A DNA stretch of 64,000 nt from Saprospiraceae bacterium (lineage in GTDB: Bacteria > Bacteroidota > Bacteroidia > Chitinophagales > Saprospiraceae), in NCBI GenBank assembly GCA_027488935.1, contig JAIYAP010000013.1, forward strand, positions 62,001 through 126,000, read 5' to 3'. This document shows positions 1 to 64,000 of this stretch, piece after piece; the first letter of the stretch is position 1; the number at the start of each line of letters is the position of its first letter. The notes under the pieces were generated by a model. That model made no database searches, was not told where the DNA came from, and was given only the letters and a program-made list of their open reading frames with translations. The position numbers and the translations under genes are program-made.

Positions 1-2
1 TT

Positions 3-518
3 TCCACGGCCTTTGAAGTATTAAAAATACGCGATCGGGCGGTGGAAGAAGTGCTGGTATTGGGCTTGGGACTGGGTAGTGTGCCCTTTATGCTGGAGCG
101 GAAATTTGGCGTGAACGCCTATTATACGGCCGTGGAATGGGATGAAAAAGTGGCTGAATTGGCCATGAAATACACCTTTTCCCGTTTAAAAAGCGCCGTA
201 AATATCATTACGGCCGATGCCGGAGATTTTATGGAGATCTGCGGCTCCGAATTTGATATGATCATTGTGGATATTTTTGAGGACGATTTGACGCCACCAC
301 AATTTGAAACCCCGGAATTTTTGGAGGCTTGCTTACGCTGCCTAAACCCCGGTGGTTTGTTGCTGTTCAACCGTTTATATGGAGAACATAAAGACAAGGT
401 TGCAGCAGATCGGTATTTTGAACGGGTTTTTAAAACCGTTTTTCCGGAAGCCTGGACCATCGATACCCAGGGCAATCTGATTTTATGCGCTACCGCAACC
501 TTGTCTGAAAAGGACTAA
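3..518 (+). CDS. Spermidine synthase-like class I methyltransferase, 5' end cut by window edge
   Basis: The reading frame is open to the left edge, so the N-terminus lies outside the window; a GTG at 42 is only an internal candidate. The visible part has the Rossmann-fold SAM/decarboxylated-SAM site: motif I LVLGLGLGSVP, an acidic residue after the second strand (AVEWDEK), an aspartate at TADAGDF and the motif IV-like DMIIVDIFEDD, followed by LNPGGLLLFNR. This order is typical of spermidine synthase-like proteins. The C-terminus is intact. Its stop codon overlaps the stop of the convergent DUF4261 gene by three bases. Whether it makes polyamines or belongs to the broad family of spermidine synthase-like methyltransferases cannot be decided from this part. 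Family is fairly sure; substrate is unknown. Confidence 0.75.
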   Translation, partial: STAFEVLKIRDRAVEEVLVLGLGLGSVPFMLERKFGVNAYYTAVEWDEKVAELAMKYTFSRLKSAVNIITADAGDFMEICGSEFDMIIVDIFEDDLTPPQFETPEFLEACLRCLNPGGLLLFNRLYGEHKDKVAADRYFERVFKTVFPEAWTIDTQGNLILCATATLSEKD

Positions 519-1348
519 AATTCTATTTTCCAGGTATCTCCTTCCAGATAAACCGCCTTGGAAAGCCGGACCGTTATTTTTTGCTCCCCTTGTACCGGGA
601 TGGTTTGTCCATTGGTGATGGGCATGTTGGTTTGAATTACATACAGCGCTGCATCGTATAAAGCGGCCTGAACGTCTTGTAATTGGTGGGTAGAATTGGC
701 AATTTCCATTTCTTTTGCCCCAAATTCATGCAAACCATAGGTGTATCCTCCTGATTTGTCTTTTTCCTGTTGAATGCCAAAATACACCCAGCAATATACC
801 GGCAAGGTTTGGTTGCTCAACAAATTATGGGCAGCTGCGGTGTAAAATCCTTTTGGAACCAACAAATATTGGTTGTTCATATAAACGCCCGAAGCACTGC
901 GTTGCTCCAACACACAAGCGGCTACTTTCGTAAATAACTTGTAGGCCTCCAGCATTTTACCATTCGATGCAATCACCGAAATGACGGCCTGTGCCTGATG
1001 CCGACTTGCCTCGGCCGCCGCTTTGGTCCACAGCCAGGAAATCTGTGCCGCCGCTTTGATTTCGGCAGGCGCAACCGGATAATCGAGGTAGGCAATCATA
1101 ATGGTTGCACCGGGCGCTGAAAATACAATGGTCTTTTCGCCCGTGTTGGCGGAGTCTGTCCGGATTTTCCAATCGGTTTTCAGGGCGGCCAACAAAACTT
1201 TGGCATCCAGTGGCGTTTTTTGGTCGAGCAAAACAGAGCCTGTTACCACTTTTGATTCATTCGGGTTATTACCTGCGGCAAATGCGCAAAAAGGAGCCGT
1301 AAACAGGCTCAAAAGCAACAAAATTCGATACATGTTAGTTGTGTTCAT
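515..1348 (-). CDS. Secreted DUF4261 domain protein
   Basis: The protein has a signal peptide (MYRILLLLSLFTAPFCAFA) and then one domain that resembles DUF4261, with the features VLLDQKTPLDAKVLLAALK, a tryptophan-rich helix (AAQISWLWTKAAAEA) and a later VYFGIQ segment. A longer frame starts at 1384, but the ATG at 1348 or the one at 1333 gives a normal signal peptide and is preferred. DUF4261 proteins have no established biochemical role; many occur as cytosolic or secreted stand-alone domains. The gene converges on the methyltransferase at the left edge, and its own 5' side faces the 3' end of the giant secreted protein. No operon partner is visible. Export is inferred from the signal peptide alone. 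Confidence 0.7.
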   Translation of the reverse strand: MNTTNMYRILLLLSLFTAPFCAFAAGNNPNESKVVTGSVLLDQKTPLDAKVLLAALKTDWKIRTDSANTGEKTIVFSAPGATIMIAYLDYPVAPAEIKAAAQISWLWTKAAAEASRHQAQAVISVIASNGKMLEAYKLFTKVAACVLEQRSASGVYMNNQYLLVPKGFYTAAAHNLLSNQTLPVYCWVYFGIQQEKDKSGGYTYGLHEFGAKEMEIANSTHQLQDVQAALYDAALYVIQTNMPITNGQTIPVQGEQKITVRLSKAVYLEGDTWKIEF

Positions 1349-1438
1349 GGTTAAAAAAATCACCCGGCACCTAAACGAAGGCAACCGGGCGATTGGTATA
1401 TTTTACAAAATTAATCTAATTCGTTCTGTGCGGAAAAT

Positions 1439-4400
1439 TTACCGGACCAGCGTCACCTGGCCTTTTCGTTCTTCTTCAATGCCATTGGCGTAACGCACCA
1501 CAATTTGATAGGCAAATACATCGCTGGGCGCTTCTTTATCGTCCACTTTGCCATCCCAGCTCGTTTTTCCTTCGCTGGATTCAAATACTTTTTGCCCCCA
1601 ACGGTTGAAGATTTTGAAGCTGACTACCCGGGTAGTTGTGCTGCCAAAAAACAGCGGACCAAAAGTGCTGTTCACGTCATCGCCGTTGGGCGTAAAGACA
1701 TTGGGCATTTCAAAACAACGGTCAATGGTGTAAGCAACACTTGCTGTATCAATACATCCGGCTGTATTCGAAGCCGTAACCGCCAACACGACCACGCCTT
1801 CATTGGATGGCGTAATTTTCACAGAGTCTGTGGTGAAAGCAGGCAGTACCACGCCATTTTCCGTCCAAACGTAACTTACATTTTTCGGACTCGTCACAAC
1901 TTTGATGGTTATCGCCACACCCAAACAAATCGTTCCAGGTTCCGGGGAACTGGTCAAACTCAAGATATCGGTCGGCGCCGAAATATTAATTTGCACCGAA
2001 TCGAGCGCTGTACAGCTGTTGGCAGGTCCGTATTGATACTGTGCCACGAAAAGCGTGGGTTGTGCAAGGGTGACAGTGACCGGATTGCCGTTCAAATTGC
2101 CAGGGAACCAACTGATCACACCGCCTTGCGTACCCGTGATGGTTGCATTCAGATTGACGGGGACACTTCGACACACTTCCTTGTCCAAACCCGCATCAAT
2201 ATCGGCATTGGTAACGGTAATGGTGACCGATTTGGTGATAGGGCAAATATTTACGCCTTGCGCATTCAGGGTGTACGTGGTGGTTTGGGTAGGCCTTACA
2301 GTTGGTTGCGCCAGGTTGGAAACCAGGGCGCCACTTGTATTTGTCCATACGTACAAGACATTATTTTCGGCAATAGCCTGGTTCAATACCACTGAATCGC
2401 CGAAACAGATCGTTCTATCCGCAATTACCGCTACCACGGGTACCGGCCACACCGGCACCGTCACCGTGCTTTCAGAAGGACAGGTATTGTTTGGTGTGGT
2501 TAATACGTAAATTGCTGTATCCGTTGGTGTTGCAGTTGGGTTTAAACAATCGGTACAAGACAAATTGGGGCCACTCCACAAAATAGGGGTGCCTGCGGGG
2601 GTAACCACAGCAGTTAGGTTGACCGTTTCTCCCGGACAAATATTATCAGGTGCAAACGTTGCTTGTACAAACGTTTGCGGCGCAACCGTAATAATAGTCT
2701 GTTTTTGAATTGGACACAATTCCGGACCTTCTGCCAGCAACGTGTAGGTGGTGGTTACGCCAGGTGTTGCGCTGGGTTGTGCACCCACGAGTGGTTGTCC
2801 TGCGGGATCGGCCGTCCAGGTGTAGGTTACGCCTGGCTGGGCAGGCGCATCATTCAGTACGATGGTTTTCCCAAAACAGATGGTTTGTTCTGGGATCAAA
2901 TCGATGACGGGCGATGATTTCACCGGAACCGTTACGGAAGCGCCAGCAGGACAAGGCAGGCCTTTGGCTTTTACCTGATACGTGGTTGTTTGGGTCGGAT
3001 TGGCAATTGGGTTTTTACAATCGGTGCAAGAAAGTGTTGGGCTTTCTTCCCATTCAATTTCGATACCCGGCGGATCCGTCACGAGGGTAATCTGGGTGGT
3101 TTCGCCCGGACAAATGCTGGGTGGGTTGAGGGTAAAGGTAAAGGTAGGCGGAATCGCCACGGGTACAATAACGGTATCTATGACCGAGCAAGCGCGGTTA
3201 TCGGTTGTACGGATAAACGTGTCGGTTACGGTCGCATTGATGACCATATTCCATTTTTCCACTGGGGTTAATTGGCCTGCACCGGGCTGCCAATTGATGG
3301 AAATATCCGGGAAACTGGCTGGTTCGTAGGTGTTCGAAAGCAGGAAAACGGTATCACCCGGGCAATAGATGGTTTTATCGGGCGAGCGGCGAATGGCCGA
3401 ATAGGGGAGTGAGTCTACCCGAATACGCACCGAGTCAAAAACCACACAATTGTTGATATTATAGGTAGCAATGAGGGTTACCGTTTCATCTGGTGCCGTT
3501 TTTACATTGTTTCCTGTTGCAGGGCTCACGTAAAATGCGGGTGTCCAAATCACTTGTGATCCTGCGGGCGCGGAAATTGCGGTCAGGTTCAAGGTGTCGC
3601 CCAGGCAAATTTCGCGGTATTCAGCGCCGGTAATATTTACATCGGCTGCAATGACCTTTATGTTTACCGTACCGGTTTGGGTGCAATAACCGTTGGCACT
3701 GGTAGCCGTAAGGGTGTACAAGGTGCTTACATCCGGGGTCGCAATCGGGCCGGAACTGGTTGTATCGCTCAGACCAGCGCTTGGTTCCCAATCGTATTCA
3801 GTACTTAAATCGAGCACATCGGCCAGTTGTACGCTGTAATTTTGGCAAATGGTGGTATCCAGGGTATTGAACGTCGGGAAAAACAAGGTATCCACCAGGA
3901 TCGTTACTTGGTCGGTCACTTTACATCCTGATAAAGTGAGGGTGGCCACATAGGTAGTAGTAGTGGTGGGCGATGCGGTTACAAATTCACCACTTGCACT
4001 GCTTAATCCCGCGGCTGGCGACCAGCTGATGCCTGCGCCGTTGTTATTGTTGATGGCTTGTAAGGGGACCCCTGTTCCTACACAGATAGCGGTGTCGGCC
4101 AAAGCCACCAGGTCAATAACAGGATCTGAAATACGAATATATACAGAATCAATGTCCACGCAGGTTTCAATGGTGCCGGTCACTACCAGCCATTGGTCCT
4201 GGGTAGGCGTGATGGTTGGATTGCCAATGAGCGGATTGCTTACCGCCGTGGGAGGCTCCCAGGAATAGTTCACTGCACCTTCCGCTTGTAATTTATAGGT
4301 CGTTCCAGCACAAACAATAATGGTGTCTCCACCAACGACATTTACCTCTGCATTGTCTTTAATGTCCACTGAAAGCACTTTGTACACGACTGTACCGCAA

Positions 4401-6349
4401 CCGAAGTTGTTGGTTAAGGTAATCGTTACTGTTTCGGTACCTTCTACCAGGTTGTCATTCAGGGGAACGATGGGGAAAAATAACTGAGTTTGTCCCGGTA
4501 AAAACGTGATTACGTTGGGAATTGCAATGTTATAATCCACGCCCAGGGTTGCCGTACCACCAACGGTTACGGTGAACGAAAGGGGCTTTTCTACAGGCTG
4601 GTTTAACGAAATCAACAATTGATCGCTGATCCCCGAACAAGATTCGATAAAGTAGTTGATGCCGGAAGCAAATTGTACTTGCAAATCGGGTGTGCCACCT
4701 TGAATTTCAGAAACAAACACCCCGGAATCAAAAATAAAATCGGAGCGGTCGGCAACAGCCAATTTTAAGTGGTAGGTATTACAAGGTATAACAGCCGTAC
4801 GCGCCGTTAAGGTTTTTTTAATGCCGAATTTGTCGGAAGTAAGTCCGTCATATTGCAAAATCGTTCCTAATTCATTGGTCCGGTAAAACTCCCAGTTGAG
4901 GATGTTATTCACAGAAGCAATTTCCACAGGCAGGTTGGTACCCGGAATCAAGGCAATGTTTTTGGCGCTGTTCGTCAGGTTCGGGTCGCCTACAATGCCC
5001 GGACCAGAAACGAAAAAGGCAAAAATATCATTGATCGTTTCCACGTATTCTGGATATTCTTCTGATCCGAACACGTATTCGAAACTCAATTCATCCGTGG
5101 CTGCAAACACATCGAGTTCTACAATACAGGCATCATTAGACTCCTGCAATAGGTCGTTGGACAAGTAATCGAGGTCTGGATCGCCGGGTGCATTGTTGTC
5201 AAAAAACGGTCCACCCGTCGAATTATTGGGGCCTACTACATTGGATACCTGGCCGCTGGTCAGTACCAGGCCTTGTCTTAGCCCCAGGTCATTGTCGTCT
5301 GTAGGATAACTAAAGGTCCCATAAGCGCCGGTTGGACAGTTAATATCTGTGACCGTAACGGTGGTTGCGGGTGTTTGAACAGCCGCAATAATATCGTTGC
5401 TTGTAATATCCGTTTTGACGGTAATGGGGTCGGGTTGCGGACAAGCGGCCTGGCTGCAAACCCAGGATCCTTTCCAGCCTTCAAAATTGACCAAAGCATC
5501 CGATTGAAAGGCCAGGGTGAGGCATCCGCTGGTCGCTTGTACCTGGAAACTTACACCACCACCCCCAGCTGGCGGCGGCTCCAGAAATCCACCCCCTTGC
5601 AGCGCTGCTATCAGGGGGGCATTCACACTATTGCCATCATAAAAACTAAGGGCATCGGCATCGTCTGGACCAAATCCGTTTTCTATATTGTAATACTCCA
5701 GGGTAAAGGTGATGCAATTTGGATTGTCATTGGGGCAAATCACAAACACAAAGTCCTCATTTTCACTGTAATCTCCCGAGGGGCCACCGCTGTCGTATAC
5801 GGTGCCTTCACAAAGGACCGAACCACCATCGCCAATTACATATACGGGCGGCAATTTATCTACACAAAGCGTAAAACCACCCGCATTGTTGACATTGTTG
5901 CCAAAATCAGAAATCCGAATAAAATAGGTCGCGCCCGGTGTCAATCCCGCCAGATCAAGTATCAGGGAGGTGTCACCTGGATCGCCTTTTTTACACAGAA
6001 ACTCCGCCAGGTCATCGAAAATACAATCGCCGCGGTATACGGCAAACTCCGGGTTAACGATCGGATCTGCGCCGGCTGCTTCTAAGGTCATACGGAAGTC
6101 GAACAACGTATCCGGACAAACAAAAGAAAACCATACGTCGCGTGCTGCGGGAATATTGCCAAAACAGGAGGGTACATTGTCCATCCCGATATTACTGGGC
6201 GTGGCGCCCACATTGGAAAAAATGGTGGTAGGGCAGGTTGGTGCAAAACCAAGTTCGGTAACACCAGAGCAATCATCATTCAAAGGGGCCTGTGCGAACA
6301 GGTGGCCAGCCGTCATTACAGCGGCGAAATACATCAAAATTTTCTTCAT
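1439..6349 (-). CDS. Giant secreted choice-of-anchor L protein with type IX secretion type B sorting domain
   Basis: This 1636-residue protein begins with a signal peptide (about 1-19). In order it then shows an NDDC-type beta-sandwich (about 20-165), a CUB-like domain (175-300, with paired cysteines and DADALSFYDG), a choice-of-anchor L domain (about 312-550, with YVFGSEEYPEYV and NDIFAFFVSGP), a Calx-beta-like module (570-665, GVDYN and NDNLVEGTETVTITL), and a long run of Ig/PKD-like modules (about 670-1540) with repeated ICPGETxxLT and TTTYxLxA signatures. It ends in the gliding-motility-associated C-terminal domain (FTPNGDD, FKIFNRWGQKVFES, WDGK), which is the type B sorting signal of type IX secretion. 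It is probably exported and attached to or released from the cell surface as an adhesin or matrix component. Function beyond this is inferred. Confidence 0.9.
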   Translation of the reverse strand: MKKILMYFAAVMTAGHLFAQAPLNDDCSGVTELGFAPTCPTTIFSNVGATPSNIGMDNVPSCFGNIPAARDVWFSFVCPDTLFDFRMTLEAAGADPIVNPEFAVYRGDCIFDDLAEFLCKKGDPGDTSLILDLAGLTPGATYFIRISDFGNNVNNAGGFTLCVDKLPPVYVIGDGGSVLCEGTVYDSGGPSGDYSENEDFVFVICPNDNPNCITFTLEYYNIENGFGPDDADALSFYDGNSVNAPLIAALQGGGFLEPPPAGGGGVSFQVQATSGCLTLAFQSDALVNFEGWKGSWVCSQAACPQPDPITVKTDITSNDIIAAVQTPATTVTVTDINCPTGAYGTFSYPTDDNDLGLRQGLVLTSGQVSNVVGPNNSTGGPFFDNNAPGDPDLDYLSNDLLQESNDACIVELDVFAATDELSFEYVFGSEEYPEYVETINDIFAFFVSGPGIVGDPNLTNSAKNIALIPGTNLPVEIASVNNILNWEFYRTNELGTILQYDGLTSDKFGIKKTLTARTAVIPCNTYHLKLAVADRSDFIFDSGVFVSEIQGGTPDLQVQFASGINYFIESCSGISDQLLISLNQPVEKPLSFTVTVGGTATLGVDYNIAIPNVITFLPGQTQLFFPIVPLNDNLVEGTETVTITLTNNFGCGTVVYKVLSVDIKDNAEVNVVGGDTIIVCAGTTYKLQAEGAVNYSWEPPTAVSNPLIGNPTITPTQDQWLVVTGTIETCVDIDSVYIRISDPVIDLVALADTAICVGTGVPLQAINNNNGAGISWSPAAGLSSASGEFVTASPTTTTTYVATLTLSGCKVTDQVTILVDTLFFPTFNTLDTTICQNYSVQLADVLDLSTEYDWEPSAGLSDTTSSGPIATPDVSTLYTLTATSANGYCTQTGTVNIKVIAADVNITGAEYREICLGDTLNLTAISAPAGSQVIWTPAFYVSPATGNNVKTAPDETVTLIATYNINNCVVFDSVRIRVDSLPYSAIRRSPDKTIYCPGDTVFLLSNTYEPASFPDISINWQPGAGQLTPVEKWNMVINATVTDTFIRTTDNRACSVIDTVIVPVAIPPTFTFTLNPPSICPGETTQITLVTDPPGIEIEWEESPTLSCTDCKNPIANPTQTTTYQVKAKGLPCPAGASVTVPVKSSPVIDLIPEQTICFGKTIVLNDAPAQPGVTYTWTADPAGQPLVGAQPSATPGVTTTYTLLAEGPELCPIQKQTIITVAPQTFVQATFAPDNICPGETVNLTAVVTPAGTPILWSGPNLSCTDCLNPTATPTDTAIYVLTTPNNTCPSESTVTVPVWPVPVVAVIADRTICFGDSVVLNQAIAENNVLYVWTNTSGALVSNLAQPTVRPTQTTTYTLNAQGVNICPITKSVTITVTNADIDAGLDKEVCRSVPVNLNATITGTQGGVISWFPGNLNGNPVTVTLAQPTLFVAQYQYGPANSCTALDSVQINISAPTDILSLTSSPEPGTICLGVAITIKVVTSPKNVSYVWTENGVVLPAFTTDSVKITPSNEGVVVLAVTASNTAGCIDTASVAYTIDRCFEMPNVFTPNGDDVNSTFGPLFFGSTTTRVVSFKIFNRWGQKVFESSEGKTSWDGKVDDKEAPSDVFAYQIVVRYANGIEEERKGQVTLVR

Positions 6350-6388
6350 CAGTGTGCAGTAATTGCTTGCAGATTAATTTACGCGTCC

Positions 6389-6396
6389 CAAATGTA
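6389..6396 (-). promoter_or_regulatory. Bacteroidota -7 promoter box TACATTTG
   Basis: On the minus strand the sequence reads TACATTTG, an exact match to the TAnnTTTG word recognised by the Bacteroidota housekeeping sigma factor. It lies 39 bases upstream of the start of the giant secreted protein. No clear -33 TTG was seen. Confidence 0.5.
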
Positions 6397-6419
6397 GGTA
6401 CCGTCTGCCTAATGTCCAA

Positions 6420-6848
6420 TTACTGCTTTGTTTTTGTGTCCTGGGTTGGCAAACTATTACAACTTTGCAGGCTTGTACGCACTTCTTCCAGCCTGAAAGC
6501 GGGTACTTTATTCCCCCAGTTGCTGCCGATGTAGTTTAATACGTTGGTAATTTGAACTTCAGACAAGTTCGGGATACCCGCCATTTGTTCCTGATACCGA
6601 ATACCGTTTACCAAAATGGTATCTACCAGTCCATAACGTACGATGCATGCCAGCTGATCGCGGTGTTGTATGAGGTAATCCGAATTGGCCAACGGCGGAA
6701 TAAGCGCCCCCAAACCCGCACCATCGTCCAAATGACAGTTGGCACAAGTCGCTTTATACACCCGCGCACCGGATGGGTATTGGTTTCCATCACAAGCGAA
6801 AACCAAAAAAATAGCCAATGACAGACTAAAAATCAATATTTTTTGCAT
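6420..6848 (-). CDS. Lipoprotein class I cytochrome c
   Basis: A 142-residue protein with a lipoprotein signal peptide ending LVFAC (lipid-bearing Cys19). One haem-binding motif CANCH is present (Cys35, Cys38, His39), and Met89 in YQEQMAG is the probable axial ligand. It would carry electrons in the periplasm, tethered to a membrane. It starts 7 bases after the stop of the upstream SCO gene, so the two are probably co-transcribed; the pairing suggests a role near terminal oxidase assembly or respiration. The C-terminal tail after about residue 110 is polar and unrelated to the haem fold. The cytochrome call is firm; its redox partner is not known. Confidence 0.88.
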   Translation of the reverse strand: MQKILIFSLSLAIFLVFACDGNQYPSGARVYKATCANCHLDDGAGLGALIPPLANSDYLIQHRDQLACIVRYGLVDTILVNGIRYQEQMAGIPNLSEVQITNVLNYIGSNWGNKVPAFRLEEVRTSLQSCNSLPTQDTKTKQ

Positions 6849-6855
6849 TCGTTAT

Positions 6856-7491
6856 TTACTTTTGAGCAGGAAACTGTTCTTTCAACAGCCGTTCAATATC
6901 GCGTATAAATCGGTCGGTATCTTCGGCATCGGTGCCATTGCAAAAAGCACGCACATGCCGGTTTTTATCCACCAAAATAATTCTGCCCGAATGGTCAAAG
7001 CCGCCCGGTGCGTCTGGATTTTCTTTGGCAATACTGAAATAATCATCTGCAATGCCAAAAATCGAATCCCTTGCCCCGGTCACAAAACGCCATTTTTTAG
7101 CATCAATGTTTAATTTATCCGCATGGCGCTTCAAAGCAGCCACGGTATCGTTTTTGGTGTCAATCGAATGCGACAGCAACATAAAACGATCGTCGTTCAA
7201 AAATTTCTGGTAAATGCGCAAACCATTGGCTTTTACTTTCGGACAAATGGTCGGACAGTGGATAAAGAAAAAGTCAACAGCATATATTTTCCCTTCAAAA
7301 GTGGCATTGTTTACCAATTGACTGTCCTGATCGACAAATGCAAATTTAGGAATGGACCGGTAAATGGTATCTCCATTGGGGGCAACATCGCGTTCGCCCA
7401 GGATCGGCAGCGGTGCATCCACGTTTGGTCCGCAAGCAGCAATCAAGAGGATTAAAGCAAAAAAGCATACTTGTTTATACATGGCAGCCAT
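6856..7491 (-). CDS. SCO1/SenC family copper chaperone lipoprotein
   Basis: A 211-residue thioredoxin-fold lipoprotein: the signal peptide ends in IAAC with Cys20. The copper site typical of SCO proteins is complete, with CPTIC (Cys79, Cys83) and the distal histidine in DHSGR (His167). Members deliver copper to, or reduce the CuA site of, cytochrome oxidase on the outer face of the cytoplasmic membrane. An alternative start is Met4. The gene is followed after 7 bases by a cytochrome c gene and preceded by a small helical lipoprotein gene, which together look like a respiratory lipoprotein cluster. The family call is firm; the exact client oxidase is not in this window. Confidence 0.9.
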   Translation of the reverse strand: MAAMYKQVCFFALILLIAACGPNVDAPLPILGERDVAPNGDTIYRSIPKFAFVDQDSQLVNNATFEGKIYAVDFFFIHCPTICPKVKANGLRIYQKFLNDDRFMLLSHSIDTKNDTVAALKRHADKLNIDAKKWRFVTGARDSIFGIADDYFSIAKENPDAPGGFDHSGRIILVDKNRHVRAFCNGTDAEDTDRFIRDIERLLKEQFPAQK

Positions 7492-7533
7492 ATTTTATGC
7501 TTAAAATTTAGATAAAAAAGCCCAATCAGGCGC

Positions 7534-7953
7534 TTATTTCGCCAACGATTTAGCAGCGTGCATGGCCGCTTTGATGTCGGCCTGGTTTTGTTGCATTTTT
7601 TGGTATTGATCTTGCAGGTACTTCAACGCTTCGGAGGTAGAAAGGCTGTCGGGCGCTTTGTATTCAGCCATCCAGGCCATCATGTCGTTTTCGGCTTTTT
7701 CCATTTGTTCAATGACCGTCAGCAAAGCGGCTTTGCGTTCGAGGGCGGTGGTGGTACCGATGGAATCAAGTGCTGCCACTTCTTTTTTGAAATTGCGTGC
7801 AACCCGGTTGATGACCGACATACCTTTCATGGCATCATCGTGTAAATCTTCGGTTTCTTTTTGCAAAAGTTGAACCTTGGCACGGTCGTCACAAGCCACG
7901 GTGAGCAGCGACAAACAGAAAAAGGCAAGTGGAAAAAGCAAGAAAGTACGCAT
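7534..7953 (-). CDS. Small helical lipoprotein, function unknown
   Basis: A 139-residue protein with a lipoprotein signal peptide (LTVAC, Cys21) followed by a predicted all-helical, charged region with heptad-like spacing (residues 25-135), for example LLQKETEDLHDDAMKGM and YLQDQYQKMQQNQADIKAAM. Similar small Bacteroidota lipoproteins are sometimes mislabelled as viral A-type inclusion proteins; I recognise no catalytic motif. It is read in the same direction as the downstream SCO and cytochrome genes, 42 bases ahead of the SCO start, so it may belong to their transcript. A TACTTTTG promoter-like word lies 17 bases upstream of its ATG (7970-7977). Function is not assigned. Confidence 0.8.
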   Translation of the reverse strand: MRTFLLFPLAFFCLSLLTVACDDRAKVQLLQKETEDLHDDAMKGMSVINRVARNFKKEVAALDSIGTTTALERKAALLTVIEQMEKAENDMMAWMAEYKAPDSLSTSEALKYLQDQYQKMQQNQADIKAAMHAAKSLAK

Positions 7954-8021
7954 CGGATGAATTTTTGGGCAAAAGTACCTGATCTGAAGTGGGATAGCAA
8001 GGCTGCTTTTACAGGTTTTAT

Positions 8022-8029
8022 TAATTTTG
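8022..8029 (+). promoter_or_regulatory. -7 promoter box TAATTTTG before purB
   Basis: TAATTTTG matches the Bacteroidota -7 word TAnnTTTG and lies about 30 bases upstream of the purB ATG, in the divergent gap between purB and the helical lipoprotein gene. No convincing -33 element. Confidence 0.45.
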
Positions 8030-8059
8030 CATTGTTATAAATAGAAACAGCAGAAAAAC

Positions 8060-9394
8060 ATGCTTACAGCCATCTCACCGATTGACGGTCGGTATGCGGA
8101 CAAAACCCGTGAATTGAGCGATTATTTTAGCGAATATGCCCTGATTCGGTATCGGGTATTTGTTGAAATTCAATATTTTATCGCATTGTGTCAGTTTGGA
8201 TTACCCCAACTTGAGTCGTTTGAGGACGATAAAATAGACGACCTGAACGGCATTTTTGAACATTTTAGCCTGGGGGATGCCGAATTTGTAAAAGGCATCG
8301 AACGCACCACCAACCACGATGTAAAAGCCGTTGAGTACTTTTTAAAAGAACGTTTTGATGCCTTGGAGTTGGGCGATCTGCGCGAGTTTGTGCATTTCGG
8401 ACTTACATCGCAGGATATCAACAACACCGCCACGCCTTTGTTGTTGAAAAACGCGCTCGAATCGGTTTATTATCCCCTGATTTCTAAAATTATTGCCAGT
8501 TTGGAGCAGCGCGCACAGGATTGGGCGCACGTGCCCATGCTTGCGCGTACGCACGGACAACCGGCGTCGCCCACCTTGCTTGGTAAAGAATTGCGCGTTT
8601 TTGCCGAACGCCTTGAAATTCAATTGGCGATGTTGAAAGCCATTCCGCACCGGGCGAAATTTGGCGGCGCAACAGGCAATTTTAACGCACATTACGCCGC
8701 TTACCCCGATTTTGATTGGCAGCAATTTGGAAACGATTTTGTACGGGAGTTTCTCGGGCTGGAACGTTCGCAAACGACGACTCAAATTGAACATTACGAT
8801 TGTATGGCCGCGCAATTTCAGGCAATCGGCCGCATCAACACAATTCTGATTGATTTTTGTCGGGATATCTGGACCTATATTTCCATGGAGTATTTCCGCC
8901 AGCAAACCGTGAAAGATGAAGTCGGCTCATCGGCCATGCCGCACAAGGTCAACCCGATTGATTTTGAAAACGCAGAAGGAAATTTTGGTTTGGCAAATGC
9001 CTTGTTTCAGCATTTGGCCGAAAAACTACCGATCAGCCGACTGCAACGCGACCTGACCGATTCCACGGTTTTGCGCAATATTGGCGTACCGATGGGACAT
9101 ACCCTGGTTGCGCTCAAATCACTCCAAAAAGGATTGGGAAAACTGACCCTAAACGAAGGAAAACTGTACGACGACCTGGAAGACAACTGGATGGTGATTG
9201 CCGAAGGTATTCAGGTGATTTTGCGCCGGGAAGGATATCCGCAGCCGTATGAGGCGTTGAAAGCGCTTACGCGAGGACGGAGCGCTGTTACGCAAAGTGT
9301 TTTACATGAATTTATTGAGGAGTTGGCCGTTTCTGAAGCCATCAAGGAAGAATTGAAGGCGCTTACGCCGCATAATTATGTGGGAAGAAGGTAG
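8060..9394 (+). CDS. purB: Adenylosuccinate lyase
   Basis: PurB removes fumarate from SAICAR and from adenylosuccinate, two steps of purine synthesis, as a cytosolic homotetramer. The 444-residue protein starts MLTAISPIDGRYADK, the usual N-terminus of the E. coli-type subfamily, and carries the fumarase/ASL signature GSSAMPHKVNP at 289-299, with the catalytic serine in the flexible loop just before. Other conserved blocks are FVHFGLTSQDINNTA and ARTHGQPASPT. The length is close to the usual 455. It is transcribed alone, away from its neighbours. Downstream are a short stretch of GATGAGT tandem copies and a palindromic repeat. The assignment is firm. Confidence 0.96.
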   Translation: MLTAISPIDGRYADKTRELSDYFSEYALIRYRVFVEIQYFIALCQFGLPQLESFEDDKIDDLNGIFEHFSLGDAEFVKGIERTTNHDVKAVEYFLKERFDALELGDLREFVHFGLTSQDINNTATPLLLKNALESVYYPLISKIIASLEQRAQDWAHVPMLARTHGQPASPTLLGKELRVFAERLEIQLAMLKAIPHRAKFGGATGNFNAHYAAYPDFDWQQFGNDFVREFLGLERSQTTTQIEHYDCMAAQFQAIGRINTILIDFCRDIWTYISMEYFRQQTVKDEVGSSAMPHKVNPIDFENAEGNFGLANALFQHLAEKLPISRLQRDLTDSTVLRNIGVPMGHTLVALKSLQKGLGKLTLNEGKLYDDLEDNWMVIAEGIQVILRREGYPQPYEALKALTRGRSAVTQSVLHEFIEELAVSEAIKEELKALTPHNYVGRR

Positions 9395-9439
9395 TGATGA
9401 GTGATGAGTGATGAGTGAGGAATTACACTATTCGACTTA

Positions 9440-9533
9440 TTTCACGCAGATGTTACACAGAAAAAAAACAGATGTTACACGGAAAAATCTGTGTAACATC
9501 TGAGAAAACTAATCTGGGTAGCATCTGCGCGAA
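9440..9533. repeat. Nested palindromic intergenic element (GCAGATGTTACACAG family), copy 1
   Basis: The outer arms, about 9440-9460 and 9514-9533, pair imperfectly. Inside them lies a perfect 12-bp hairpin, CAGATGTTACAC (9469-9480) with its complement at 9491-9502 and a 10-base loop. It sits in the convergent gap between purB and the choice-of-anchor B gene, so it may also act as a bidirectional terminator. A relative with the same architecture lies at 62350-62444. Just upstream, 9393-9418, is a short GATGAGT tandem repeat. Confidence 0.8.
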
Positions 9534-9555
9534 ATTTGTCACGCAGTGTTCGATA

Positions 9556-11937
9556 TTACAATTTATTCATTTTCAGCACCGCACTCTGCGCTTGATCATT
9601 CCGAAGCACAACGAAATAAACGCCGCTCGCCCAGTTGGCGCCACAGGTGTAACTGCCGGTAATGCCTACCTTTTGCTGCAACATAACCTGTCCGAACACA
9701 TTCCGCACTTCGAGAATTGCGTTTTCGGTACCTGGCCAGTTGTAACGCAACATAAATTCCGAGGCAGTGGGGTTAGGCGTTGCAAGGATGCTGGCATTGG
9801 CATCCACTGGGTTATTTACAGCGGTTGCAATCGACGTTATTTTAAAAATATCCACACCGGCTTCTACGAGGTGGCCTGGCGCAACATCACTGGCGCTAAA
9901 CAATACTTTTACCGAGTTATTGAGCGGAATAACATTTTTGAGGCTGATGTCGCCCGAGCTGCGCCACACACTTTCCGATAGGTTGGTGGTAAAGACAGTA
10001 GCCGTTTGTACGCCATTGGTCACTTTTACCGTGAAATTGTCATTTGGTCCTGTGCCTTGTCCGCCGTCATTAAAAAACCAATAGTCGAAAGACAGTACTG
10101 CATCTTGCAAGCCATTTAACTTCATGGTTGGCGTGCTCAGAATCACTTCGCCATTGTCCACATCATTGTTGCCTGCGCCGCCGCCAGCGTTGCCGGTTAC
10201 ATAGCACAGGTTGTTGTTATCTGTTGCGGCATCGGCTTCCGGGTTGCTGATTTGGTTGTTGTAATAAGTTCCGACCGGAACACCCAGTTCCCAATCGCCG
10301 GATGCGGCATTGCTGGTGTTGGTCCAACCCAAATTCAATTCAAAATCATCGTAGTAGCCGGGTTCCAATGCAATTTCAAGTTGACCGGATGCGCTAATGG
10401 TGATCGATCCATTGCGGAAGCCCCAAGCGCCCACGCGGTAGGTGCCCGCAGACAAACAGTTGAGGTCAAACTTCCCTTGTGCATTGGTTTGCAGTTTGAG
10501 CACTTGCGCATTACCAGCAAGCAACAGTTCGGTATTGGGAACCACGGCCAGGGTGTTTCCATTTTTGAGGGTAGCATTCACAGAAACTGCATTCTCTACC
10601 GACAATGTAACATTAAGTGGGGTAACCTGTTCAGTTGCCAGTACCACCGTGCGTGTTTCGGTGAGGTAACCAGGTTTGCTAATGGTTACGGTGTAGGTGC
10701 CTGGCACGACGTATCCCGTTTTTACAATACCGCTTGCTTTAGATGTCGCAATGGTGTTTATTGGTGCGCCAACAATGGTGACCACGGCTTCGCCCAGCGG
10801 CAGACCATTGCAACCGTTGGTGATTTGGCCTTCCAAATAGCAGGCGCGCACATAATTCGGGGTGCAAACAAATAATTTGCCGGTGCCGCCTCCCGTATTC
10901 GGAATGTTGCTGGCCACGATGGTCCCAGATGGCAAGAAGGGATAAACGCCCCAGCAGCCGTCAAATGTTCCGCCGGAAGCCCAGGTATCAAATCGGCCTA
11001 CTTCTACCAGGTTATCCGGGCGGTGCGCATCCACGATGTTAAATCCGTCTATATAATAGGAGTTGATAGCCCAGTCGTTTAGAATATGCGTGTTGTGGCC
11101 GATTGCGTTGTTGCCATCGCCGGTAGACGAGCGATCCAGTTCTTTGATGTCGCTCGGGTCGCTCACATCGTAAGCTGTAATGAAGGATGGGAAATCTTCA
11201 TCGGTTGTGAGGATGGTTTTGCGGTCGCTGAGCATCCAGGCGTTGTGGGTGAAATTGCCCGGTGTTTGAATGGTACCGAGTACAGCCGGATTGGCTTTGT
11301 TGCTCATATCTACTACTGAAAGAAATCCGCCATTGATGTGCGCAGCATAAAGCGTATCATTGTCGGCATAACCATCGTGCACATAGCCGTTAACATCATA
11401 TTTGCCGACAAAAGTAGGATTGTAAGGATCCTGGTTGAGGTTCAGTATAACGGCCCCTCCATTGAACAAGTTGGTTCCATATAGGTACAAATAACCCTTT
11501 TTTTCGTCAATGTGCAGGGCATGGATGGTATTCAAAGCGCCCGATATCGTGCCATCGCCGGTATATTGGTGGAACGTGGTACTCGGTGAAGGCAAACTGG
11601 ATAAATCAACAATTTGCAAACCCTGTCCACCTTCGGAAGTGATGTAAGCGTATTTGCCCAATACTTTAATTTCTTTCCATAAATTATTGGGACCAGGAAT
11701 TTGCTGGATGGTCACCGGGGCATCCGGATCGGTTACATCGGCAATAATTAAACCTTGCGATGCACCCAACAACGCATATTCGCGTCCATTTTGGGCATAT
11801 CCACAAATATTTGCCAAGGTTTGGCCGGGGTACTCCAGGGTACCACGCAATTGTACGTTATAATCTTGGGCAGAAAGCGGTTGGGTCAAAAGCAAAAGCG
11901 CCAGGGCGTAACAGCAAGACAGGAAAAGATTTTTCAT
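9556..11937 (-). CDS. Secreted choice-of-anchor B protein with type IX secretion type A sorting domain
   Basis: The 793-residue product has a signal peptide (cleavage after LSAQ, about residue 24). Residues 25-370 form LVIVD-type beta-propeller repeats with the family phrases GLIIADVTDPDAP, GLQIVDLSSL and FITAYDVSDPSDI, as in choice-of-anchor B proteins. Two carboxypeptidase-regulatory-like Ig modules follow (about 370-455 and 455-540, GTYTVTISKPGY), then a jelly-roll domain (545-710, DDFELNLGWTN, SFDYWFFNDGG) and the sorting domain (about 720-793, ATPNPTASEFMLRY, VFGQVMLQQ, ASGVYFVVL). It is expected to leave the cell by type IX secretion and stay on the surface or be released. No catalytic residues are recognised. 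Confidence 0.88.
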   Translation of the reverse strand: MKNLFLSCCYALALLLLTQPLSAQDYNVQLRGTLEYPGQTLANICGYAQNGREYALLGASQGLIIADVTDPDAPVTIQQIPGPNNLWKEIKVLGKYAYITSEGGQGLQIVDLSSLPSPSTTFHQYTGDGTISGALNTIHALHIDEKKGYLYLYGTNLFNGGAVILNLNQDPYNPTFVGKYDVNGYVHDGYADNDTLYAAHINGGFLSVVDMSNKANPAVLGTIQTPGNFTHNAWMLSDRKTILTTDEDFPSFITAYDVSDPSDIKELDRSSTGDGNNAIGHNTHILNDWAINSYYIDGFNIVDAHRPDNLVEVGRFDTWASGGTFDGCWGVYPFLPSGTIVASNIPNTGGGTGKLFVCTPNYVRACYLEGQITNGCNGLPLGEAVVTIVGAPINTIATSKASGIVKTGYVVPGTYTVTISKPGYLTETRTVVLATEQVTPLNVTLSVENAVSVNATLKNGNTLAVVPNTELLLAGNAQVLKLQTNAQGKFDLNCLSAGTYRVGAWGFRNGSITISASGQLEIALEPGYYDDFELNLGWTNTSNAASGDWELGVPVGTYYNNQISNPEADAATDNNNLCYVTGNAGGGAGNNDVDNGEVILSTPTMKLNGLQDAVLSFDYWFFNDGGQGTGPNDNFTVKVTNGVQTATVFTTNLSESVWRSSGDISLKNVIPLNNSVKVLFSASDVAPGHLVEAGVDIFKITSIATAVNNPVDANASILATPNPTASEFMLRYNWPGTENAILEVRNVFGQVMLQQKVGITGSYTCGANWASGVYFVVLRNDQAQSAVLKMNKL

Positions 11938-12001
11938 TCAAACAACAGTTGGATTTGATTTAAAATAAATGCAAACTTGCATCATGGGTAAAAATACGAC
12001 G

Positions 12002-12009
12002 CAAATGTA
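12002..12009 (-). promoter_or_regulatory. -7 promoter box TACATTTG
   Basis: Minus-strand TACATTTG, 64 bases upstream of the choice-of-anchor B gene start. It matches TAnnTTTG; no -33 word was identified. Confidence 0.45.
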
Positions 12010-12124
12010 GTTGGCTCTGTTGGGCTATGTTGTATGCTTAACAGGGAAATGCCAGCAGAAGTGGCAATTGGAAGACAATTGCAGCACTTAATGGCAAAGC
12101 AGGCGCGATGAAATGAATAGGAAA

Positions 12125-13030
12125 TCAATTTTGCACGGGCTGTTCGGGCCCATTGCGGGCAATGCGGTTAGACAAATAAGCAAATAAACAGGCCGTCCAA
12201 AATGAGTAGAGGGAATACACCAGGGCCGGTTTTACCATTTCCTGGTTGTGCAAAAAACTGCTGGCGATCAAAAAGGCCAGCGTGGTGTTTTGGACCCCAC
12301 TTTCCATGGCAGCGGTAAGTCGAGATGCATGGTCCATGCCCATCATCTTCATCGTGAAATATCCGATGAGCAGGCAGGCCAGGTTTTGAATTAAAGCAAA
12401 TGGCGTGATTTGAATAAAATCGTGCAGGTCCAATCCAGCGCCGCCCTGGTTTTCACCCACCAACAGTTTGACCATAAATACAATGGCGAGCAGCACCATC
12501 ATGGCATATTTGGCAGGTCGGCTGACTTTTTCCGACCAGCGCGGAAATTGGTTTCTGGTAAAAATGCCCAAGAGTGCAGGCAAGATCGCAATGGCAAAAA
12601 TATGCCCCATCGTTTCCCAGAGTGGCAGGTGAAATTCGGTGGTGGTTCCTAAAAACACTTTCAAGCCCAAATTTGTTACAATTGGGATCGAAATGAGGGT
12701 TAAGAAGCTATTTACAGAGGTGATTGACAAGGAAAGTGCTACATTTGCACGCCAGAGATAGGCAAGAAAGCCAGACGTCGCGCCCCCCGGACTTGCCGCA
12801 AGGATGATAAATCCTACCTTGATTTCTGGCGACAAGGGTGAAAGCAGTCCCTGTATCGCGAAGGCAATCAGCGGCAGACCGATCATTTGAACGGTAAGCG
12901 CGGTGAAAAAGGCGCGCGGATATCGGATGATCCTGTAAAAATCGGAAATCGATAAAGACAGGCCCACTCCAAACATCACCAAGCCAAGCACGGCACTGAT
13001 GGCAATATCGACTATTTGCGTTGCTAACAA
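12125..13030 (-). CDS. Bile acid:sodium symporter (BASS/SBF) family transporter
   Basis: About 300 residues with 9-10 hydrophobic segments along the whole length. The SBF-family features are GLVMFGVGLSLS near the N-terminus, the conserved unwound crossover region ILAASPGGATSGFLAYLWRANVALS and the second-half motif AAMESGVQNTTLAFLIA. Members exchange organic anions or use sodium to import them; the substrate is not predictable here. The first codon must be TTG at 13030, because an in-frame stop lies 6 bases upstream and the next ATG (residue 19) would remove half of the first membrane helix. A TACATTTG box lies 22 bases upstream. It stands alone between two convergent or divergent neighbours. 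Confidence 0.88.
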   Translation of the reverse strand: MLATQIVDIAISAVLGLVMFGVGLSLSISDFYRIIRYPRAFFTALTVQMIGLPLIAFAIQGLLSPLSPEIKVGFIILAASPGGATSGFLAYLWRANVALSLSITSVNSFLTLISIPIVTNLGLKVFLGTTTEFHLPLWETMGHIFAIAILPALLGIFTRNQFPRWSEKVSRPAKYAMMVLLAIVFMVKLLVGENQGGAGLDLHDFIQITPFALIQNLACLLIGYFTMKMMGMDHASRLTAAMESGVQNTTLAFLIASSFLHNQEMVKPALVYSLYSFWTACLFAYLSNRIARNGPEQPVQN

Positions 13031-13052
13031 AGTGATTTAATTTTCGGACGAG

Positions 13053-13060
13053 CAAATGTA
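13053..13060 (-). promoter_or_regulatory. -7 promoter box TACATTTG
   Basis: Minus-strand TACATTTG 22 bases upstream of the transporter start. It fits TAnnTTTG and supports the TTG start at 13030 by leaving a short leader. Confidence 0.5.
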
Positions 13061-13129
13061 GCCGCTTTGTGGTTTATTTACCATAGTTTAACGCTACACT
13101 TTTTAAAGTTAAGCATAAACAGGATATTC

Positions 13130-13918
13130 ATGAAAATAACGGCTTTTTACATCGCCGAACAATTGGATTTAAAACGGCTTAAATCCGCGTATGCAGGTAT
13201 TTTGCTGCAAGAAAATCCGAACGAACTGTTCTATCGCGTGGATGAAGATCAGTATTTTTATGCATTCGACTATGGCGCTGTCGTTTTTGCCAATATGCCC
13301 GACGTGGATGTGAGCAAAAACCTGGTTTTTTTCCAGCAATTTGTAAAATCGCCGCTTGCCGAAAAAATGCGCGACGATTTTGAAATCGAACAAAAAGAAG
13401 GCAGCCAGATTATTTTTGGCTTTGACCAGATCACCTTACCGCGCCTGGACGAAAATGTAGCCAAAATTACGATGCTCTCGCTCGCGCACACGGTTGCGCT
13501 CGACTTTTACTCACAGCGGGCCAATACCTTATTGAGTGAAATCAATGGACTGACCGCGCAACTGGAGCAAGACGGTTCTATCCGCATCACGCGTAAAAAC
13601 ATGCTCAAATTTATCGGCCGCACCCTGAATAACAAAAACAGGATTGTCGAAAACCTGTTCATTTTTGATAGCCCTGATTTGACCTGGGATGATGAATACC
13701 TCGATAAATTGTACCGCGGTATGGCGCGTACCTTTGAATTGCAAACCCGCTTTAAAGAAATTGAATATACGTTTAAGGTCGTGGAAGATAACCTGACGGT
13801 GTTCCGCGAATTGTACCTCCACCGGGAAAGCAAACAACTGGAATGGATTGTTATTTTGCTCATCCTGGTGGAGGTAATTGATCTGATTGTTTCTAAAGTG
13901 CTGCTATTGAGGGGGTAG
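13130..13918 (+). CDS. RMD1/YagE family (DUF155) protein
   Basis: Cytosolic domain plus one C-terminal membrane helix (WIVILLILVEVIDLIVSKVLLL), the architecture of the DUF155 family that includes yeast Rmd1 and bacterial YagE. The family-typical parts are an N-terminal FYRVDEDQYFYAFDYGAVVFAN, a central helical region with LAHTVALDFYS, and the late LELQT-like segment followed by YTFKVVEDNLTVFRELYLHRES. The frame can be extended to 13067, but the extra residues are unlike the family and the ATG at 13130 (MKITAFYIAEQL) is chosen. The molecular function of bacterial members is not established; yeast relatives are mitochondrial membrane proteins. The gene converges on a small membrane-protein gene with a 2-base gap. 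Confidence 0.82.
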   Translation: MKITAFYIAEQLDLKRLKSAYAGILLQENPNELFYRVDEDQYFYAFDYGAVVFANMPDVDVSKNLVFFQQFVKSPLAEKMRDDFEIEQKEGSQIIFGFDQITLPRLDENVAKITMLSLAHTVALDFYSQRANTLLSEINGLTAQLEQDGSIRITRKNMLKFIGRTLNNKNRIVENLFIFDSPDLTWDDEYLDKLYRGMARTFELQTRFKEIEYTFKVVEDNLTVFRELYLHRESKQLEWIVILLILVEVIDLIVSKVLLLRG

Positions 13919-13920
13919 GT

Positions 13921-14346
13921 TCATTTTGATACCCGACTATAATACCAACAACCGGCTAGTCCGCCCATCAAGGAACCTAAAATCATGGTAGCCGATAAAA
14001 TAAGGTATAAATGAAGCGGTAATAGCCCCATCACTACAAATCCAAAGGCCATCAACCGCGTGCTCAATAATAATAAGATGGTGGCATAAAGGGCCGCTTT
14101 TCGTCCTGCACCGAATTGGGGTATTATTGAGGCATAGGTCCATACCATCATCATACCCAAGACCAAATGAAAGGGGAAGAAGAAAGCGGGGATGAGTGGA
14201 TTGAAGGGAACATTGTGCTCGGCCAAAAACAGTTTAATTTGCGGGCCGGCAATAAACATACCATTCGGGGTGTCAATCAGGTTTAAAATCATGCCGGCAA
14301 TGAGGCCACCGATGATAATTCGTTTGAAATTTAGTGCATTTTCCAT
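13921..14346 (-). CDS. Small four-helix membrane protein, function unknown
   Basis: A 141-residue protein with four predicted membrane helices (about 9-26, 52-75, 85-106 and 110-135). The first is glycine-rich (RIIIGGLIAGMILNLID), and the last ends GGLAGCWYYSRVSK. Similar uncharacterised proteins are common in Bacteroidota. No catalytic or binding motif is recognised. Its 5' end lies 48 bases from the 3' end of the AraC regulator gene that runs in the same direction, so a shared transcript is possible and the regulator may be autoregulatory with this gene as a target, but nothing in the sequence proves that. Confidence 0.75.
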   Translation of the reverse strand: MENALNFKRIIIGGLIAGMILNLIDTPNGMFIAGPQIKLFLAEHNVPFNPLIPAFFFPFHLVLGMMMVWTYASIIPQFGAGRKAALYATILLLLSTRLMAFGFVVMGLLPLHLYLILSATMILGSLMGGLAGCWYYSRVSK

Positions 14347-14393
14347 TTGAGTGTATTTTTATGTTGTTTGATGCCACAAAAATACCCCCCTGC

Positions 14394-15245
14394 CTACTCC
14401 GTAAAATTGTAGAATATTGCTGTTTTGCGCAAGTCGCGTGGGCTTGCACCGTTTGAATATCTTTTAAAGGTGTTGGTAAAATGCGCCTGGTCGGAAAAGC
14501 CCAGTTCAAGCGCTACTTCGGTGAGGGATAAGTCCTTGAAAATCAATTTGCGCGCTTCATTTAAACGCAATTGCATTTGGTACATGCCAGGTGAAATACC
14601 AAGGTGCTGTTTGAATACACGCAACAAATGAAACTTGCTCAGGTACACTTGTTTGGCCAATTCATCGAGGGAGAAGTTTGTTTTAAAATTTTCCTCAATA
14701 AAGGCTTGCGCACGTGTGATCGCATCATGCGTGGTAATGGATTCGCTTTTGTCTGGATGTTGTTGAGCGCCCAGCGTAATTAAATTGTAAATAGCATAAT
14801 ACAAATTACTTTCTTTTAAAATGGAATCTTGTTCCACATCTTGCAGGATCTCCAAAACCTTCTTGAAATTCAGGTTTAGTGCGGCATTTTCTTCTGCAAC
14901 GGTGGTCACCATAGGCGTGTAAGTGGGTAAATCGGGCTCGAAACGGCAAATTTCTGCGACATAATCTTTTTTTACCACCACCACATCTGCTGCCCAACCT
15001 GCATCAAAATCGGGTTTGCCGGAATGTAAATTACCCGGATGAACGCGGTAAAACTGGTCTGCTGTAATGGGCAAAATTGCATCTCCTTGAAAAAATGTAC
15101 CTTGACCTTGCTTGATATGCCCAATCTGATAGTCTTTGGGAAAATACAATATATCATCCCAATGGTTGCCGCTCCAATGCAGGGTTTTGATAAAATCAAA
15201 GGGCGGATATTGCCTTTCTTCAAATTGCGCTTGTATGGTGGGCAT
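14394..15245 (-). CDS. AraC family transcriptional regulator
   Basis: The 283-residue protein has an N-terminal cupin-like sensing domain (about 1-150, with GQGTFFQGDAILPI and YRVHPGNLHSGKP) and a C-terminal double helix-turn-helix AraC domain (about 180-283, with FSLDELAKQVYLSKFHLLRVFKQHLGISP and LSLTEVALELGFSDQAHFTNTFKRYSNGASP). A longer frame starts with TTG at 15293, but it would run into an inverted repeat; the ATG at 15245 is preferred. It probably binds DNA in response to a small molecule. The downstream small membrane-protein gene is co-directional and could be its target. The ligand is unknown. Confidence 0.88.
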   Translation of the reverse strand: MPTIQAQFEERQYPPFDFIKTLHWSGNHWDDILYFPKDYQIGHIKQGQGTFFQGDAILPITADQFYRVHPGNLHSGKPDFDAGWAADVVVVKKDYVAEICRFEPDLPTYTPMVTTVAEENAALNLNFKKVLEILQDVEQDSILKESNLYYAIYNLITLGAQQHPDKSESITTHDAITRAQAFIEENFKTNFSLDELAKQVYLSKFHLLRVFKQHLGISPGMYQMQLRLNEARKLIFKDLSLTEVALELGFSDQAHFTNTFKRYSNGASPRDLRKTAIFYNFTE

Positions 15246-15267
15246 TTTAATGGTTTTTGAACAGGAG

Positions 15268-15305
15268 AAATCCCGAATTTTGGTAAAAATCAAAATTCGG
15301 GATTT
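15268..15305. promoter_or_regulatory. Perfect 15-bp inverted repeat upstream of AraC gene
   Basis: The arm AAATCCCGAATTTTG (15268-15282) is repeated as its reverse complement at 15291-15305 around an 8-base spacer. It lies 23 bases upstream of the AraC-family start codon. It may be an operator, an RNA hairpin in the leader, or a small repeat. The downstream arm is followed by TTTTACC on the plus strand. Confidence 0.6.
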
Positions 15306-15395
15306 TTACCAATTACTACGCATATCCGGCGGAAAATCCTTGGCGATCAATTTCAAGCATAACAGCTAAAGCCTGCTTTAATCCCACACGCATGC

Positions 15396-15448
15396 GTAAA
15401 TTCTATTGACGGGGCGACTTTTTCAGTCACCCCGCCAATGGAATTTAC
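15396..15448. repeat. 53-bp intergenic palindrome (CGGGGCGAC family), copy A
   Basis: Outer arms GTAAATTC/GAATTTAC and inner arms CGGGGcGACT/AGTCaCCCCG enclose a short T-rich loop. The element sits in the divergent gap between the AraC gene and a barrel-protein gene, so it is not simply a terminator. Homology with copy C continues downstream to about 15530, so the full unit is longer than the palindrome. Confidence 0.85.
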
Positions 15449-15532
15449 AGGCTACTACAAATCTTTGATAAGATATTAGCATCTATAAAATAGCATGTAA
15501 ATAAAGGTGTTATGATGCCTTGCAATGCCATA

Positions 15533-15660
15533 TTCGACTTCTCCGAAGTCGTGAGCGGGTTCGGGCATGGTATCTTTCTACAAATATTCGACCTCTCGCG
15601 AGGTCGTCGCGTTGCCCAATGATATTTTTTCCGCACGACCTCGCTAGAGGTCGAATATCT
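15533..15660. repeat. Cluster of CGACCTCxxGAGGTCG palindromes
   Basis: Three hairpin-forming words follow each other: CGACTTCtccGAAGTCG (15537-15553), a second near 15590 (CGACCTCtcgcGAGGTCG) and a third near 15637 (CGACCTCgctaGAGGTCG). The latter two are flanked by ATATTCGA/TCGAATAT, so they can also pair with each other. No gene lies here. A fragment of similar sequence is present at about 51872-51895. Confidence 0.7.
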
Positions 15661-15727
15661 TAATTATGATGATCAGGCAACTAAAACAGCCCCAAAAACA
15701 TCTTAAATAACACAAAATAACTTTTCT

Positions 15728-16306
15728 ATGCACATAAAGTTTCTACTTTCCGTTATTTTACTGCTTCCGCTTACCATTTTTGCTCAGGAAAAATCCAGTC
15801 ATCCCTGGGGAGATCGATTGCTGCTGGGCGCCCATTACGGGTTTGCCGAAGATTATGTAGGCGACCGCGACAACCAATATGAAGTGGCGCATTTTGCAGG
15901 GGCTAAAGCGGGCGTCTCCATCACCAAAAAGCTATATGCGGGGATTCAAGCGCGTTTTATCAAGGCGCGCAACTTTGAAACACCCACCCAAAACTTTTAT
16001 ATGGCAGGAATATGGGGAAGGTATTATGTCATCCACCCGGTGCAAAAAGCATCTTCAAACCGATTTGGCCTCTTTTTGGAGTCCGGGTTTCTGCTTGGCA
16101 ACTATGCTTTTGAAAACCGCAATTTCGTGGAGTATGCTTTTCGGCGACCGGGCAACTGGTATATTCCAGCCGTTTTGGGGGCTGAATTCAGAGTTTGGAG
16201 CAACTTAACCCTAGAGGGAAGCTGCAATCTCTTCTACAACAATGGCGGGAGCTGGGATGATCAAGGCATCGCCTATCTGAGTTTGGGATTAAATTGGCAC
16301 TGGTAA
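15728..16306 (+). CDS. Outer-membrane beta-barrel protein, function unknown
   Basis: A 192-residue protein with a signal peptide (MHIKFLLSVILLLPLTIFAQ) followed by alternating short beta strands with aromatic belts, such as LLLGAHYGFAEDYVG, LYAGIQARFIKARNF and the C-terminal strand IAYLSLGLNWHW ending in an aromatic residue, as is usual for barrels. This is the pattern of small porin-like outer-membrane proteins of Bacteroidota. No known substrate. The gene is flanked by intergenic palindromes of the same family on both sides (copies A and B) and converges on the BtuG-like gene. Confidence 0.7.
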   Translation: MHIKFLLSVILLLPLTIFAQEKSSHPWGDRLLLGAHYGFAEDYVGDRDNQYEVAHFAGAKAGVSITKKLYAGIQARFIKARNFETPTQNFYMAGIWGRYYVIHPVQKASSNRFGLFLESGFLLGNYAFENRNFVEYAFRRPGNWYIPAVLGAEFRVWSNLTLEGSCNLFYNNGGSWDDQGIAYLSLGLNWHW

Positions 16307-16345
16307 TCCGCAGCGCCCAAGCCTGCTTTTATTCCAGACGAATGC

Positions 16346-16398
16346 GTAAATTCTATTGACGGGGCGACTTTTTCAGTCACCCCGCCAATGGAATTTAC
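16346..16398. repeat. 53-bp intergenic palindrome (CGGGGCGAC family), copy B
   Basis: Nearly identical to copy A over the palindrome (same outer arms GTAAATTC/GAATTTAC and GC-rich inner arms), with identical upstream word GCCTGCTTT. It lies between two convergent genes, where it could also terminate transcription from both sides. Confidence 0.85.
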
Positions 16399-16422
16399 AC
16401 CTTGCCACAAATCTTTGTCGGA

Positions 16423-17469
16423 TTAATTCCGAATCACAATCTCCCCAGGCGCAATACCCACTGGAAAAGTAGCGATTTTTGTGCCGTTCGGTTGATAAAT
16501 AGATACCGACCCAGCAGACGAAAAATCTTTCGGATCGCTGCAATACAAATTGCCATTGACCGGATCACAAGCCAACCCATAAGATGGCTGATCCACGATT
16601 TTGACAGGCGCCCCCATGCCATTGAAAGACCAAATACCACCCGCTATATAATATAAGGTGTTGCCTGCAGGATTCGCGCACAAATCATCGGCGCCTGGCA
16701 ATAATTCAAATCCATTGCCATTGGTGGTGTTGGCCAGCCAGCCCGGATAGGCATCGTAATTGGGTGCCGGACCATAACCGCCTTTGCAAATTACATACGG
16801 AGTGCCATTTAAGGCCGCAAAACCGCTGGGGGCACCTCGGAATTTCCGGCGGTCCACTTCCTGTCCGAGATTCAAATCAATAAAAGAAATCGTCGAATCC
16901 AGTCCGTAGCCGCCAACATTGGCGACCAACAGGGTGTTTGCACCCGATTTAAACATCTTTTCAGGTTGTGGCAATGCTATGGTGCTCAACACTTTATTGG
17001 TGTTCAAATCCACTTTTGCCAAACTGCCGGAAAAGCCATCTGCGCCCCATTGGGTAACATACGCCGTGTTGTTATCCACTGCGTAAAAATAGCGTGGAAA
17101 GCCCAGTCCGCCGATGGTATCAAGGTATTCGAAGGTGGAGGCATCTACCACCACAATTTTGTTGGCTCCGTTGACAACGATGTAGCCTTTGCCATTGTGA
17201 AAAGTGAGGGATTGTACAAATTGGCCCAGCACAGCGCCACAGTTTTCGGAAGCATACACATCTTCCACGGTGAGGTTGCGGCTCGCATCATGCCAGGTAA
17301 TGCTGCCCGTTCCGTTGAACGAACCTTCATTGACCACAAAAATACCTTTGTCGTAATTGCCATTGCGGTTGCCACAATCGTCGGACACCGGATCTGGTTT
17401 GCAGGCCCAAAAGGCGCTGAGTGCCAACAGCACAAAAAAGAGGGAGGGTTTAAAAAGTCTGACTTTCAT
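16423..17469 (-). CDS. BtuG-like DUF5074/YncE beta-propeller lipoprotein, cobalamin-riboswitch controlled
   Basis: A 348-residue lipoprotein (lipobox SAFWAC, Cys23) built from repeated propeller blades, e.g. NKIVVVDASTFEYLDTIGG, GSLAKVDLNTNKVLSTIALP and STISFIDLNLGQEVDRRKF, and ending SIYQPNGTKIATFPVGIAPGE. It belongs to the DUF5074/YncE-like family that includes BtuG, the surface propeller that captures vitamin B12 for the BtuB receptor in Bacteroides. A cobalamin riboswitch lies directly upstream, which strongly supports a role in corrinoid capture. No btuB gene is adjacent, unlike the usual arrangement. The propeller and lipoprotein calls are firm; B12 binding is inferred from riboswitch and family. 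Confidence 0.82.
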   Translation of the reverse strand: MKVRLFKPSLFFVLLALSAFWACKPDPVSDDCGNRNGNYDKGIFVVNEGSFNGTGSITWHDASRNLTVEDVYASENCGAVLGQFVQSLTFHNGKGYIVVNGANKIVVVDASTFEYLDTIGGLGFPRYFYAVDNNTAYVTQWGADGFSGSLAKVDLNTNKVLSTIALPQPEKMFKSGANTLLVANVGGYGLDSTISFIDLNLGQEVDRRKFRGAPSGFAALNGTPYVICKGGYGPAPNYDAYPGWLANTTNGNGFELLPGADDLCANPAGNTLYYIAGGIWSFNGMGAPVKIVDQPSYGLACDPVNGNLYCSDPKDFSSAGSVSIYQPNGTKIATFPVGIAPGEIVIRN

Positions 17470-17611
17470 TTTTAATGTTTAAAAAAGTGAAAATGAAAGG
17501 CAAACGGGAAGGATCGGTAGATGTGTACAGCCCAAAACACCCTGCGGCGGTTTCGGCGCTGAAAGCACATCGTTCCCGGCTTTCTGCCCGAAGCCTGGTA
17601 CAAGTTGGTGA

Positions 17612-17800
17612 ATGGCAGGTCTTCTGGCTCGTTTTACAAAAAGCGCCTTCCCGTGTTGCACACAGTGGCATCGTGCTTTTTGCTTCCAAACGCGTGTTCG
17701 GATAAAACTTACAGCAGCGGGGACTGCCCCGGATTTGCACCGGTGTTCCCTTTTAATGCTTTCTCAAAGAGAGAGCAACCAAAAACCAGGACGAAGGTAG
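17612..17800 (-). ncRNA. Cobalamin (B12) riboswitch
   Basis: On the minus strand the conserved parts appear in the right order: GGGAAcaCCGGTG, then CCGGGGCAGTCCCCGC and CTGTAA, then the B12 box GCCACTG (plus-strand 17663-17669), GGAAGGCGC and finally AGCCAGAAGACCTGCC. These are the diagnostic blocks of the adenosylcobalamin aptamer. It lies about 140 bases upstream of the BtuG-like lipoprotein gene and reads towards it, so B12 presumably represses that gene. The aptamer boundaries are approximate; the expression platform between 17470 and 17611 was not resolved. Confidence 0.93.
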
Positions 17801-17899
17801 GTTTCTTTCACGCGCAAATGCACGAATCGTAATCCAATTTATTAGGTATAATATGTATTTTGTTTTAATTTAAATATTTGTACGGGTACTTATAAGTTA

Positions 17900-18109
17900 T
17901 CATCTCAATAGTTTCCGATACAAATCTTCCACTTTTTCCCGCGCCCAGGGTGTTTTGCGCAAAAAAGCCAGGCTGGATTTGATGCTCGGTTCATATAAAA
18001 AACACCGAACTGGAATCCGCTCGCCCAATGCTGGCCAATCGTAGTAATCTACTAATTCTTCCAGCATCATTTGCAGGGTAACGCCGTGTAAAGGATTGTT
18101 TTGTTGCAT
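17900..18109 (-). CDS. VF530 family (DUF2132) small protein
   Basis: The 69-residue protein matches the VF530 family over its whole length: [22 protein letters not shown] near the N-terminus, then [34 protein letters not shown]. The Vibrio founding member has a known compact helical fold with proposed DNA-binding surface; the cellular role is not established. The start is the only ATG that gives the full domain. It follows the glyoxalase-like gene by 8 bases in the same direction and is probably co-transcribed with it. Confidence 0.88.
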
Positions 18110-18117
18110 CGTTCAAC

Positions 18118-18504
18118 TCATTTTTCATAAAACTCGATCGGCAAACCATCCGGATCGGCCACAAAAGTAAAGCGTTTTTCGGTAAATTCATCCACGCGTA
18201 TCGGCTCGACCATGCATCCCTGTTGTTGCAAATGGGCCACCACCACATCCAGGTCATCTACCTCAAAGGCCAAATGCCGCAACCCAACGGCTTCTGGTCG
18301 GGAATGGCGGGGTGGGGGAGTGGGAAAGGAAAATAGTTCGATGACGTATTGGCCGTTCAGTTCAAGGTCTAGCTTATACGATTGCCGTGTTTCTCGATAT
18401 ACTTCCCGAATCACTTTTAAACCCAATATTTCGGTGTAAAATGCTTTGGAGTGGGTATAATCGGAACAAATAATGGCGATGTGGTGGATTTTGTTGAATA
18501 GCAT
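18118..18504 (-). CDS. VOC family (glyoxalase/YaeR-like) metalloprotein
   Basis: A 128-residue single-module vicinal-oxygen-chelate protein. The start FNKIHHIAIICSDYTHSKAFYTEILGLKV, the middle GLRHLAFEVDDLD and the end FVADPDGLPIEFYEK give the two beta-alpha-beta-beta-beta halves. Candidate metal ligands are the histidine in HHIAI, a glutamate in VIELF, the histidine in RHLAFEV and the glutamate in IEFYE, the pattern of YaeR-type proteins. Members include lactoylglutathione lyase-like enzymes, but the substrate is not predictable. It is followed by the VF530 gene. Family firm, reaction unknown. Confidence 0.88.
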   Translation of the reverse strand: MLFNKIHHIAIICSDYTHSKAFYTEILGLKVIREVYRETRQSYKLDLELNGQYVIELFSFPTPPPRHSRPEAVGLRHLAFEVDDLDVVVAHLQQQGCMVEPIRVDEFTEKRFTFVADPDGLPIEFYEK

Positions 18505-18563
18505 GGGGTAAAATTAGGGGTTTTCGGTAATGTCCTTGGTACAATTGCTGTAATGCCTTGATA

Positions 18564-18647
18564 TTAAACAGGTTGGTGTAGAATTAACCCAGGTAAAAAG
18601 TCGAAATCTCGGGTGTTATATGTGTAAAGCGGTATTTGATAAACGAA
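18564..18647 (-). pseudogene. C-terminal remnant of a PIN-domain (VapC-like) toxin gene
   Basis: Read on the minus strand, a frame different from that of the antitoxin encodes IPLYTYNTRDFDFLPG and then LILHQPV before a TAA stop at 18564. This is the typical C-terminus of PIN-domain toxins (YTxNTRDFxxxPGLxLhxP). The first roughly 100 codons, which should hold the catalytic aspartates, are missing. The remnant overlaps the 3' end of the antitoxin gene, as expected if a deletion joined the antitoxin C-terminal codons to the toxin C-terminal codons. The toxin would be inactive. Confidence 0.7.
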
Positions 18648-18846
18648 TCTGCTCAATCGTCCTCGGGTTATCCTTCCAGATGCCGAAAAGCTGCTTAGGA
18701 TCAATATTTTTATCACCGCGCGTAATGCTAGCTTGCGGCGTAGAGGGCGACGATTGGATTTTTATATTTTTAATATCCAAGGTTTTAAGCAACACAAGCA
18801 GCTGCTCAACTTCATGAATTCCCGATGTTTCGATGGTTACGGTCAT
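18616..18846 (-). CDS. Orphan antitoxin-like protein of a type II toxin-antitoxin locus
   Basis: The 76-residue protein has an N-terminal beta-alpha segment (MTVTIETSGIHEVEQLLVLLKTLDIKNIKI) and the phrase QLFGIWKDNPRTIEQIR, which in many small antitoxins paired with PIN toxins is followed by a lysine/tryptophan-rich C-terminus. Here the last residues LSNTALHI appear to come from out-of-frame toxin codons, so the protein has lost its native end. A TATATTTG promoter word lies 22 bases upstream. The toxin itself is reduced to a C-terminal remnant directly downstream. Whether this truncated antitoxin is still made or useful is unknown. Confidence 0.65.
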   Translation of the reverse strand: MTVTIETSGIHEVEQLLVLLKTLDIKNIKIQSSPSTPQASITRGDKNIDPKQLFGIWKDNPRTIEQIRLSNTALHI

Positions 18847-18867
18847 ATTTTTAGTGCTTTATAGATG

Positions 18868-18875
18868 CAAATATA
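18868..18875 (-). promoter_or_regulatory. -7 promoter box TATATTTG before the antitoxin-like gene
   Basis: Minus-strand TATATTTG, an exact TAnnTTTG match, 22 bases upstream of the start codon. Confidence 0.45.
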
Positions 18876-18885
18876 GGGTGTTTGG

Positions 18886-19017
18886 ACAATAAGTGCTCAA
18901 TGATCCATTGTGGAGTGTGATCTTCGTACTTCCCACACTCAATCCACCGCCTCGCGATAGTTGTAAAAAACAAAAATTGATTGCTGAGCCTTATTATATG
19001 TTGTGAAAACTAAGACC
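18886..19017. repeat. Nested inverted-repeat element, degenerate copy
   Basis: It aligns with 19889-20027 over most of its length: GTGCTCAATGATCCATT, GAGTGTGATCTTCGTACTTC, CCACACTCAATCC, GATAGTTGTAAAAAACAAAAATTGATTGC and a right end GTGAAAACTAAGACCATG. The inner hairpin arms GAGTGTG/CACACTC are kept although the sequence has changed, which suggests that pairing matters. It lies between the antitoxin-like gene and a barrel-protein gene. The rest of the gap (19018-19090) holds only a small hairpin, TACGGC/GCCGTA. Confidence 0.7.
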
Positions 19018-19090
19018 ATGTGCTGCGGAATTTACACTTACGGCCCGCAAAATAGCGAGCCGTAGGTGGTTTACTTTTAAATACCTAACC

Positions 19091-19693
19091 TCAAAACCTA
19101 AAACCAATCCGATAAGATAAAAGCATTTGATTCCGATCAACCCCGGAAAACAGGTGTACGTATTCGCAGTCCAGCTCTCCAAAAAACCTCCAAATGATCG
19201 GATGTGCAATGGACGCGCCGACCATTGGCCCAATTTTACTGTATTCATAAATCTCCCCATAACCTTCTCCCCATCCTTGAGCATGGATACCATAACGGAT
19301 CATCTTACTTTGTTGTCCTCTAAGGTTGTATCGAATCCCGGTCTTTGCCCTTAAATTCATTTTCCATATTGTATAACCAATACCAAAGTTAGCCGTAAGC
19401 GTTTGTTGGAATCTGTTAAAAACTTTAAGCGGAGGAGGTGGAATAACTGGCGGTACATATATAAAGGAGCAACCGCTGTAGGTCAGACCAAGGGTAAACT
19501 TTTTTTTGAAATGTCTTTTGTAGCTAAGGGAGATGTTTCTGCCCCCGTTAAACTTTGAAAATTTAAACGGGGAGGCATCAAAAAATTCGCCTGCGGCAAA
19601 ATAGCCTAGGCTGAATTCATTTTTGAACTGCCTTTGGGCATGGCATAAAAGTGCCATGCCCAAAAATGCAAAACTCAAGAAGGTTCTTTTCAT
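19091..19693 (-). CDS. Outer-membrane beta-barrel-like protein, function unknown
   Basis: A 200-residue protein with a signal peptide (MKRTFLSFAFLGMALLCHAQ) and a series of amphipathic strands with glycine and aromatic residues: NISLSYKRHFKKKFTLGLTYSG, TLTANFGIGYTIW, LRAKTGIRYNLRG, ending LLSYRIGFRF with a terminal phenylalanine. This is the usual pattern of small Bacteroidota outer-membrane barrels. A proline-rich loop (PPVIPPPPL) sits between strands. No recognised ligand or enzyme motif. It is flanked by two copies of a structured repeat (18886-19017 and 19889-20027), and has no operon partner. Confidence 0.65.
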   Translation of the reverse strand: MKRTFLSFAFLGMALLCHAQRQFKNEFSLGYFAAGEFFDASPFKFSKFNGGRNISLSYKRHFKKKFTLGLTYSGCSFIYVPPVIPPPPLKVFNRFQQTLTANFGIGYTIWKMNLRAKTGIRYNLRGQQSKMIRYGIHAQGWGEGYGEIYEYSKIGPMVGASIAHPIIWRFFGELDCEYVHLFSGVDRNQMLLSYRIGFRF

Positions 19694-19787
19694 GTTAATT
19701 CGATTTTATATAACGGGCATACTCCTATTGAACATCCACACAATAGTACCAAGTCCTTTACAATACGTCAAATTACATAGCCAAAAA

Positions 19788-19870
19788 GTTTCAATATAGC
19801 ATATTTATACGATGCTTATCAAGTAATTCATGGCACAGATGTAGTAGACGGTACGTAGTTTATGCTAGTA
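19788..19870. repeat. Dispersed intergenic repeat, copy 1 of 2
   Basis: Words such as AATATAGCATATTTATACGA, GATGCTTATCA and GTAGTTTATGCTAGTAC recur with small changes at about 44610-44700 (AATATAGCATATTCATGCGA, GCAGTTTATGCTAATAC). No gene is present. Confidence 0.6.
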
Positions 19871-19888
19871 CTATTTCCGTCGAATGAA

Positions 19889-20027
19889 GTCTTCACTTCC
19901 GAAGCGCTCAATGCTACATCGTTGAGCGTGATCTTCGTTCTTCCCACGCTCAATTCCCGCCGTGCGTTAGTTGTAAAAAAACAAAGATTGAGCGCTGCAA
20001 GCTTTTTTGCGTGGTGAAAGTGAAGAC
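19889..20027. repeat. Nested inverted-repeat element, intact copy
   Basis: Three layers of arms are visible: outer GTCTTCACTT (19889-19898) with AAGTGAAGAC (20018-20027); middle GCGCTCAAT with ATTGAGCGC; inner TTGAGCGTG with CACGCTCAA. The 139-bp unit could form a long branched hairpin. A degenerate copy lies at 18886-19017. The stretch 19694-20367 has no gene. Confidence 0.75.
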
Positions 20028-20060
20028 CACGCCCAGCTCAAAATGTTTTCGCGGTACTCC

Positions 20061-20127
20061 CTTTCCGGTACACCTGACACGTCGGAAGCGTTCGAAACGC
20101 TTCCGACGTGTCAGGTGTACCGGAAAG
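20061..20127. repeat. Perfect 32-bp inverted repeat with 3-base centre
   Basis: The arm at 20061-20092 (starting CTTTCCGGTACACCTGAC) is matched without error by its reverse complement at 20096-20127, leaving only CGA in the middle. It could form a 32-bp stem or a DNA cruciform. It is followed by the motif GTTTTGTTAAACAAAAGATCC (only part quoted as a word) and AACAACGAGGGCTGTCATC, which resemble the arms of the large repeats near 28 kb. Confidence 0.9.
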
Positions 20128-20367
20128 GCTTCCGAACATTTTTACACAGGGGCCCACACGTAGTTTTGACACCCAGCGTTTTGTTAAACAAAAGATCCAA
20201 TGCACATAACAACGAGGGCTGTCATCATCCGCCGCGCGTGGCCTTCATTCCTGAAGCGCTCGACGCTCCATGCTGCTAAAAATTAAAGGTTTCTCTCCAT
20301 CCCCTTGGCACAATTCCTGCAATACCCCTAATATTGCATCGACTTTCACGACTTAGGAAAATTTCAA

Positions 20368-21750
20368 ATGAAAACCCAAATTCTTAGCCTTTTGGCTTGC
20401 TGCTTGCTGCTCACTTTCTGCAAAACCGTCCCCGTTACCGACGCTCCCAAACCTGCCGAACAATACAACACAACCGTAGAAGCGCCTTTAGTTTCGACCA
20501 TCTCCATCCCGGTCAATATTTCCATCAGCGATCTGGTGACCAGCATCAACAACAAACTGTCGGGCAAAGCCTTGTACGAAGACTATTCCTACACCGACAA
20601 CAACAACGACGGCTTTATGATGAATGCCTGGAAAAGTCGGGACATTACCTTAAACCTGAACGGACAAACGATTAAATATTATGTTCCGTTAAAATTGTGG
20701 TTAAAGAAAAACCTGTACGTGAGTGAAGCCGAAGCCGAGGCAGAAATTGGGCTGTCGTTCAAAACGACCTTCGCCATCAAGGAAGACTGGTCGATCCAAA
20801 CCAATACTGTACTCGAATACCATGAATGGCTGAGCAAACCCGTGCTGAAAACCGGCATGGGCAATGTTTCCATCGAATCGATTGCCAACCTCGCCATTGG
20901 ACGCAGTAAAAAAGACCTTACCCAAACCATTGATCGTTTGGTGAGCCAGCAATTGAGTCTGCGTCCGGCCGTCCAGGAAGTCTGGAATGCCCTGCAAACC
21001 CCCACCTTGTTGTCGGATGAATATAAAATGTGGATCAAAACGACCCCAACCGGCATCAGCATGACACCGATTGTGACCGATTGGAACAGCATCAAGGCCA
21101 AAATTTCGGTGGATTGTTTGAATGATGTGAATTTTGGAGCCCAACCTGCCTTTCGGGAAAATACCAGTTTGCCCCTGCTACGCAACATTGAATACGACAA
21201 TACGCCCGATGAATTTCAGGTACGGGTGGCCACCGATGTGCCTTTTCCGGAGGCCGAACGCATTGCGCGCACGTTTATGGTCGGCCAGGTTTTTGAATCG
21301 GGCAAGAAAAAAGTAAAAGTGGAAGATTTGCAAATATGGGGCAACAACGACCGTATTGTGGTAAATACCCTGCTTTCGGGTTCCTTTGTGGGCAATATTT
21401 ACTTCATGGGTCGTCCGGTGTACAATGCACAAAAGAATCAAATTGAAATGACCGATTTCGATTTTCACTTTGATACCAAAAATATGCTGCTCAAATCGGC
21501 TTCCTGGATTTTCCAAGGCACGATCAAGAAGAAAATGAAGGATTCGATGATTTTTCCGCTCGACGAAAACATCAAAGCCTTGCGCGCTGAAATTCAAAAC
21601 ACCTTAAAGTATTATCCGATTCAGCCGGGCGTGGTACTAAGCGGCACGGTGGATACCCTTACCGTGGAGAACACCCGGATTATGCCGAACAGCATTCGGG
21701 TGAACCTGTTTTCGAAGGGGAAATTGCAAGTGGATGTGAAAGGACTTTAA
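20368..21750 (+). CDS. DUF4403 family lipoprotein
   Basis: A 460-residue lipoprotein (signal peptide with LLLTFC, Cys18) that fits DUF4403 along its full length: early STISIPVNISISDLVTSINNKL, LYEDYSYTDNNNDGF and WKSRDITLNLNGQTIKYYVPL, middle blocks around GKKKVKVEDLQIWGNNDRIVV, and the end LSGTVDTLTVENTRIMPNSIRV. The repeated beta-rich halves are reminiscent of lipid-binding tubular folds, but this is an inference; no function is established. It sits in a membrane, probably outer, facing the periplasm. Its stop overlaps that of convergent sbcC by 4 bases, so no terminator lies between the two. Confidence 0.87.
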   Translation: MKTQILSLLACCLLLTFCKTVPVTDAPKPAEQYNTTVEAPLVSTISIPVNISISDLVTSINNKLSGKALYEDYSYTDNNNDGFMMNAWKSRDITLNLNGQTIKYYVPLKLWLKKNLYVSEAEAEAEIGLSFKTTFAIKEDWSIQTNTVLEYHEWLSKPVLKTGMGNVSIESIANLAIGRSKKDLTQTIDRLVSQQLSLRPAVQEVWNALQTPTLLSDEYKMWIKTTPTGISMTPIVTDWNSIKAKISVDCLNDVNFGAQPAFRENTSLPLLRNIEYDNTPDEFQVRVATDVPFPEAERIARTFMVGQVFESGKKKVKVEDLQIWGNNDRIVVNTLLSGSFVGNIYFMGRPVYNAQKNQIEMTDFDFHFDTKNMLLKSASWIFQGTIKKKMKDSMIFPLDENIKALRAEIQNTLKYYPIQPGVVLSGTVDTLTVENTRIMPNSIRVNLFSKGKLQVDVKGL

Positions 21751-24700
21751 ATTTTAGGTGGAATGACAATGCTGAACCCATCGCTCTGACGCAGAACCTG
21801 CACCTGGGTTCCAATACGTTCTTTCATTTCTCGAATATGCGAAATCACGCCAATCAACACCCCGCGGGCTTGCAAGGCTTCCAAGGTAGAAATGGCCAAT
21901 TCGAGGGCGTTTTCGTCCAAAGCGCCAAATCCTTCATCAATAAACAAGGTCTGGATTTGGGTCTTTTTACCGGCAAGGTCTGCCAAGCCTAAAGCAAGCG
22001 CCAGGCTGGTCAGAAACGTTTCCCCGCCGCTCAGGGTGGACACTGAACGCACAAAATCGGCTTGAAAAGTATCCACAATTTCTAATTCCAGTTCAGAATC
22101 GGGTTTTTTGCGCAAGCGATAACGGCCGCCTTGCAATTTGCTGAAATGGCGGTTGGCATGCTGCAACAGTTGTTGCAACGTAAGACTTTGGGCAAATTTG
22201 CGAAAAACACTGCCACTGGCAGAACCGATAATTTCATTCAATTGCTCCCAGCGCGCTTGTTCTATGGCCTGGGCTTCCTTTTTTTGCAGCAACTCCTGGG
22301 CTTGCTCTTGACGCTGGGCATTGGCATTCAATTGCTCCTGAAATCCGCCAGAGCGCAACAAAATTTGTTCGTACGCGCCTTCTGCGGTGTGCAACAGGTG
22401 CTGTAATTCCACCTGGTCCAGCAGCGGAAAACGATTGGCCATTGCATTTTTCAAGGCCTGTTCTGATTCCGCAAGTCTTTCCTGGCGGGTGCGTGCTTGT
22501 TGCTGCAAGTCGGCCGCCTGTTGTTCAATGCGCGTTGCTTGTTCGAGGGGTAAAACCGCTTCGAGCAATGCAGTAATATCTTCAAATCCGGTTGTTTGCA
22601 GGCCTAATTCCAATTGTTGCCGCACTTTTTGTTGATCCTGTTCGAGGTCAGCCGCTTGTTGCGCACGGGTAGACAGGCCTGCGCGCGCGGCGGCTAACTG
22701 TTCGCTCAGGGTTTGATATTGCGCGTTGTATACCTTCGTTTCTTGCCGCAACTGGATGATTTTCTGATCCAGGGTCAATTGCACCTGATCGGGATCGTCG
22801 GCACCAAATAATTGCATCCGTTCGGCTTGCAGATTTTCCAGTTTTAACTGCGCATCGCCTTGTTGCGCTTGCAATTGAGCGATGTTTTCCGCACGTTCCT
22901 GGATTTGTTTCCGCAGTTGCTCCAATCCTTGTTGTGCAGATGCTAATTGCTGGCTCACTTCTAATTTTCGGGCTGAATTATCCAAAAATTGTTGCAATAC
23001 AGCGCGCAATTGATCAAACTGCTGCTTGAATACAGGGCTTAACGCAAAGTTCAAACCAAAAGGCGCCAGTACCAGGTTGATGCCTTTTTCTTCTTCCTTG
23101 AATTGGGTAGCATAGGAAGAAATCCGTTCTTCCAGGTTTTTCTTATCCGTTTCAAGCAAAGCCTGTTGGTAATCGTGTTGCTGCAAGGCCTGCTGCACCT
23201 CCAATTGTGCCTTCTCGGCTGCCTGTAAGGCTTTTAGTTGCTGTTGAAATTGGGCTTTTGCGTCGTTAAAATATTGAAAATCAGCGCGCAAAGTAAGCAT
23301 CCGTTCTTCCAGCAATTGTTCGCGGGCATCAAAATCAGGACTTTCCAAGCCGGGCAACAACTGACGAATTTGATATTCCTGTACTTGCAATTGCACCAGT
23401 GCCAGTTGCGTTTGTCCGCGCAGCACCGCGCCAAAATCCTCCTCCACGCTATCCATGCGATCGCGCAACAGCAATTGGCGGTTCAGCAGTTGCGCCTGTT
23501 GTTTTTCAATGGATTGCACTTGTTGGAGCACTTGTTCGAGTTCCAAACGCGCATCGTCCACATAATTTTCGAAGGGATGCAGGCGAAAAGGATGGTCCGT
23601 GCTGCCACACAAGGGGCAGGGTTCGTTTTCCTTTAAGTTGGCGCGCTCGCGTTCATAGTTGACCAACAAGTTTTCCCGCTCGTACCGCGCTTGTTTTCGT
23701 TGGCGTTTATCTTCCAGTTCGCTCAGTAAATCAAGCGTAGTAAGTAATTCATTTTCAATATGATAGGACTCCGCATAATAACTGGCTTGTTCTTCGCGTA
23801 TCTGTGCGAGCGCGCGCAACGCTTGTCGGTAAGCCGCGTGCAGGCGATTAAAATCCTCCAGGCGTTGCAATTGTAAGCCTAATTGGTTGCTTTTTTCGAG
23901 TAAGGCTTCTTCGGCGGCTAAAAACGCGCTGGGTAATTCAAAACGCAGCACCAATGCTTTCAACTGATTTTCAACCGAAAGCGTATGCATTTTCGCCTTT
24001 TGTACTTGTCGAGTCAGACCTGAACGAAGGGCATCCAATTCGGCTTTACGGTCCTGGCATGCTTCCAAATCTGCTTTTGATTTTTGCAAACTTTGGTGCA
24101 GGGTCAACATGCGCTCGCGGTGTTGTTCGGCGAGGGGTAGGGCTTGCGATAATTGATCCGCATCGGGATGCGCCAGGTCCCAGGCCTCGAGCGCAGTACT
24201 GTTGCGTTGCAGGCTTTGTTGTAACGCAGTTGTCTGCATGACTTCCGCTTCCAGGGCCGTTTTTTTGAGCACTTGGGGCTCTAAAGCATCTTTGAGCGCA
24301 ATAGTGTTTTGTTGGGCGCTCAAAATTTGCGCATCCAACCGACGCACCGATTGAAAAACGGGTTCTGCTGTATTGCGTTCTTGCTCCGCCGTTTCCAGGG
24401 TCGTTTCTGCTCCTTGCAGGGTTTCCTTTAATTGGTGGGCTTGGGTTTCGGCGCTGGTTATTTCCAGTTCCAGGCGTGCCATTTCCGTTTGCAAAACTTC
24501 CCGGTTGCGCTCCAGTTCCGACAAACGCTCGATTTGGGGCTGAAGGGGAATCGTTTTGCGGTGTAGTTCCAGCCGGGCAAATTCAGGACTAAAATCTTCT
24601 TGTTGTTCGGCCAGTTTTTGGCCTTGCAACACGAATGCCGCTATCTTTTCCTCGATGGATCGCACCAGTTCGAGCCAGCGCAGGTTATCGCGCAAACTGC

Positions 24701-25403
24701 CAATTTCGCTGCTGAGCCGAACAGATTCCGATTTTAAGGTTTCCAGCTGCTGTTGCAAATCCAGCACCGCTTCTGGTGGCAACAATTGCAATTGGGCGCT
24801 GGCCTGGATAAGTTGATCAAGCGCCTGTTTTTCCAGTTTAAACCGTTCGAACGCCGCTTTTGACAGCCGGCTGTATATTTCCGTATCGGTAATTTGTTCC
24901 AGCAAAGCGCCACGTTCGTCGGGACTCGCTTTCAGAAAAGCCGCAAAATCGCCCTGTGCCAGCAACACCGAGCGCCGAAACTGCGCAAAATTGAGTCCAC
25001 TTTTGCTTTCCACCAACAGATCCACTTCCTTAACCCCAGTCGCCACCACCTGCCAGTTTCCGTCGGGTAGTAAGGCTGAAAATTCGCGAACCGGCGGTTT
25101 TAAAGTACCCGTGCGTGCCCGCGCCTGCATCCATTTTGATCGAAACTGTCCTTCCGAACTGCTGAATTCCACCTCCGCCCAGGCTTCCGTGGCCCCATTC
25201 GACATCACTTCAGTTTGATGGCTGCGGGCGGTTTTGCCGTATAAAGCGAGGGTAACAGCGTCCAACAGCGTGGTTTTGCCCGCACCGGTATCGCCGGTAA
25301 TGGCAAACAAACCCGTATAAGTAAACGGGGGCTGCTCAAAGTCGAGTTCCACGCGCGTGCGCAGAGAATTCAGGTTGAGCAGTCGGATACGTTGGATGCG
25401 CAT
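21747..25403 (-). CDS. sbcC: Exonuclease SbcC, Rad50-like ATPase subunit
   Basis: SbcC is the ATPase and coiled-coil subunit of the SbcCD nuclease that opens hairpins and protein-blocked DNA ends. The 1218-residue protein has the N-terminal ATPase half with Walker A GDTGAGKT (37-44), long coiled coils (about 180-590 and 610-1050) around the zinc hook CPLC at 596-599, and the C-terminal half with the ABC signature LSGGE (1124-1128) and Walker B LFIDEGFG (1153-1160). Length is slightly above the usual 1050. Its partner sbcD is 29.6 kb away, which is unusual. The start lies 7 bases after the GIY-YIG-like gene. An internal 31-bp stretch (25208-25238) is repeated exactly at 26358. Confidence 0.96.
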   Translation of the reverse strand: MRIQRIRLLNLNSLRTRVELDFEQPPFTYTGLFAITGDTGAGKTTLLDAVTLALYGKTARSHQTEVMSNGATEAWAEVEFSSSEGQFRSKWMQARARTGTLKPPVREFSALLPDGNWQVVATGVKEVDLLVESKSGLNFAQFRRSVLLAQGDFAAFLKASPDERGALLEQITDTEIYSRLSKAAFERFKLEKQALDQLIQASAQLQLLPPEAVLDLQQQLETLKSESVRLSSEIGSLRDNLRWLELVRSIEEKIAAFVLQGQKLAEQQEDFSPEFARLELHRKTIPLQPQIERLSELERNREVLQTEMARLELEITSAETQAHQLKETLQGAETTLETAEQERNTAEPVFQSVRRLDAQILSAQQNTIALKDALEPQVLKKTALEAEVMQTTALQQSLQRNSTALEAWDLAHPDADQLSQALPLAEQHRERMLTLHQSLQKSKADLEACQDRKAELDALRSGLTRQVQKAKMHTLSVENQLKALVLRFELPSAFLAAEEALLEKSNQLGLQLQRLEDFNRLHAAYRQALRALAQIREEQASYYAESYHIENELLTTLDLLSELEDKRQRKQARYERENLLVNYERERANLKENEPCPLCGSTDHPFRLHPFENYVDDARLELEQVLQQVQSIEKQQAQLLNRQLLLRDRMDSVEEDFGAVLRGQTQLALVQLQVQEYQIRQLLPGLESPDFDAREQLLEERMLTLRADFQYFNDAKAQFQQQLKALQAAEKAQLEVQQALQQHDYQQALLETDKKNLEERISSYATQFKEEEKGINLVLAPFGLNFALSPVFKQQFDQLRAVLQQFLDNSARKLEVSQQLASAQQGLEQLRKQIQERAENIAQLQAQQGDAQLKLENLQAERMQLFGADDPDQVQLTLDQKIIQLRQETKVYNAQYQTLSEQLAAARAGLSTRAQQAADLEQDQQKVRQQLELGLQTTGFEDITALLEAVLPLEQATRIEQQAADLQQQARTRQERLAESEQALKNAMANRFPLLDQVELQHLLHTAEGAYEQILLRSGGFQEQLNANAQRQEQAQELLQKKEAQAIEQARWEQLNEIIGSASGSVFRKFAQSLTLQQLLQHANRHFSKLQGGRYRLRKKPDSELELEIVDTFQADFVRSVSTLSGGETFLTSLALALGLADLAGKKTQIQTLFIDEGFGALDENALELAISTLEALQARGVLIGVISHIREMKERIGTQVQVLRQSDGFSIVIPPKI

Positions 25404-25410
25404 GGTTTGG

Positions 25411-25719
25411 TCAATCTTTTAAATTTCCTCTTGGGCGTTGACCATGCTTTTCTTTATAGGCTTGGATATGCTCACTTTCAATGCGCTTTGCTTCTTTCCG
25501 CCCTGGAATATCGTGAATTAGAACGCGCGTAAAAAATCGGGCCCAATTGTCAATTAGGTTTGCGAATCGCAATTGTACACGCATTCTTTTTGACATTCCA
25601 TCTTTTTTACTGATTGGCCCGCTACTAATTCCATATTTAAACGTGTCATAGTCAACTTTATCAACTATCTCATAGAGGTGGTGTAGTTCTTCACTATCGT
25701 CAGCGTTCTTGTGCGGCAT
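25411..25719 (-). CDS. Small GIY-YIG-like (URI fold) protein, possible nuclease toxin
   Basis: A 102-residue protein with HHLYEIVDKVDYDTFKYGISSG, a central basic segment (KRMRVQLRFANLID) and EAKRIESEHIQAYKEKHGQRPRGN. The order Y-x-[IV] ... KYGIS ... R ... ARxxE-xx-I-xxYxxxxGxxPxGN is that of stand-alone GIY-YIG/URI-type nuclease domains found at the ends of polymorphic toxins; the first glutamate of IESEH or its neighbour would be the metal-binding residue. There is no signal peptide. It starts 3 bases after the DUF4240 gene and ends 7 bases before sbcC. A toxin/immunity or antitoxin relation with the DUF4240 partner is a guess from the context; fold assignment is moderate. Confidence 0.5.
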   Translation of the reverse strand: MPHKNADDSEELHHLYEIVDKVDYDTFKYGISSGPISKKDGMSKRMRVQLRFANLIDNWARFFTRVLIHDIPGRKEAKRIESEHIQAYKEKHGQRPRGNLKD

Positions 25720-25722
25720 GAT

Positions 25723-26295
25723 TTATTGTGTTAATTGCCAGCCAGACTTATTACTTTGGGTTTCGTAGTTATAAGTTGGCATATAATTAAATGGAACGTT
25801 CATCTTCATTTCAAACGCATCGTCAGCCAGGTAAAGCAATGGTTCAAAAACGATATCTTCTGGCATCTTTGCAGGGTCATTTAACACCATTTCGTAATAC
25901 GCTTTTCCTTCTGCAATCACGGCGCAACGTGCGTACAAAAAGTCATCAGCAGAAATAAAGTTATCTGGCTCATTGGCCGCGTACATGGTGGCGTGCGCGC
26001 GCGTATCCAATTGATATAATTTTTCAGATAACTTGTCTGCAAAAAGGCAAATACCCGCTACAGTCATTTTGGCAAGTGCCTTCATTGCGGGTGCAAGCTT
26101 TTGCTCTCCATCTTTTTTTGACCAGTCTATCTTATCAATAATACGCCAAAAGTCATCCTCAGAGAACAAATCATCTGCCGGAGATTTATCTTGAAGTCGG
26201 ATTTCCACCTCGGTAGTCTTCCCGAATTTTTGCTTCAAGTCATTGATAAACTGACTACTTAGGTCGTTTAAACTAACGTTTAGTACCGTTGTCAT
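25723..26295 (-). CDS. DUF4240 domain protein with antitoxin-like N-terminal segment
   Basis: The 190-residue protein has two parts. Residues 1-38 (MTTVLNVSLNDLSSQFINDL, then KQKFGKTTEVEIRLQ) resemble the short N-terminal beta-alpha-beta segment of small Bacteroidota antitoxins. Residues 43-165 match DUF4240: DDFWRIIDKIDWSKK, LYQLDTRAHATMY, SADDFLYARCAVIAEGKAYYEMVLNDPAKMP. DUF4240 domains occur in putative immunity or conflict-related proteins, but their biochemistry is unknown. It forms a tight two-gene unit with the downstream GIY-YIG-like gene (3-base gap), the usual order antitoxin first, toxin second. A TATATTTG box lies 21 bases upstream. The functional pairing is an inference. Confidence 0.75.
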   Translation of the reverse strand: MTTVLNVSLNDLSSQFINDLKQKFGKTTEVEIRLQDKSPADDLFSEDDFWRIIDKIDWSKKDGEQKLAPAMKALAKMTVAGICLFADKLSEKLYQLDTRAHATMYAANEPDNFISADDFLYARCAVIAEGKAYYEMVLNDPAKMPEDIVFEPLLYLADDAFEMKMNVPFNYMPTYNYETQSNKSGWQLTQ

Positions 26296-26316
26296 GTCAA
26301 AACTGTTTTATTCATG

Positions 26317-26324
26317 CAAATATA
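26317..26324 (-). promoter_or_regulatory. -7 promoter box TATATTTG before the DUF4240 pair
   Basis: Minus-strand TATATTTG 21 bases upstream of the DUF4240 start; exact TAnnTTTG match. It would drive DUF4240, the GIY-YIG-like gene and, by read-through, sbcC. Confidence 0.5.
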
Positions 26325-26357
26325 GGTGCTTTTAGGGGAAACGGAAAATAGGAGCAC

Positions 26358-26388
26358 CTTCAGTTTGATGGCTGCGGGCGGTTTTGCC
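26358..26388. repeat. 31-bp exact copy of an internal sbcC segment
   Basis: Positions 26358-26388 are identical, in the same orientation, to 25208-25238 inside the 5' part of sbcC (codons for GKTARSHQTE). Similarity stops sharply at both ends. It lies between the DUF4240 promoter and the PD-(D/E)XK family remnant. Confidence 0.9.
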
Positions 26389-26401
26389 ATGTTGGTCGGT
26401 T

Positions 26402-26608
26402 TTACAACGCATTTATTGCATCCTCTGTTAGCCCGGTTGCTTTTTTTATATCTGAATTTGATAAACCCATCGCTTTCAAATTTTTGGCTACCTCCATTTT
26501 TGCATCTGTTGCTGCTTTTTCGCTTTCACCGCGCTCATCCTGTTCCTTAATGGTCACATTATCTCGTGCGATAAAGTCCTGGACCCAATTATTAAAATCC
26601 ACTTTCAT
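26402..26608 (-). pseudogene. Small protein resembling the C-terminus of Rpn/PD-(D/E)XK transposase-family proteins
   Basis: Sixty-eight residues beginning MKVDFNNWVQDFIARDN. The second half, AKMEVAKNLKAMGLSNSDIKKATGLTEDAINAL, is the helix-turn-helix-like tail that ends many Rpn-type recombination-promoting nucleases of the PD-(D/E)XK family. The nuclease core is absent. It could be a decayed copy of such a gene, or a small free-standing protein, since it has an intact start and a TATATTTG box 56 bases upstream (26664-26671). It lies between the sbcC-fragment repeat and the secreted esterase gene. Confidence 0.5.
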
Positions 26609-26663
26609 GATCCATTAGATTTAGTTATTTCGAAATGAGTGGTTGTAATGCTTCTTTGTAGGA

Positions 26664-26671
26664 CAAATATA
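26664..26671 (-). promoter_or_regulatory. -7 promoter box TATATTTG
   Basis: Minus-strand TATATTTG upstream of the small Rpn-tail gene; exact TAnnTTTG match. Confidence 0.4.
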
Positions 26672-26747
26672 CTCAGTATTTACTTATAACAAGTTATGAA
26701 GCACCCATGTTGCTCTTAACCTTCAGCGTTTTATTAAACCAAATCCC

Positions 26748-27923
26748 TCAATCCTTAACCACTTTCAAAACCTGGTTTAAATCCCCGCCGATCACTAAAT
26801 AGTACACTCCTTTTGATAAGTTTGTTATATCCACGCTGGTGTTTTCTGAATTTATTTTCCCAGACAATAGGGGCCTTCCGAATGGATCAAACACCCTGTA
26901 GTCGACCCCAACTAAAGCGGCATTTGCTTGAATATAAAGTCGATCGCAGGCCGGGTTTGGATAAACGCCTATTTGGATTTCCTTTTTATCTTCCGTGCCT
27001 ACCACAGTCGCGCAATCTGAAAAGTAATTGGTAATATAGGATTTTTGTGCAGCGTTCGTCTGATGCCCCGCGCTGCCTTTAATAAGCACCACCGCGCCCG
27101 ATAAATACGAAAATTCCGTAATTTCAGAAGATCCACTGCCCATTACCGTCCCAGCAGTTAAAATACTTCCGGTATAACCTTTGTAAGTTGCAACATGGTG
27201 GGCTGCGGTTTCAGCAGGCAAAAAATTTGCGCCTACGACAGAAGTGCCACCCAGGTATGGAATAATGGGATCGTTGACATTGCTGATGCTCAAGTATTTT
27301 GTGGTGTTTAAAGGGCTTGAAACAACATCGTAGCCACAGAATGAACCATTGGTGTTCGTAATACCACTTGGTTTGTAAAAATTTCCCGCATGATATTGGA
27401 AATCATTCAAATGGGAAACGGTTGCACATACGATATCAATTCCCGGATTCGTATTTTCGATCCAAAACCGATTGGCCAGGCCCGCTCCGTTGGATCCCCC
27501 TAATACACGAATTTTATTGGAGTTTACGTTGGAGTAGCTTTGCAATTGTAGCACAAGATCTTTTAGCATTTCAACATCGGGCGCGTCGCTGTTTTCAGCG
27601 CAAATATTCCAACTGTTTTCAAATCCGGTTGGAGCAACCAGTATGTGACATGGAAGTACCGCACCAAATTGCATCGGACCAAGCATGGGTGGTCCCGCCA
27701 AAACCCCCAGGTTCTGCGAACCATTGCCATGTAGTAAGATGCATACCGGAAATCCACCCGGTGGAACCGGACCACTTGGAACAGCGATACTAATCGGGTA
27801 GGTGTATCCACCCGGTTGCGACGACCATGTTTTTGTAATGGGAATATTTGTACCATTGGTTAAAACCTGCGCAAACCCAGGGATTGGGCACAAAATCAGT
27901 GCAATGAAAAGTGTTTTAAACAT
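26748..27923 (-). CDS. Secreted alpha/beta-hydrolase (esterase/depolymerase-like) with type IX sorting domain
   Basis: A 391-residue protein: signal peptide (MFKTLFIALILCPIPGFAQ), an alpha/beta-hydrolase domain (about 35-300) and a type A C-terminal sorting domain (about 315-391, IGVYPNPACDRLYIQ, VFDPFGRPLLSG, SKGVYYLVI). The hydrolase part has CILLHGNGSQN as oxyanion strand, the nucleophile elbow GGSNGAG (serine), NDPIIPY with a candidate acid, and GSAGHQT with the catalytic histidine. This resembles secreted poly(hydroxyalkanoate)- or feruloyl-esterase-like enzymes, but the substrate cannot be named. It is expected to be exported through the type IX system. It lies alone, beside the large structured repeats. 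Confidence 0.82.
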   Translation of the reverse strand: MFKTLFIALILCPIPGFAQVLTNGTNIPITKTWSSQPGGYTYPISIAVPSGPVPPGGFPVCILLHGNGSQNLGVLAGPPMLGPMQFGAVLPCHILVAPTGFENSWNICAENSDAPDVEMLKDLVLQLQSYSNVNSNKIRVLGGSNGAGLANRFWIENTNPGIDIVCATVSHLNDFQYHAGNFYKPSGITNTNGSFCGYDVVSSPLNTTKYLSISNVNDPIIPYLGGTSVVGANFLPAETAAHHVATYKGYTGSILTAGTVMGSGSSEITEFSYLSGAVVLIKGSAGHQTNAAQKSYITNYFSDCATVVGTEDKKEIQIGVYPNPACDRLYIQANAALVGVDYRVFDPFGRPLLSGKINSENTSVDITNLSKGVYYLVIGGDLNQVLKVVKD

Positions 27924-28083
27924 GTTGAGCGTGGTGATGTAATTTGAAATGTTTCAAATATGCGACAATTATACCCAGGATGATAGATTACGTTGTATTT
28001 AATTTCCAGGATTTTTGTTAAATGAAAGATCCAATGATTATAACAACGTGTGCTTTGCTAAACATAAGATCATAAGCCCATAA

Positions 28084-28304
28084 CAACGTGGGCTGTCATC
28101 CTGAGGTTTTTTACTTCCCCCCTAAAGAGTCTAAAATAACCGAAAATCTAAAAGGGGGGAGTAAAAAGGCGAAGGATCTACCCAGGCGCAGGGCTCAATC
28201 CTCCCCTGGCTAGATCCTTCAGTCCGTTTCTTTCCCTTTAACATTTCTGGTAATCAATGATTTGTTCGGGAAAGAAACAGCCTTCAGGATGACAGCTCAC
28301 GTTG
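28084..28304. repeat. Cloverleaf-type repeat element, copy 1
   Basis: Outer arms around CTGTCATCCTGA (28084-28104) and TCAGGATGACAG (28284-28304) enclose three internal hairpins: TACTTCCCCCC/GGGGGGAGTA, GGATCTAcCC/GGcTAGATCC and GTTTCTTTCCC/GGGAAAGAAAC. A leader repeat, ACGTGTGCTTTGCTAAACA then AGATCATAAGCCC, precedes it from about 28018. Confidence 0.85.
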
Positions 28305-28390
28305 ATTTTAACATGCAGATTTTTATTAAACGAAAGTCCCAATGTCCATATCAACGTGTGCTTTGCTAAACAAAAGATCATAAGCCCATA

Positions 28391-28634
28391 TCAACGTGCG
28401 CTGTCATCCTGAGTCTTTTTACTTCCCCCGAAATAGTCTACAATAACCTAAAATCTAAAAGGGGGGAAGAAAAAAGGCGAAGGATCTAGCCAAGCGCAAG
28501 GCGAAATCCCGCTAAGGGCAGCGCCCAATTACGCCTGGCTAGATCCTTCAGTCCGTTTCTTTCCCTTTAACATTTCTGGTAATCAATGATTTGTTCGGGA
28601 AAGAAACAGCCTTCAGGATGACAGATCACGTTGA
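28391..28634. repeat. Cloverleaf-type repeat element, copy 2 (best preserved)
   Basis: A 244-bp unit. The outer arms 28391-28412 and 28613-28634 pair at 20 of 22 positions. Inside are hairpin b (about 28415-28429 with 28462-28476, CTTCCCCC/GGGGGAAG), hairpin c (28479-28491 GAAGGATCTAGCC with 28537-28549) and hairpin d (28555-28565 GTTTCTTTCCC with 28597-28607). The leader repeat with TGCTTTGCTAAACAAAAG precedes it (about 28320-28390). Confidence 0.88.
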
Positions 28635-28682
28635 TTTTGACTTTACGGGCTTTATCAAACTAAAGATCTACACTTTATGTAA

Positions 28683-28822
28683 TCGTGAGCTGTCATCCTG
28701 AGTCTTTTTTCTTCCCCGTCTCAATCTCAAATAACTAAGAATCATCAGGGGGGAAGAAAAAAGGCGAAGGATCTACCCAAGCGCAAGGCGAAATCCCGCT
28801 AAGGGCAGCGCCCAATTACGCC
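28683..28822. repeat. Cloverleaf-type repeat element, copy 3, truncated
   Basis: Left outer arm (GTGAGCTGTCATCCTGA), hairpin b and the left part of hairpin c are present and nearly identical to copy 2, up to CCCAATTACGCC; the rest is missing. The break lies about 30 bases upstream of the promoter of the AAA-ATPase gene. Confidence 0.85.
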
Positions 28823-28849
28823 CAAACTTCCATTTCAGCAATAGTTCTG

Positions 28850-28857
28850 TATCTTTG
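28850..28857 (+). promoter_or_regulatory. -7 promoter box TATCTTTG before the AAA-ATPase gene
   Basis: TATCTTTG matches TAnnTTTG exactly and lies 25 bases upstream of the ATG, directly after the truncated third repeat copy. Confidence 0.55.
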
Positions 28858-28882
28858 TACCAAAAGTAGAATTACAATACCG

Positions 28883-30427
28883 ATGAGCAAAAAACTTCCA
28901 CTGGGGCTACAGGATTTTCGAAAAATCATCGAGCATGATTTCATGTACATCGACAAGACCGAGTACATCTACCGGATGGTAAGTAGGCCAGGTGCTTATT
29001 TCCTTTCCCGTCCCCGTCGTTTTGGCAAGTCCATCACATTGGCTGTGCTCCAGGAGTTGTACAGTGGCAGCAAGGAGTTGTTCAAAGGCTTATGGATTGA
29101 AGACAAGTGGGATTGGAGCCGGAAACATCCGGTGATTCGGATTTCGTTCACCTCTATTGGGTTTCAAAGTTTGGGGCTTGATGTTGCTTTGAACCAGGAG
29201 CTGAACAATCAAGCCAAAGCGTTAGGGATTGTGCTGGAGAACATAGGCAATGCGAATAAATTCAAAGAACTCATCACCAAGCTTGCCACGGAAAGCAAAG
29301 TAGTTGTATTGATCGATGAATACGATGCACCGATCATCAATTACCTGGGAAAGGAAATCGAAAAAGCCTACCAAAATCGCGACCTTTTAAAAGAGTTTTA
29401 CACCGTTCTAAAAGACCTTGACGCTGCTATCGAATTCGTGTTTCTCACGGGAGTCAGCAAGTTTTCCAAAGTAGGCATTTTCTCCGGGTTGAATAACTTG
29501 ACGGACTTGACCATGCAGTCGGACTATGCTACGATGCTGGGCTATACGCAGGCAGAATTGGAAAGCAATTTTACCGAAGAAATTGATGCAGTTTCCATTC
29601 AGTTAAAAATGACCCGAACGGAGTTACTGGACAAAATGCGCCTTTGGTACAATGGCTATCGCTTCCATGTTAACTCGGAAACGGTCTACAATCCGGTTTC
29701 CATCAACCTGTTTTTCAACCAAAAAGAGTTTGAAAACTTCTGGTTTGCTACCGGAACACCCACCTTTTTGATCAACTTATTGAAACAAGAGGGCTTGTAC
29801 GATATTGAGCACCAGGAGCACGCCCAACTTGACTTCGACAGTTTTGACCTCGAAGATTTACGGGCTTATGGGCTGCTGTACCAAACCGGCTACCTGACCA
29901 TCAAATCCAGAAACGAATTTGGCTTGTATATCCTGGATTATCCCAACCATGAGGTCAAAAACTCCATGTACGCTTATTTGCTGGAAGCTTTTGGCGGGGT
30001 GCGCAAAGGCCAGGGGCTGGTAGTAGCCGTGCAATTAGAACGGGCTTTTTATGCCAATGATCTGGAGCAAGTCATCCGCATTTTGCAAGCCATGTTCAAA
30101 GGTTTGCCGCACTTGTTGCACGAAAAATACCCGGAGAAATTTTTCCACGCTGCCATCCATCTTCTGTTCAAGTACATGGGTCTACGGGTGCAAAGCGAAG
30201 TGATGATGAGCGATGCACGCGCCGATTGTGTGGTGGAAACGGACGTACACGTCTACATCCTGGAGTTCAAACTTGATAAAAGTGCCGAAGTTGCGCTTGA
30301 GCAGATCAAACTTAAAAAATACCACCAGGCGTATTGGGAAAAAGGTAAAAAGGTGATCGGCGTTGGGGTGAATTTTTCGAGTGAAACCAAGAATATTGAG
30401 GACTGGGTTGAGGAGGAGTTGGGGTGA
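28883..30427 (+). CDS. AAA-ATPase-like protein with C-terminal PD-(D/E)XK nuclease domain
   Basis: The 514-residue protein belongs to the family with an N-terminal AAA-ATPase-like domain and a C-terminal PDDEXK_9-type domain. Seen are the lead-in LPLGLQDFRKIIEHDFMYIDKT, Walker A RPRRFGKS (43-50), Walker B VVLIDEYD (141-148), the sensor-like FLTGVSKFSK, and the nuclease core with Asp448 (ARADCVV), Glu461 and Lys463 (ILEFK). Such genes are present in many copies in Bacteroidota genomes and are thought to act on DNA, perhaps as selfish or anti-phage elements; their role is not established. Both domains look intact. The gene is bracketed by copies of a large structured repeat (copies 1-3 upstream, copy 4 downstream). 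Confidence 0.88.
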   Translation: MSKKLPLGLQDFRKIIEHDFMYIDKTEYIYRMVSRPGAYFLSRPRRFGKSITLAVLQELYSGSKELFKGLWIEDKWDWSRKHPVIRISFTSIGFQSLGLDVALNQELNNQAKALGIVLENIGNANKFKELITKLATESKVVVLIDEYDAPIINYLGKEIEKAYQNRDLLKEFYTVLKDLDAAIEFVFLTGVSKFSKVGIFSGLNNLTDLTMQSDYATMLGYTQAELESNFTEEIDAVSIQLKMTRTELLDKMRLWYNGYRFHVNSETVYNPVSINLFFNQKEFENFWFATGTPTFLINLLKQEGLYDIEHQEHAQLDFDSFDLEDLRAYGLLYQTGYLTIKSRNEFGLYILDYPNHEVKNSMYAYLLEAFGGVRKGQGLVVAVQLERAFYANDLEQVIRILQAMFKGLPHLLHEKYPEKFFHAAIHLLFKYMGLRVQSEVMMSDARADCVVETDVHVYILEFKLDKSAEVALEQIKLKKYHQAYWEKGKKVIGVGVNFSSETKNIEDWVEEELG

Positions 30428-30506
30428 AAAGTGCGGCTGTTTTTCAGGTTCTCATTGATGCCATAACAACGTGTGCTTTGCTAAACAAAAGATCATAAGC
30501 CCGAAA

Positions 30507-30725
30507 CAACGTGAGCTGTCATCCTGAGTCTTTTTTCTTCCCCCGAAATAGTCTATAATAACCTAAAATCTAAAAGGGGGAAGAAAAAAGGCGAAGGATC
30601 TAGCCAAGGGTAGCGCTCAATCCGGCCTGGCTAGATCCTTCAGTCCGTTTCTTTCCCTTTAACATAGCGCGCAATCAATGATCCGAACGGGAAAGAAACA
30701 GCCTTCAGGATGACAGCCCACGTTG
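30507..30725. repeat. Cloverleaf-type repeat element, copy 4
   Basis: Full unit downstream of the AAA-ATPase gene. Outer arms at 30507-30527 and 30705-30725; internal arms CTTCCCCC/GGGGGAAG, GGATCTAGCC/GGCTAGATCC and GTTTCTTTCCC/GGGAAAGAAAC are all kept, while loops differ from copy 2. The leader repeat with TGTGCTTTGCTAAACAAAAG is present at 30468-30500, and CAGCGTTTTGCTAAACGAAA follows at about 30736. Confidence 0.87.
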
Positions 30726-30772
30726 ATTTTAACACTCAGCGTTTTGCTAAACGAAACCCCTCAATCCCCCCA

Positions 30773-32278
30773 TCACCGCCCAATCCGAACCACCGACCAC
30801 GACGATACCTTGTACCCATCCTTATAAGCAGGCGTCCAATAGTCCGACGCTCTTTTTAACACCGACAGTGCTTTTTTATCGACTGCAGCGCCTACACCGC
30901 TGAATAACTCCATGTATCGCACATTGCCGTTTTCAGGCACCAAAATCCGGATCAGAATTTCCCCGCCAGGCGGAAGCTCGGATTTATAGCGGGGCCAGTG
31001 AAGCACCACAAGTTCGTCAATACTCTTCGGGCCAAAGCGGAAAACCGCTGGCTGGTCTACCTCAACGGATTCAAATAGGGTATCGCACCGACTATCCGAC
31101 CACAACTGAGCGACCGGAAGGGCACTTTTACTAAAAACGAGCTGGGCTTCATGCTGGCAACTGTTTTCTTCCAGACCGCGGTGGAAATACAAAAAGCGTT
31201 TAATCTGCATGCGGCAGGGGCGGTTGCAGCACCTCGAAGCAGTCCATTCCTTGGTTTCGATAAATTTTCGGGCCAGTGCGCGTTGGTTTTCCGAGGCGTT
31301 GCCCCCGACCTCAATTGCGCTTGCTTTACCGTTTTTTTCTACAATAAAATTGACTTCCACCATGGCGTTGTTATACGGAACCAGGTTAAAATCCTCACCC
31401 AGTACATATTTGGCGTTCAGGAAAACCGGCTTTGTATGTGCCAGTAATTGATTATCGTATTTGCTGTCGGGCGGGAGGATTTCACCTTCTGTGTATAGTT
31501 TATCCGAGGTTTCAATTGCCGCAGGATCCGGACAGAACACATAGATAAATTCGTGCGAAGAGGCATAAGTGGAATCAAATACCTGGGCGGGAACCCAATT
31601 TTTGAGCAGCCGGGTTAGGCGCAGCGCTTCTTCCCCGCAACCGTACCCGATATCGTTTAAAAGGGTCAGGTCCGTCAGGCTGCCGTCGGGTTGCAGGGTA
31701 GCGGTGACGCCCACCTCCCCCTGTATCCCGGCGGCCTTTGCTGCTTCGGGATAACGTTGTTTGGCGGCAAGCGTATCTTCCGGGTTGTATCCCATAAACC
31801 GCTCCTCCGTTGGGAAACCGAGTTTAGGGTAATCAGCAGGATCGATGGCTTGCAAACTGGCATAATCGTTCACGTGTAAATAATGTTCCTGCACAACCAC
31901 CCTTTTCGTGGGATGGTGAAAAAAGAAACATAAAAACATCAATTGCCGCACCGAATGTCCGTTGGCTTCAGCCGAATTCCATTTCTTGCCTTGCATCGCC
32001 TTTATAACCGCGGCAGTGAATGCCGGGCCGGGCGTTTGAAAAATACGCAAATCAGAAACAACGCCATCATGTTCCACCACGAAGCCGACAACCAGGCGGT
32101 TACCGCTTGACCGGATGGTTGTATCGGTAGGGTAGGGGGTGTTTTTGAAATAATCACGAAACGCCAATTGACCGCCTGGGAAACTGGCAGGTTTGGATAA
32201 ATCCCAGTTCAGGAAGACACGGTCGGATTGGGCGGAGAGTAGGGTGGTGAGTAGGAGTAGGGGGAGGGTGGATTTCAT
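30773..32278 (-). CDS. Periplasmic protein made of repeated TonB C-terminal-like modules
   Basis: A 501-residue protein with a short signal peptide (MKSTLPLLLLTTLLSAQS). About four stretches look like TonB_C domains: 60-110 (VGFVVEHDGVVSDLRIFQTP), 165-250 (the clearest, YPEAAKAAGIQGEVGVTATL, QPDGSLTDLTLLND, EEALRLTRLLKNWVPA), 285-345 (VEVNFIVEKNGKASAIEVGG) and 440-501 (GGEILIRILVPENGNVRYME). There is no N-terminal anchor or proline-rich linker as in energy transducers, so it is not a standard TonB. Such modules in Bacteroidota often occur in periplasmic proteins of unknown role. Paired cysteines occur at CCNRPC. Domain call good, function unknown. Confidence 0.72.
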   Translation of the reverse strand: MKSTLPLLLLTTLLSAQSDRVFLNWDLSKPASFPGGQLAFRDYFKNTPYPTDTTIRSSGNRLVVGFVVEHDGVVSDLRIFQTPGPAFTAAVIKAMQGKKWNSAEANGHSVRQLMFLCFFFHHPTKRVVVQEHYLHVNDYASLQAIDPADYPKLGFPTEERFMGYNPEDTLAAKQRYPEAAKAAGIQGEVGVTATLQPDGSLTDLTLLNDIGYGCGEEALRLTRLLKNWVPAQVFDSTYASSHEFIYVFCPDPAAIETSDKLYTEGEILPPDSKYDNQLLAHTKPVFLNAKYVLGEDFNLVPYNNAMVEVNFIVEKNGKASAIEVGGNASENQRALARKFIETKEWTASRCCNRPCRMQIKRFLYFHRGLEENSCQHEAQLVFSKSALPVAQLWSDSRCDTLFESVEVDQPAVFRFGPKSIDELVVLHWPRYKSELPPGGEILIRILVPENGNVRYMELFSGVGAAVDKKALSVLKRASDYWTPAYKDGYKVSSWSVVRIGR

Positions 32279-32544
32279 GTTTCCAAAAAAGTCAATTCAA
32301 TCAATTTTTCTTCACTATTTTTACTCTTGCTAATCTATTGAATTATTGATGTTGGTTTGATAGGATTTTTCCAACAAATATACTACTTTTATGGTTTTTG
32401 AGGCTTTGTTGTTAGGCTATATTTTATTTATAAATTTAGCGAAATACTAGATATAATTTAAAAAAAACCTTTATAGGTTGAAAAAAAATGAAAAAACATG
32501 GAAATACAAATTTTCTTTAACCATGAAACAAAGTCGTTTTTTCA

Positions 32545-35172
32545 TCAAAATTCTTCTTTTATCTTTTTAATTATATATTCGTCCTTAGCTACAATAGCTT
32601 GTTGCTTTAGTATTTTGTATAATTCATCAGATTCCTTTTTTCTATTCAGTTGTTTTAAGCATCGTGCTTTATCAAGTTGTAAAAATAAATATTCAACTAT
32701 ATGGCTATTTTCTCCAAGCCATTCAGGAAAATCAGGGTGATTAAGGATACTATCAGGTAATGTTTGAAGTTGAAATAATAAACCGTCATCTAAGGTTTCA
32801 ATATAATTTATACCTTTATCTAAAAAAGACAAAGCCAAATCGCAATGGTTATTTGCTTTATGTAATGCTCCAATATTGATAAGGCAAATAATGGCAAAGG
32901 ACGAATCTTTGATATCTTCAGAATATTTCAATGATTGTGAAAGAGATTCGATAGATAGTTCATATTGGTTGTTTTTAGATTTCTGTACGCCAATAGAATT
33001 ATAAGCACGACTAGCAGATTTTTTTACAGAATTTATATCTTTATGGCCCTCCGGATAAAAAACATTTAAAATTTTTAAACATTTTTCGAAACAATAAACT
33101 GCTTTCTCAAAATTGCCTGTTTTTAAATAGGTTTGACCTATGCCATTAAAAGAAACAGCAGATTCTAAATCATTTTCATCGGTGAGTTCAACCACTATTG
33201 TTAGAGATTTTACGAGGTAGTCAAGCCCTGTTTCATAGTTTTCTTTTTCTATATAAGATTCCCCAAGATTGCTATAATCTATAGATACTGCCTCATGATT
33301 GGCCCCGAAGATATCCAAATGTATTAATAATGCTTTATTAAAATAATCTATAGCTATGTCATATTGTTTTTTCGCCACATTCATATGTCCCAAATTATTG
33401 TAATCATCTGCTACTTCCGGATCGTTTTTGCCATAAATACTTAAATTAACATCTAAACATTTTTTATAAAAGTTGATTGCTTGATCATATTCTCCCTTCA
33501 ATTTATAAATATCTGCTAGGTTTTTATAATCTCTTGCTTCATCAGGAGTTTCTGTTATCGAAGTCTTTAAATCTATACTCAATGCTTCTTTAAAATAATG
33601 AATTGCTTTATCATATTCTTTTTTATCTTTGTAGGCCAAGCCTATTCTTCGATAACACCTCGAGATACTTGGGTGGAATTCATTAAATAAATTTACATAT
33701 ATATTTAATGATTTCTCATAAAAATAAATAGCATCATTATATTCTTCTTTTGATTTTTTTAGGTCGCCAATATTGACATAAATAGATGCTACATCAGGGT
33801 TTTTTTCCCCATATAAATTTAAATATAATGACAAAGATTTTTCAAAGTAATTTTTTGCCTCTTCAAAATTCGTTAGTTCTAGATTTATTTGACCTAGGTT
33901 ATTATAATTAGTACCTACAGTTGGATGTTTTTCGCCTAATTCTCGTAAATTAATAAATAAAGATTTTTCGTAATAAATTAAAGCACTATCTAGATGGTTA
34001 ATGCCTTCATAACATACACCAAGATTATTATAAAAAACAGCCGCCATGTGATGCGTTTCTGAAAACAATTGCAATGCTAATTCTAAACCCATATTAAATA
34101 ATTCTATCGCATCTATGAATTTTTCCATGTGTATATAAGCGGTTCCTAAATTGTTATAATCCGCTAAAACAGGCTTACCATTTAATTTGACGTGTAATAG
34201 CAGTGCTTGTTTGAAACATTCTAGAGCCTTAGGGTATTCTCCAATTGATTCATATGCCATGCCTAAGTTGGAATAACCAACTCCTAATTCAGAATTGGAT
34301 GGGCTTGTGGATAAAAATGAAATGGCTTTTTCATACTGCTTGATCGCCTCATTAAAATTTGTTAATTGTAACTGATTGTTAGCATATGATAATAAATATT
34401 TAGAATTATCAGGATCAAGTAAAATAGCGTCTTTGTAACCAATACTTGCCGTATCGTATTTCAACATTAATTCCTTTGTTTTTCCAAACAAATAGCCTTT
34501 GTATGCTTGTCGTTTTTTGGAAATAGCGTAGTCGGAGTCGATCAATTTTTCTACTTCAATTAATTTTCCTTCTTTTAAAAGTTGCTCTGCTTTTTTTATG
34601 ATCTGGTCACTAGTGCTATAAGTTTCAAATTCGGCTTTCAGTTCTTCGTACTTTTTTGCTTGTTCACTTAGTTTCTTCTCAAAGTCAGTCTGGGCTGTCT
34701 TATTTTCTTCTAAACGCGCAGCTAAAGTACGCAATACGTTGGGCGGAATGCCATACCAAATTTTTACGTTGCCGCCAGCCACTACTGCAGGACTATTGGT
34801 TCCGAAAGTACTCAGGTAGTTTTTACGGGCGAACAAATCCCAATTAAGTGCATCAACTAGTGCAGGAGAATTGGCCAGGCCGAGTTTGGTTTTGGAGTCG
34901 TTTGAGAGTTTATCTGCGGATTGCTTTTTTTCAGGAGATTGCTGGTATGTCTTTAGTAAATTTTCAGTATAACGTTTTCGATCTTCTGGTGTCAAACCCT
35001 CCTTTTCATAAATATTAAGGACAGATAAAATAGCATCAACCCTAACTCCATATACAACAGAAAAGTTTTGGGCAATAACTGCGGGACTATTTTCATCGAA
35101 GGTAATCAACTCTTGCGAAAAGGAAGAAAATAAGCAAGTAAGTAAGAGCGTTAGTAATAAAATTATTCTCAT
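32545..35172 (-). CDS. Secreted/periplasmic tetratricopeptide repeat protein with N-terminal NSPAV motif modules
   Basis: About 875 residues from the ATG at 35172, which gives a clean signal peptide (MRIILLLTLLLTCLFSSFSQ); the longer frame overlaps the upstream gene. Two copies of a short motif follow: NSPAVIAQNFSVVYGV (about 28-43) and NSPAVVAGGNVKIWYG (126-141), the second leading into a coiled coil. Residues from about 220 to 790 form roughly 13 kinesin-light-chain-like TPRs of about 42 residues (YNNLGxxYxxxxxYxxAIxYYEKSL). The upstream gene, 13 bases away, encodes an EAD11-like membrane protein with the same NSPAV-type motif at its end, so the two products probably meet outside the cytoplasm. 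The coding sequence is AT-rich. A scaffold role is inferred. Confidence 0.82.
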   Translation of the reverse strand: MRIILLLTLLLTCLFSSFSQELITFDENSPAVIAQNFSVVYGVRVDAILSVLNIYEKEGLTPEDRKRYTENLLKTYQQSPEKKQSADKLSNDSKTKLGLANSPALVDALNWDLFARKNYLSTFGTNSPAVVAGGNVKIWYGIPPNVLRTLAARLEENKTAQTDFEKKLSEQAKKYEELKAEFETYSTSDQIIKKAEQLLKEGKLIEVEKLIDSDYAISKKRQAYKGYLFGKTKELMLKYDTASIGYKDAILLDPDNSKYLLSYANNQLQLTNFNEAIKQYEKAISFLSTSPSNSELGVGYSNLGMAYESIGEYPKALECFKQALLLHVKLNGKPVLADYNNLGTAYIHMEKFIDAIELFNMGLELALQLFSETHHMAAVFYNNLGVCYEGINHLDSALIYYEKSLFINLRELGEKHPTVGTNYNNLGQINLELTNFEEAKNYFEKSLSLYLNLYGEKNPDVASIYVNIGDLKKSKEEYNDAIYFYEKSLNIYVNLFNEFHPSISRCYRRIGLAYKDKKEYDKAIHYFKEALSIDLKTSITETPDEARDYKNLADIYKLKGEYDQAINFYKKCLDVNLSIYGKNDPEVADDYNNLGHMNVAKKQYDIAIDYFNKALLIHLDIFGANHEAVSIDYSNLGESYIEKENYETGLDYLVKSLTIVVELTDENDLESAVSFNGIGQTYLKTGNFEKAVYCFEKCLKILNVFYPEGHKDINSVKKSASRAYNSIGVQKSKNNQYELSIESLSQSLKYSEDIKDSSFAIICLINIGALHKANNHCDLALSFLDKGINYIETLDDGLLFQLQTLPDSILNHPDFPEWLGENSHIVEYLFLQLDKARCLKQLNRKKESDELYKILKQQAIVAKDEYIIKKIKEEF

Positions 35173-35185
35173 TTTTTTTGGCAGG

Positions 35186-35776
35186 TTATTTGTCTGATAA
35201 AGAATCTTTTTTGTTCGTTTTTTTTGCCGAAGTGGTTTCACGATAGATGATTTCTACATTACCGCCCGGAGCATTGATTGCTGGACTTTTATCGCCAGAG
35301 GTGTTAATTTGCAACTTTGGTTTTAAGAGGGTGTCGCTGGAGGTGGTTTGCATTTGCCTGATTAAGTTTTTTTGAAAAATATTATGAAGAGGATACCCAG
35401 TAAATTGTAACAGTAATCCACTAAAGATAATTATAACTGTAACAATGGCAGGCCATTTTTTCCAAGTCGTTCCAGAGAATAGATTTTTAGTTGAGGGAAT
35501 ATCCTCCAAACCTTCACTTGTCCAATGATCAGGAAAAGTATTTATGATCTCAATAAGTACTTGCCTAATTTTTGCTGATTCTAATTGGTACTCTGCTTGC
35601 GATATAACTCCCTTGGCTTGTTGCGCTTGCAAATCTTGATATCGGCCAGATTGGAAGGAGATATCAAAGGCAAAGTCTTTATTTGTCCACCTTTTACGAA
35701 CAACCGAAAGTCCCGATAACACCCGTGGGGTATCACCTGCCTCAAGCCAAGATATAAGAATTTCTTTTAAGTTCAT
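35186..35776 (-). CDS. EAD11-like single-pass membrane protein
   Basis: From the ATG at 35776 the product has 196 residues. Residues 1-83 (MNLKEILISWLEAGDTPRVL, then FDISFQSGRYQDLQAQQAKG and VISQAEYQLESAKIRQVLIE) follow the helical pattern of effector-associated domain 11, a death-like adaptor domain found in bacterial conflict systems (ISxxEYxxExxKIRxxLLE). A membrane helix spans about 108-127. The tail outside has KSPAINAPGGNVEIIY (163-178), which matches the motif in the next gene. A longer frame to 35869 adds residues that do not resemble the family. The pair would link a cytoplasmic adaptor surface to an extracytoplasmic TPR protein; effector partners with the matching EAD were not found here. 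Confidence 0.6.
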   Translation of the reverse strand: MNLKEILISWLEAGDTPRVLSGLSVVRKRWTNKDFAFDISFQSGRYQDLQAQQAKGVISQAEYQLESAKIRQVLIEIINTFPDHWTSEGLEDIPSTKNLFSGTTWKKWPAIVTVIIIFSGLLLQFTGYPLHNIFQKNLIRQMQTTSSDTLLKPKLQINTSGDKSPAINAPGGNVEIIYRETTSAKKTNKKDSLSDK

Positions 35777-36011
35777 ATTTTTTAATGTTATTTCGCCTAA
35801 ACAACCGTACTGCAACAAAACCATCCGCATATACCTAATACTTAAGTAGGTGTACCCCTTATAAATCAATCACTTATTTCAAAATACCAATCACTTGCCA
35901 GTTGCAATAATCCAAAAGCAAACATACCACCTCCATTTTATATATCCAAAAAACCTAATGGCTTTTTAGCATAAATCTACCAGAATTGTTCTCATTTATC
36001 TTATAACCCAT

Positions 36012-39000
36012 TTATAGTTTGCCACCAACCCCCTTAAACTTCTCTACAAATAATACAAGCCTTTGAAAAACACGTTGCTTCTTGGTCAAATACTGCGGGT
36101 TTAAAGGACTCATTTTGGGCAAAAGGGCATTGAGCTCTGTTCCGTTTTCACTGGCATAATCACGTTTTAAAGAAGCAGTTATGTATCGCTTTGCTTCTGC
36201 TTCATTCAAGTTTTCTTCTGCAATCAATTCTAATGCTTCTGCTTGCTGTTTTTGTTGCGCATATGCAAAGAACGAGTCAATCACGTTAGCCTTGTCCTGA
36301 AGGGTATCTAAATCTGTTTCATTGATAAAATCAACCACCAGGCTTTCCTTGGCCCTGTTGCCCACACTGGCACGAATAACCCGGCGGACATCTTCAATCA
36401 AGGTAGCCTTATCCTTTGTCTTTTTGTTGTGCTCAAAAACCAATTCGAGGATATAGTCCAGGTTAATCTCTTGTGATTTTAACAAGTCAACCTCAAATAC
36501 GACATCATCCCAGTCTATGGCAGATTCCTCGGATGCTTTGCCGCTTTTCTCGCGCCGTAACCAGTCGCGGATGTCGTTGTAGGTAGACCGATAATCCTGA
36601 ATCGTCCGGTCTTTCAACAATTCAATCTTTTGCATGAGGGCCATATCCTCATCCGTTAAAAAATGCTCCTTTTTAAATGCTTCTACCGCATCCGGGTCAT
36701 TTTTATCTATGGATTGAAATGCTTTCAGGTTATTGAACTCGTCGTAATTCTGCAGAATGTTTTCTACGCGCAAATACTCTCCGAAAACCTTTACGAATTC
36801 CTTTTTGTCTTTTTCTGTTACAATGTCTTCGGGATTGGGGAATTTTTCCTTCAGATCCCTTACCACGTCGACATAGCCCCTGCGCGCCTCACCCGTGATC
36901 ACATCTGAGAAGCCATCCAAATATTCCTTGTAGCTCTTTTCAAGCACCACATTTTTGGTGTTTTTATCCCCAAAAAGGGTAATCGCATCAATGGTCGCTT
37001 GCTCTAAATTTCTGAAGGTGACAATATTGCCAAATGTCTTGGTCGCATCATAAATACGGTTGGTGCGTGAAAAAGCCTGCATCAAGCCGTGATATCGCAG
37101 GTTTTTGTCAACAAACAGGGTATTTAAGGTGGGTGCATCAAAGCCGGTAAGGAACATGCCCACTACAATGATCAGGTCAATCTCTTTACTCTTTACCCGC
37201 TTTGCCAGGTCGCGGTAGTAATTCTGAAACTCATTGCCATCAAGGCTGTAATTCGTTTTAAACAGCGCATTGTAATCTTGAATGGCTTTTGCCAAAAACT
37301 CTTTGGCACTGCTATCCATGGCCGATGGCTCAAAGGTTTCATCTACAATCTCACCGATGGCATTTTGTTCTTCATTGGCTGCAAAAGAAAAAATGGTGGC
37401 AATTTTTAAGGGCTTTTCGCGCTCTTTTTGCAAATTGTTCAATTCCTCATAATAACACTTGGCTGCATCTACACTGCTAACGGCAAACATGGCATTGAAG
37501 CCCTGGTTACTGCCCTGGTTTCTATGGGTTTTTAGCCTGAAATTCTTTAAGATGTATTGCGCTATTTCCCGGATGCGGGCCGGGTGCAGCAAGGCCGTTT
37601 TGTTCTCCGCGGCACTTAACTTTTTCTCGTCTAATTCTGTTTCAATACTTTTAAATTGCGGGCGTACATCATTGTAGTCCACCTTGAATTTCAATACTTT
37701 TTCATCCCGAATGGCATCTGTAATTACGTACGAATGCAATTCGCGACCGAATACACTGGCGGTTGTTTCTGCGCCCAATGCATTTTGCGGAAAGATCGGC
37801 GTACCGGTAAAACCAAATTGATAGAACTTTTTAAACTTCTTTTTCAGGTTCTTTTGCGCTTCACCAAATTGCGAACGGTGCGCTTCATCAAAAATGAAAA
37901 CGACCTGCTTTTGATAAATGCTTAAATCACCCTCACTTTTGATGAGGTTATTTAGTTTTTGGATGGTAGTAACAATGATTTTATTGTCGTCTTTTTCAAT
38001 ATTCCTTTTCAACCCTGCGGTGCTGTCTGAACCGTTTACGCTATCGGGGGAAAAACGCTGGTATTCTTTCATCGTCTGAAAGTCCAGGTCTTTGCGGTCC
38101 ACGACAAAGAATACTTTATCAATAAATTCCAGTTGCGTGGCCAATCGGGCCGCTTTAAAACTGGTCAGCGTTTTTCCTGAACCTGTGGTATGCCAAATGT
38201 AACCGCCTCCATCGGCGGTAGACCATTTTTTGGCTTCATACGAACTGCGTATTTTCCACAACATGCGTTCCGTTGCCGCAATCTGATAGGGGCGCATGAT
38301 GAGCAGGATATCGCTCACATCAAAAACGGAGTAGGTGAGGAGCACATTTAGCAGCGTACGTTTCTCAAAGAAGGTAGCGGTAAAGTCCTTTATGTCTCTA
38401 ATCAGGGTATTGTCCGCTTTAGCCCAGTTCATGGTAAAATCAAAACTGTTTTTATTGCGCTCCACGGTGTTCGCAAAATAGCGGCTGTCCGTTCCATTGG
38501 AAATGACAAAAATCTGTATGTATTTGTAGAGGGAATTCTGGCTGTTAAAGCTCTCTTTGGAGTAGCGATGCACCTGATTAAATGCTTCCCGGATGGCTAC
38601 GCCGCGCTTTTTAATCTCTACATGAACCAGCGGCAACCCGTTGACCAATAGGCTTACATCATACCGATTGGCATGGGTTCCTTTTTGTTCAAACTGTGCA
38701 ATTACCTGCAATTTGTTGCGTGCAATATTCTTTTTGTCAACCAGGTAGATGTTTTGGATATGTCCATCGTCAAAAACAAAATCGTGAATGTAATTGTCGT
38801 GTATTTTCCTGGCTTTATCCACCAGGTTGTCGCTCGGCTTATCCAAATACTCCTCTACAAAACGATTCCATTCGGCATCCGAAAACGCCACATCGTTAAG
38901 CGCCTGAAGTTGCACCCTTACATTGGCCAACATGGCCTCCCGGGTATTCAGGCCCGACGGATTTTCATACCCCTGCTGGATCAGATCCTGGATGAATTCA

Positions 39001-39119
39001 CGCTCCAGCGCCGCCTCCGTTTGATAGGCGGCGGGCGCTTCATTCGTTTCAGAATACCGGGTAAAGTTATCTAATACGATGAAGTTGTTCGATTCTGCGA
39101 TGGTTTTATAGGTATTCAT
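36012..39119 (-). CDS. hsdR: Type I restriction enzyme R subunit (HsdR)
   Basis: HsdR is the motor and nuclease of type I restriction complexes. The 1035-residue protein has the N-terminal nuclease domain with Asp154 and Glu168-x-Lys170 (VHVEIKK), the helicase domain with Walker A TTGSGKT (311-317) and DEAH box (411-414), then motif [10 protein letters not shown] and later helicase motifs ([13 protein letters not shown]), and a long helical C-terminal region that contacts the methylase. It closes the operon hsdM-hsdS-rhuM-hsdR, with its start overlapping the rhuM stop by 4 bases. All catalytic motifs are present, so it is expected to be active. The sequence type resembles the IC (EcoR124) group. 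Confidence 0.95.
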
Positions 39120-40123
39120 TCTGCCTTTTTTGCTTTTTGTTCTATGGTTTTTAAACTTTCCAGGTAGTTTTTTTCCGCTTCGCTTAGTGTTTTTTGTTGA
39201 TATTTTTTGTATTCATTCGTGGCCTTTTCAATGGCTTCGCCATGGCTTATACTTCCTGCATTTTGCAATAGTTTTTCTCCACTCATGGTTAAAATGCGGT
39301 CTAAATGTGTTGCCCAATCTTTCATGGTCATGGCTTCTTCTCGTTCGGCTTGTCGTTCGGCAAAATCCAGATAACCAGAAACAATTTGCCCTAATGCCCT
39401 AAGTTCTTTATCGTTTAAATAGTTCTTGGCAATCACGACATCCTTTAAATGTGGTCGGGTGCCTGAAAAAGTCATCAAGCCCATAAATTCTTTTTCCGCA
39501 TCGGCGCGGTTAAAAATCACTTCGGCTGCGGTTTGCCCGTGCACGGCAAAGTGGATCTTGTTTTGTACTTTTTTAAAGAATTCAATGGAAACATCCGCCT
39601 TATGATCGTAATCAATACTGGTGGCATAAATATCTAATACCTGGCGGTAAAACACTTTTTCAGATGCACGAATATCTCTGATGCGTTGCAACAGTTCTTT
39701 CCAATAACCGCCACCGCCCAAATTTTTAAGGCGTTCGTCGTCCATCGTAAAACCTTTTCGGATGTATTCATTCAGCCGCTTGGTGGCCCAAATACGGAAT
39801 TGCGTTGCTACTTTGGAATTTACTCGATAACCGAGTGAAATGATCATATCCAGATTATAGTGCTTGGTATCGTAGTTTTTGCCGTCTGCGGCAGTTCGTA
39901 AGAATTTCTTACTAACTGAATTTTCGTTTAGTTCGCCCTCGACAAAAATGTTTTTAATGTGTTGCGTAATGCCAGGTCGCTCTACACCAAATAATATAGA
40001 TAGCTGATCCTGTGTAAGCCACACATCTTGTTCGTTCATACGCACATCCACCGAAATCTTCTCATCTTCTGTTTTAAAGATGATAAACGATGAACTGTTT
40101 TCTGTGTTTTTATCTTTTTTCAT
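39116..40123 (-). CDS. rhuM: RhuM family protein inside the type I restriction operon
   Basis: The 335-residue protein matches the RhuM family (named from a Salmonella pathogenicity-island gene): [58 protein letters not shown] and [22 protein letters not shown] in the N-terminal DNA-binding-like domain, then [38 protein letters not shown] near the middle. A frame from TTG at 40129 is possible, but the ATG at 40123 is preferred; it overlaps the hsdS end by 14 bases. RhuM genes are often found between hsdS and hsdR. Their role is not established; a regulatory or toxin-like part in the restriction locus is a guess. Confidence 0.88.
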
Positions 40124-41237
40124 GGCCAATCTTCAATTTGTTAAAATCGAGTAATTGATCCCGATAATACGCGTATTGCTTTTTTCTAAGCTCGATTTCT
40201 TTCGGCAGACCTTCACCAAAGGAGGCAGTAAGGCTGTCGAATTTATCGAGGATGGAGACAATGCGAGCCTTTTCCTTTGGTAATGGGTTCGGTATTTTGA
40301 TGCTATTTAAATTTTTTTGATTTAATTTTGGTTGAGCAGCACCCGAAATATATGGAGTTAAATCGATACTATTCAGGTAGTACTCAACAAATCTTCTATC
40401 TGCATAAGTATTAAATTTCAATACATGAGCATGATTATTTACCCAGCTCTTTCCACTTATACTGAATGCTATTGGAGTATTTCTTGCAATTAAATTTGCT
40501 CCATCTTCTGAAATTAATAAAAAATCTCCATCAAAAATAAAATCCTTAACGTAATCAACAATTCCAGAAGCACCATAGTAGGGGATATTACCAGTCTCCC
40601 TTAGTCCACTAGTTACGGGTTTTCTCATTGAATCCATATTCTCAGATAATCTTTCCAACGTCTTCCACTCCACCTCACCTTCCTCAAAATGCAACAGTTT
40701 TCCCCGATAATAATCATACTGCTTTTTACGCGCTGTAAGCTCCGCTGTAAGTTCCGCTGTAAGCTCCGTAAAGGTGTCTAAAATACGAACAATTTCTTTT
40801 TGGACGGAGAGCGGGGGGATGGGGATATCAATCTTCTTTACATCGGAAGCGTTCATATTAGGGACGCTACTGCTTTTACTATTTATTGTAATTGATTTAA
40901 GGTAATGATAAAGGTATCTTGATAATAAATCATTATATTTAGGGATAACAACTTTTAGACGGATTATTGGGGTGAAATATGCTTCCCTGTAATAGATTGC
41001 TCCAGTATTTGCTCCAATTGAAGATATTGTAACTGCATCTTTATCTATTTTGTAACTATCAGTATACCCATAAACTTCTATACCATTTCCATAAATTGGA
41101 AATTTGTACAAATTATTTGAAGTATTTCCTTTTACACTGTTTGAGGGAGGCTCACCGCCTGTATAAACATCCACGACCTCCCCCAACGCCTTCCATTCCA
41201 CTTCCGCACCTTCCAACAATTTCTCTAAATAGCTCAT
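40110..41237 (-). CDS. hsdS: Type I restriction enzyme specificity subunit (HsdS)
   Basis: HsdS holds two target-recognition domains, each reading one half of a split DNA site. The 375-residue protein has the first recognition domain (about 10-150), a central conserved helix (about 150-185, [20 protein letters not shown] then [15 protein letters not shown]), the second recognition domain (about 190-330) and a second conserved helix ([34 protein letters not shown]). The central helix contains repeated TAEL units encoded by a 12-bp tandem repeat (40732-40767), as in EcoR124 enzymes where the repeat number sets the gap of the recognised site. Start overlaps the hsdM stop by 4 bases. Confidence 0.95.
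40732..40767. repeat. Three 12-bp tandem repeats (TAEL-coding) in hsdS
   Basis: GCTGTAAGCTCC, GCTGTAAGTTCC, GCTGTAAGCTCC in a row on the plus strand. On the coding strand they give ELTA-type units between the two recognition domains of HsdS. Copy number change by slippage would keep the frame and lengthen or shorten the spacer helix. Confidence 0.9.
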
Positions 41238-42781
41238 CCTTCAATCTCTTTTACAATGTGATCAATATCTGTACGCAGCTGGTTGATTTTTTCAACAGTA
41301 GCCGCGATATCGGCATTTAACTGATGAATGTCCACGTGTTCGCTTTTATCCCGGGCTTCCACATAGGAACTCACCGAAAGGTTGTAATCATTTGCTGCAA
41401 TCTTGGTGTTGTCTACCGAAACCGCCACGTGGGGCAGGTCTTCCTTGCTGTCAAAGATTTGCATGATTTTCTCGATGTGGGCATCGGTCAACTCGTTGTT
41501 GTTGGTTGCCTTTTTGAAAAAATCTTCCCCGCTGGCATCTATAAACTGGATTTTGGTGTCCGTTTTCCTTTTGGAAAGCACCAACAAGGTCACCGCAATA
41601 GAGGTACCGTAAAACAAATTGGGCGCTACCGAAATAATGGTCTCTACAAAATTATTGTCTACCAAATACTTCCTGATTTTTTGTTCGGCGCCTCCCCGGT
41701 AAAAGATACCAGGAAAACAAACGATGGCCGCCCGGCCTTTGCTAGACAAATAGCTCAGCGCATGCAACACAAAAGCAAAATCGGCCTTCGATTTGGGCGC
41801 CAGCACACCAGCCGGCGCAAAACGGTCGTCGTTGATGAGCGTTGGGTCCTCGTCGCCAATCCACCGAATGGAGTAAGGGGGATTAGAAACAATGGCATCA
41901 AAAGGTTTTTCATCGCCGAAGTGCGGGTCGAGGAGCGTATTGCCCAGCGCAATATTAAACTTGTCGTAATTGACGTTATGCAAAAACATGTTCATCCGGG
42001 CAAGGTTGTAGGTAGTGTGGTTCACTTCTTGCCCGTAAAATCCTTCTTCGATTACATGATTGTCGAAGTGCTTTTTGGCTTGCAACAACAAAGACCCGGA
42101 ACCCGCCGCGGGATCATAGATCTTGTTTACCTTTTCTTGCTTGTGCATGGCCAGTTGCGCAATGAGTTTGGATACGTTTTGGGGCGTAAAAAACTCACCG
42201 CCCGATTTTCCGGCATTGGCGGCATAGTTGGAGATCAGGAATTCATAGGCATCGCCAAAAAGGTCGATTCGGTTGTCTTCAAAATTCCCGAAATTCAATT
42301 CTGCCACACTTTTCAATACGGCCGCCAAACGGCTGTTTTTGGCTTCCACCGTATTGCCCAATCTAGTACTGGTCGTGTCAAAATCCGCAAACAACCCTTT
42401 TATGTCCGGTTCCGACGGATAACCATTGGCAGAACTTTCAATCGCATCAAAAATGGCCTTTAAGTCTGTATTCAGATTGGGGTTGGTGTTGGCGGTTTTG
42501 GCAACTTTTACAAAAAGTTGGCTGGGATAAATGAAATACCCTTTCGTTTTAATGGCATCCTCTTTTATTTCGGGGCTGATCTCTTTATCCGGAAAGTTTG
42601 CATAGTTGACGCTTTCATCCCCGCCTTCAATGTAAAGGGTGAAGTTTTCGCTGATAAAGCGATAAAAAAGTGTTCCTAAAACGAACTGTTTAAAGTCCCA
42701 TCCATCTACGGAGCCACGTACATCGTTGGCTATTTTCCAAATCTTGGCTTGCAATTCTGCTCTTTGCGCTGTGCTTGTCAT
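41234..42781 (-). CDS. hsdM: Type I restriction-modification methylase subunit (HsdM)
   Basis: HsdM transfers a methyl group from SAM to adenine N6 in the sites chosen by HsdS. The 515-residue protein has the N-terminal helical domain ([33 protein letters not shown]), the SAM site motif I DPAAGSGS (223-230), the catalytic NPPY (300-303) and the late helical tail. It also shows [15 protein letters not shown], normal for the family. It is the first gene of the operon and is preceded by a TATCTTTG promoter word, so the methylase would be made first. All motifs are intact. Confidence 0.96.
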
Positions 42782-42869
42782 TTTTTATCTTTTAATAAGT
42801 CTTTTGATGCTACTCCTTTTTCTTCCAACACTTCTATCATTCTGTTTATGTCTGTTTGAAATGCGTGCA

Positions 42870-42877
42870 CAAAGATA
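42870..42877 (-). promoter_or_regulatory. -7 promoter box TATCTTTG of the restriction operon
   Basis: Minus-strand TATCTTTG, an exact TAnnTTTG match, 88 bases upstream of hsdM, with TTG 15 bases further up, which is shorter than the ideal spacing. The leader of about 80 bases could hold regulatory sequence. Confidence 0.5.
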
Positions 42878-43055
42878 GATTTAACCTTTCAAGTATCTTG
42901 CTTTTTAATATGATAAGTGTTTGGATCGTTGGTGGGTAGGTATGGAGAGCGCTTATGGTAATATGAATTGTTTTGATTCCATTAATAGATTGTTTTCAAC
43001 ATAGTATTTGTGATGTTGGTATTTTTTTTGAATTATATGGGTGGGTAGAACGGTT

Positions 43056-43122
43056 GGCTTGCTGCCGTGCCGCCGTGCGTTGGGTTTGAGGGTTGGCTGT
43101 TCGGCAGCATGGACAGCAAGCC
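43056..43122. repeat. Imperfect palindrome at the 3' side of an orphan gene
   Basis: GGCTTGCTG (43056-43064) and CAGCAAGCC (43114-43122) bracket a G-rich stretch with GCCGTGCCGCCGTGCG. It lies between the restriction operon promoter region and the end of the next gene. Its outside edge on the minus strand reads GCCAACAACGGC, similar to the AACAACG word at the borders of the 28-kb repeats. The gap 42782-43139 has no gene. Confidence 0.55.
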
Positions 43123-43139
43123 GTTGTTGGCAGTAGTTC

Positions 43140-44363
43140 TTATTCCAACTTAATGAATTTCATTATTTTATTTGAATGTTTGTGCTTGCCTATTAAAGTA
43201 CTTTCATTTAAGAACGATAATTCAAAAAAATACTTTTCCCTATCTCCTTCTATTCTATTAATGAAGAAGTAGTCACCATAAAATGAAATCCCCATTTTTA
43301 TTAATTCTTTTGCTTCGTAAATTTCAAAATTGCAATTAATGTACTCTCCCTCATTGAAGAAATGAAGTCTTCCTTTTTCTGTTTTACCATTAATTCCCCA
43401 TTCTCCTTCCCATATTCCGATTGCTCTTACAATTCTACCGATTTGCTCCTGAGTTGGCAAATTATAATAACCTAAATGAGCCGCTTCTGGTGTTGGAAAA
43501 ATATCCATTGCAAACGTGACACCTGTGCAAATGTCAGGGAAAAAATTATATGCTGAAACAACTTCTTCACCTATTTCAATGCTTTTTCCATATAAATTAT
43601 GTAGAACAAAACCAATTCCATCAATCACAGAGAAGGCATCTTCTTTTGCTAAATTATTGGATCTTTTCACATGGACATATGTGCTTCCGTCTATCCATAC
43701 CTTTTCTAATTCTGTTAAAACCAATGGTTCAAATGTTTCAAAATCATTAAATGCCACATCTTCAAATATTTTGAAGAATCGAATTAGATTTCCTTCTTTT
43801 TTGGCAGTTTCTAATTTCAATCTGTATTTGCCCAATGTCTTGTCAAGCAAGTATGAAGACTTGATGAAGTTACTATCTTTATCTTTTGGATTTGAATCAA
43901 CAATTTTCCCAACAATGTCTTTTTCAAAAATCTTCTTTTCTATGGTTTTGGGCATTAGTAAAAACTGTTTGAGAGCACTAAAACTTGGGCTATGCTTATC
44001 TGGAATTGCCAAATCGCCAAACGGATGATGTGCTTTTGATATTTCCTCGTAGCAAATCATTTCGCATATACTTCTTGTAACACTTATTGCAGCCTCATAG
44101 AAACCCTCTCGATAAAGCATTTTTGCTTGGATATAAAATCGAACAGGTATTGTATCTTCAAAGTAAGGTACTTTTGTAATATTTATCCATCGTCTTATTT
44201 TTTCATCTATATTTTCTACATATTGATTCTTCAAATCATTTTTTAATCTCTCATAGGTGCATTCAAAAGGCATTTGCATTTTTGCATCCTTATTCTTTTC
44301 TTTTGACAGTCTTTTAACCTTCAAAAGTTCTTCATATTCTGATAGGGTACTCATTTTTTTCAT
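43140..44363 (-). CDS. Unknown protein with HEPN-like helical half and lipocalin-like C-terminal half
   Basis: From the ATG at 44363 the product has 407 residues (a TTG 15 bases upstream is less likely). I do not recognise a family. Residues about 55-270 are mostly helical, with AAISVTRSICEMICYEEIS and STYVHVKRSNNLAKEDAF then IGFVLHNLYG; the latter pattern (VHxxx followed by a helix ending in LY) recalls HEPN/DUF4145-type domains. Residues about 305-407 are beta-rich, beginning GIWEGEWGINGKTEKG, and look like a small barrel. No signal peptide. Base composition is AT-rich like the TPR gene. It lies immediately upstream of a type I restriction operon in the same direction, which suggests but does not show a defence role. 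Confidence 0.6.
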   Translation of the reverse strand: MKKMSTLSEYEELLKVKRLSKEKNKDAKMQMPFECTYERLKNDLKNQYVENIDEKIRRWINITKVPYFEDTIPVRFYIQAKMLYREGFYEAAISVTRSICEMICYEEISKAHHPFGDLAIPDKHSPSFSALKQFLLMPKTIEKKIFEKDIVGKIVDSNPKDKDSNFIKSSYLLDKTLGKYRLKLETAKKEGNLIRFFKIFEDVAFNDFETFEPLVLTELEKVWIDGSTYVHVKRSNNLAKEDAFSVIDGIGFVLHNLYGKSIEIGEEVVSAYNFFPDICTGVTFAMDIFPTPEAAHLGYYNLPTQEQIGRIVRAIGIWEGEWGINGKTEKGRLHFFNEGEYINCNFEIYEAKELIKMGISFYGDYFFINRIEGDREKYFFELSFLNESTLIGKHKHSNKIMKFIKLE

Positions 44364-44609
44364 TTTAATTACCGCCAACTTCCGTACTACCGCAATTCCA
44401 TCGCGTCTATCCCAAATACCTACGCAGTTGTACTAGTTGTAAAACAATTACTTGAATTAAAAGCAGCGTACGGAGCTCTTGCGGCAATCCGAAATCAAAT
44501 CAGCACCAAGCCTCCAAAAAACTTGGTATCAAGGCGCTAACAACATCCGCGGATGCATGCGTTCAAATGTACGGCATCCATTACATTCCCCCAAACAACA
44601 TACCAAAAA

Positions 44610-44700
44610 AATTTAAATATAGCATATTCATGCGATGCTTTTCAGGTTTTTATAGGTAATAAATCGGTACTAGGTAGGCAGTTTATGCTAATACCGTTCA
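44610..44700. repeat. Dispersed intergenic repeat, copy 2 of 2
   Basis: Counterpart of 19788-19870 (shared AATATAGCATATT, CGATGCTT and AGTTTATGCTAxTACxxTT). The rest of 44379-44910 holds no gene that I can support. Confidence 0.6.
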
Positions 44701-44910
44701 ACGGAACCAATTTAGCAGCCAATCAAATCAACCATTTAAAAGAAATCAAATATAATACCAACTTCCCATACCAAACGCCCCACTTCAATATAACAAAAAC
44801 ATTACATTTTACTCGTAACCTTGTTTTTCAAAAAAGCCCTGCGCAGCGATCCAATTGTCCAATTTCGGGAGCACGATCAACCCTATTTACCCGCTCATAT
44901 ATAATAAGGT

Positions 44911-45138
44911 CTATTGGTTCATTCCGTTTGCTTCATCATTTACATATTCCAAAATATCCCCCGGTTGGCAGTCCAATGCTTTACAGATGGCTTCCAGGGT
45001 GCTGAAACGAATGGCCCTGGCCTTCCCTGTTTTTAAAATGGAAAGGTTGGACAAGGTCAAATCAACCCGCTCGGAAAGCTCGTTCAGGGAGATTTTCCGC
45101 TTTGCCATCACCACGTCTAAGTTTACGATAATTGCCAT
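44911..45138 (-). CDS. XRE/YozG-like helix-turn-helix regulator
   Basis: A 75-residue single-domain DNA-binding protein: MAIIVNLDVVMAKRKISLNE, LSERVDLTLSNLSILKTGKARAIRF, then TLEAICKALDCQPGDILEY, the five-helix XRE fold as in YozG-type regulators. It follows a DUF2975 membrane-protein gene with a 3-base gap; this two-gene pair is common in many phyla. It probably represses or activates its own operon, possibly in response to the membrane partner, which is an inference. Start choice is clear. Confidence 0.92.
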   Translation of the reverse strand: MAIIVNLDVVMAKRKISLNELSERVDLTLSNLSILKTGKARAIRFSTLEAICKALDCQPGDILEYVNDEANGMNQ

Positions 45139-45141
45139 TGT

Positions 45142-45624
45142 TTAGATTGTCAAGTCGTTTTCAGATTTCAGGTCCACGGCATTTTGCAGGATTTTCTCAA
45201 AAATTGCCGCTGCGGTGGCCACCACGATACAAGCAAATGTAGTCACGATGCATAAGCCTATAAAGCCCGCAGGGTCGTCATCTTCATGGTGAAATAGCCT
45301 GATGTAAACTCCTGCCAGCACGATTGCGATGGCCAATAGGATGGCACAATACTTTATGCCCCCCAAAGCCTTGACGGAGTTGATGGAGAACACCTGATTC
45401 TGTCCAATATACCCCAATAACTTGAACGCCTTGTACAGCGCAACGAAAAAAGCGGTGGATGCGGCGTATGTATACAGAATAAGTGGGTCAGCGTATATAT
45501 GGAACAAGTCCAGGTTTTCGGCCCTGCCCTCTTTGGTGGGCATAATAATCAAAAAGGCCAGGACCATCATGCCGATGAGCACGACGACTACCTGAAGGAA
45601 CACGGTTGAAATTCTTTTTACCAT
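45142..45624 (-). CDS. DUF2975 membrane protein
   Basis: A 160-residue protein with four membrane helices (about 8-30, 48-68, 88-110 and 120-145), as expected for DUF2975, and a family-typical central stretch SINSVKALGGIKYCAILLAIA. The family almost always precedes a small XRE regulator, as here. The function is unknown; a role in signal sensing for the paired regulator is commonly assumed but not shown. A promoter with TTG, 19-base spacer and TACCTTTG lies 26 bases upstream. Confidence 0.9.
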   Translation of the reverse strand: MVKRISTVFLQVVVVLIGMMVLAFLIIMPTKEGRAENLDLFHIYADPLILYTYAASTAFFVALYKAFKLLGYIGQNQVFSINSVKALGGIKYCAILLAIAIVLAGVYIRLFHHEDDDPAGFIGLCIVTTFACIVVATAAAIFEKILQNAVDLKSENDLTI

Positions 45625-45649
45625 GACTTTGCGAATTTAGTTGATGCCG

Positions 45650-45679
45650 CAAAGGTAGGAAGTGTTTATTGATAATCAA
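45650..45679 (-). promoter_or_regulatory. Full Bacteroidota promoter (TTG-N19-TACCTTTG)
   Basis: On the minus strand, TTG at 45679-45677, a 19-base spacer and TACCTTTG at 45657-45650. Both boxes and the spacing agree with the known Bacteroidota promoter. It overlaps TTGATTATCAA, a palindromic word that could be the binding site of the XRE regulator. It drives the DUF2975/XRE pair. Confidence 0.7.
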
Positions 45680-45783
45680 TAAAAAAATGTTGCTTGGTAA
45701 AAAATATTTTTGCTTTATCAGGATAATTCCTAAATTCAGCACTTGGCTCCGTCTTTTTATGCAGGATCGTTCATGTGCTGCTG

Positions 45784-46689
45784 CTAACCCCGGTATGCAC
45801 TCGGCGAAATTCCCGTTTTAAGTTTAAACAGCCGACTAAAATGCTGTGGATATTTAAACCCTAATTCAAAAGCAACTTCATTGATCGTTTTTTGGGTGTC
45901 AAATATCCGGTTCTTGGCAATTTCTATAACCTTGTTTTGCACATAGTCTTGTGCCGATTTACTCGTTTCTTTTTTGATTAGATCACCAAAATAGTTAGGA
46001 GATAAATTCAGTTCGCTGGCGCAATATGCGACCGAAGGCAAACCAATTTCTAAGGGTTTTTCTGATAAAAAATAGGCGTTTAACAGTGCTTCGAATCTTT
46101 CCAGAATACCCTTATTGGCGTTGTCCCTCGTGATAAATTGACGGTCGTAAAAACGCTCGCAATAACTCAAGAAAAGTTCAATGTTTGAGGCAATAAGCTT
46201 TTTGCTGTGCTTATCAACGCCTTGCTGCAATTCAAATTCGATGTTCGAAAAACATTCCATCACAATGCGCCTTTCCCGATCTGAGAGGTGTAATGCCTCG
46301 TTGGAGTTGTAGCTGAAAAATCGGTAGTCGGTGATGTTTTTGGCGAGGCTGGTGCCGGGTAACAAGTCAGCATGAAACATCAATCCGTACCCGACTGGCT
46401 GGTAAGTATCGCCGGTGTTTTCTAATTCCATTACTTGACCTGGTGCGGTGAAAACCAAAGTACCTTCCTGATAATCGTAATAATTGCGTCCATACTTCAG
46501 GTCGCCGCATTTTACCTCTTTCAAAAAAATGCAGTAAAAGTTATAGTTAATCCGCACTTTTTTTTCGCCGCCCCAAGACCTTGGGTTGGCCTTTGAAAAG
46601 TCGATCACACTGACCAAAGGGTTCAGCGTCTTGTGGTTGTTGAAGCGGTTATATTCGTTGATGGTATCAAATTCGTAAGTGCGGATCAT
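45784..46689 (-). CDS. AraC family transcriptional regulator, divergent from hydrolase operon
   Basis: The 301-residue protein (ATG at 46689; a longer frame begins at a TTG) has an N-terminal cupin-like domain (about 1-180, FYCIFLKEVKCGDLKYGRNY, GTLVFTAPGQVMELENTGD) and the AraC DNA-binding domain (about 200-301, LNLSPNYFGDLIKKETSKSA, INEVAFELGFKYPQHFSRLFK, TGISPSAYRG). The four-gene hydrolase operon starts 224 bases away on the other strand, so that operon is the likely target. The inducer is unknown, perhaps a substrate of the hydrolases. Family firm, target inferred from layout. Confidence 0.9.
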   Translation of the reverse strand: MIRTYEFDTINEYNRFNNHKTLNPLVSVIDFSKANPRSWGGEKKVRINYNFYCIFLKEVKCGDLKYGRNYYDYQEGTLVFTAPGQVMELENTGDTYQPVGYGLMFHADLLPGTSLAKNITDYRFFSYNSNEALHLSDRERRIVMECFSNIEFELQQGVDKHSKKLIASNIELFLSYCERFYDRQFITRDNANKGILERFEALLNAYFLSEKPLEIGLPSVAYCASELNLSPNYFGDLIKKETSKSAQDYVQNKVIEIAKNRIFDTQKTINEVAFELGFKYPQHFSRLFKLKTGISPSAYRG

Positions 46690-46912
46690 GTTGAAACAGT
46701 TGGGTGAAGCGACAAATCTATCTTTTTCCAAGCCAGATTAACAGCCTGGACTGCAGAATCAGTAAAATTGGTTCAAGATTCAGTAATCCATATAACAACT
46801 TTGAGTTGGAAGGCAAGGACTTTTGTGCCATGCATTATAGTCAACGCAAAGTGAATATGAAAACATTTGTCTTCAAATCCATTTAAATCTGGGTATGATT
46901 AAACCGAGCGCC

Positions 46913-48562
46913 ATGAAAAAAATTTCAATTAGTCTTGTCTTCACTGCTGGGCTTGCCTTTTTAGTCTTGTTTCAAGCAAAGAGCAATGCTCAATCCTCAT
47001 CCCCCACCGTCAACACCTCCTCTGGTGTCGTCCGGGGTGTAACAGAAGGCGATGTGTCCAGTTTTAAGGGCATTCCTTACGCTGCACCACCTGTTGGTGC
47101 GTTTCGTTGGCGTCCACCACAACCTGTAACGCCCTGGAAAGGCGCGTTGGATGCCAGTAAATTCGGGCCAAACTGCGCCCAGGCCGGATGGGGGGCAAAG
47201 CCCGGCACGATCGCAGAAGGCTCATCGGAAGATTGTTTGTACCTGAATATTTGGAAACCGGCCAACAGTATCGCCAGCGCCAAACTGCCGGTGATGGTAT
47301 GGATTCATGGCGGGGGCTTTACCGGGGGCAGTGGCTCCAGTCCGCAAAACTACGGGGATGCGCTCACCCGACAAGGCGTTATTTTGGTCAACATCAATTA
47401 TCGCCTGGGGCGCTTGGGCTTTTTTGCACATCCTGCCCTCCGCGCCGAGTATCCTGAAGAACCCAAAGGAAACTATGGATATATGGACCAGATTGCAGCA
47501 CTAAAATGGATTAAGGCGAACATTGCTGCTTTTGGTGGCGACCCGGAAAATGTCACTATTTTTGGATTCTCGGCAGGTGGGGTTTCGGTTCATTCCCTGC
47601 TTACCATACCGGCAGCAAAGGGCCTGTTCCACAAACTCATCAGCGAGTCAGGTGGTGGCCGGGATGGCGTGCTGACCGGAAGGCCCATCAAACAAGATAA
47701 TGCGGACGTGTTGTACCCTGTTTCTGCTGAAACCATCGGTTTGAATTTTGCCCGAAAACACGGGATAAAAGATACCGATGCCGCTGCCTTGGCAAAATTG
47801 CGTGCGTTAAGTGTAGTAGAAATCGTGGATGGCGGCCAGGAAACCGACGGCCAGGGTGGCCCCCGTATCTATTCAGGGCCAATTCTGGATGGTAAACTGG
47901 TAGTAGAGACGGCAGAGTCGGCCTATAAAGCTGGCTGTCAGCCCAGGATGCCTTTAATGATTGGAAACTGCAGCGCCGAAATAGGGGGGGCATTCGTTAG
48001 TAATGCAAAAACCAAAGAAGAATTATTTGCAACTTTTGGCGACCTTGCCAGTGAGGCCAAGGCTGCATATGACCCCAATGGAGTCAAATCATTTGAGGAG
48101 ATAATCACTCAATTCAATACAGATTGGGTCTGGGGCGAGCCTGCTCGCATGACCGCCAAGGTATTTTTGGATAAAGGTGCTCCAGCCTATATGTATCAGT
48201 TTGGATATGTGCCACCGACATCTCGGGAGCGTTCTCCTTACGGCGCAGGTCATGGTTCAGAAGTATCCTTTGTATTCAATACCCTGCATGCCCGTTGGGG
48301 ACCGCCAGTAGAATCCACTCCTGAAGAAAAAGAACTGGCAAGGGTGATGTGTGCCTATTGGGCAAATTTCGCTAAAAATGGAAACCCAAATGCACAAGGC
48401 TTGCCCAATTGGCCGCGCTATAACAATCAGGATCAACCGATGCTCGACATTGAACAAGATAGCAAGGTTATCAGCAAACCAGACCCCCGAAAGGCCAGGT
48501 TGGATGTAGTTGAAAAGGCGATGGCAAAACATCGGGGAACCATTCAATCACGCGGCATTTAA
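46913..48562 (+). CDS. Secreted type-B carboxylesterase/lipase
   Basis: From the ATG at 46913 the enzyme has 549 residues, with a signal peptide (MKKISISLVFTAGLAFLVLF). An alternative ATG lies 18 bases upstream. It has the carboxylesterase marks SSEDCLYLNIW, oxyanion HGGGF and nucleophile GFSAGG (Ser at about 220 from this start). The acid and histidine probably lie near IGNCSAEIGG and GAGHGSEVSFVF. Such enzymes hydrolyse esters of bulky alcohols or acids. It is the first gene of an operon with two more hydrolases and a cupin/CMD protein, next to a divergent AraC gene. Periplasmic or extracellular location is inferred from the signal. Confidence 0.92.
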   Translation: MKKISISLVFTAGLAFLVLFQAKSNAQSSSPTVNTSSGVVRGVTEGDVSSFKGIPYAAPPVGAFRWRPPQPVTPWKGALDASKFGPNCAQAGWGAKPGTIAEGSSEDCLYLNIWKPANSIASAKLPVMVWIHGGGFTGGSGSSPQNYGDALTRQGVILVNINYRLGRLGFFAHPALRAEYPEEPKGNYGYMDQIAALKWIKANIAAFGGDPENVTIFGFSAGGVSVHSLLTIPAAKGLFHKLISESGGGRDGVLTGRPIKQDNADVLYPVSAETIGLNFARKHGIKDTDAAALAKLRALSVVEIVDGGQETDGQGGPRIYSGPILDGKLVVETAESAYKAGCQPRMPLMIGNCSAEIGGAFVSNAKTKEELFATFGDLASEAKAAYDPNGVKSFEEIITQFNTDWVWGEPARMTAKVFLDKGAPAYMYQFGYVPPTSRERSPYGAGHGSEVSFVFNTLHARWGPPVESTPEEKELARVMCAYWANFAKNGNPNAQGLPNWPRYNNQDQPMLDIEQDSKVISKPDPRKARLDVVEKAMAKHRGTIQSRGI

Positions 48563-48570
48563 AAAACAGA

Positions 48571-49629
48571 ATGATGAAAAGAGCAATATCAATGGCAATA
48601 ACTATGCTGGCAATTCATTTAGCAAGTGCTCAAACGGATAAAAAAGCATTTCAGCAAAACCCCTGGACCTTGGTATATGAAGGGGCTATTACCGAAAATA
48701 TAGTAGGTAAGGTAAATATCCATCCGGTCGCTTATAAATTGAACGGTATTGACATCACCGCCAATGTTTATACGCCAGCCAATTACGATGCATCAAAAAA
48801 ATATCCGGCTGTCGTTGTAGCCCATCCAAATGGGGGGATAAAAGAGCAAACAGCCGGCCTATATGCGCAGCGATTAGCAGAGGCGGGCTATATCACCATC
48901 GCCGCTGATGCTGCCTATCAGGGTGCAAGCGGTGGAACACCCCGTCATGTGGATAAACCAACCAACCGGATTGAAGATATTCATGGCATGGCTGACTTTA
49001 TCACGCACTACGCTGGGGTTGATGCGAACAGTTTGGGTGTTTTGGGCATCTGTGGTGGGGGTGGATATACATTAAAAGCAGCACAATCGGACAAACGTTT
49101 CAAAGCGGTTGCCACTTTGAGTATGTTCAATTCAGGAGAAGTTAGGCGCAATGGTTTTCAGAATTCACAGATAAATACCATTCAAGAACGCTTAAACAAG
49201 GCTTCGGCGGCGCGTGCGCAGGAAATGGCTGGAGGTGAAATGATCTATGCAGGGGTAGCCAGTATCACCGATGCGGAAATCGCCAAAACCACGACCGACC
49301 TGTATCGAGAAGGCTTTGTGTATTATTTCAGAACCCATGCGCATCCTAATTCAACCTTTCTGTATACCATGAGTAGCCTGCTCGACCTGATGACCTGGGA
49401 CGCCACCACGAATATGGATTTAATCAATCAACCCCTGTTGATGATTGCCGGAAGCAAAGCCGACACAAAGTATATGACGGATGAAGCATTTCCTAAAGCA
49501 ACCAATGCAAAGTATAAGGAACTGTTTCTACTGAAAGGAGCTACGCATATAGAAACCTACTGGAAGCCCGAATACGTCTCGCAAGCGGTTCAAAAATTGA
49601 CCGATTTTTTCGGTAAAAATCTTCAATAA
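48571..49629 (+). CDS. Secreted alpha/beta-hydrolase with cysteine at the nucleophile position
   Basis: A 352-residue protein with a signal peptide (cleavage after LASA, about 20). The alpha/beta-hydrolase fold is marked by VVVAHPNGGIKEQTAG, the elbow GICGGGG with Cys161 where most esterases have serine, MIAGSKADTKYM and GATHIETY with the histidine. A cysteine in this place is known from dienelactone hydrolase-like enzymes and relatives such as YcjY-type proteins. It starts 8 bases after the carboxylesterase stop. The substrate could be a lactone or ester produced or accepted by its neighbours; this is inference. Confidence 0.85.
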   Translation: MMKRAISMAITMLAIHLASAQTDKKAFQQNPWTLVYEGAITENIVGKVNIHPVAYKLNGIDITANVYTPANYDASKKYPAVVVAHPNGGIKEQTAGLYAQRLAEAGYITIAADAAYQGASGGTPRHVDKPTNRIEDIHGMADFITHYAGVDANSLGVLGICGGGGYTLKAAQSDKRFKAVATLSMFNSGEVRRNGFQNSQINTIQERLNKASAARAQEMAGGEMIYAGVASITDAEIAKTTTDLYREGFVYYFRTHAHPNSTFLYTMSSLLDLMTWDATTNMDLINQPLLMIAGSKADTKYMTDEAFPKATNAKYKELFLLKGATHIETYWKPEYVSQAVQKLTDFFGKNLQ

Positions 49630-49654
49630 AAGGTCTTCACCACAATTAAAACAC

Positions 49655-50716
49655 ATGCATCAAAAAGCATTTTTCAGACTATTATCGGTCATCCTGTCCT
49701 TGTTGTTTACCGCTTGTGCCAGTCATCGGCAAATGGTTATACAGGAACAAGGCAGTTTCGCAGCAGGCGGCACAGTCATTACCAATCCCGGTACCTTTGA
49801 CCCCTACAAGCCTACGCCAAATGGGCAGACTTTCCATGGCGATCATGCCTATGTTTTTTATCAAATACCGCCCAAAGCCCGCCCATATCCGCTGGTGATG
49901 TGGCACGGAATAGGGCAATTTTCCAAAACCTGGGAAACCACACCGGATGGCCGGGAAGGCTATCAGAATATTTTCCTGCGAAAAGGGTTTAGCACCTATC
50001 TGCTTGACCAACCGAGAAGGGGCGATGCCGGGCGCAGTACAGTAGAGTCTACCATTATTCCCACGCCCGATGAACAGCAATGGTTTGATATATTTCGCGT
50101 CGGTGTATGGCCCAACTATTTTGATGGTGTGCAATTTGACCGGGACACCAATACGCTAAATCAGTATTTCCGCTCCATGACACCAAATATCGGGGCTATA
50201 GACATCAACGTTACAACCGATGCAGCGGCGGCGCTGTTCCGTAAAATTGGGCCAGCCATTTTGGTGACCCATTCCCATTCTGGTGGCATGGGCTGGCTAA
50301 CAGCCATAAAAAGTCAAAATGTAAAAGCCATTGTTTCCTATGAGCCGGGAAGCGGCTTTTTATTTCCAGAAGGAGCAGTACCCGCACCAATGGAAAGTTC
50401 GGGCGGAAGGCTGACTGCATCAGGTGTTGCTATGTCTGATTTTATGAAGCTGACTAAAATCCCCATTATTATTTATTATGGGGATAATATTCCCGATGAA
50501 CCTTCCCCCAATCCAGGTGCAGACGGATGGCGGGTGCGCCTTGCCATGGCCAAACTATGGCGGGATGCGGTGAACAAACATGGCGGGGATGTCACAGTCG
50601 TACATCTGCCAGAAATAGGGATCAAAGGCAATACACACTTCCCGTTCTCAGATTTGAACAACCTTCAAATCGCAGACCTGATGTCGAAGTTTCTTAAAGA
50701 AAAAGGATTGGATTAA
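49655..50716 (+). CDS. Alpha/beta-hydrolase lipoprotein
   Basis: A 353-residue lipoprotein: signal peptide ending LFTAC (Cys21). The hydrolase fold shows PLVMWHGIGQFSKTWET as oxyanion loop, DQPRRGDAGRS, the elbow THSHSGG with Ser209, YYGDNIPDE with a candidate acid and KGNTHFPFSD with the histidine. It resembles membrane-anchored esterases of unknown substrate seen in many Bacteroidota and proteobacteria. It lies 25 bases after the second hydrolase gene; its TAA overlaps by one base the ATG of the cupin/CMD gene, so translation may be coupled. Confidence 0.85.
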   Translation: MHQKAFFRLLSVILSLLFTACASHRQMVIQEQGSFAAGGTVITNPGTFDPYKPTPNGQTFHGDHAYVFYQIPPKARPYPLVMWHGIGQFSKTWETTPDGREGYQNIFLRKGFSTYLLDQPRRGDAGRSTVESTIIPTPDEQQWFDIFRVGVWPNYFDGVQFDRDTNTLNQYFRSMTPNIGAIDINVTTDAAAALFRKIGPAILVTHSHSGGMGWLTAIKSQNVKAIVSYEPGSGFLFPEGAVPAPMESSGGRLTASGVAMSDFMKLTKIPIIIYYGDNIPDEPSPNPGADGWRVRLAMAKLWRDAVNKHGGDVTVVHLPEIGIKGNTHFPFSDLNNLQIADLMSKFLKEKGLD

Positions 50717-51867
50717 TGAAAAATACAGTGTTCATCCTATATATTATGATGTTTGTTTTGTCATGGACAAAAATCACCCAGGCACAAACCCTACCCACTA
50801 TGCTCAATACGATATTCCCTTTAGGCGATAAAATGCAGGGTGGCAACTTTACAGGAACGGTATGGGTGACGCCCCTGCTTCCGGCAGATAGTACCTTTAG
50901 TGCCACCATCGGCAATGTGGTCTTTGAACCCAAAGCCCGCTCGAAATGGCATACCCACCCCGGCGGTCAAACCCTGCTGGCATTGGACGGGATAGGTTAC
51001 TACCAGGAAAAAGGGAAACCACTACAAATCCTGCAAAAAGGCGATGTAGTGAACTGCCCGCCTGATGTGGAGCATTGGCATGGCGCTTCCAAGGATAGTT
51101 GGTTTGTGCAAATGGCAATTACCAGGGAGCATCCAAAAGGCAGGGTGATTTGGCTGTATGAAGTGTCTGATGAAGTATATCAACAAGGTGTGGCGCAACA
51201 ACAGCGCGCTGTGAACCATCTTCATGACCTCGATAACCGCTACCAGCATATCGTCGCAATCTCGTTATTTACCACCAAAGGTGATTTGGAGCGATTAAAT
51301 AAAGCTATAAATGATGGACTGAATGGAGGCCTGACCGTCCATGAAATTAAGGAGGTGCTGGTACATCTGTATGCCTATTGCGGTTTTCCACGAAGCATAC
51401 AAGGACTCAATACTTTAATAGCAGTATTGGAAAAGCGAAAATCGCAAAGCATCATGGATGAACTAGGAAAAGACGCTTCTCCTATTGCCGATACCTCCAG
51501 CAAATATGACCGAGGCAAAAAAACATTGGAAGCCCTCACTGGACAGCCGCTGCTTACACCCCCCACTTCCGGGTATGGGGCATTCAGCCCGGAGATCGAT
51601 GTGTTTTTGAAAGAACACTTGTTTGCTGACATTTTCGGGAGAGACGTCCTAAGTTACCAAGACAGGGAAGTAGCAACCATCACTGCATTGGTCAATCTCG
51701 GCGGCGTAGAACCGATGTTAAAAAGTCATTTTGGCATAGCCCTGCACCTTGGTATGACAGCGGTGCAAATGGGCGATTTGTTGTCCCTGATTGAGGCGAA
51801 TGTTGGGGCGGGGGAGGCAGCAACGGGCAGAAAAATATTAAAGGAAGCCGTAAATACCAGAAAATAA
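50716..51867 (+). CDS. Secreted fusion of cupin and carboxymuconolactone decarboxylase domains
   Basis: The 383-residue protein has a signal peptide (about 1-24), a cupin domain (about 40-150, metal site residues in WHTHPGGQTLLALDG and HWHGASKDSW) and two carboxymuconolactone decarboxylase-type helical domains (about 165-250, HIVAISLFTTKGD then HLYAYCGFPRSI, and 300-380, EVATITALVNLGG). The single cysteine in AYCGFP may be catalytic. Such fusions are often listed as carboxymuconolactone decarboxylase family proteins; a true lactone decarboxylation has not been shown for them. It is the last gene of the AraC-linked operon. Confidence 0.87.
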   Translation: MKNTVFILYIMMFVLSWTKITQAQTLPTMLNTIFPLGDKMQGGNFTGTVWVTPLLPADSTFSATIGNVVFEPKARSKWHTHPGGQTLLALDGIGYYQEKGKPLQILQKGDVVNCPPDVEHWHGASKDSWFVQMAITREHPKGRVIWLYEVSDEVYQQGVAQQQRAVNHLHDLDNRYQHIVAISLFTTKGDLERLNKAINDGLNGGLTVHEIKEVLVHLYAYCGFPRSIQGLNTLIAVLEKRKSQSIMDELGKDASPIADTSSKYDRGKKTLEALTGQPLLTPPTSGYGAFSPEIDVFLKEHLFADIFGRDVLSYQDREVATITALVNLGGVEPMLKSHFGIALHLGMTAVQMGDLLSLIEANVGAGEAATGRKILKEAVNTRK

Positions 51868-53067
51868 CGATCGCTCACGAGGTCGTAACGTTGCTCTTTA
51901 ATTCATTTTTATAAAACCAAACCTTCGAAAGACAACTGGAATCTTAAAGGCATTTCCTGGTTAAACCCGCAATTTCCTCAGTTAAATCAGCACATTGCAC
52001 GGAGGTGGCTCCAAATTTCATGGAGGAACTGACCAACTGCTCAAATGAAGCACCCAATCCTTCAGATCAACCAACCTATTTCCTGGATGAACCGATTCAA
52101 AACTCGGAATTTTTAAACCGTCGCATCCTTCAGTTGCCGCATTTCACGGATCTTCCAACCAATTTCTTGGATGTTTCAACCAATTCCTTGGATGTTTCAA
52201 CCAATTTCATGGATGAAAAAGCAAAAAAACATCGTAACGCATGTTGCATCCTGGCAATTTCGCCTGAACACAAGGCTCCGGGCGGTCTTTTTTGTTGAAT
52301 TTGAACTCTATTGATCCCATTGTCCGCCCGCTTTTGATCAATTAGTAAGGGAGAACAGGGAACTGCTGCCTGCTCGCTGGATGAAACCAGTCTTCCAATC
52401 CAACTTACCATGTATTTCCTCTGTATAATTGCTTGCTTTATCCATGAAACGCGGCAGTTTATCCGTGAAATTTGATTTTTCTGGTCTAACTAAAAAATAG
52501 TTATAGAGGCTGATTGAGAGGGGAAAGGGGTTCCACGGAGTTACGCGGAGGAATGGAGTTACACGGAGAAAAAAAGGGGCCACGGAGTTACGCGGAGGAA
52601 TGGAGTTACACGGAGAAAAAAAGGGGTCACAGAGAAAAAAAAGGGTCACGGAGTTACACAGAGGAATGGAGTTACACGGAGAAAAAAAGGGGCCACGGAG
52701 ATTCACAGAGGAATGGAGTTACACGGAGAAAAACTCTGTGCCCCTCCATACCTCTGCGTAACTCCGTGGCCCTTTTCTCCGTGGCCCCTTTTCTCTGTGC
52801 CCCTCCGTACCTCCGTGTAACTCCGTGGCCCCCTTCCCCTCTACAAGTGGTTTTTTTTCCCAAAAACTCCATATTTTTTTTCAATATAATTATAATCAAT
52901 AACTTCATACCAGCGAATTTTTGCAATCTCCACCTCCACAAAAACCACCAATTATTCGTATTCAAAACATAATTTGGCAACAAAACCTATCCTGCACCAC
53001 ACCCAAAACTTGCATCTTTCCTTAAAAGTCGGGATTATTGTAGTTTTTACACTAAATCAGTTTGCTT
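51868..53067. repeat. 1.2-kb gene-poor tract of tandem and inverted repeats
   Basis: No gene can be supported. From about 52154 to 52215 a 21-bp unit starting CAACCAATT and containing TTGGATG occurs three times, with looser copies from 52070. From about 52510 to 52840 there are about eight imperfect copies of CACGGAGTTACACGGAG spaced by AAAAAAAGGGG or GAATGG; copies in the opposite orientation follow from 52734 (CTCTGTGCCCC, CTCCGTGGCCC), so the two blocks can pair. A fragment at 51872-51895 resembles the palindrome cluster at 15533. Open frames here have low-complexity, repeat-derived products. Confidence 0.8.
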
Positions 53068-54684
53068 ATGTGTGGAATTTTGGCCATTTTAGGAAAACCC
53101 ATCGACCCGGAACGCGCGCGTGCGCACAGTGCGCGGATGCGCCACCGCGGTCCCGATGAGCGCGATCTGCGGACTACTTCCGTGGGGGTATTGTGTCACG
53201 AACGCTTGTCGATCATTGATTTACGCACCGGAAAACAACCGATCCAGGGTACGGGTAATACCTGGCTGGTGCATAATGGGGAGATTTATAACCACCGAAA
53301 TTTGCACACGCACCTATTGGGTAATCGATACACCTGCCGCACGACCTCGGACAGTGAAGTCATTGTGCATTTATACGAGGAATTTGGCGCCGATTTTTGC
53401 AACCACCTCGATGGAATGTTTGCTTTTGTGGTGGTGGATGAGGATAAAAACACCTTTGTGGCGGGCCGCGACCCCATGGGTAAAAAGCCGCTCTATTGGG
53501 GCAAAGATGCCGAAGGTCGTACCTGGTTTTCGAGCGAAATGAAAGCGCTGGCGGATGCTTGTATAGAATTTGAGGCTTTTCCGCCCGGCCATTTTTATAC
53601 CCCGGAATTGGGACTGCAACTGTTTTATAAACCCGATTGGGAAAGTTTACCCGCCATAGATATGGATGCGGACGGATTGCGTACATCCCTGGAAGCGGCG
53701 GTGGAAAAACGCCTGATGTCGGATGTGCCGTTTGGCGTCCTCTTGTCAGGCGGATTGGATAGTAGCCTGATTTCCAGCATTGTAGCGCGGAAGTTGCGCG
53801 GCACCGGACAGGAATTGCATTCTTTTAGCATCGGTTTGAATGCCGAAGCGCCCGATTTGAAATATGCCCGAATTGTGGCGGAACACATCGGCAGCACCCA
53901 CCATGAGGTGTACTTTTCGGTAGAAGAAGGCATTGAGATGATGCGCAAATTAGTGTGGCACTTAGAAAGTTACGACGTGACTACCTTGCGCGCCAGCACG
54001 CCCATGTATTTCCTGACGCGTTATATCCGCGAAACGGGCATCAAAATGGTGCTTTCGGGCGAGGGCGCGGATGAAATTTTTGGCGGCTACCTTTATTTTT
54101 TCAATGCACCGGACGAACAGGCGTTCCAAGAAGAAACAAAACGCCGGGTGCGGCTCTTGCATACGGCCGATGTGTTGCGCGCGGATAAAAGCACGATGGC
54201 CAATGGCATTGAAGTGCGGGTTCCGATGCTCGATAAGGCATTTTTGGAAAAATCCATTCAGTTGCATCCGTCTTTGAAGCGGCCGGTGAAGGGCGTACAA
54301 ATGGAAAAAGCGGTGCTGCGGAAAGCCTTTGATGTGGATAAAAACGATCCGTATTTGCCCGATGTGATTCTTTGGCGGCAAAAGGAACAATTCAGCGATG
54401 GCGTTGGCTACAACTGGATCGATTCGATGAAGGCTTTTTGCGAAAATGCGGTATCGGATGCCGAATTTGAAACGGCTGGGGAGCGGTTCCCGTTCAACAC
54501 ACCGGCGACTAAAGAGGCGTTTTATATTCGTACGCTCTTCCACGAACATTTTCCCCAAGAAAGCGCCGCACGCACCGTGCTGCCCTGGATCCCGATGTGG
54601 CAGGCGAATGCGGATCCGTCGGGTCGGGCGAATGCGGTGCATGAGGAGAGTTTGGAAAAGGTGTCGGAAAAGGTTGGAGGGTAG
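53068..54684 (+). CDS. asnB: Asparagine synthetase B, glutamine-hydrolysing
   Basis: AsnB makes asparagine from aspartate, glutamine and ATP in the cytosol. The start is placed at the ATG at 53068, because the mature enzyme needs Cys2 (MCGILAIL) as the glutaminase nucleophile; a TTG two codons earlier would block it. The N-terminal glutaminase domain (about 1-190) has RHRGPDE, LSIIDLRTGKQP and VHNGEIYNH; the synthetase domain has the PP-loop LSGGLDSS (about 227-234), STHHEVYF and SGEGADEIFGGY. Length (538) is normal. It stands alone, followed by two palindromic elements before sbcD. Confidence 0.95.
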   Translation: MCGILAILGKPIDPERARAHSARMRHRGPDERDLRTTSVGVLCHERLSIIDLRTGKQPIQGTGNTWLVHNGEIYNHRNLHTHLLGNRYTCRTTSDSEVIVHLYEEFGADFCNHLDGMFAFVVVDEDKNTFVAGRDPMGKKPLYWGKDAEGRTWFSSEMKALADACIEFEAFPPGHFYTPELGLQLFYKPDWESLPAIDMDADGLRTSLEAAVEKRLMSDVPFGVLLSGGLDSSLISSIVARKLRGTGQELHSFSIGLNAEAPDLKYARIVAEHIGSTHHEVYFSVEEGIEMMRKLVWHLESYDVTTLRASTPMYFLTRYIRETGIKMVLSGEGADEIFGGYLYFFNAPDEQAFQEETKRRVRLLHTADVLRADKSTMANGIEVRVPMLDKAFLEKSIQLHPSLKRPVKGVQMEKAVLRKAFDVDKNDPYLPDVILWRQKEQFSDGVGYNWIDSMKAFCENAVSDAEFETAGERFPFNTPATKEAFYIRTLFHEHFPQESAARTVLPWIPMWQANADPSGRANAVHEESLEKVSEKVGG

Positions 54685-54707
54685 TTCCTTTAACCCCACG
54701 TAAATGC

Positions 54708-54760
54708 GTAAATTTTATTGACGGGGCGACTTTTTCGGTCACCCCGTCTATGGAATTTAC
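54708..54760. repeat. 53-bp intergenic palindrome (CGGGGCGAC family), copy C
   Basis: Same architecture as copies A and B (GTAAATTT/GGAATTTAC outer arms, CGGGGCGAC/GTCACCCCG inner arms). Sequence similarity with copy A continues downstream (ATCTTTGATAAxATATTA, GTGTAAAT, CCTTGxAATG). Located in the convergent gap between asnB and sbcD. Confidence 0.85.
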
Positions 54761-54839
54761 ACGTTATCACCAATCTTTGATAAAATATTAAGTATCAATA
54801 AAATCGCGTGTAAATGCACGCATCATTGTGCCTTGTAAT

Positions 54840-54892
54840 GTAAAATCTACTGTCGGGGTGACTGAAAAAGTCGCCCCGACACTTGATTTTAC
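54840..54892. repeat. 53-bp intergenic palindrome (CGGGGCGAC family), copy D, inverted
   Basis: Eighty bases after copy C and in the opposite orientation: outer arms GTAAAATC/GATTTTAC, inner TGTCGGGGTGACT/AGTCGCCCCGACA. Copies C and D face each other, so they can also pair over their whole length. Confidence 0.85.
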
Positions 54893-54973
54893 ACATTTGT
54901 ACGAATATCTGGCAAGAAATCCTACATAAATTTTACGCATTACATCGGAACTCGGAAATCGCGCAATCGTAAA

Positions 54974-56191
54974 TCATTCTTGGGTCTCCATCCACTCCCG
55001 CAATTCCCCAAAGGTCCGCAAAAGCGTAGCCGTCGCTTCCGAACTCAATCCCAAACTTTCGCAGCGTTTTAAAAACACATCCTCCAGAGACAAAGCGTCC
55101 AGTTGTTCGGTTTCGGTCAGTGCATCGAGGGCTGCAGCGCTGTGTGGACGCCTGATTTTGAGCAATTCCAGGTTTAGATCTTTGGCGATATCCCGAAGAT
55201 GGCGGTCCAATGCGGCAACTTCCTGGTCGCCCTCTACCCATATTTCTACCCAGGCGGGTAAAGGGGCCTCGGGATCGTGCAGTTTTTGCAGTTTTTCTTC
55301 TATTTCGGCGAGGGAGCCGCGAATGGTGGCCAGTTTTCTGAAAGTCGGCACCGGAATTTCCTGGATGTTGACCAATCCCTTGCCGGGTTCAACATCGCAG
55401 AGGAGCACCAGTTTTTTATCGGCGATTTCACTAAAACTGAGTGGAATGAGCGAGCCGCAATAGCGAATATGTTGTTTCTTCCCGACAATTTGCGGACGAT
55501 GGATATGTCCAAGGGCCACATAATCAAAGATTTCGGGAAATTGCTCGGCGGCGATGTTCTCCAGGTTGCCGATGTAAATATTGGCTTGCTCTTCGGTGGC
55601 AGCCGCGCCTTTGGCGTATAAATGTCCGGTCGTGAGTACGGGAATATCCAGTTTTTGCGCATCCAGTATTTCCTGGGCGCAGGCGGCCATTTCGTGGTAA
55701 TGCTTATAAATACCTTCTTTAATTCGGGTAATTCGATCGTCCATACCTTCCCCGGAAATACTGACGTGAAAATCGCGGTCGCGCAAAAACGGCACGGCGG
55801 CTACGAGGGCTAACGGTTTGCCCGCTGTTTCTTTGAGTAAAATTAGTTCCTCTTCGGGGCCACCGGCTTTTCCAATGACATGAATACCAAGGGCTTGCAA
55901 GAGGTTTTTGGGTGCTTCCAGTTTGCTGGGTGCGTCGTGGTTGCCGCCTATAATAACGATATGGCGACAATGGGTGCCGATCAGCCGGGATAAAAACTGG
56001 TAATACAAGGTTTCGGCACTGGTGGGCGGATTGTTGACATCAAAAATATCGCCCGCCACGATCAGGGCGTCTACTTGCTGGGCGGCGATGGTTTCGAGCA
56101 ACCAATCCAGGGCAAGGCCGTGTTCTGTGTCTCGACTTTGGCCGATGAACTTTTGGCCCAAATGCCAATCCGATGTATGTAAAAACCGCAA
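54974..56191 (-). CDS. sbcD: Exonuclease SbcD, Mre11-like nuclease subunit
   Basis: SbcD is the metallophosphatase nuclease that works with SbcC. The 405-residue protein has the metal ligands in order: HTSDWHLGQ (Asp8, His10), GDIFD (Asp48), GGNHD (Asn84, His85), then GHLY and GHIHRP histidines. The start codon is TTG at 56191, fixed by the conserved N-terminus MRFLHTSDWHLGQ; no ATG precedes it. The gene begins 4 bases after a DinB-like gene. In most bacteria sbcD lies next to sbcC, but here sbcC is at 21.7-25.4 kb. No missing residues were seen. Confidence 0.94.
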   Translation of the reverse strand: MRFLHTSDWHLGQKFIGQSRDTEHGLALDWLLETIAAQQVDALIVAGDIFDVNNPPTSAETLYYQFLSRLIGTHCRHIVIIGGNHDAPSKLEAPKNLLQALGIHVIGKAGGPEEELILLKETAGKPLALVAAVPFLRDRDFHVSISGEGMDDRITRIKEGIYKHYHEMAACAQEILDAQKLDIPVLTTGHLYAKGAAATEEQANIYIGNLENIAAEQFPEIFDYVALGHIHRPQIVGKKQHIRYCGSLIPLSFSEIADKKLVLLCDVEPGKGLVNIQEIPVPTFRKLATIRGSLAEIEEKLQKLHDPEAPLPAWVEIWVEGDQEVAALDRHLRDIAKDLNLELLKIRRPHSAAALDALTETEQLDALSLEDVFLKRCESLGLSSEATATLLRTFGELREWMETQE

Positions 56192-56195
56192 AATA

Positions 56196-56696
56196 TTAGT
56201 GTTTTAGGCGGGTAAACCGGATATAATCGGTGGAAGGTGGCTGCATCAAACCCAGTTGCCGGCCGATGGTCAGCAATTGTCCGCGATGAAACGTGCTGTG
56301 TTGAATGCAATGCTGGATCATTTCTGCCCGTGGTTGGCTGTAGGCATTTCCCGCCAGGTCTTTGTACGCAACAGTTTCCTCAAAAAAAGCATTCACCTGC
56401 GCCTGGATGTAATCGCGAAAATTGGCGGAATTGGCCAGCATACTTTCCATTAAAACGGCATTGCTGCCTTCAAAGGTATTGGCCAAAAAGATGGTAGGTA
56501 CATCTCCTTTCAAACGATGCAACCATACATCCTCGGCCGCATAAATGTGCAATAGGGTAAGGCGCACGGAAGGAAAACTCGATACAATCGGCTGTTCAAG
56601 CACCGTATCGGGTTGATCCTTAAACCATTGGATGTATTGTTCGTTGGCCCAAACATTAAAGGCCACGTAGTCTTTTAAAAGTGCACTTACATGCAT
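56196..56696 (-). CDS. DinB-like four-helix metal-binding protein
   Basis: The 166-residue protein fits the DinB/YfiT fold. Three histidines would bind the metal: one in LTLLHIYAAEDVW (about 49) and two in HCIQHSTFHRGQL (about 133 and 137). The conserved tail is QLGLMQPPSTDYI. Family members include DNA-damage-induced proteins and thiol-dependent transferases; the reaction here is not predictable. The gene runs into sbcD with a 4-base gap and so may share its transcript. Its 5' end lies 10 bases from the stop of the RNA methyltransferase gene. Confidence 0.9.
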   Translation of the reverse strand: MHVSALLKDYVAFNVWANEQYIQWFKDQPDTVLEQPIVSSFPSVRLTLLHIYAAEDVWLHRLKGDVPTIFLANTFEGSNAVLMESMLANSANFRDYIQAQVNAFFEETVAYKDLAGNAYSQPRAEMIQHCIQHSTFHRGQLLTIGRQLGLMQPPSTDYIRFTRLKH

Positions 56697-56706
56697 GACG
56701 AAGGAA

Positions 56707-57939
56707 TTATGCGGGTGATTGTTTTTCTAAAAGGGCCATATAAAAACCATCAAAGCCTTGATCCTGGGGCAAAATGCGTTTTTCTTCCAACATGCGAAAA
56801 TCGATACCTGCTGGACTATTCAAAAACGCGGTCACCTGATCCTGGTTTTCGGAAGGCAAGATACTGCAAGTGGCGTACACCATACGTCCGCCCGGCTTTA
56901 AAATCGGACTGTAACTTTGCAAGATTTCTTGTTGCAGTTCCCGCAATTGCTCGATGGCGGCGGGTTTCAATTTCCATTTGGCATCCGGGTTGCGGCGCAA
57001 AATGCCCAATCCGCTACAGGGCACATCGAGCAGCAGGCGGTCGGCCGAATCATACAGGCGTTTTACTACTTTTTTACTTTCGATCACCCGGGTTTCGATG
57101 TTGGGTGCGCCACCTCGACTGGCCCGTTTGCGCAATTCGGCCAATTTCCATTCGACGGTATCGAGGGCGATCAGACTGCCTTTGCCTTGCATCAGGGCGG
57201 ATATATGGAGTGCTTTACCGCCCGCGCCTGCACAGGCATCCACCACGCGCATACCGGGCGCAGGCGCGAGCAGTTGCGCAACCAATTGACTGCTATAGTC
57301 TTGCACTTCAAACATGCCTGCCCGAAACGCTTTGGTGGTAAATACATTTTGGCGTTTCAGCAAGCGCAAGGCCAAATCATCGCCGATGGGTTCGGATTCC
57401 ACGCCTTCTTCCAACAGTTGCTTTTGCAGGGCAATGCGGTTGGTTTTTAGGGTGTTGGTGCGCAATACGACCGAAGCCTGTTTATTTAAATGATGCAGGG
57501 TTTCGTCCCAGGCATCGCCCAATTCCTGTGCGCCGCGGTCGTCCAACCAATCGGGAATGCTTTCGCGAAAACGGCGGGTTTCAAGCAAACCTTGTGCTTT
57601 GTGCAGGATCAATTTGGGGTGTAAGGCTTCCCATTCGCGCCATTCGGGCAGGGCAGGGGCGCCTTGCAGCAAAAAGTGGATGCCGATGATATGCCAGAAA
57701 TCGGCCTCGCGTTCGGGTGTGCGTCCTAAAATAGCGCTGTACAAGCGAAAATAGCGCACCACTTCGTAGGTGGTTTCTGCGATAAATGCCCGGTCGCGGC
57801 TGCCCGCTTTGGGGTTGTTGCGCAGGGTATGTTCAATCACCTTGTCGGCGTACCGGTCGTCCAAAAAAATGGAATACAGCGATTGGGCGACCGCGCGCAC
57901 CAAAATCGGGTGGAGTTTTTGTTGTGTAAAAGTAGACAT
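56707..57939 (-). CDS. RsmB-like RNA (cytosine-C5) methyltransferase
   Basis: The 410-residue protein has an N-terminal NusB-like helical region (about 10-140) and a C-terminal SAM-dependent domain with motif I VVDACAGAGGKALH, motif IV DVPCSGLG (cysteine needed for release) and motif VI TCSILPSENQ (catalytic cysteine). This is the arrangement of RsmB/Nop2-family m5C methyltransferases acting on rRNA. It begins only 5 bases downstream of a TACCTTTG promoter box, so its mRNA may be leaderless. It is the first gene of the run leading to the DinB-like gene and sbcD. Family firm; target base not assigned. Confidence 0.9.
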   Translation of the reverse strand: MSTFTQQKLHPILVRAVAQSLYSIFLDDRYADKVIEHTLRNNPKAGSRDRAFIAETTYEVVRYFRLYSAILGRTPEREADFWHIIGIHFLLQGAPALPEWREWEALHPKLILHKAQGLLETRRFRESIPDWLDDRGAQELGDAWDETLHHLNKQASVVLRTNTLKTNRIALQKQLLEEGVESEPIGDDLALRLLKRQNVFTTKAFRAGMFEVQDYSSQLVAQLLAPAPGMRVVDACAGAGGKALHISALMQGKGSLIALDTVEWKLAELRKRASRGGAPNIETRVIESKKVVKRLYDSADRLLLDVPCSGLGILRRNPDAKWKLKPAAIEQLRELQQEILQSYSPILKPGGRMVYATCSILPSENQDQVTAFLNSPAGIDFRMLEEKRILPQDQGFDGFYMALLEKQSPA

Positions 57940-57944
57940 TGGGG

Positions 57945-57952
57945 CAAAGGTA
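57945..57952 (-). promoter_or_regulatory. -7 promoter box TACCTTTG at leaderless distance
   Basis: Minus-strand TACCTTTG separated from the methyltransferase ATG by only 5 bases. Transcription from this box would begin at or next to the start codon. Confidence 0.55.
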
Positions 57953-58018
57953 CGATGCGGGAAGCGGAGTTTATGATTTCTTCTACTTTCCCCCTATTTT
58001 ACGCCCAAAATCCACACC

Positions 58019-59776
58019 ATGGAATTACGCGCCGCCATCCTCCAAACCGCCACCGAAACCCGTACCCTGCTTCCAAATCAGTACAATTCCTTCGAGGACT
58101 TATATGTTGATTTTCAACAAGAAAGCATTGAAAGTGGACTGCGGGTGTCGCTGTTTTTGCATCCCAAACAGGATGTGGTGCTCCAACGGGTGGAATTGCA
58201 ATACGCGGTAAAATGGCCCGAAAATGCGCGCTTTTTTGCCAACGGCTACCAGTCCTGGAGTGAAAGTACCTGGTTGCCTTTAAACGGTACGATGCCGCGC
58301 CTGCGTCCGATCGCCCGCAAGCGCATGGGCCTGTACGGCGATGATGCCATTCCCAATATTCCCCACGGCGCTGGTAACTTACACGCCTGGACGTATTGCC
58401 AAGTTGATTTAGGCAACGGACAACAACAATTGATCGGCTCCACCAGTGAAAAGACGGGATTTACCTTGTTTTTATACAACCATCAAACGGGGATCTTAAC
58501 CATCCGCAAAGATTTGGAGCAGTTGGGTTTATCGCATTCGTTTCCACTGCTGGAAATTTGGGCGCGCACGGGTCAGCCAAAGGAATTGTTTGATCCTTAT
58601 TTCGAGCAAATGGAAATTCCCAAGGTTTCCGCGCGCAAGGCGATTGGTTGGACGAGCTGGTACCAGTATTTTACAAAGATCAATGCCCCGCTGTTATTAA
58701 AGGAATTGGAGGGCTTTTCTACGTTTATAAAAGACACGCAACCAAGCGATTGTGATGTGTTTTTTCAAATCGACGATGGTTGGCAAACGGCGGTAGGGGA
58801 TTGGCGTTCCGCAAATGCCGGCTTTCCGCAGGGTATGGCGGCCATGGCGCAAGCGATCCGAAAAGAACAAATGCAGCCGGGCTTGTGGTTGGCTCCTTTT
58901 ATCGCCGCATCGCACTCCGAATTGGTACAAAAACATCCCGATTGGCTGCTCAAAGATGCCAAAGGTAAACGGGTGATCGTGGGTTGGAACCCGCTTTGGA
59001 AACCCAAACCCGGCTTGTTTCGCTCGGGTGGCTGGTATTATGCCCTCGATTTTTACAACCCGCAAGTGCAGGATTACCTGAGTGGCGTATTTCACGTTAT
59101 GCTGAAAAACTGGGGTTTCGAACTTCTGAAACTGGATTTTTTATTTGCGGTTTGTCTGGCCCCTCCCTCCGGTAAAACCCGCGGACAAGTGATGCACGAG
59201 GCGATGGTTTGGTTGCGCAAACAAATGGGCGACCACAAAATGCTGGCTTGTGGGGTACCGCTGGGCGCTGCGTTTGGTTTGGCCGATTATGGCCGGATCG
59301 GCGGCGATGTGCAACTGGCCTGGGACAATCCGCTGTTGCGATGGTTGGGGCACCGGGAAATGGTGAGTACCCTGGCTTCTTTACGCAACACCCTGGGACG
59401 CTGGCCTTTGCACCAACGCGCCTTTTTGAACGATCCGGATGTATTTATCCTAAGAAGTAATGATCAACAACTGACACCCACGCAGCAGTACACCGTGTTG
59501 ATTATCAATGCCTTGTTGGGTGGCGTGTTGTTTACATCCGATTCGGTGGCTGGATATAGCGGCGAGCAAATCAGCGAATACCAGGAGGCCTTGGAATTGC
59601 TGCATACACAGGTGTTGGACGTTAAAATGCTAACGCCGGATGTATATCAAATCGATTTTCAGGAACAAAACGGCAAGCTGCGCCATGCATTTTGTAATTT
59701 AAATGCAAAACCGGTAGCCTTTCAAACCGTTTCAGGTGTGATGATGGAATTACAGGCGTATGAAAGTTTGCTGTAG
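58019..59776 (+). CDS. Alpha-galactosidase, GH36 family
   Basis: The 585-residue protein has the GH36 layout: N-terminal beta-sandwich (about 1-190, FFANGYQSWSES), TIM barrel (about 200-510) and a small C-terminal beta domain. Family marks are IGWTSWYQYFTKI, FFQIDDGWQTAVGDW, GLWLAPFIAASHSEL, the nucleophile in LLKLDFLF (Asp373) and the acid/base in RIGGDVQLAWD (Asp430). No signal peptide, so it acts in the cytosol on imported alpha-galactosides. It is shorter than the usual 700 residues. It stands alone and converges on yqgE with a 3-base gap. Confidence 0.9.
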   Translation: MELRAAILQTATETRTLLPNQYNSFEDLYVDFQQESIESGLRVSLFLHPKQDVVLQRVELQYAVKWPENARFFANGYQSWSESTWLPLNGTMPRLRPIARKRMGLYGDDAIPNIPHGAGNLHAWTYCQVDLGNGQQQLIGSTSEKTGFTLFLYNHQTGILTIRKDLEQLGLSHSFPLLEIWARTGQPKELFDPYFEQMEIPKVSARKAIGWTSWYQYFTKINAPLLLKELEGFSTFIKDTQPSDCDVFFQIDDGWQTAVGDWRSANAGFPQGMAAMAQAIRKEQMQPGLWLAPFIAASHSELVQKHPDWLLKDAKGKRVIVGWNPLWKPKPGLFRSGGWYYALDFYNPQVQDYLSGVFHVMLKNWGFELLKLDFLFAVCLAPPSGKTRGQVMHEAMVWLRKQMGDHKMLACGVPLGAAFGLADYGRIGGDVQLAWDNPLLRWLGHREMVSTLASLRNTLGRWPLHQRAFLNDPDVFILRSNDQQLTPTQQYTVLIINALLGGVLFTSDSVAGYSGEQISEYQEALELLHTQVLDVKMLTPDVYQIDFQEQNGKLRHAFCNLNAKPVAFQTVSGVMMELQAYESLL

Positions 59777-59779
59777 GAA

Positions 59780-60340
59780 TTAATTCCAGCTCATTTGTTC
59801 CGGCATGTCGGAGATAATTTCAAACAAATCACCTTTGTCGTACATGATCTGGCTCCATAGGGTAGTCGGTTCAGATCGGAACAAATAATTGGAATCCATG
59901 GAGGCGGTCACCCAGGAGCCGGTTTCCATTTCGTCTTCCAATTGTCCACCCGACCAGCCAGAATAACCCACGAAAAAGCGGATGTTTTCGGGCTTCACCA
60001 GATCGGCATTGATCAGGAATTTCAATTTATCAAAATTGCCGCCCCACCATACGCCGGTGCTCACTTTGATGCTTTCTTCCAGCAAATCACCCATATTGTG
60101 CACATAATGCAAGGTGTCGGTTTGCACCGGACCACCGTAGTACACTTCTGCGTCAAAGAATGGAAAATCTTGCATCAGGTCGTTCACCTTCATATCAATA
60201 GTCTTGTTCAACACGAAGCCGATGCTGCCCTGGTCATGGTGCTCGCACAGCAACACCACTGCGCGTTTGAAGTAAGGATCAAGCATAAAAGGCTCAGCAA
60301 GAAGTGCTTGTCCACTTTTTATTATTGATTTCGCTGCCAT
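59780..60340 (-). CDS. yqgE: YqgE/AlgH family protein
   Basis: The 186-residue protein shows the family blocks GQALLAEPFMLDPYFKRAV, LLCEHHDQGSIGFVLNK, YYGGPVQTDTLHYVHN and FFVGYSGWSGGQLEDEM. The ATG at 60340 is used; an in-frame TTG two codons upstream is less likely. YqgE proteins are widespread and conserved, with a known fold, but no agreed function; AlgH is named from alginate regulation in Pseudomonas. It lies downstream of ribD in the same direction with an 86-base gap. Confidence 0.93.
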   Translation of the reverse strand: MAAKSIIKSGQALLAEPFMLDPYFKRAVVLLCEHHDQGSIGFVLNKTIDMKVNDLMQDFPFFDAEVYYGGPVQTDTLHYVHNMGDLLEESIKVSTGVWWGGNFDKLKFLINADLVKPENIRFFVGYSGWSGGQLEDEMETGSWVTASMDSNYLFRSEPTTLWSQIMYDKGDLFEIISDMPEQMSWN

Positions 60341-60426
60341 AGTCAAATACTTGGATTATTGTACACGGGACGAAAATAGGTACCTGTAATGTGATTAGCA
60401 AGTGCCTTTTCATTTTTTTACATATT

Positions 60427-61470
60427 TTATTTTGCCACACTGCGCACGTACACCGAAATCTGGTCGTCTTGCACCTTAAACCGGGTTTTCAAATCCAGCT
60501 GCACGGGCAAGTCTGGGGCAGAAATTCCACCACCAAGCATTTGCGCGTTTTCAATAACCCGAATTTCATCCCAATAGTTCTGAGAAATAAACTGTTTTAA
60601 CAAATGAGCGCCACCTTCCACCAGCAAACTGGTTTTTTGGGCCTGACTGAGTTGTTCCAGCAACGCCGGAATTTCGAACGGATCATAACGGTCCATAAAT
60701 TGCAGTTTTTGCCAGTCGCCGGTTCTTGGCGGACCATAAATCCAGGTTTCCTGCTGGTCATCGAACAAATGATAATCGCCGGGGATATTGGCGTGGCGGT
60801 CCAGGGCAATACGCAAAGGGTTGGGACCAGGGTAGGCGCGGGTATTTAAACTTGGATTATCCACCATGGCGGTTGTATTTCCCACTAAAATAGCGGCAAT
60901 TTCACTGCGCCAACGATGGTTCAATCGTTGGGTGATTGGGTTGGAAATAGAAGTGCGTGCTCCCGAAATTCCGATGTAGCCATCCTGGCTTTGCGCCCAT
61001 TTCAGGATGATATAGGGTGTTTTTTGTTGAATCCATTTGAAAAATATGCGGTTCAGCCAGGCACCTGCATCTTCCAGTAAACCAGTTTCTACTTCAATGC
61101 CGGCAGCGCGGATTTTTTCAACCCCTTTTCCGGCGACCAAAGGGTTTGGGTCCAAATTGCTGATGACCAGTTTTTTTACCTGATTTTTGATCACCAGATC
61201 GGCACAGGGCGGTGTTTTGCCATAATGGGAACAAGGCTCGAGCGAACAATACAAGGTGGCGGCTTCGATCAAAGAACGATCTTCCGGTTGCACCGATTGA
61301 AAGCAATTGACTTCCGCGTGCGGACCGCCGTATTGTGCATGAAAGCCTTCGCCGAGGATGCGATGTTCGTATACCAATACAGCGCCTACTATCGGATTGG
61401 GGGCAACGTTGCCAGCCCCCAATTGGGCAAGTTCGAAACAACGTTGCATGTATAAGGGGTTGGTCAACAA
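60427..61470 (-). CDS. ribD: Bifunctional riboflavin biosynthesis deaminase/reductase RibD
   Basis: RibD deaminates the pyrimidine intermediate of riboflavin synthesis and then reduces its ribosyl side chain, both in the cytosol. The deaminase domain (about 1-145) has the zinc site PHAEVNC (His51, catalytic Glu53) and CSLEPCSHYGKTPPC (Cys80, Cys89). The reductase domain (about 148-347) has KWAQSQDGYI, TAMVDNPSLNTR and SLLVEGGAHLL. The best start is TTG at 61470, since the usual N-terminus (M..xxYMxRCxELA) begins seven residues before the first ATG. It follows pyrF by 25 bases. Confidence 0.93.
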   Translation of the reverse strand: MLTNPLYMQRCFELAQLGAGNVAPNPIVGAVLVYEHRILGEGFHAQYGGPHAEVNCFQSVQPEDRSLIEAATLYCSLEPCSHYGKTPPCADLVIKNQVKKLVISNLDPNPLVAGKGVEKIRAAGIEVETGLLEDAGAWLNRIFFKWIQQKTPYIILKWAQSQDGYIGISGARTSISNPITQRLNHRWRSEIAAILVGNTTAMVDNPSLNTRAYPGPNPLRIALDRHANIPGDYHLFDDQQETWIYGPPRTGDWQKLQFMDRYDPFEIPALLEQLSQAQKTSLLVEGGAHLLKQFISQNYWDEIRVIENAQMLGGGISAPDLPVQLDLKTRFKVQDDQISVYVRSVAK

Positions 61471-61495
61471 TGTATTCAGTTAAGTGGATGGAAGG

Positions 61496-62311
61496 CTAAA
61501 TCTTAGCCAAAATCGCGGCCATGGCCTGTTGCAGTGCGAGCGCTTCTGCCCGTGCTTTTTCGGCAAAATCAATTCCGGCGCTGGCGTACAAAATACCGCG
61601 GGAGGAGTTAACGAGCAAACCGCAGTCTTTGTTCAATCCGTGCGCACAAATGGCTTCCAAATCTCCACCCTGAGCACCCACGCCCGGTACCAGCAAAAAG
61701 TGCTCCGGCGCAAGCGCGCGTACGCCCGCGAAGGCTTCGGGATGGGTGGCGCCTACTACAAACATCAGGTTTTCGGGCGTACCCCAGGCCTGGGCTTGCA
61801 CGAGCACCTTTTCGAATAACTTGCGGTGTTCGCCTTCCTGGACGGTTTGCTGAAAATCAGCACTGCCCGCATTGGAAGTTAAGGCCAGGAGAATCACCCA
61901 TTTATCCTGAAATCCGGTAAAAGGTTGCACACTATCGGCACCCATGTAAGGCGCAACGGTGATGGCGTCGCAATGTAATTGATTGAAAAAGGCCTCGGCG
62001 TACATGCGGCTAGTATTGCCAATGTCGCCGCGTTTGGCATCTGCAATAATTAGGTGTGAACTGCCGATATAATCGACCGTTTTTTGAAACGTGACCCAGC
62101 CTTTTGGTCCCAGGGCTTCGTAAAATGCTAAATTGGGCTTGTAGGCTACACAAAGATCGCGCGTTGCGTCAATGATGGCGCAATTGAACGCATAGATCGG
62201 ATCGGGTTCCGATTGCAAATGCGGGGGGATTTTAGAAAGTTCGGGGTCAAGGCCCACGCAGAGAAAGGATTGTTTCTCAAAAATGCTGGCAACTAATTGT
62301 AAACGATTCAT
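61496..62311 (-). CDS. pyrF: Orotidine 5'-phosphate decarboxylase (subfamily 2)
   Basis: PyrF makes UMP from orotidylate. From the ATG at 62311 the enzyme has 271 residues, the length of the subfamily 2 enzymes; a longer frame to 62434 runs through a palindromic repeat and is rejected. It has [26 protein letters not shown], the catalytic lysine in [12 protein letters not shown], and [11 protein letters not shown]. The ATG lies 4 bases after a TACTTTTG promoter box, so the mRNA may be leaderless. It is followed by ribD in the same direction. Confidence 0.95.
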
Positions 62312-62315
62312 GGGG

Positions 62316-62323
62316 CAAAAGTA
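62316..62323 (-). promoter_or_regulatory. -7 promoter box TACTTTTG at leaderless distance before pyrF
   Basis: Minus-strand TACTTTTG with only 4 bases (CCCC) before the pyrF ATG. Confidence 0.55.
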
Positions 62324-62349
62324 GGTGATAAACCACACTACTGGATATA

Positions 62350-62444
62350 TTTCGCGCAGATGTAACACAGATGCATTTTCGCAGATGCTACGCAGATTTT
62401 TCTGCGTAACATTTGGCTTTTTTCTGAGTAACATCTGCGCGAAA
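62350..62444. repeat. Nested palindromic intergenic element (GCAGATGTTACACAG family), copy 2
   Basis: Outer arms TTTCGCGCAGATGTAACACA (62350 on) and its near-complement ending at 62444; inner hairpin GCAGATGCTACGCAGA / TCTGCGTAACATTTGGC. Same architecture as 9440-9533 although the inner sequences differ at matching positions. It lies between anmK and pyrF. Confidence 0.8.
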
Positions 62445-62489
62445 TAAAGATGTCGAGTAGCGTGGAGATAAACAAAGAAACCAGTGCTG

Positions 62490-63686
62490 TTAACCCGGCA
62501 AGGATATTTTTCCCATGCTCAAATAGGGGATTCCGCCGAGTTTCAAATCAGGCGCAGCACTTCCGATGAGGGTTTCATTGGCCAAAACGGCGAATAAAAC
62601 GGCTTCTTTGGCATCACCCGGTATGCCAAGATCCCGCATCGGACATATTTTCCAGTCGGGTAAAAGTTGTTTCAAATGTTGTACCAGGGTTTGGTTTCCT
62701 GCACCACCGCCACTTAAATACAGGGCTTTGGGGGCGCCCGTACCTTGTACACGATTAAGTGCATCCGCAATGGTTTCTGCACTCAGGCGGTTGAGCGTGG
62801 ACATTTGGTTGAACGGATTTAATTGACCCTTCGGATGTTGTGCAAAAACGGCATCGGCCCAGGCGGTGCTGAATTGCTCGGGCCCCGTGGTTTTTGGAAA
62901 CGGCAAGGCAAAAAAAGGATCACTTTTGAATATTTCCAATAAGCCCTGATCGACCACCCCCGCAGCGGCTTGTGCCCCATTGGCATCGTAATCGACCTCG
63001 AACAGGCGCCGGGCAAAGGCATCCAGGAGCGTATTGCCGGGGCCGGTATCCGTCGCGAACACGTCGGAAGCGTGTCCGTTGGCGGGTAAATAGGTGAAAT
63101 TGCCGATTCCGCCGATGTTTAGTAAAAATCGGTCTTCATCGGGCGAGGAGAATAGAAAATAGTCGCCATACAAGGCCAAAGGTGCCCCTTCGCCCCCGCC
63201 AGCGAGGTGTTTTTGTCGAAAATCGCTGATCGTAATGATGCCCGTTCGGCGCGCGATATGATCGCCATCGCCCATTTGCAGGGTCGCATTGGGGTAATGG
63301 TCTTGCTGGTGCTGGCTACGAGGGGCGTGCATGAGGGTTTGGCCGTGGCTGGCAATAAGGTCAATTTCGTGGGGTTGGATGCCCATTCTTTGGAGCATCG
63401 TATTGATCAGTGCGGCGTGTTTTTCCGCGATCAGGACATTTAAAATGCTCAGAAATTGGAAGTCTACCTGTTTTTGGGCAAAAACCTTGCGGATTTCGGC
63501 TTTAAATTCGGCATCATACGGGGCGGTTTCAAAATGGACCAGATTTACTTCAGTCTTTTTTCCGCCGTTTCGAATGGCGCAAATGGCCATGTCCAGTCCA
63601 TCCAAAGAGGTGCCCGACATCAGGCCGATGATGTTGCGGACCGGTTTTTGGGCAATATGGGCCAGTTTTAGGATATCTGATAGCAT
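62490..63686 (-). CDS. anmK: Anhydro-N-acetylmuramic acid kinase
   Basis: AnmK phosphorylates and opens 1,6-anhydroMurNAc from recycled cell wall to give MurNAc 6-phosphate. The 398-residue protein has the N-terminal phosphate loop [15 protein letters not shown] (about 20-33), [52 protein letters not shown] and [13 protein letters not shown], all expected in the ASKHA fold of the family. Length is slightly above the usual 370. It is followed by a palindromic repeat and pyrF. A TAATTTTG box lies 41 bases upstream (63727-63734). Confidence 0.94.
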
Positions 63687-63726
63687 CGCTTGTTGTTTAG
63701 ATTGCCGTTTTTCAGGAAGGGTAGGG

Positions 63727-63734
63727 CAAAATTA
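63727..63734 (-). promoter_or_regulatory. -7 promoter box TAATTTTG before anmK
   Basis: Minus-strand TAATTTTG, an exact TAnnTTTG match, 40 bases upstream of anmK; it overlaps the stop codon of the preceding gene. Confidence 0.45.
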
Positions 63735-64000
63735 AAATTCGGGCACTAAAAAAACCGGACTACCATTTAAAAGCACGGTTTTGCCTTCCTGCACTTCGGA
63801 TTGACGGGTTTTGCTGTAATCCCAGGCGTATTTTCTGAACTTTTTAAGTTCAACACTGGGAGGAAAGGTAAAAAGGCCTTGTGCGGTTTCTTCCAAATCA
63901 GTTTGTGTGCGCGCCCATAATACATACACAAATTGCCCGTTGGTTTTTTTAAATGCGGCCCCATCCAGGTCTTTAGGAATATTCAAACGACTGGTTTGAA
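63732..64000 (-). CDS. C-terminal part of an unknown protein, cut by window edge
   Basis: The frame is open to the right edge, so only the last 89 codons are seen; a TTG at 63986 is merely an internal leucine. The visible part ends GKTVLLNGSPVFLVPEF and contains KKTNGQFVYVLWARTQTDLE. The closing phrase (LxGxPVFL at the end of a beta-sandwich) and the YVLWARTxTD strand resemble C-terminal beta domains of secreted glycoside hydrolases, but this is weak. No family can be named. Confidence 0.55.
   Translation of the reverse strand, partial: QTSRLNIPKDLDGAAFKKTNGQFVYVLWARTQTDLEETAQGLFTFPPSVELKKFRKYAWDYSKTRQSEVQEGKTVLLNGSPVFLVPEF

Follow-up and report, generated by a model that had tools for sequence, protein, structure and literature searches.

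The window, that is, the whole 64,000-nt stretch of DNA analysed here, contains four copies of a large palindromic repeat around the open reading frame at 28883-30427, which encodes a protein with an AAA-ATPase_like domain (PF09820) and a PDDEXK_9 domain (PF08011) and for which PADLOC returned no family. The layout described in the initial annotation, with two full copies and one cut copy before this gene and one full copy after it, is completely present (Table 1), and the full copies have CTGTCATCCTGA / TCAGGATGACAG at their ends and show, in fixed order, the three hairpins that had been reported for them. Copies 1-3 are situated between divergent genes and copy 4 between convergent genes. 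The leader repeat that had been noticed among the copies occurs above chance, since its word is matched eight times in the window compared to 1.4 expected matches; away from the copies it is found at 20178-20194, where it adjoins a broken repeat. Sequences with at most one mismatch to TGTCATCCTGA occur 10 times in the window compared to 0.7 expected, and all seven exact matches are located within the four copies.

Table 1. Positions of the repeat copies, their leaders, a remnant and the gene cassette in the window.
Feature	Position	Strand	Details
Leader, two 40-nt repeats preceding copy 1	28014..28093	+	repeats end in AACGTG and three further letters
Copy 1, full head-to-head dimer	28094..28294	+	left unit 28094-28184, right unit 28207-28294 (-); outer pairing extends to about 28084/28304
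Leader, two 40-nt repeats between copy 1 and copy 2	28322..28401	+	
Copy 2, full dimer	28402..28623	+	left unit 28402-28492, right unit 28536-28623 (-); middle hairpin arms 28479-28492 and 28536-28549
Leader, one 40-nt repeat preceding copy 3	28651..28690	+	
Copy 3, cut	28691..28821	+	left unit 28691-28779 and the 5' half of the middle hairpin
Gene cassette with its own upstream region	28822..30450	+	ORF 28883-30427; separate from the repeat
Leader, one 40-nt repeat preceding copy 4	30477..30516	+	
Copy 4, full dimer	30517..30715	+	left unit 30517-30606, right unit 30628-30715 (-)
Remnant, leader and initial letters of a unit, remainder lost	20180..20226	+	C51:82180-82226

Each full copy is arranged as leader, left unit, middle hairpin and inverted right unit. 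The unit, which measures 88-91 nt in the window and 87-91 nt over 20 aligned units, begins with TGTCATCCTGA, continues with a 16-17-bp hairpin bearing a loop of about 30 nt and ends with GAAGGATCTRGCCA; its REP part is TGTC-tagged and reads TGTCATCCTGA...GAAGGATCT. As the two units of a dimer are inverted relative to each other, the outer stem is formed by pairing of the TGTCATCCTGA ends and the middle hairpin by pairing of the GAAGGATCTAGCC ends, and the three-hairpin form thus arises from two inverted REPs that each bear a loop hairpin. Folded as RNA, copy 2 reaches -105.4 kcal/mol compared to -54.6 +/- 4.4 kcal/mol for 200 shuffled versions, none of which was as low (z -11.7), while its opposite strand reaches -112.6 kcal/mol (z -10.3). 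The predicted fold is a stem with three hairpins, i.e. a four-way junction. Where a copy is cut, as in copy 3, the fold is that of one REP hairpin in which ATCCT/AGGAT flank the inner hairpin; several copies are halves or decayed. The earlier view that the stems are kept while the loops differ is correct across genomes; within the window it does not apply to copies 1 and 2, whose right-hand units are identical including the loop.

These features fit head-to-head REP dimers of the published CGTC super-family, from which the repeats differ in the loop, and the membership in a REP-like family that had been proposed is supported by the TGTC tag, the opening of the stem and the head-to-head dimers. 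In the parts of the survey by Di Nocera, De Gregorio and Rocco (2013, PMC3733652) used here, REPs of the CGTC type are described as mainly head-to-head (HH) dimers without a dedicated transposase, and no dedicated enzyme is given for them. As in that description, the units carry the TGTC tag on the outside and their stems open with A-T followed by T-A, the dimers are often composed of two different units and some are found within larger palindromes, and no dedicated transposase adjoins them as far as the 23 Y1-transposase loci surveyed in six genomes go. The tag is TGTC in 19 of the 20 aligned units and TATC in the remaining one, and in full dimers it pairs with the tag of the partner unit in the outer stem. 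ATCCT/AGGAT, together with the tandem G-A and the pair that follows it, gives a stem of 8-9 bp if, by our choice, the tandem G-A is counted as stem; the first pair is A-T in 19/20 and the second T-A in 20/20 units, and the pair after the tandem G-A is standard in 13/20. Three of the four window copies are full dimers with the tags outside, the fourth being cut. As regards the short unpaired tail of the CCA type that belongs to such REPs, many units end with CTRGCCA, but these letters are paired in the middle hairpin of the dimers.

The loop, in contrast, sets the repeats apart. According to Table 1 of PMC3733652, CGTC/TGTC REPs have loops of 4-5 nt with few exceptions, whereas about 60 nt separate the REP halves in the window units, and these form the 16-17-bp hairpin with its loop of about 30 nt that gives rise to the four-way junction. 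A further difference is that the window units occur in short tandem arrays with the 40-nt leader, while grouped CGTC elements are called rare in the portion of that survey used here. The open literature that was searched yielded no description of hairpin-bearing CGTC REP loops, and we read this loop as what is new in the repeats compared to known CGTC REPs. Units of this kind show that in such a REP conservation lies in the two ends, while other palindromes are tolerated in the loop.

Since the genome searches scored part of the first-look candidates, all lists of units represent lower bounds. In the own genome, where 150 of 2608 candidates were scored, at least 26 model matches were obtained at E up to 0.1, of which 14 represent hairpin-bearing units, 11 are antisense reads of units and one is a weak match; the 26 listed matches include no plain REP of this form. 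Together with a half unit on C55 that was detected by DNA search, the matches define six loci. Among the 42 genomes of the genus that were searched, 12 gave a model match, and the hairpin-bearing unit was present in four (G000, G023, G004 and G012). Another member of the genus, G014, gave 38 model matches to plain REPs. The eight stretches of this genome that were read display REPs of 27-28 nt with only a few nt between the REP halves, mostly arranged as inverted pairs 37-40 nt apart and in some cases repeated at about 109 nt. Among 20 exact matches, the tandem G-A is adjoined by an A-T pair in 13 and by a G-C pair in 7. At the level of the phylum, the unit model matched three of 296 genomes besides the own one. 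Two of them, G190 and G238, come from the same other family and have their own inner hairpin, and G154 contains plain REPs. A looser pattern matched 17 of 395 phylum genomes, the own one included. When one to three of these matches per genome were re-folded, a clear inner hairpin was obtained in G190 (z -3.7) and a possible one in G325 (z -2.5), and the remaining matches that were folded outside the own genome represented weakly structured loops or REP clusters. In G152, G222, G250 and G360, which belong to the family of G190 and G238, the REP halves are 37-39 nt apart, and in the two or three matches folded for each genome this stretch mostly lacks a stable fold; this indicates that long-loop REPs are more widely spread than hairpin-bearing ones.

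The initial annotation had asked for a check of compensatory changes in the stems, and the two-sided changes indeed exceed those of shuffled alignments, also within left and right units taken alone. Over 20 units from four genomes, 12 of the 22 pairs of the inserted hairpin change on both sides, and 54 two-sided cells were counted compared to 22.1 +/- 4.0 in 500 shuffles, which ignore the relatedness between rows and none of which reached the observed value. When the partner was slid by one base, pairing dropped from 92% to 59-66%. Left and right units were also counted separately because part of the signal represents one left/right contrast: the left units (13 rows) have 12 two-sided cells compared to 4.4 in shuffles and the right units (12 rows) have 8 compared to 1.9. 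The number of further pair types does not go beyond the shuffles for all units (90/500 as high), the corresponding values being 38/500 for left and 4/500 for right units. The right unit of copy 1 was omitted from alignments A2, A4 and A6 because its counterpart in copy 2 has the identical sequence; also omitted were the insert-bearing units (L044 left, L050 left) as well as those of L051 and L096:1-87, which are cut, and A4 corresponds to A2 minus three rows. The outer stem and the middle hairpin vary little by eye. The comparison of these alignments supports the view that the arms of the inserted hairpin are really kept paired while their letters change.

Template switching or selection could be responsible for keeping the arms paired. 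Template switching has been described as a mutational route that makes and keeps perfect stems and leads to multi-base compensatory changes (Monttinen and Loytynoja 2022, PMC8794818); as far as the sections of this source used here go, that system concerns RNA genes, while the present case concerns REPs. One position of the left units, with a mismatch in four copies, T-A in six and A-T in three, would be expected from arm copying and from compensation alike. At the base of the hairpin, 12 of 13 left units retain a T-G pair, and 11 of 12 right units have a mismatch there that is mostly G-A; pure arm copying is doubted because of these steady non-standard positions. Related stems with so many two-sided changes offer a natural case for separating template-switch repair from selection on RNA.

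In this regard a structured RNA family has to be considered, in which the four-way fold would be transcribed and selected, serving as a 3'-end stabiliser, terminator or regulator. The strong fold on both strands of copy 2, the two-sided changes in the hairpin arms and, at the base of the hairpin, the conservation of a T-G wobble and a tandem G-A, with the T-G also present in the G190 and G238 units, are in line with such an RNA. However, none of 4227 Rfam models matched positions 27900-30850 at E up to 1, the copies in the window lie between divergent as well as convergent genes and have no constant neighbour at the other loci, several copies are halved or decayed, and the hairpin is absent from plain REPs. 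Hence, we regard a selected RNA as an unlikely explanation of the repeats.

Hairpins that are probably related to the one in the REP loop also occur outside REPs. The unit model identified two hairpins outside any REP, one in G033 and one in G021, a second model that was built including these two found four further ones in G021, and one more is located in the atpD-atpC spacer of G021, giving seven in total. With L154 left out, 26-28 of the 28 innermost arm positions are Watson-Crick paired in five of these free hairpins and 25 in one. Their arms differ from each other at 11-21 of 28 positions yet stay complementary, and they have no clear homology to the arms inside REPs. The free-hairpin loops resemble the REP-unit loops at p 0.002-0.018 in four of the seven cases, while p is 0.15-0.61 in the other three; the last of the seven, when reversed, gives p 0.083. 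Kinship of the free hairpins with those in the REP loops is therefore rated as probable only, because the search models score the loop and thus favour likeness. Four of five G021 hairpins end within about 15 nt of the starts of genes that, by sequence, resemble ABC-transporter permeases, and an ORF fragment of 124 aa at L152 matched no Pfam family. A precedent for insertion into a REP loop is provided by the dimer L093 in G006, in which one REP carries a 95-nt loop insert and the partner REP is plain.

The free hairpins, together with the insertion caught at L093, might point to a classical MITE family, i.e. a small transposon that repeatedly inserted in REP loops and whose terminal inverted repeats became the hairpin arms. 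We consider such an origin even less probable than a selected RNA, because the ends of a transposon should be its conserved part, while the arms of the free hairpins diverge and remain complementary. Moreover, no target-site duplication could be established, and in the full dimers that were read, both units bear the hairpin at the identical position.

A link of the repeats to the neighbouring ATPase/nuclease gene, which had been suggested from their arrangement, was not borne out. In five relatives of the gene (two on C77 and one each in G004, G012 and G023), the homology starts at window position 28821/28822; upstream of it the similarity among the relatives covers about a dozen letters at most before they diverge, and the homology ends 3-23 nt past the stop codon in the five copies with a visible right end. 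Since the homology is confined to the gene and its own upstream region, the gene represents a separate cassette, and copy 3 stops at its start. Three of the four PF09820 genes in the own genome have no unit in the surrounding 7-9 kb, one of these genes being 84% identical to the window gene at the protein level, and five of the six unit loci are without a PF09820 gene in the surrounding 6-8 kb. In G004, G012 and G023, none of seven DNA-level gene copies or fragments was on a unit-bearing contig, some of these contigs being short so that neighbours could lie beyond their ends. Overall, one of 11 related gene copies or fragments is near units, and the comparison of these four genomes gave no support for an excess of repeat copies near this gene family. 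The repeats thus seem not to be linked with the gene, and the earlier idea of recognition sites for the nuclease falls with the gene link. That the adjacent AAA-ATPase/PDDEXK nuclease recognises or targets the repeats and forms one system with them is very improbable in view of these counts, the cassette ends beside unrelated DNA in other copies and the lack of a PADLOC family for the gene, even though the copies flank it on both sides and chance alone would place a gene and a unit cluster within 2 kb of each other only about 0.02 times in the own genome, in a rough and post hoc estimate.

Our preferred reading, to which we assign a probability of roughly two in three, is that the repeat is a TGTC-tagged REP dimer with a second palindrome in the apical loop, which is non-autonomous and copied in trans and whose hairpin arms are kept paired mainly by template switching. 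The apical-loop palindrome consists of the 16-17-bp hairpin and the loop of about 30 nt that is alike between units, and it probably arose when a separate palindromic element entered the REP loop. The whole would represent non-autonomous palindromic DNA copied by an enzyme encoded elsewhere, and units and leader would have been built up as short tandem arrays. Template switching during replication may copy one arm onto the other, so that the hairpin stays mainly paired, with some selection acting on the fixed non-standard pairs at its base. An effect on neighbouring genes, as 3'-end hairpin or cruciform, is unproven.

Another known system is that of the REPINs, which go with RAYT transposases, are GTAG-tagged and consist of two inverted REPs that act as one non-autonomous unit. 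The window dimers likewise combine two inverted REPs in one unit that is probably non-autonomous, but they do not carry the GTAG tag. A link to RAYT genes is not supported, since neither this tag nor, at the loci examined, a cognate RAYT gene with the repeat in its flanks was found. Among 23 Y1-transposase loci in six genomes, several of which end at contig ends, none has a complete unit; they contain 11 single-word matches and in no case both unit halves. The flanks of five RAYT-like genes were inspected, and some of these genes adjoin other palindromes. The units of the own genome are found at six loci, in different intergenic sites with different neighbouring ORFs and no constant neighbour, and short unit arrays are present in three genomes (G000, G023 and G004), from which we infer that the unit moves; no empty site was found when the flanks of the window locus were compared with 41 relatives, which gave one weak match. 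On C50, one unit is interrupted by an IS110-family element (PF02371, PF01548) that is bordered by CT on either side. This insertion resembles the use of REP sequences as IS targets in the cases reported by Tobes and Pareja (2006, PMC1525189), as far as these are covered in the excerpts used here. In contrast to the full IS described in those excerpts, the loop hairpin of the window units contains no gene.

Finally, the turnover of arms might extend beyond the REPs. It is conceivable, and we put this forward as a tentative idea to which we would give clearly less than even odds, that intergenic hairpins in the genus persist in place and in pairing while template switching or palindrome swapping keeps replacing their arms, and that the REP loops carry one of them. 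If this were true, the atpD-atpC junction would display the same arm replacement as the REP loops. At this junction, a strong hairpin past the stop codon (z <= -3.4) is present in 19 of the 24 genomes examined, five being without it and 11 further matching genomes standing outside this count, and the arms of these hairpins are, by eye, of several unrelated kinds.

The AAA-ATPase/PDDEXK_9 gene beside the REP copies of the window behaves like a cassette of about 1.6 kb with its own ends, and on C77, a contig of the window's own genome, two copies of this cassette are arranged in tandem with a gap of about 20 nt. Some TGTC-tagged REP units carry insertions. In L050, a stretch of contig C50 of the same genome, the TGTCATC-CT-GAG core of one unit is interrupted by an IS110-family element. 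At two sites, in L044 and L050, one arm of the unit's hairpin holds other inserted palindromes, which are nested hairpin insertions.

Location of the cassette, insertions and further inverted repeats (L-numbers: stretches of the own genome and relatives)
Feature	Location	Remark
AAA-ATPase/PDDEXK_9 cassette	window 28822-30450; also L052, L125, L126, L127, L134	
IS110-family element	L050:1340-2917	inside REP unit core
Inserted palindromes	L044:2868-3016; L050:3024-3141	in one hairpin arm
Inverted repeat, 33-nt arms, 3-nt loop	window 20060-20128	close to leader remnant at 20180
Inverted repeat, 24-nt arms, 27-nt loop	window 15584-15658	

A strong hairpin (z <= -3.4) was found 3' of the atpD stop codon in 19 of the 24 atpD-atpC spacers of the genus included in the count (L097, L160-L182; 11 further matching genomes lie outside it), the remaining spacers being either shorter than 20 nt (two) or weak (three). 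The arms are, as judged by eye, of several unrelated kinds, and many of them are composed of short tandem repeats.

Near-perfect long hairpins were also observed in G021, a genome of the same genus, where they end within approximately 15 nt of the start codon; the four genes beside them are permease-like (L152, L154, L155, L060). Other palindromic repeats, unlike the TGTC repeat, occur near RAYT-like genes (PF01797; L040, L120, L121, L123).
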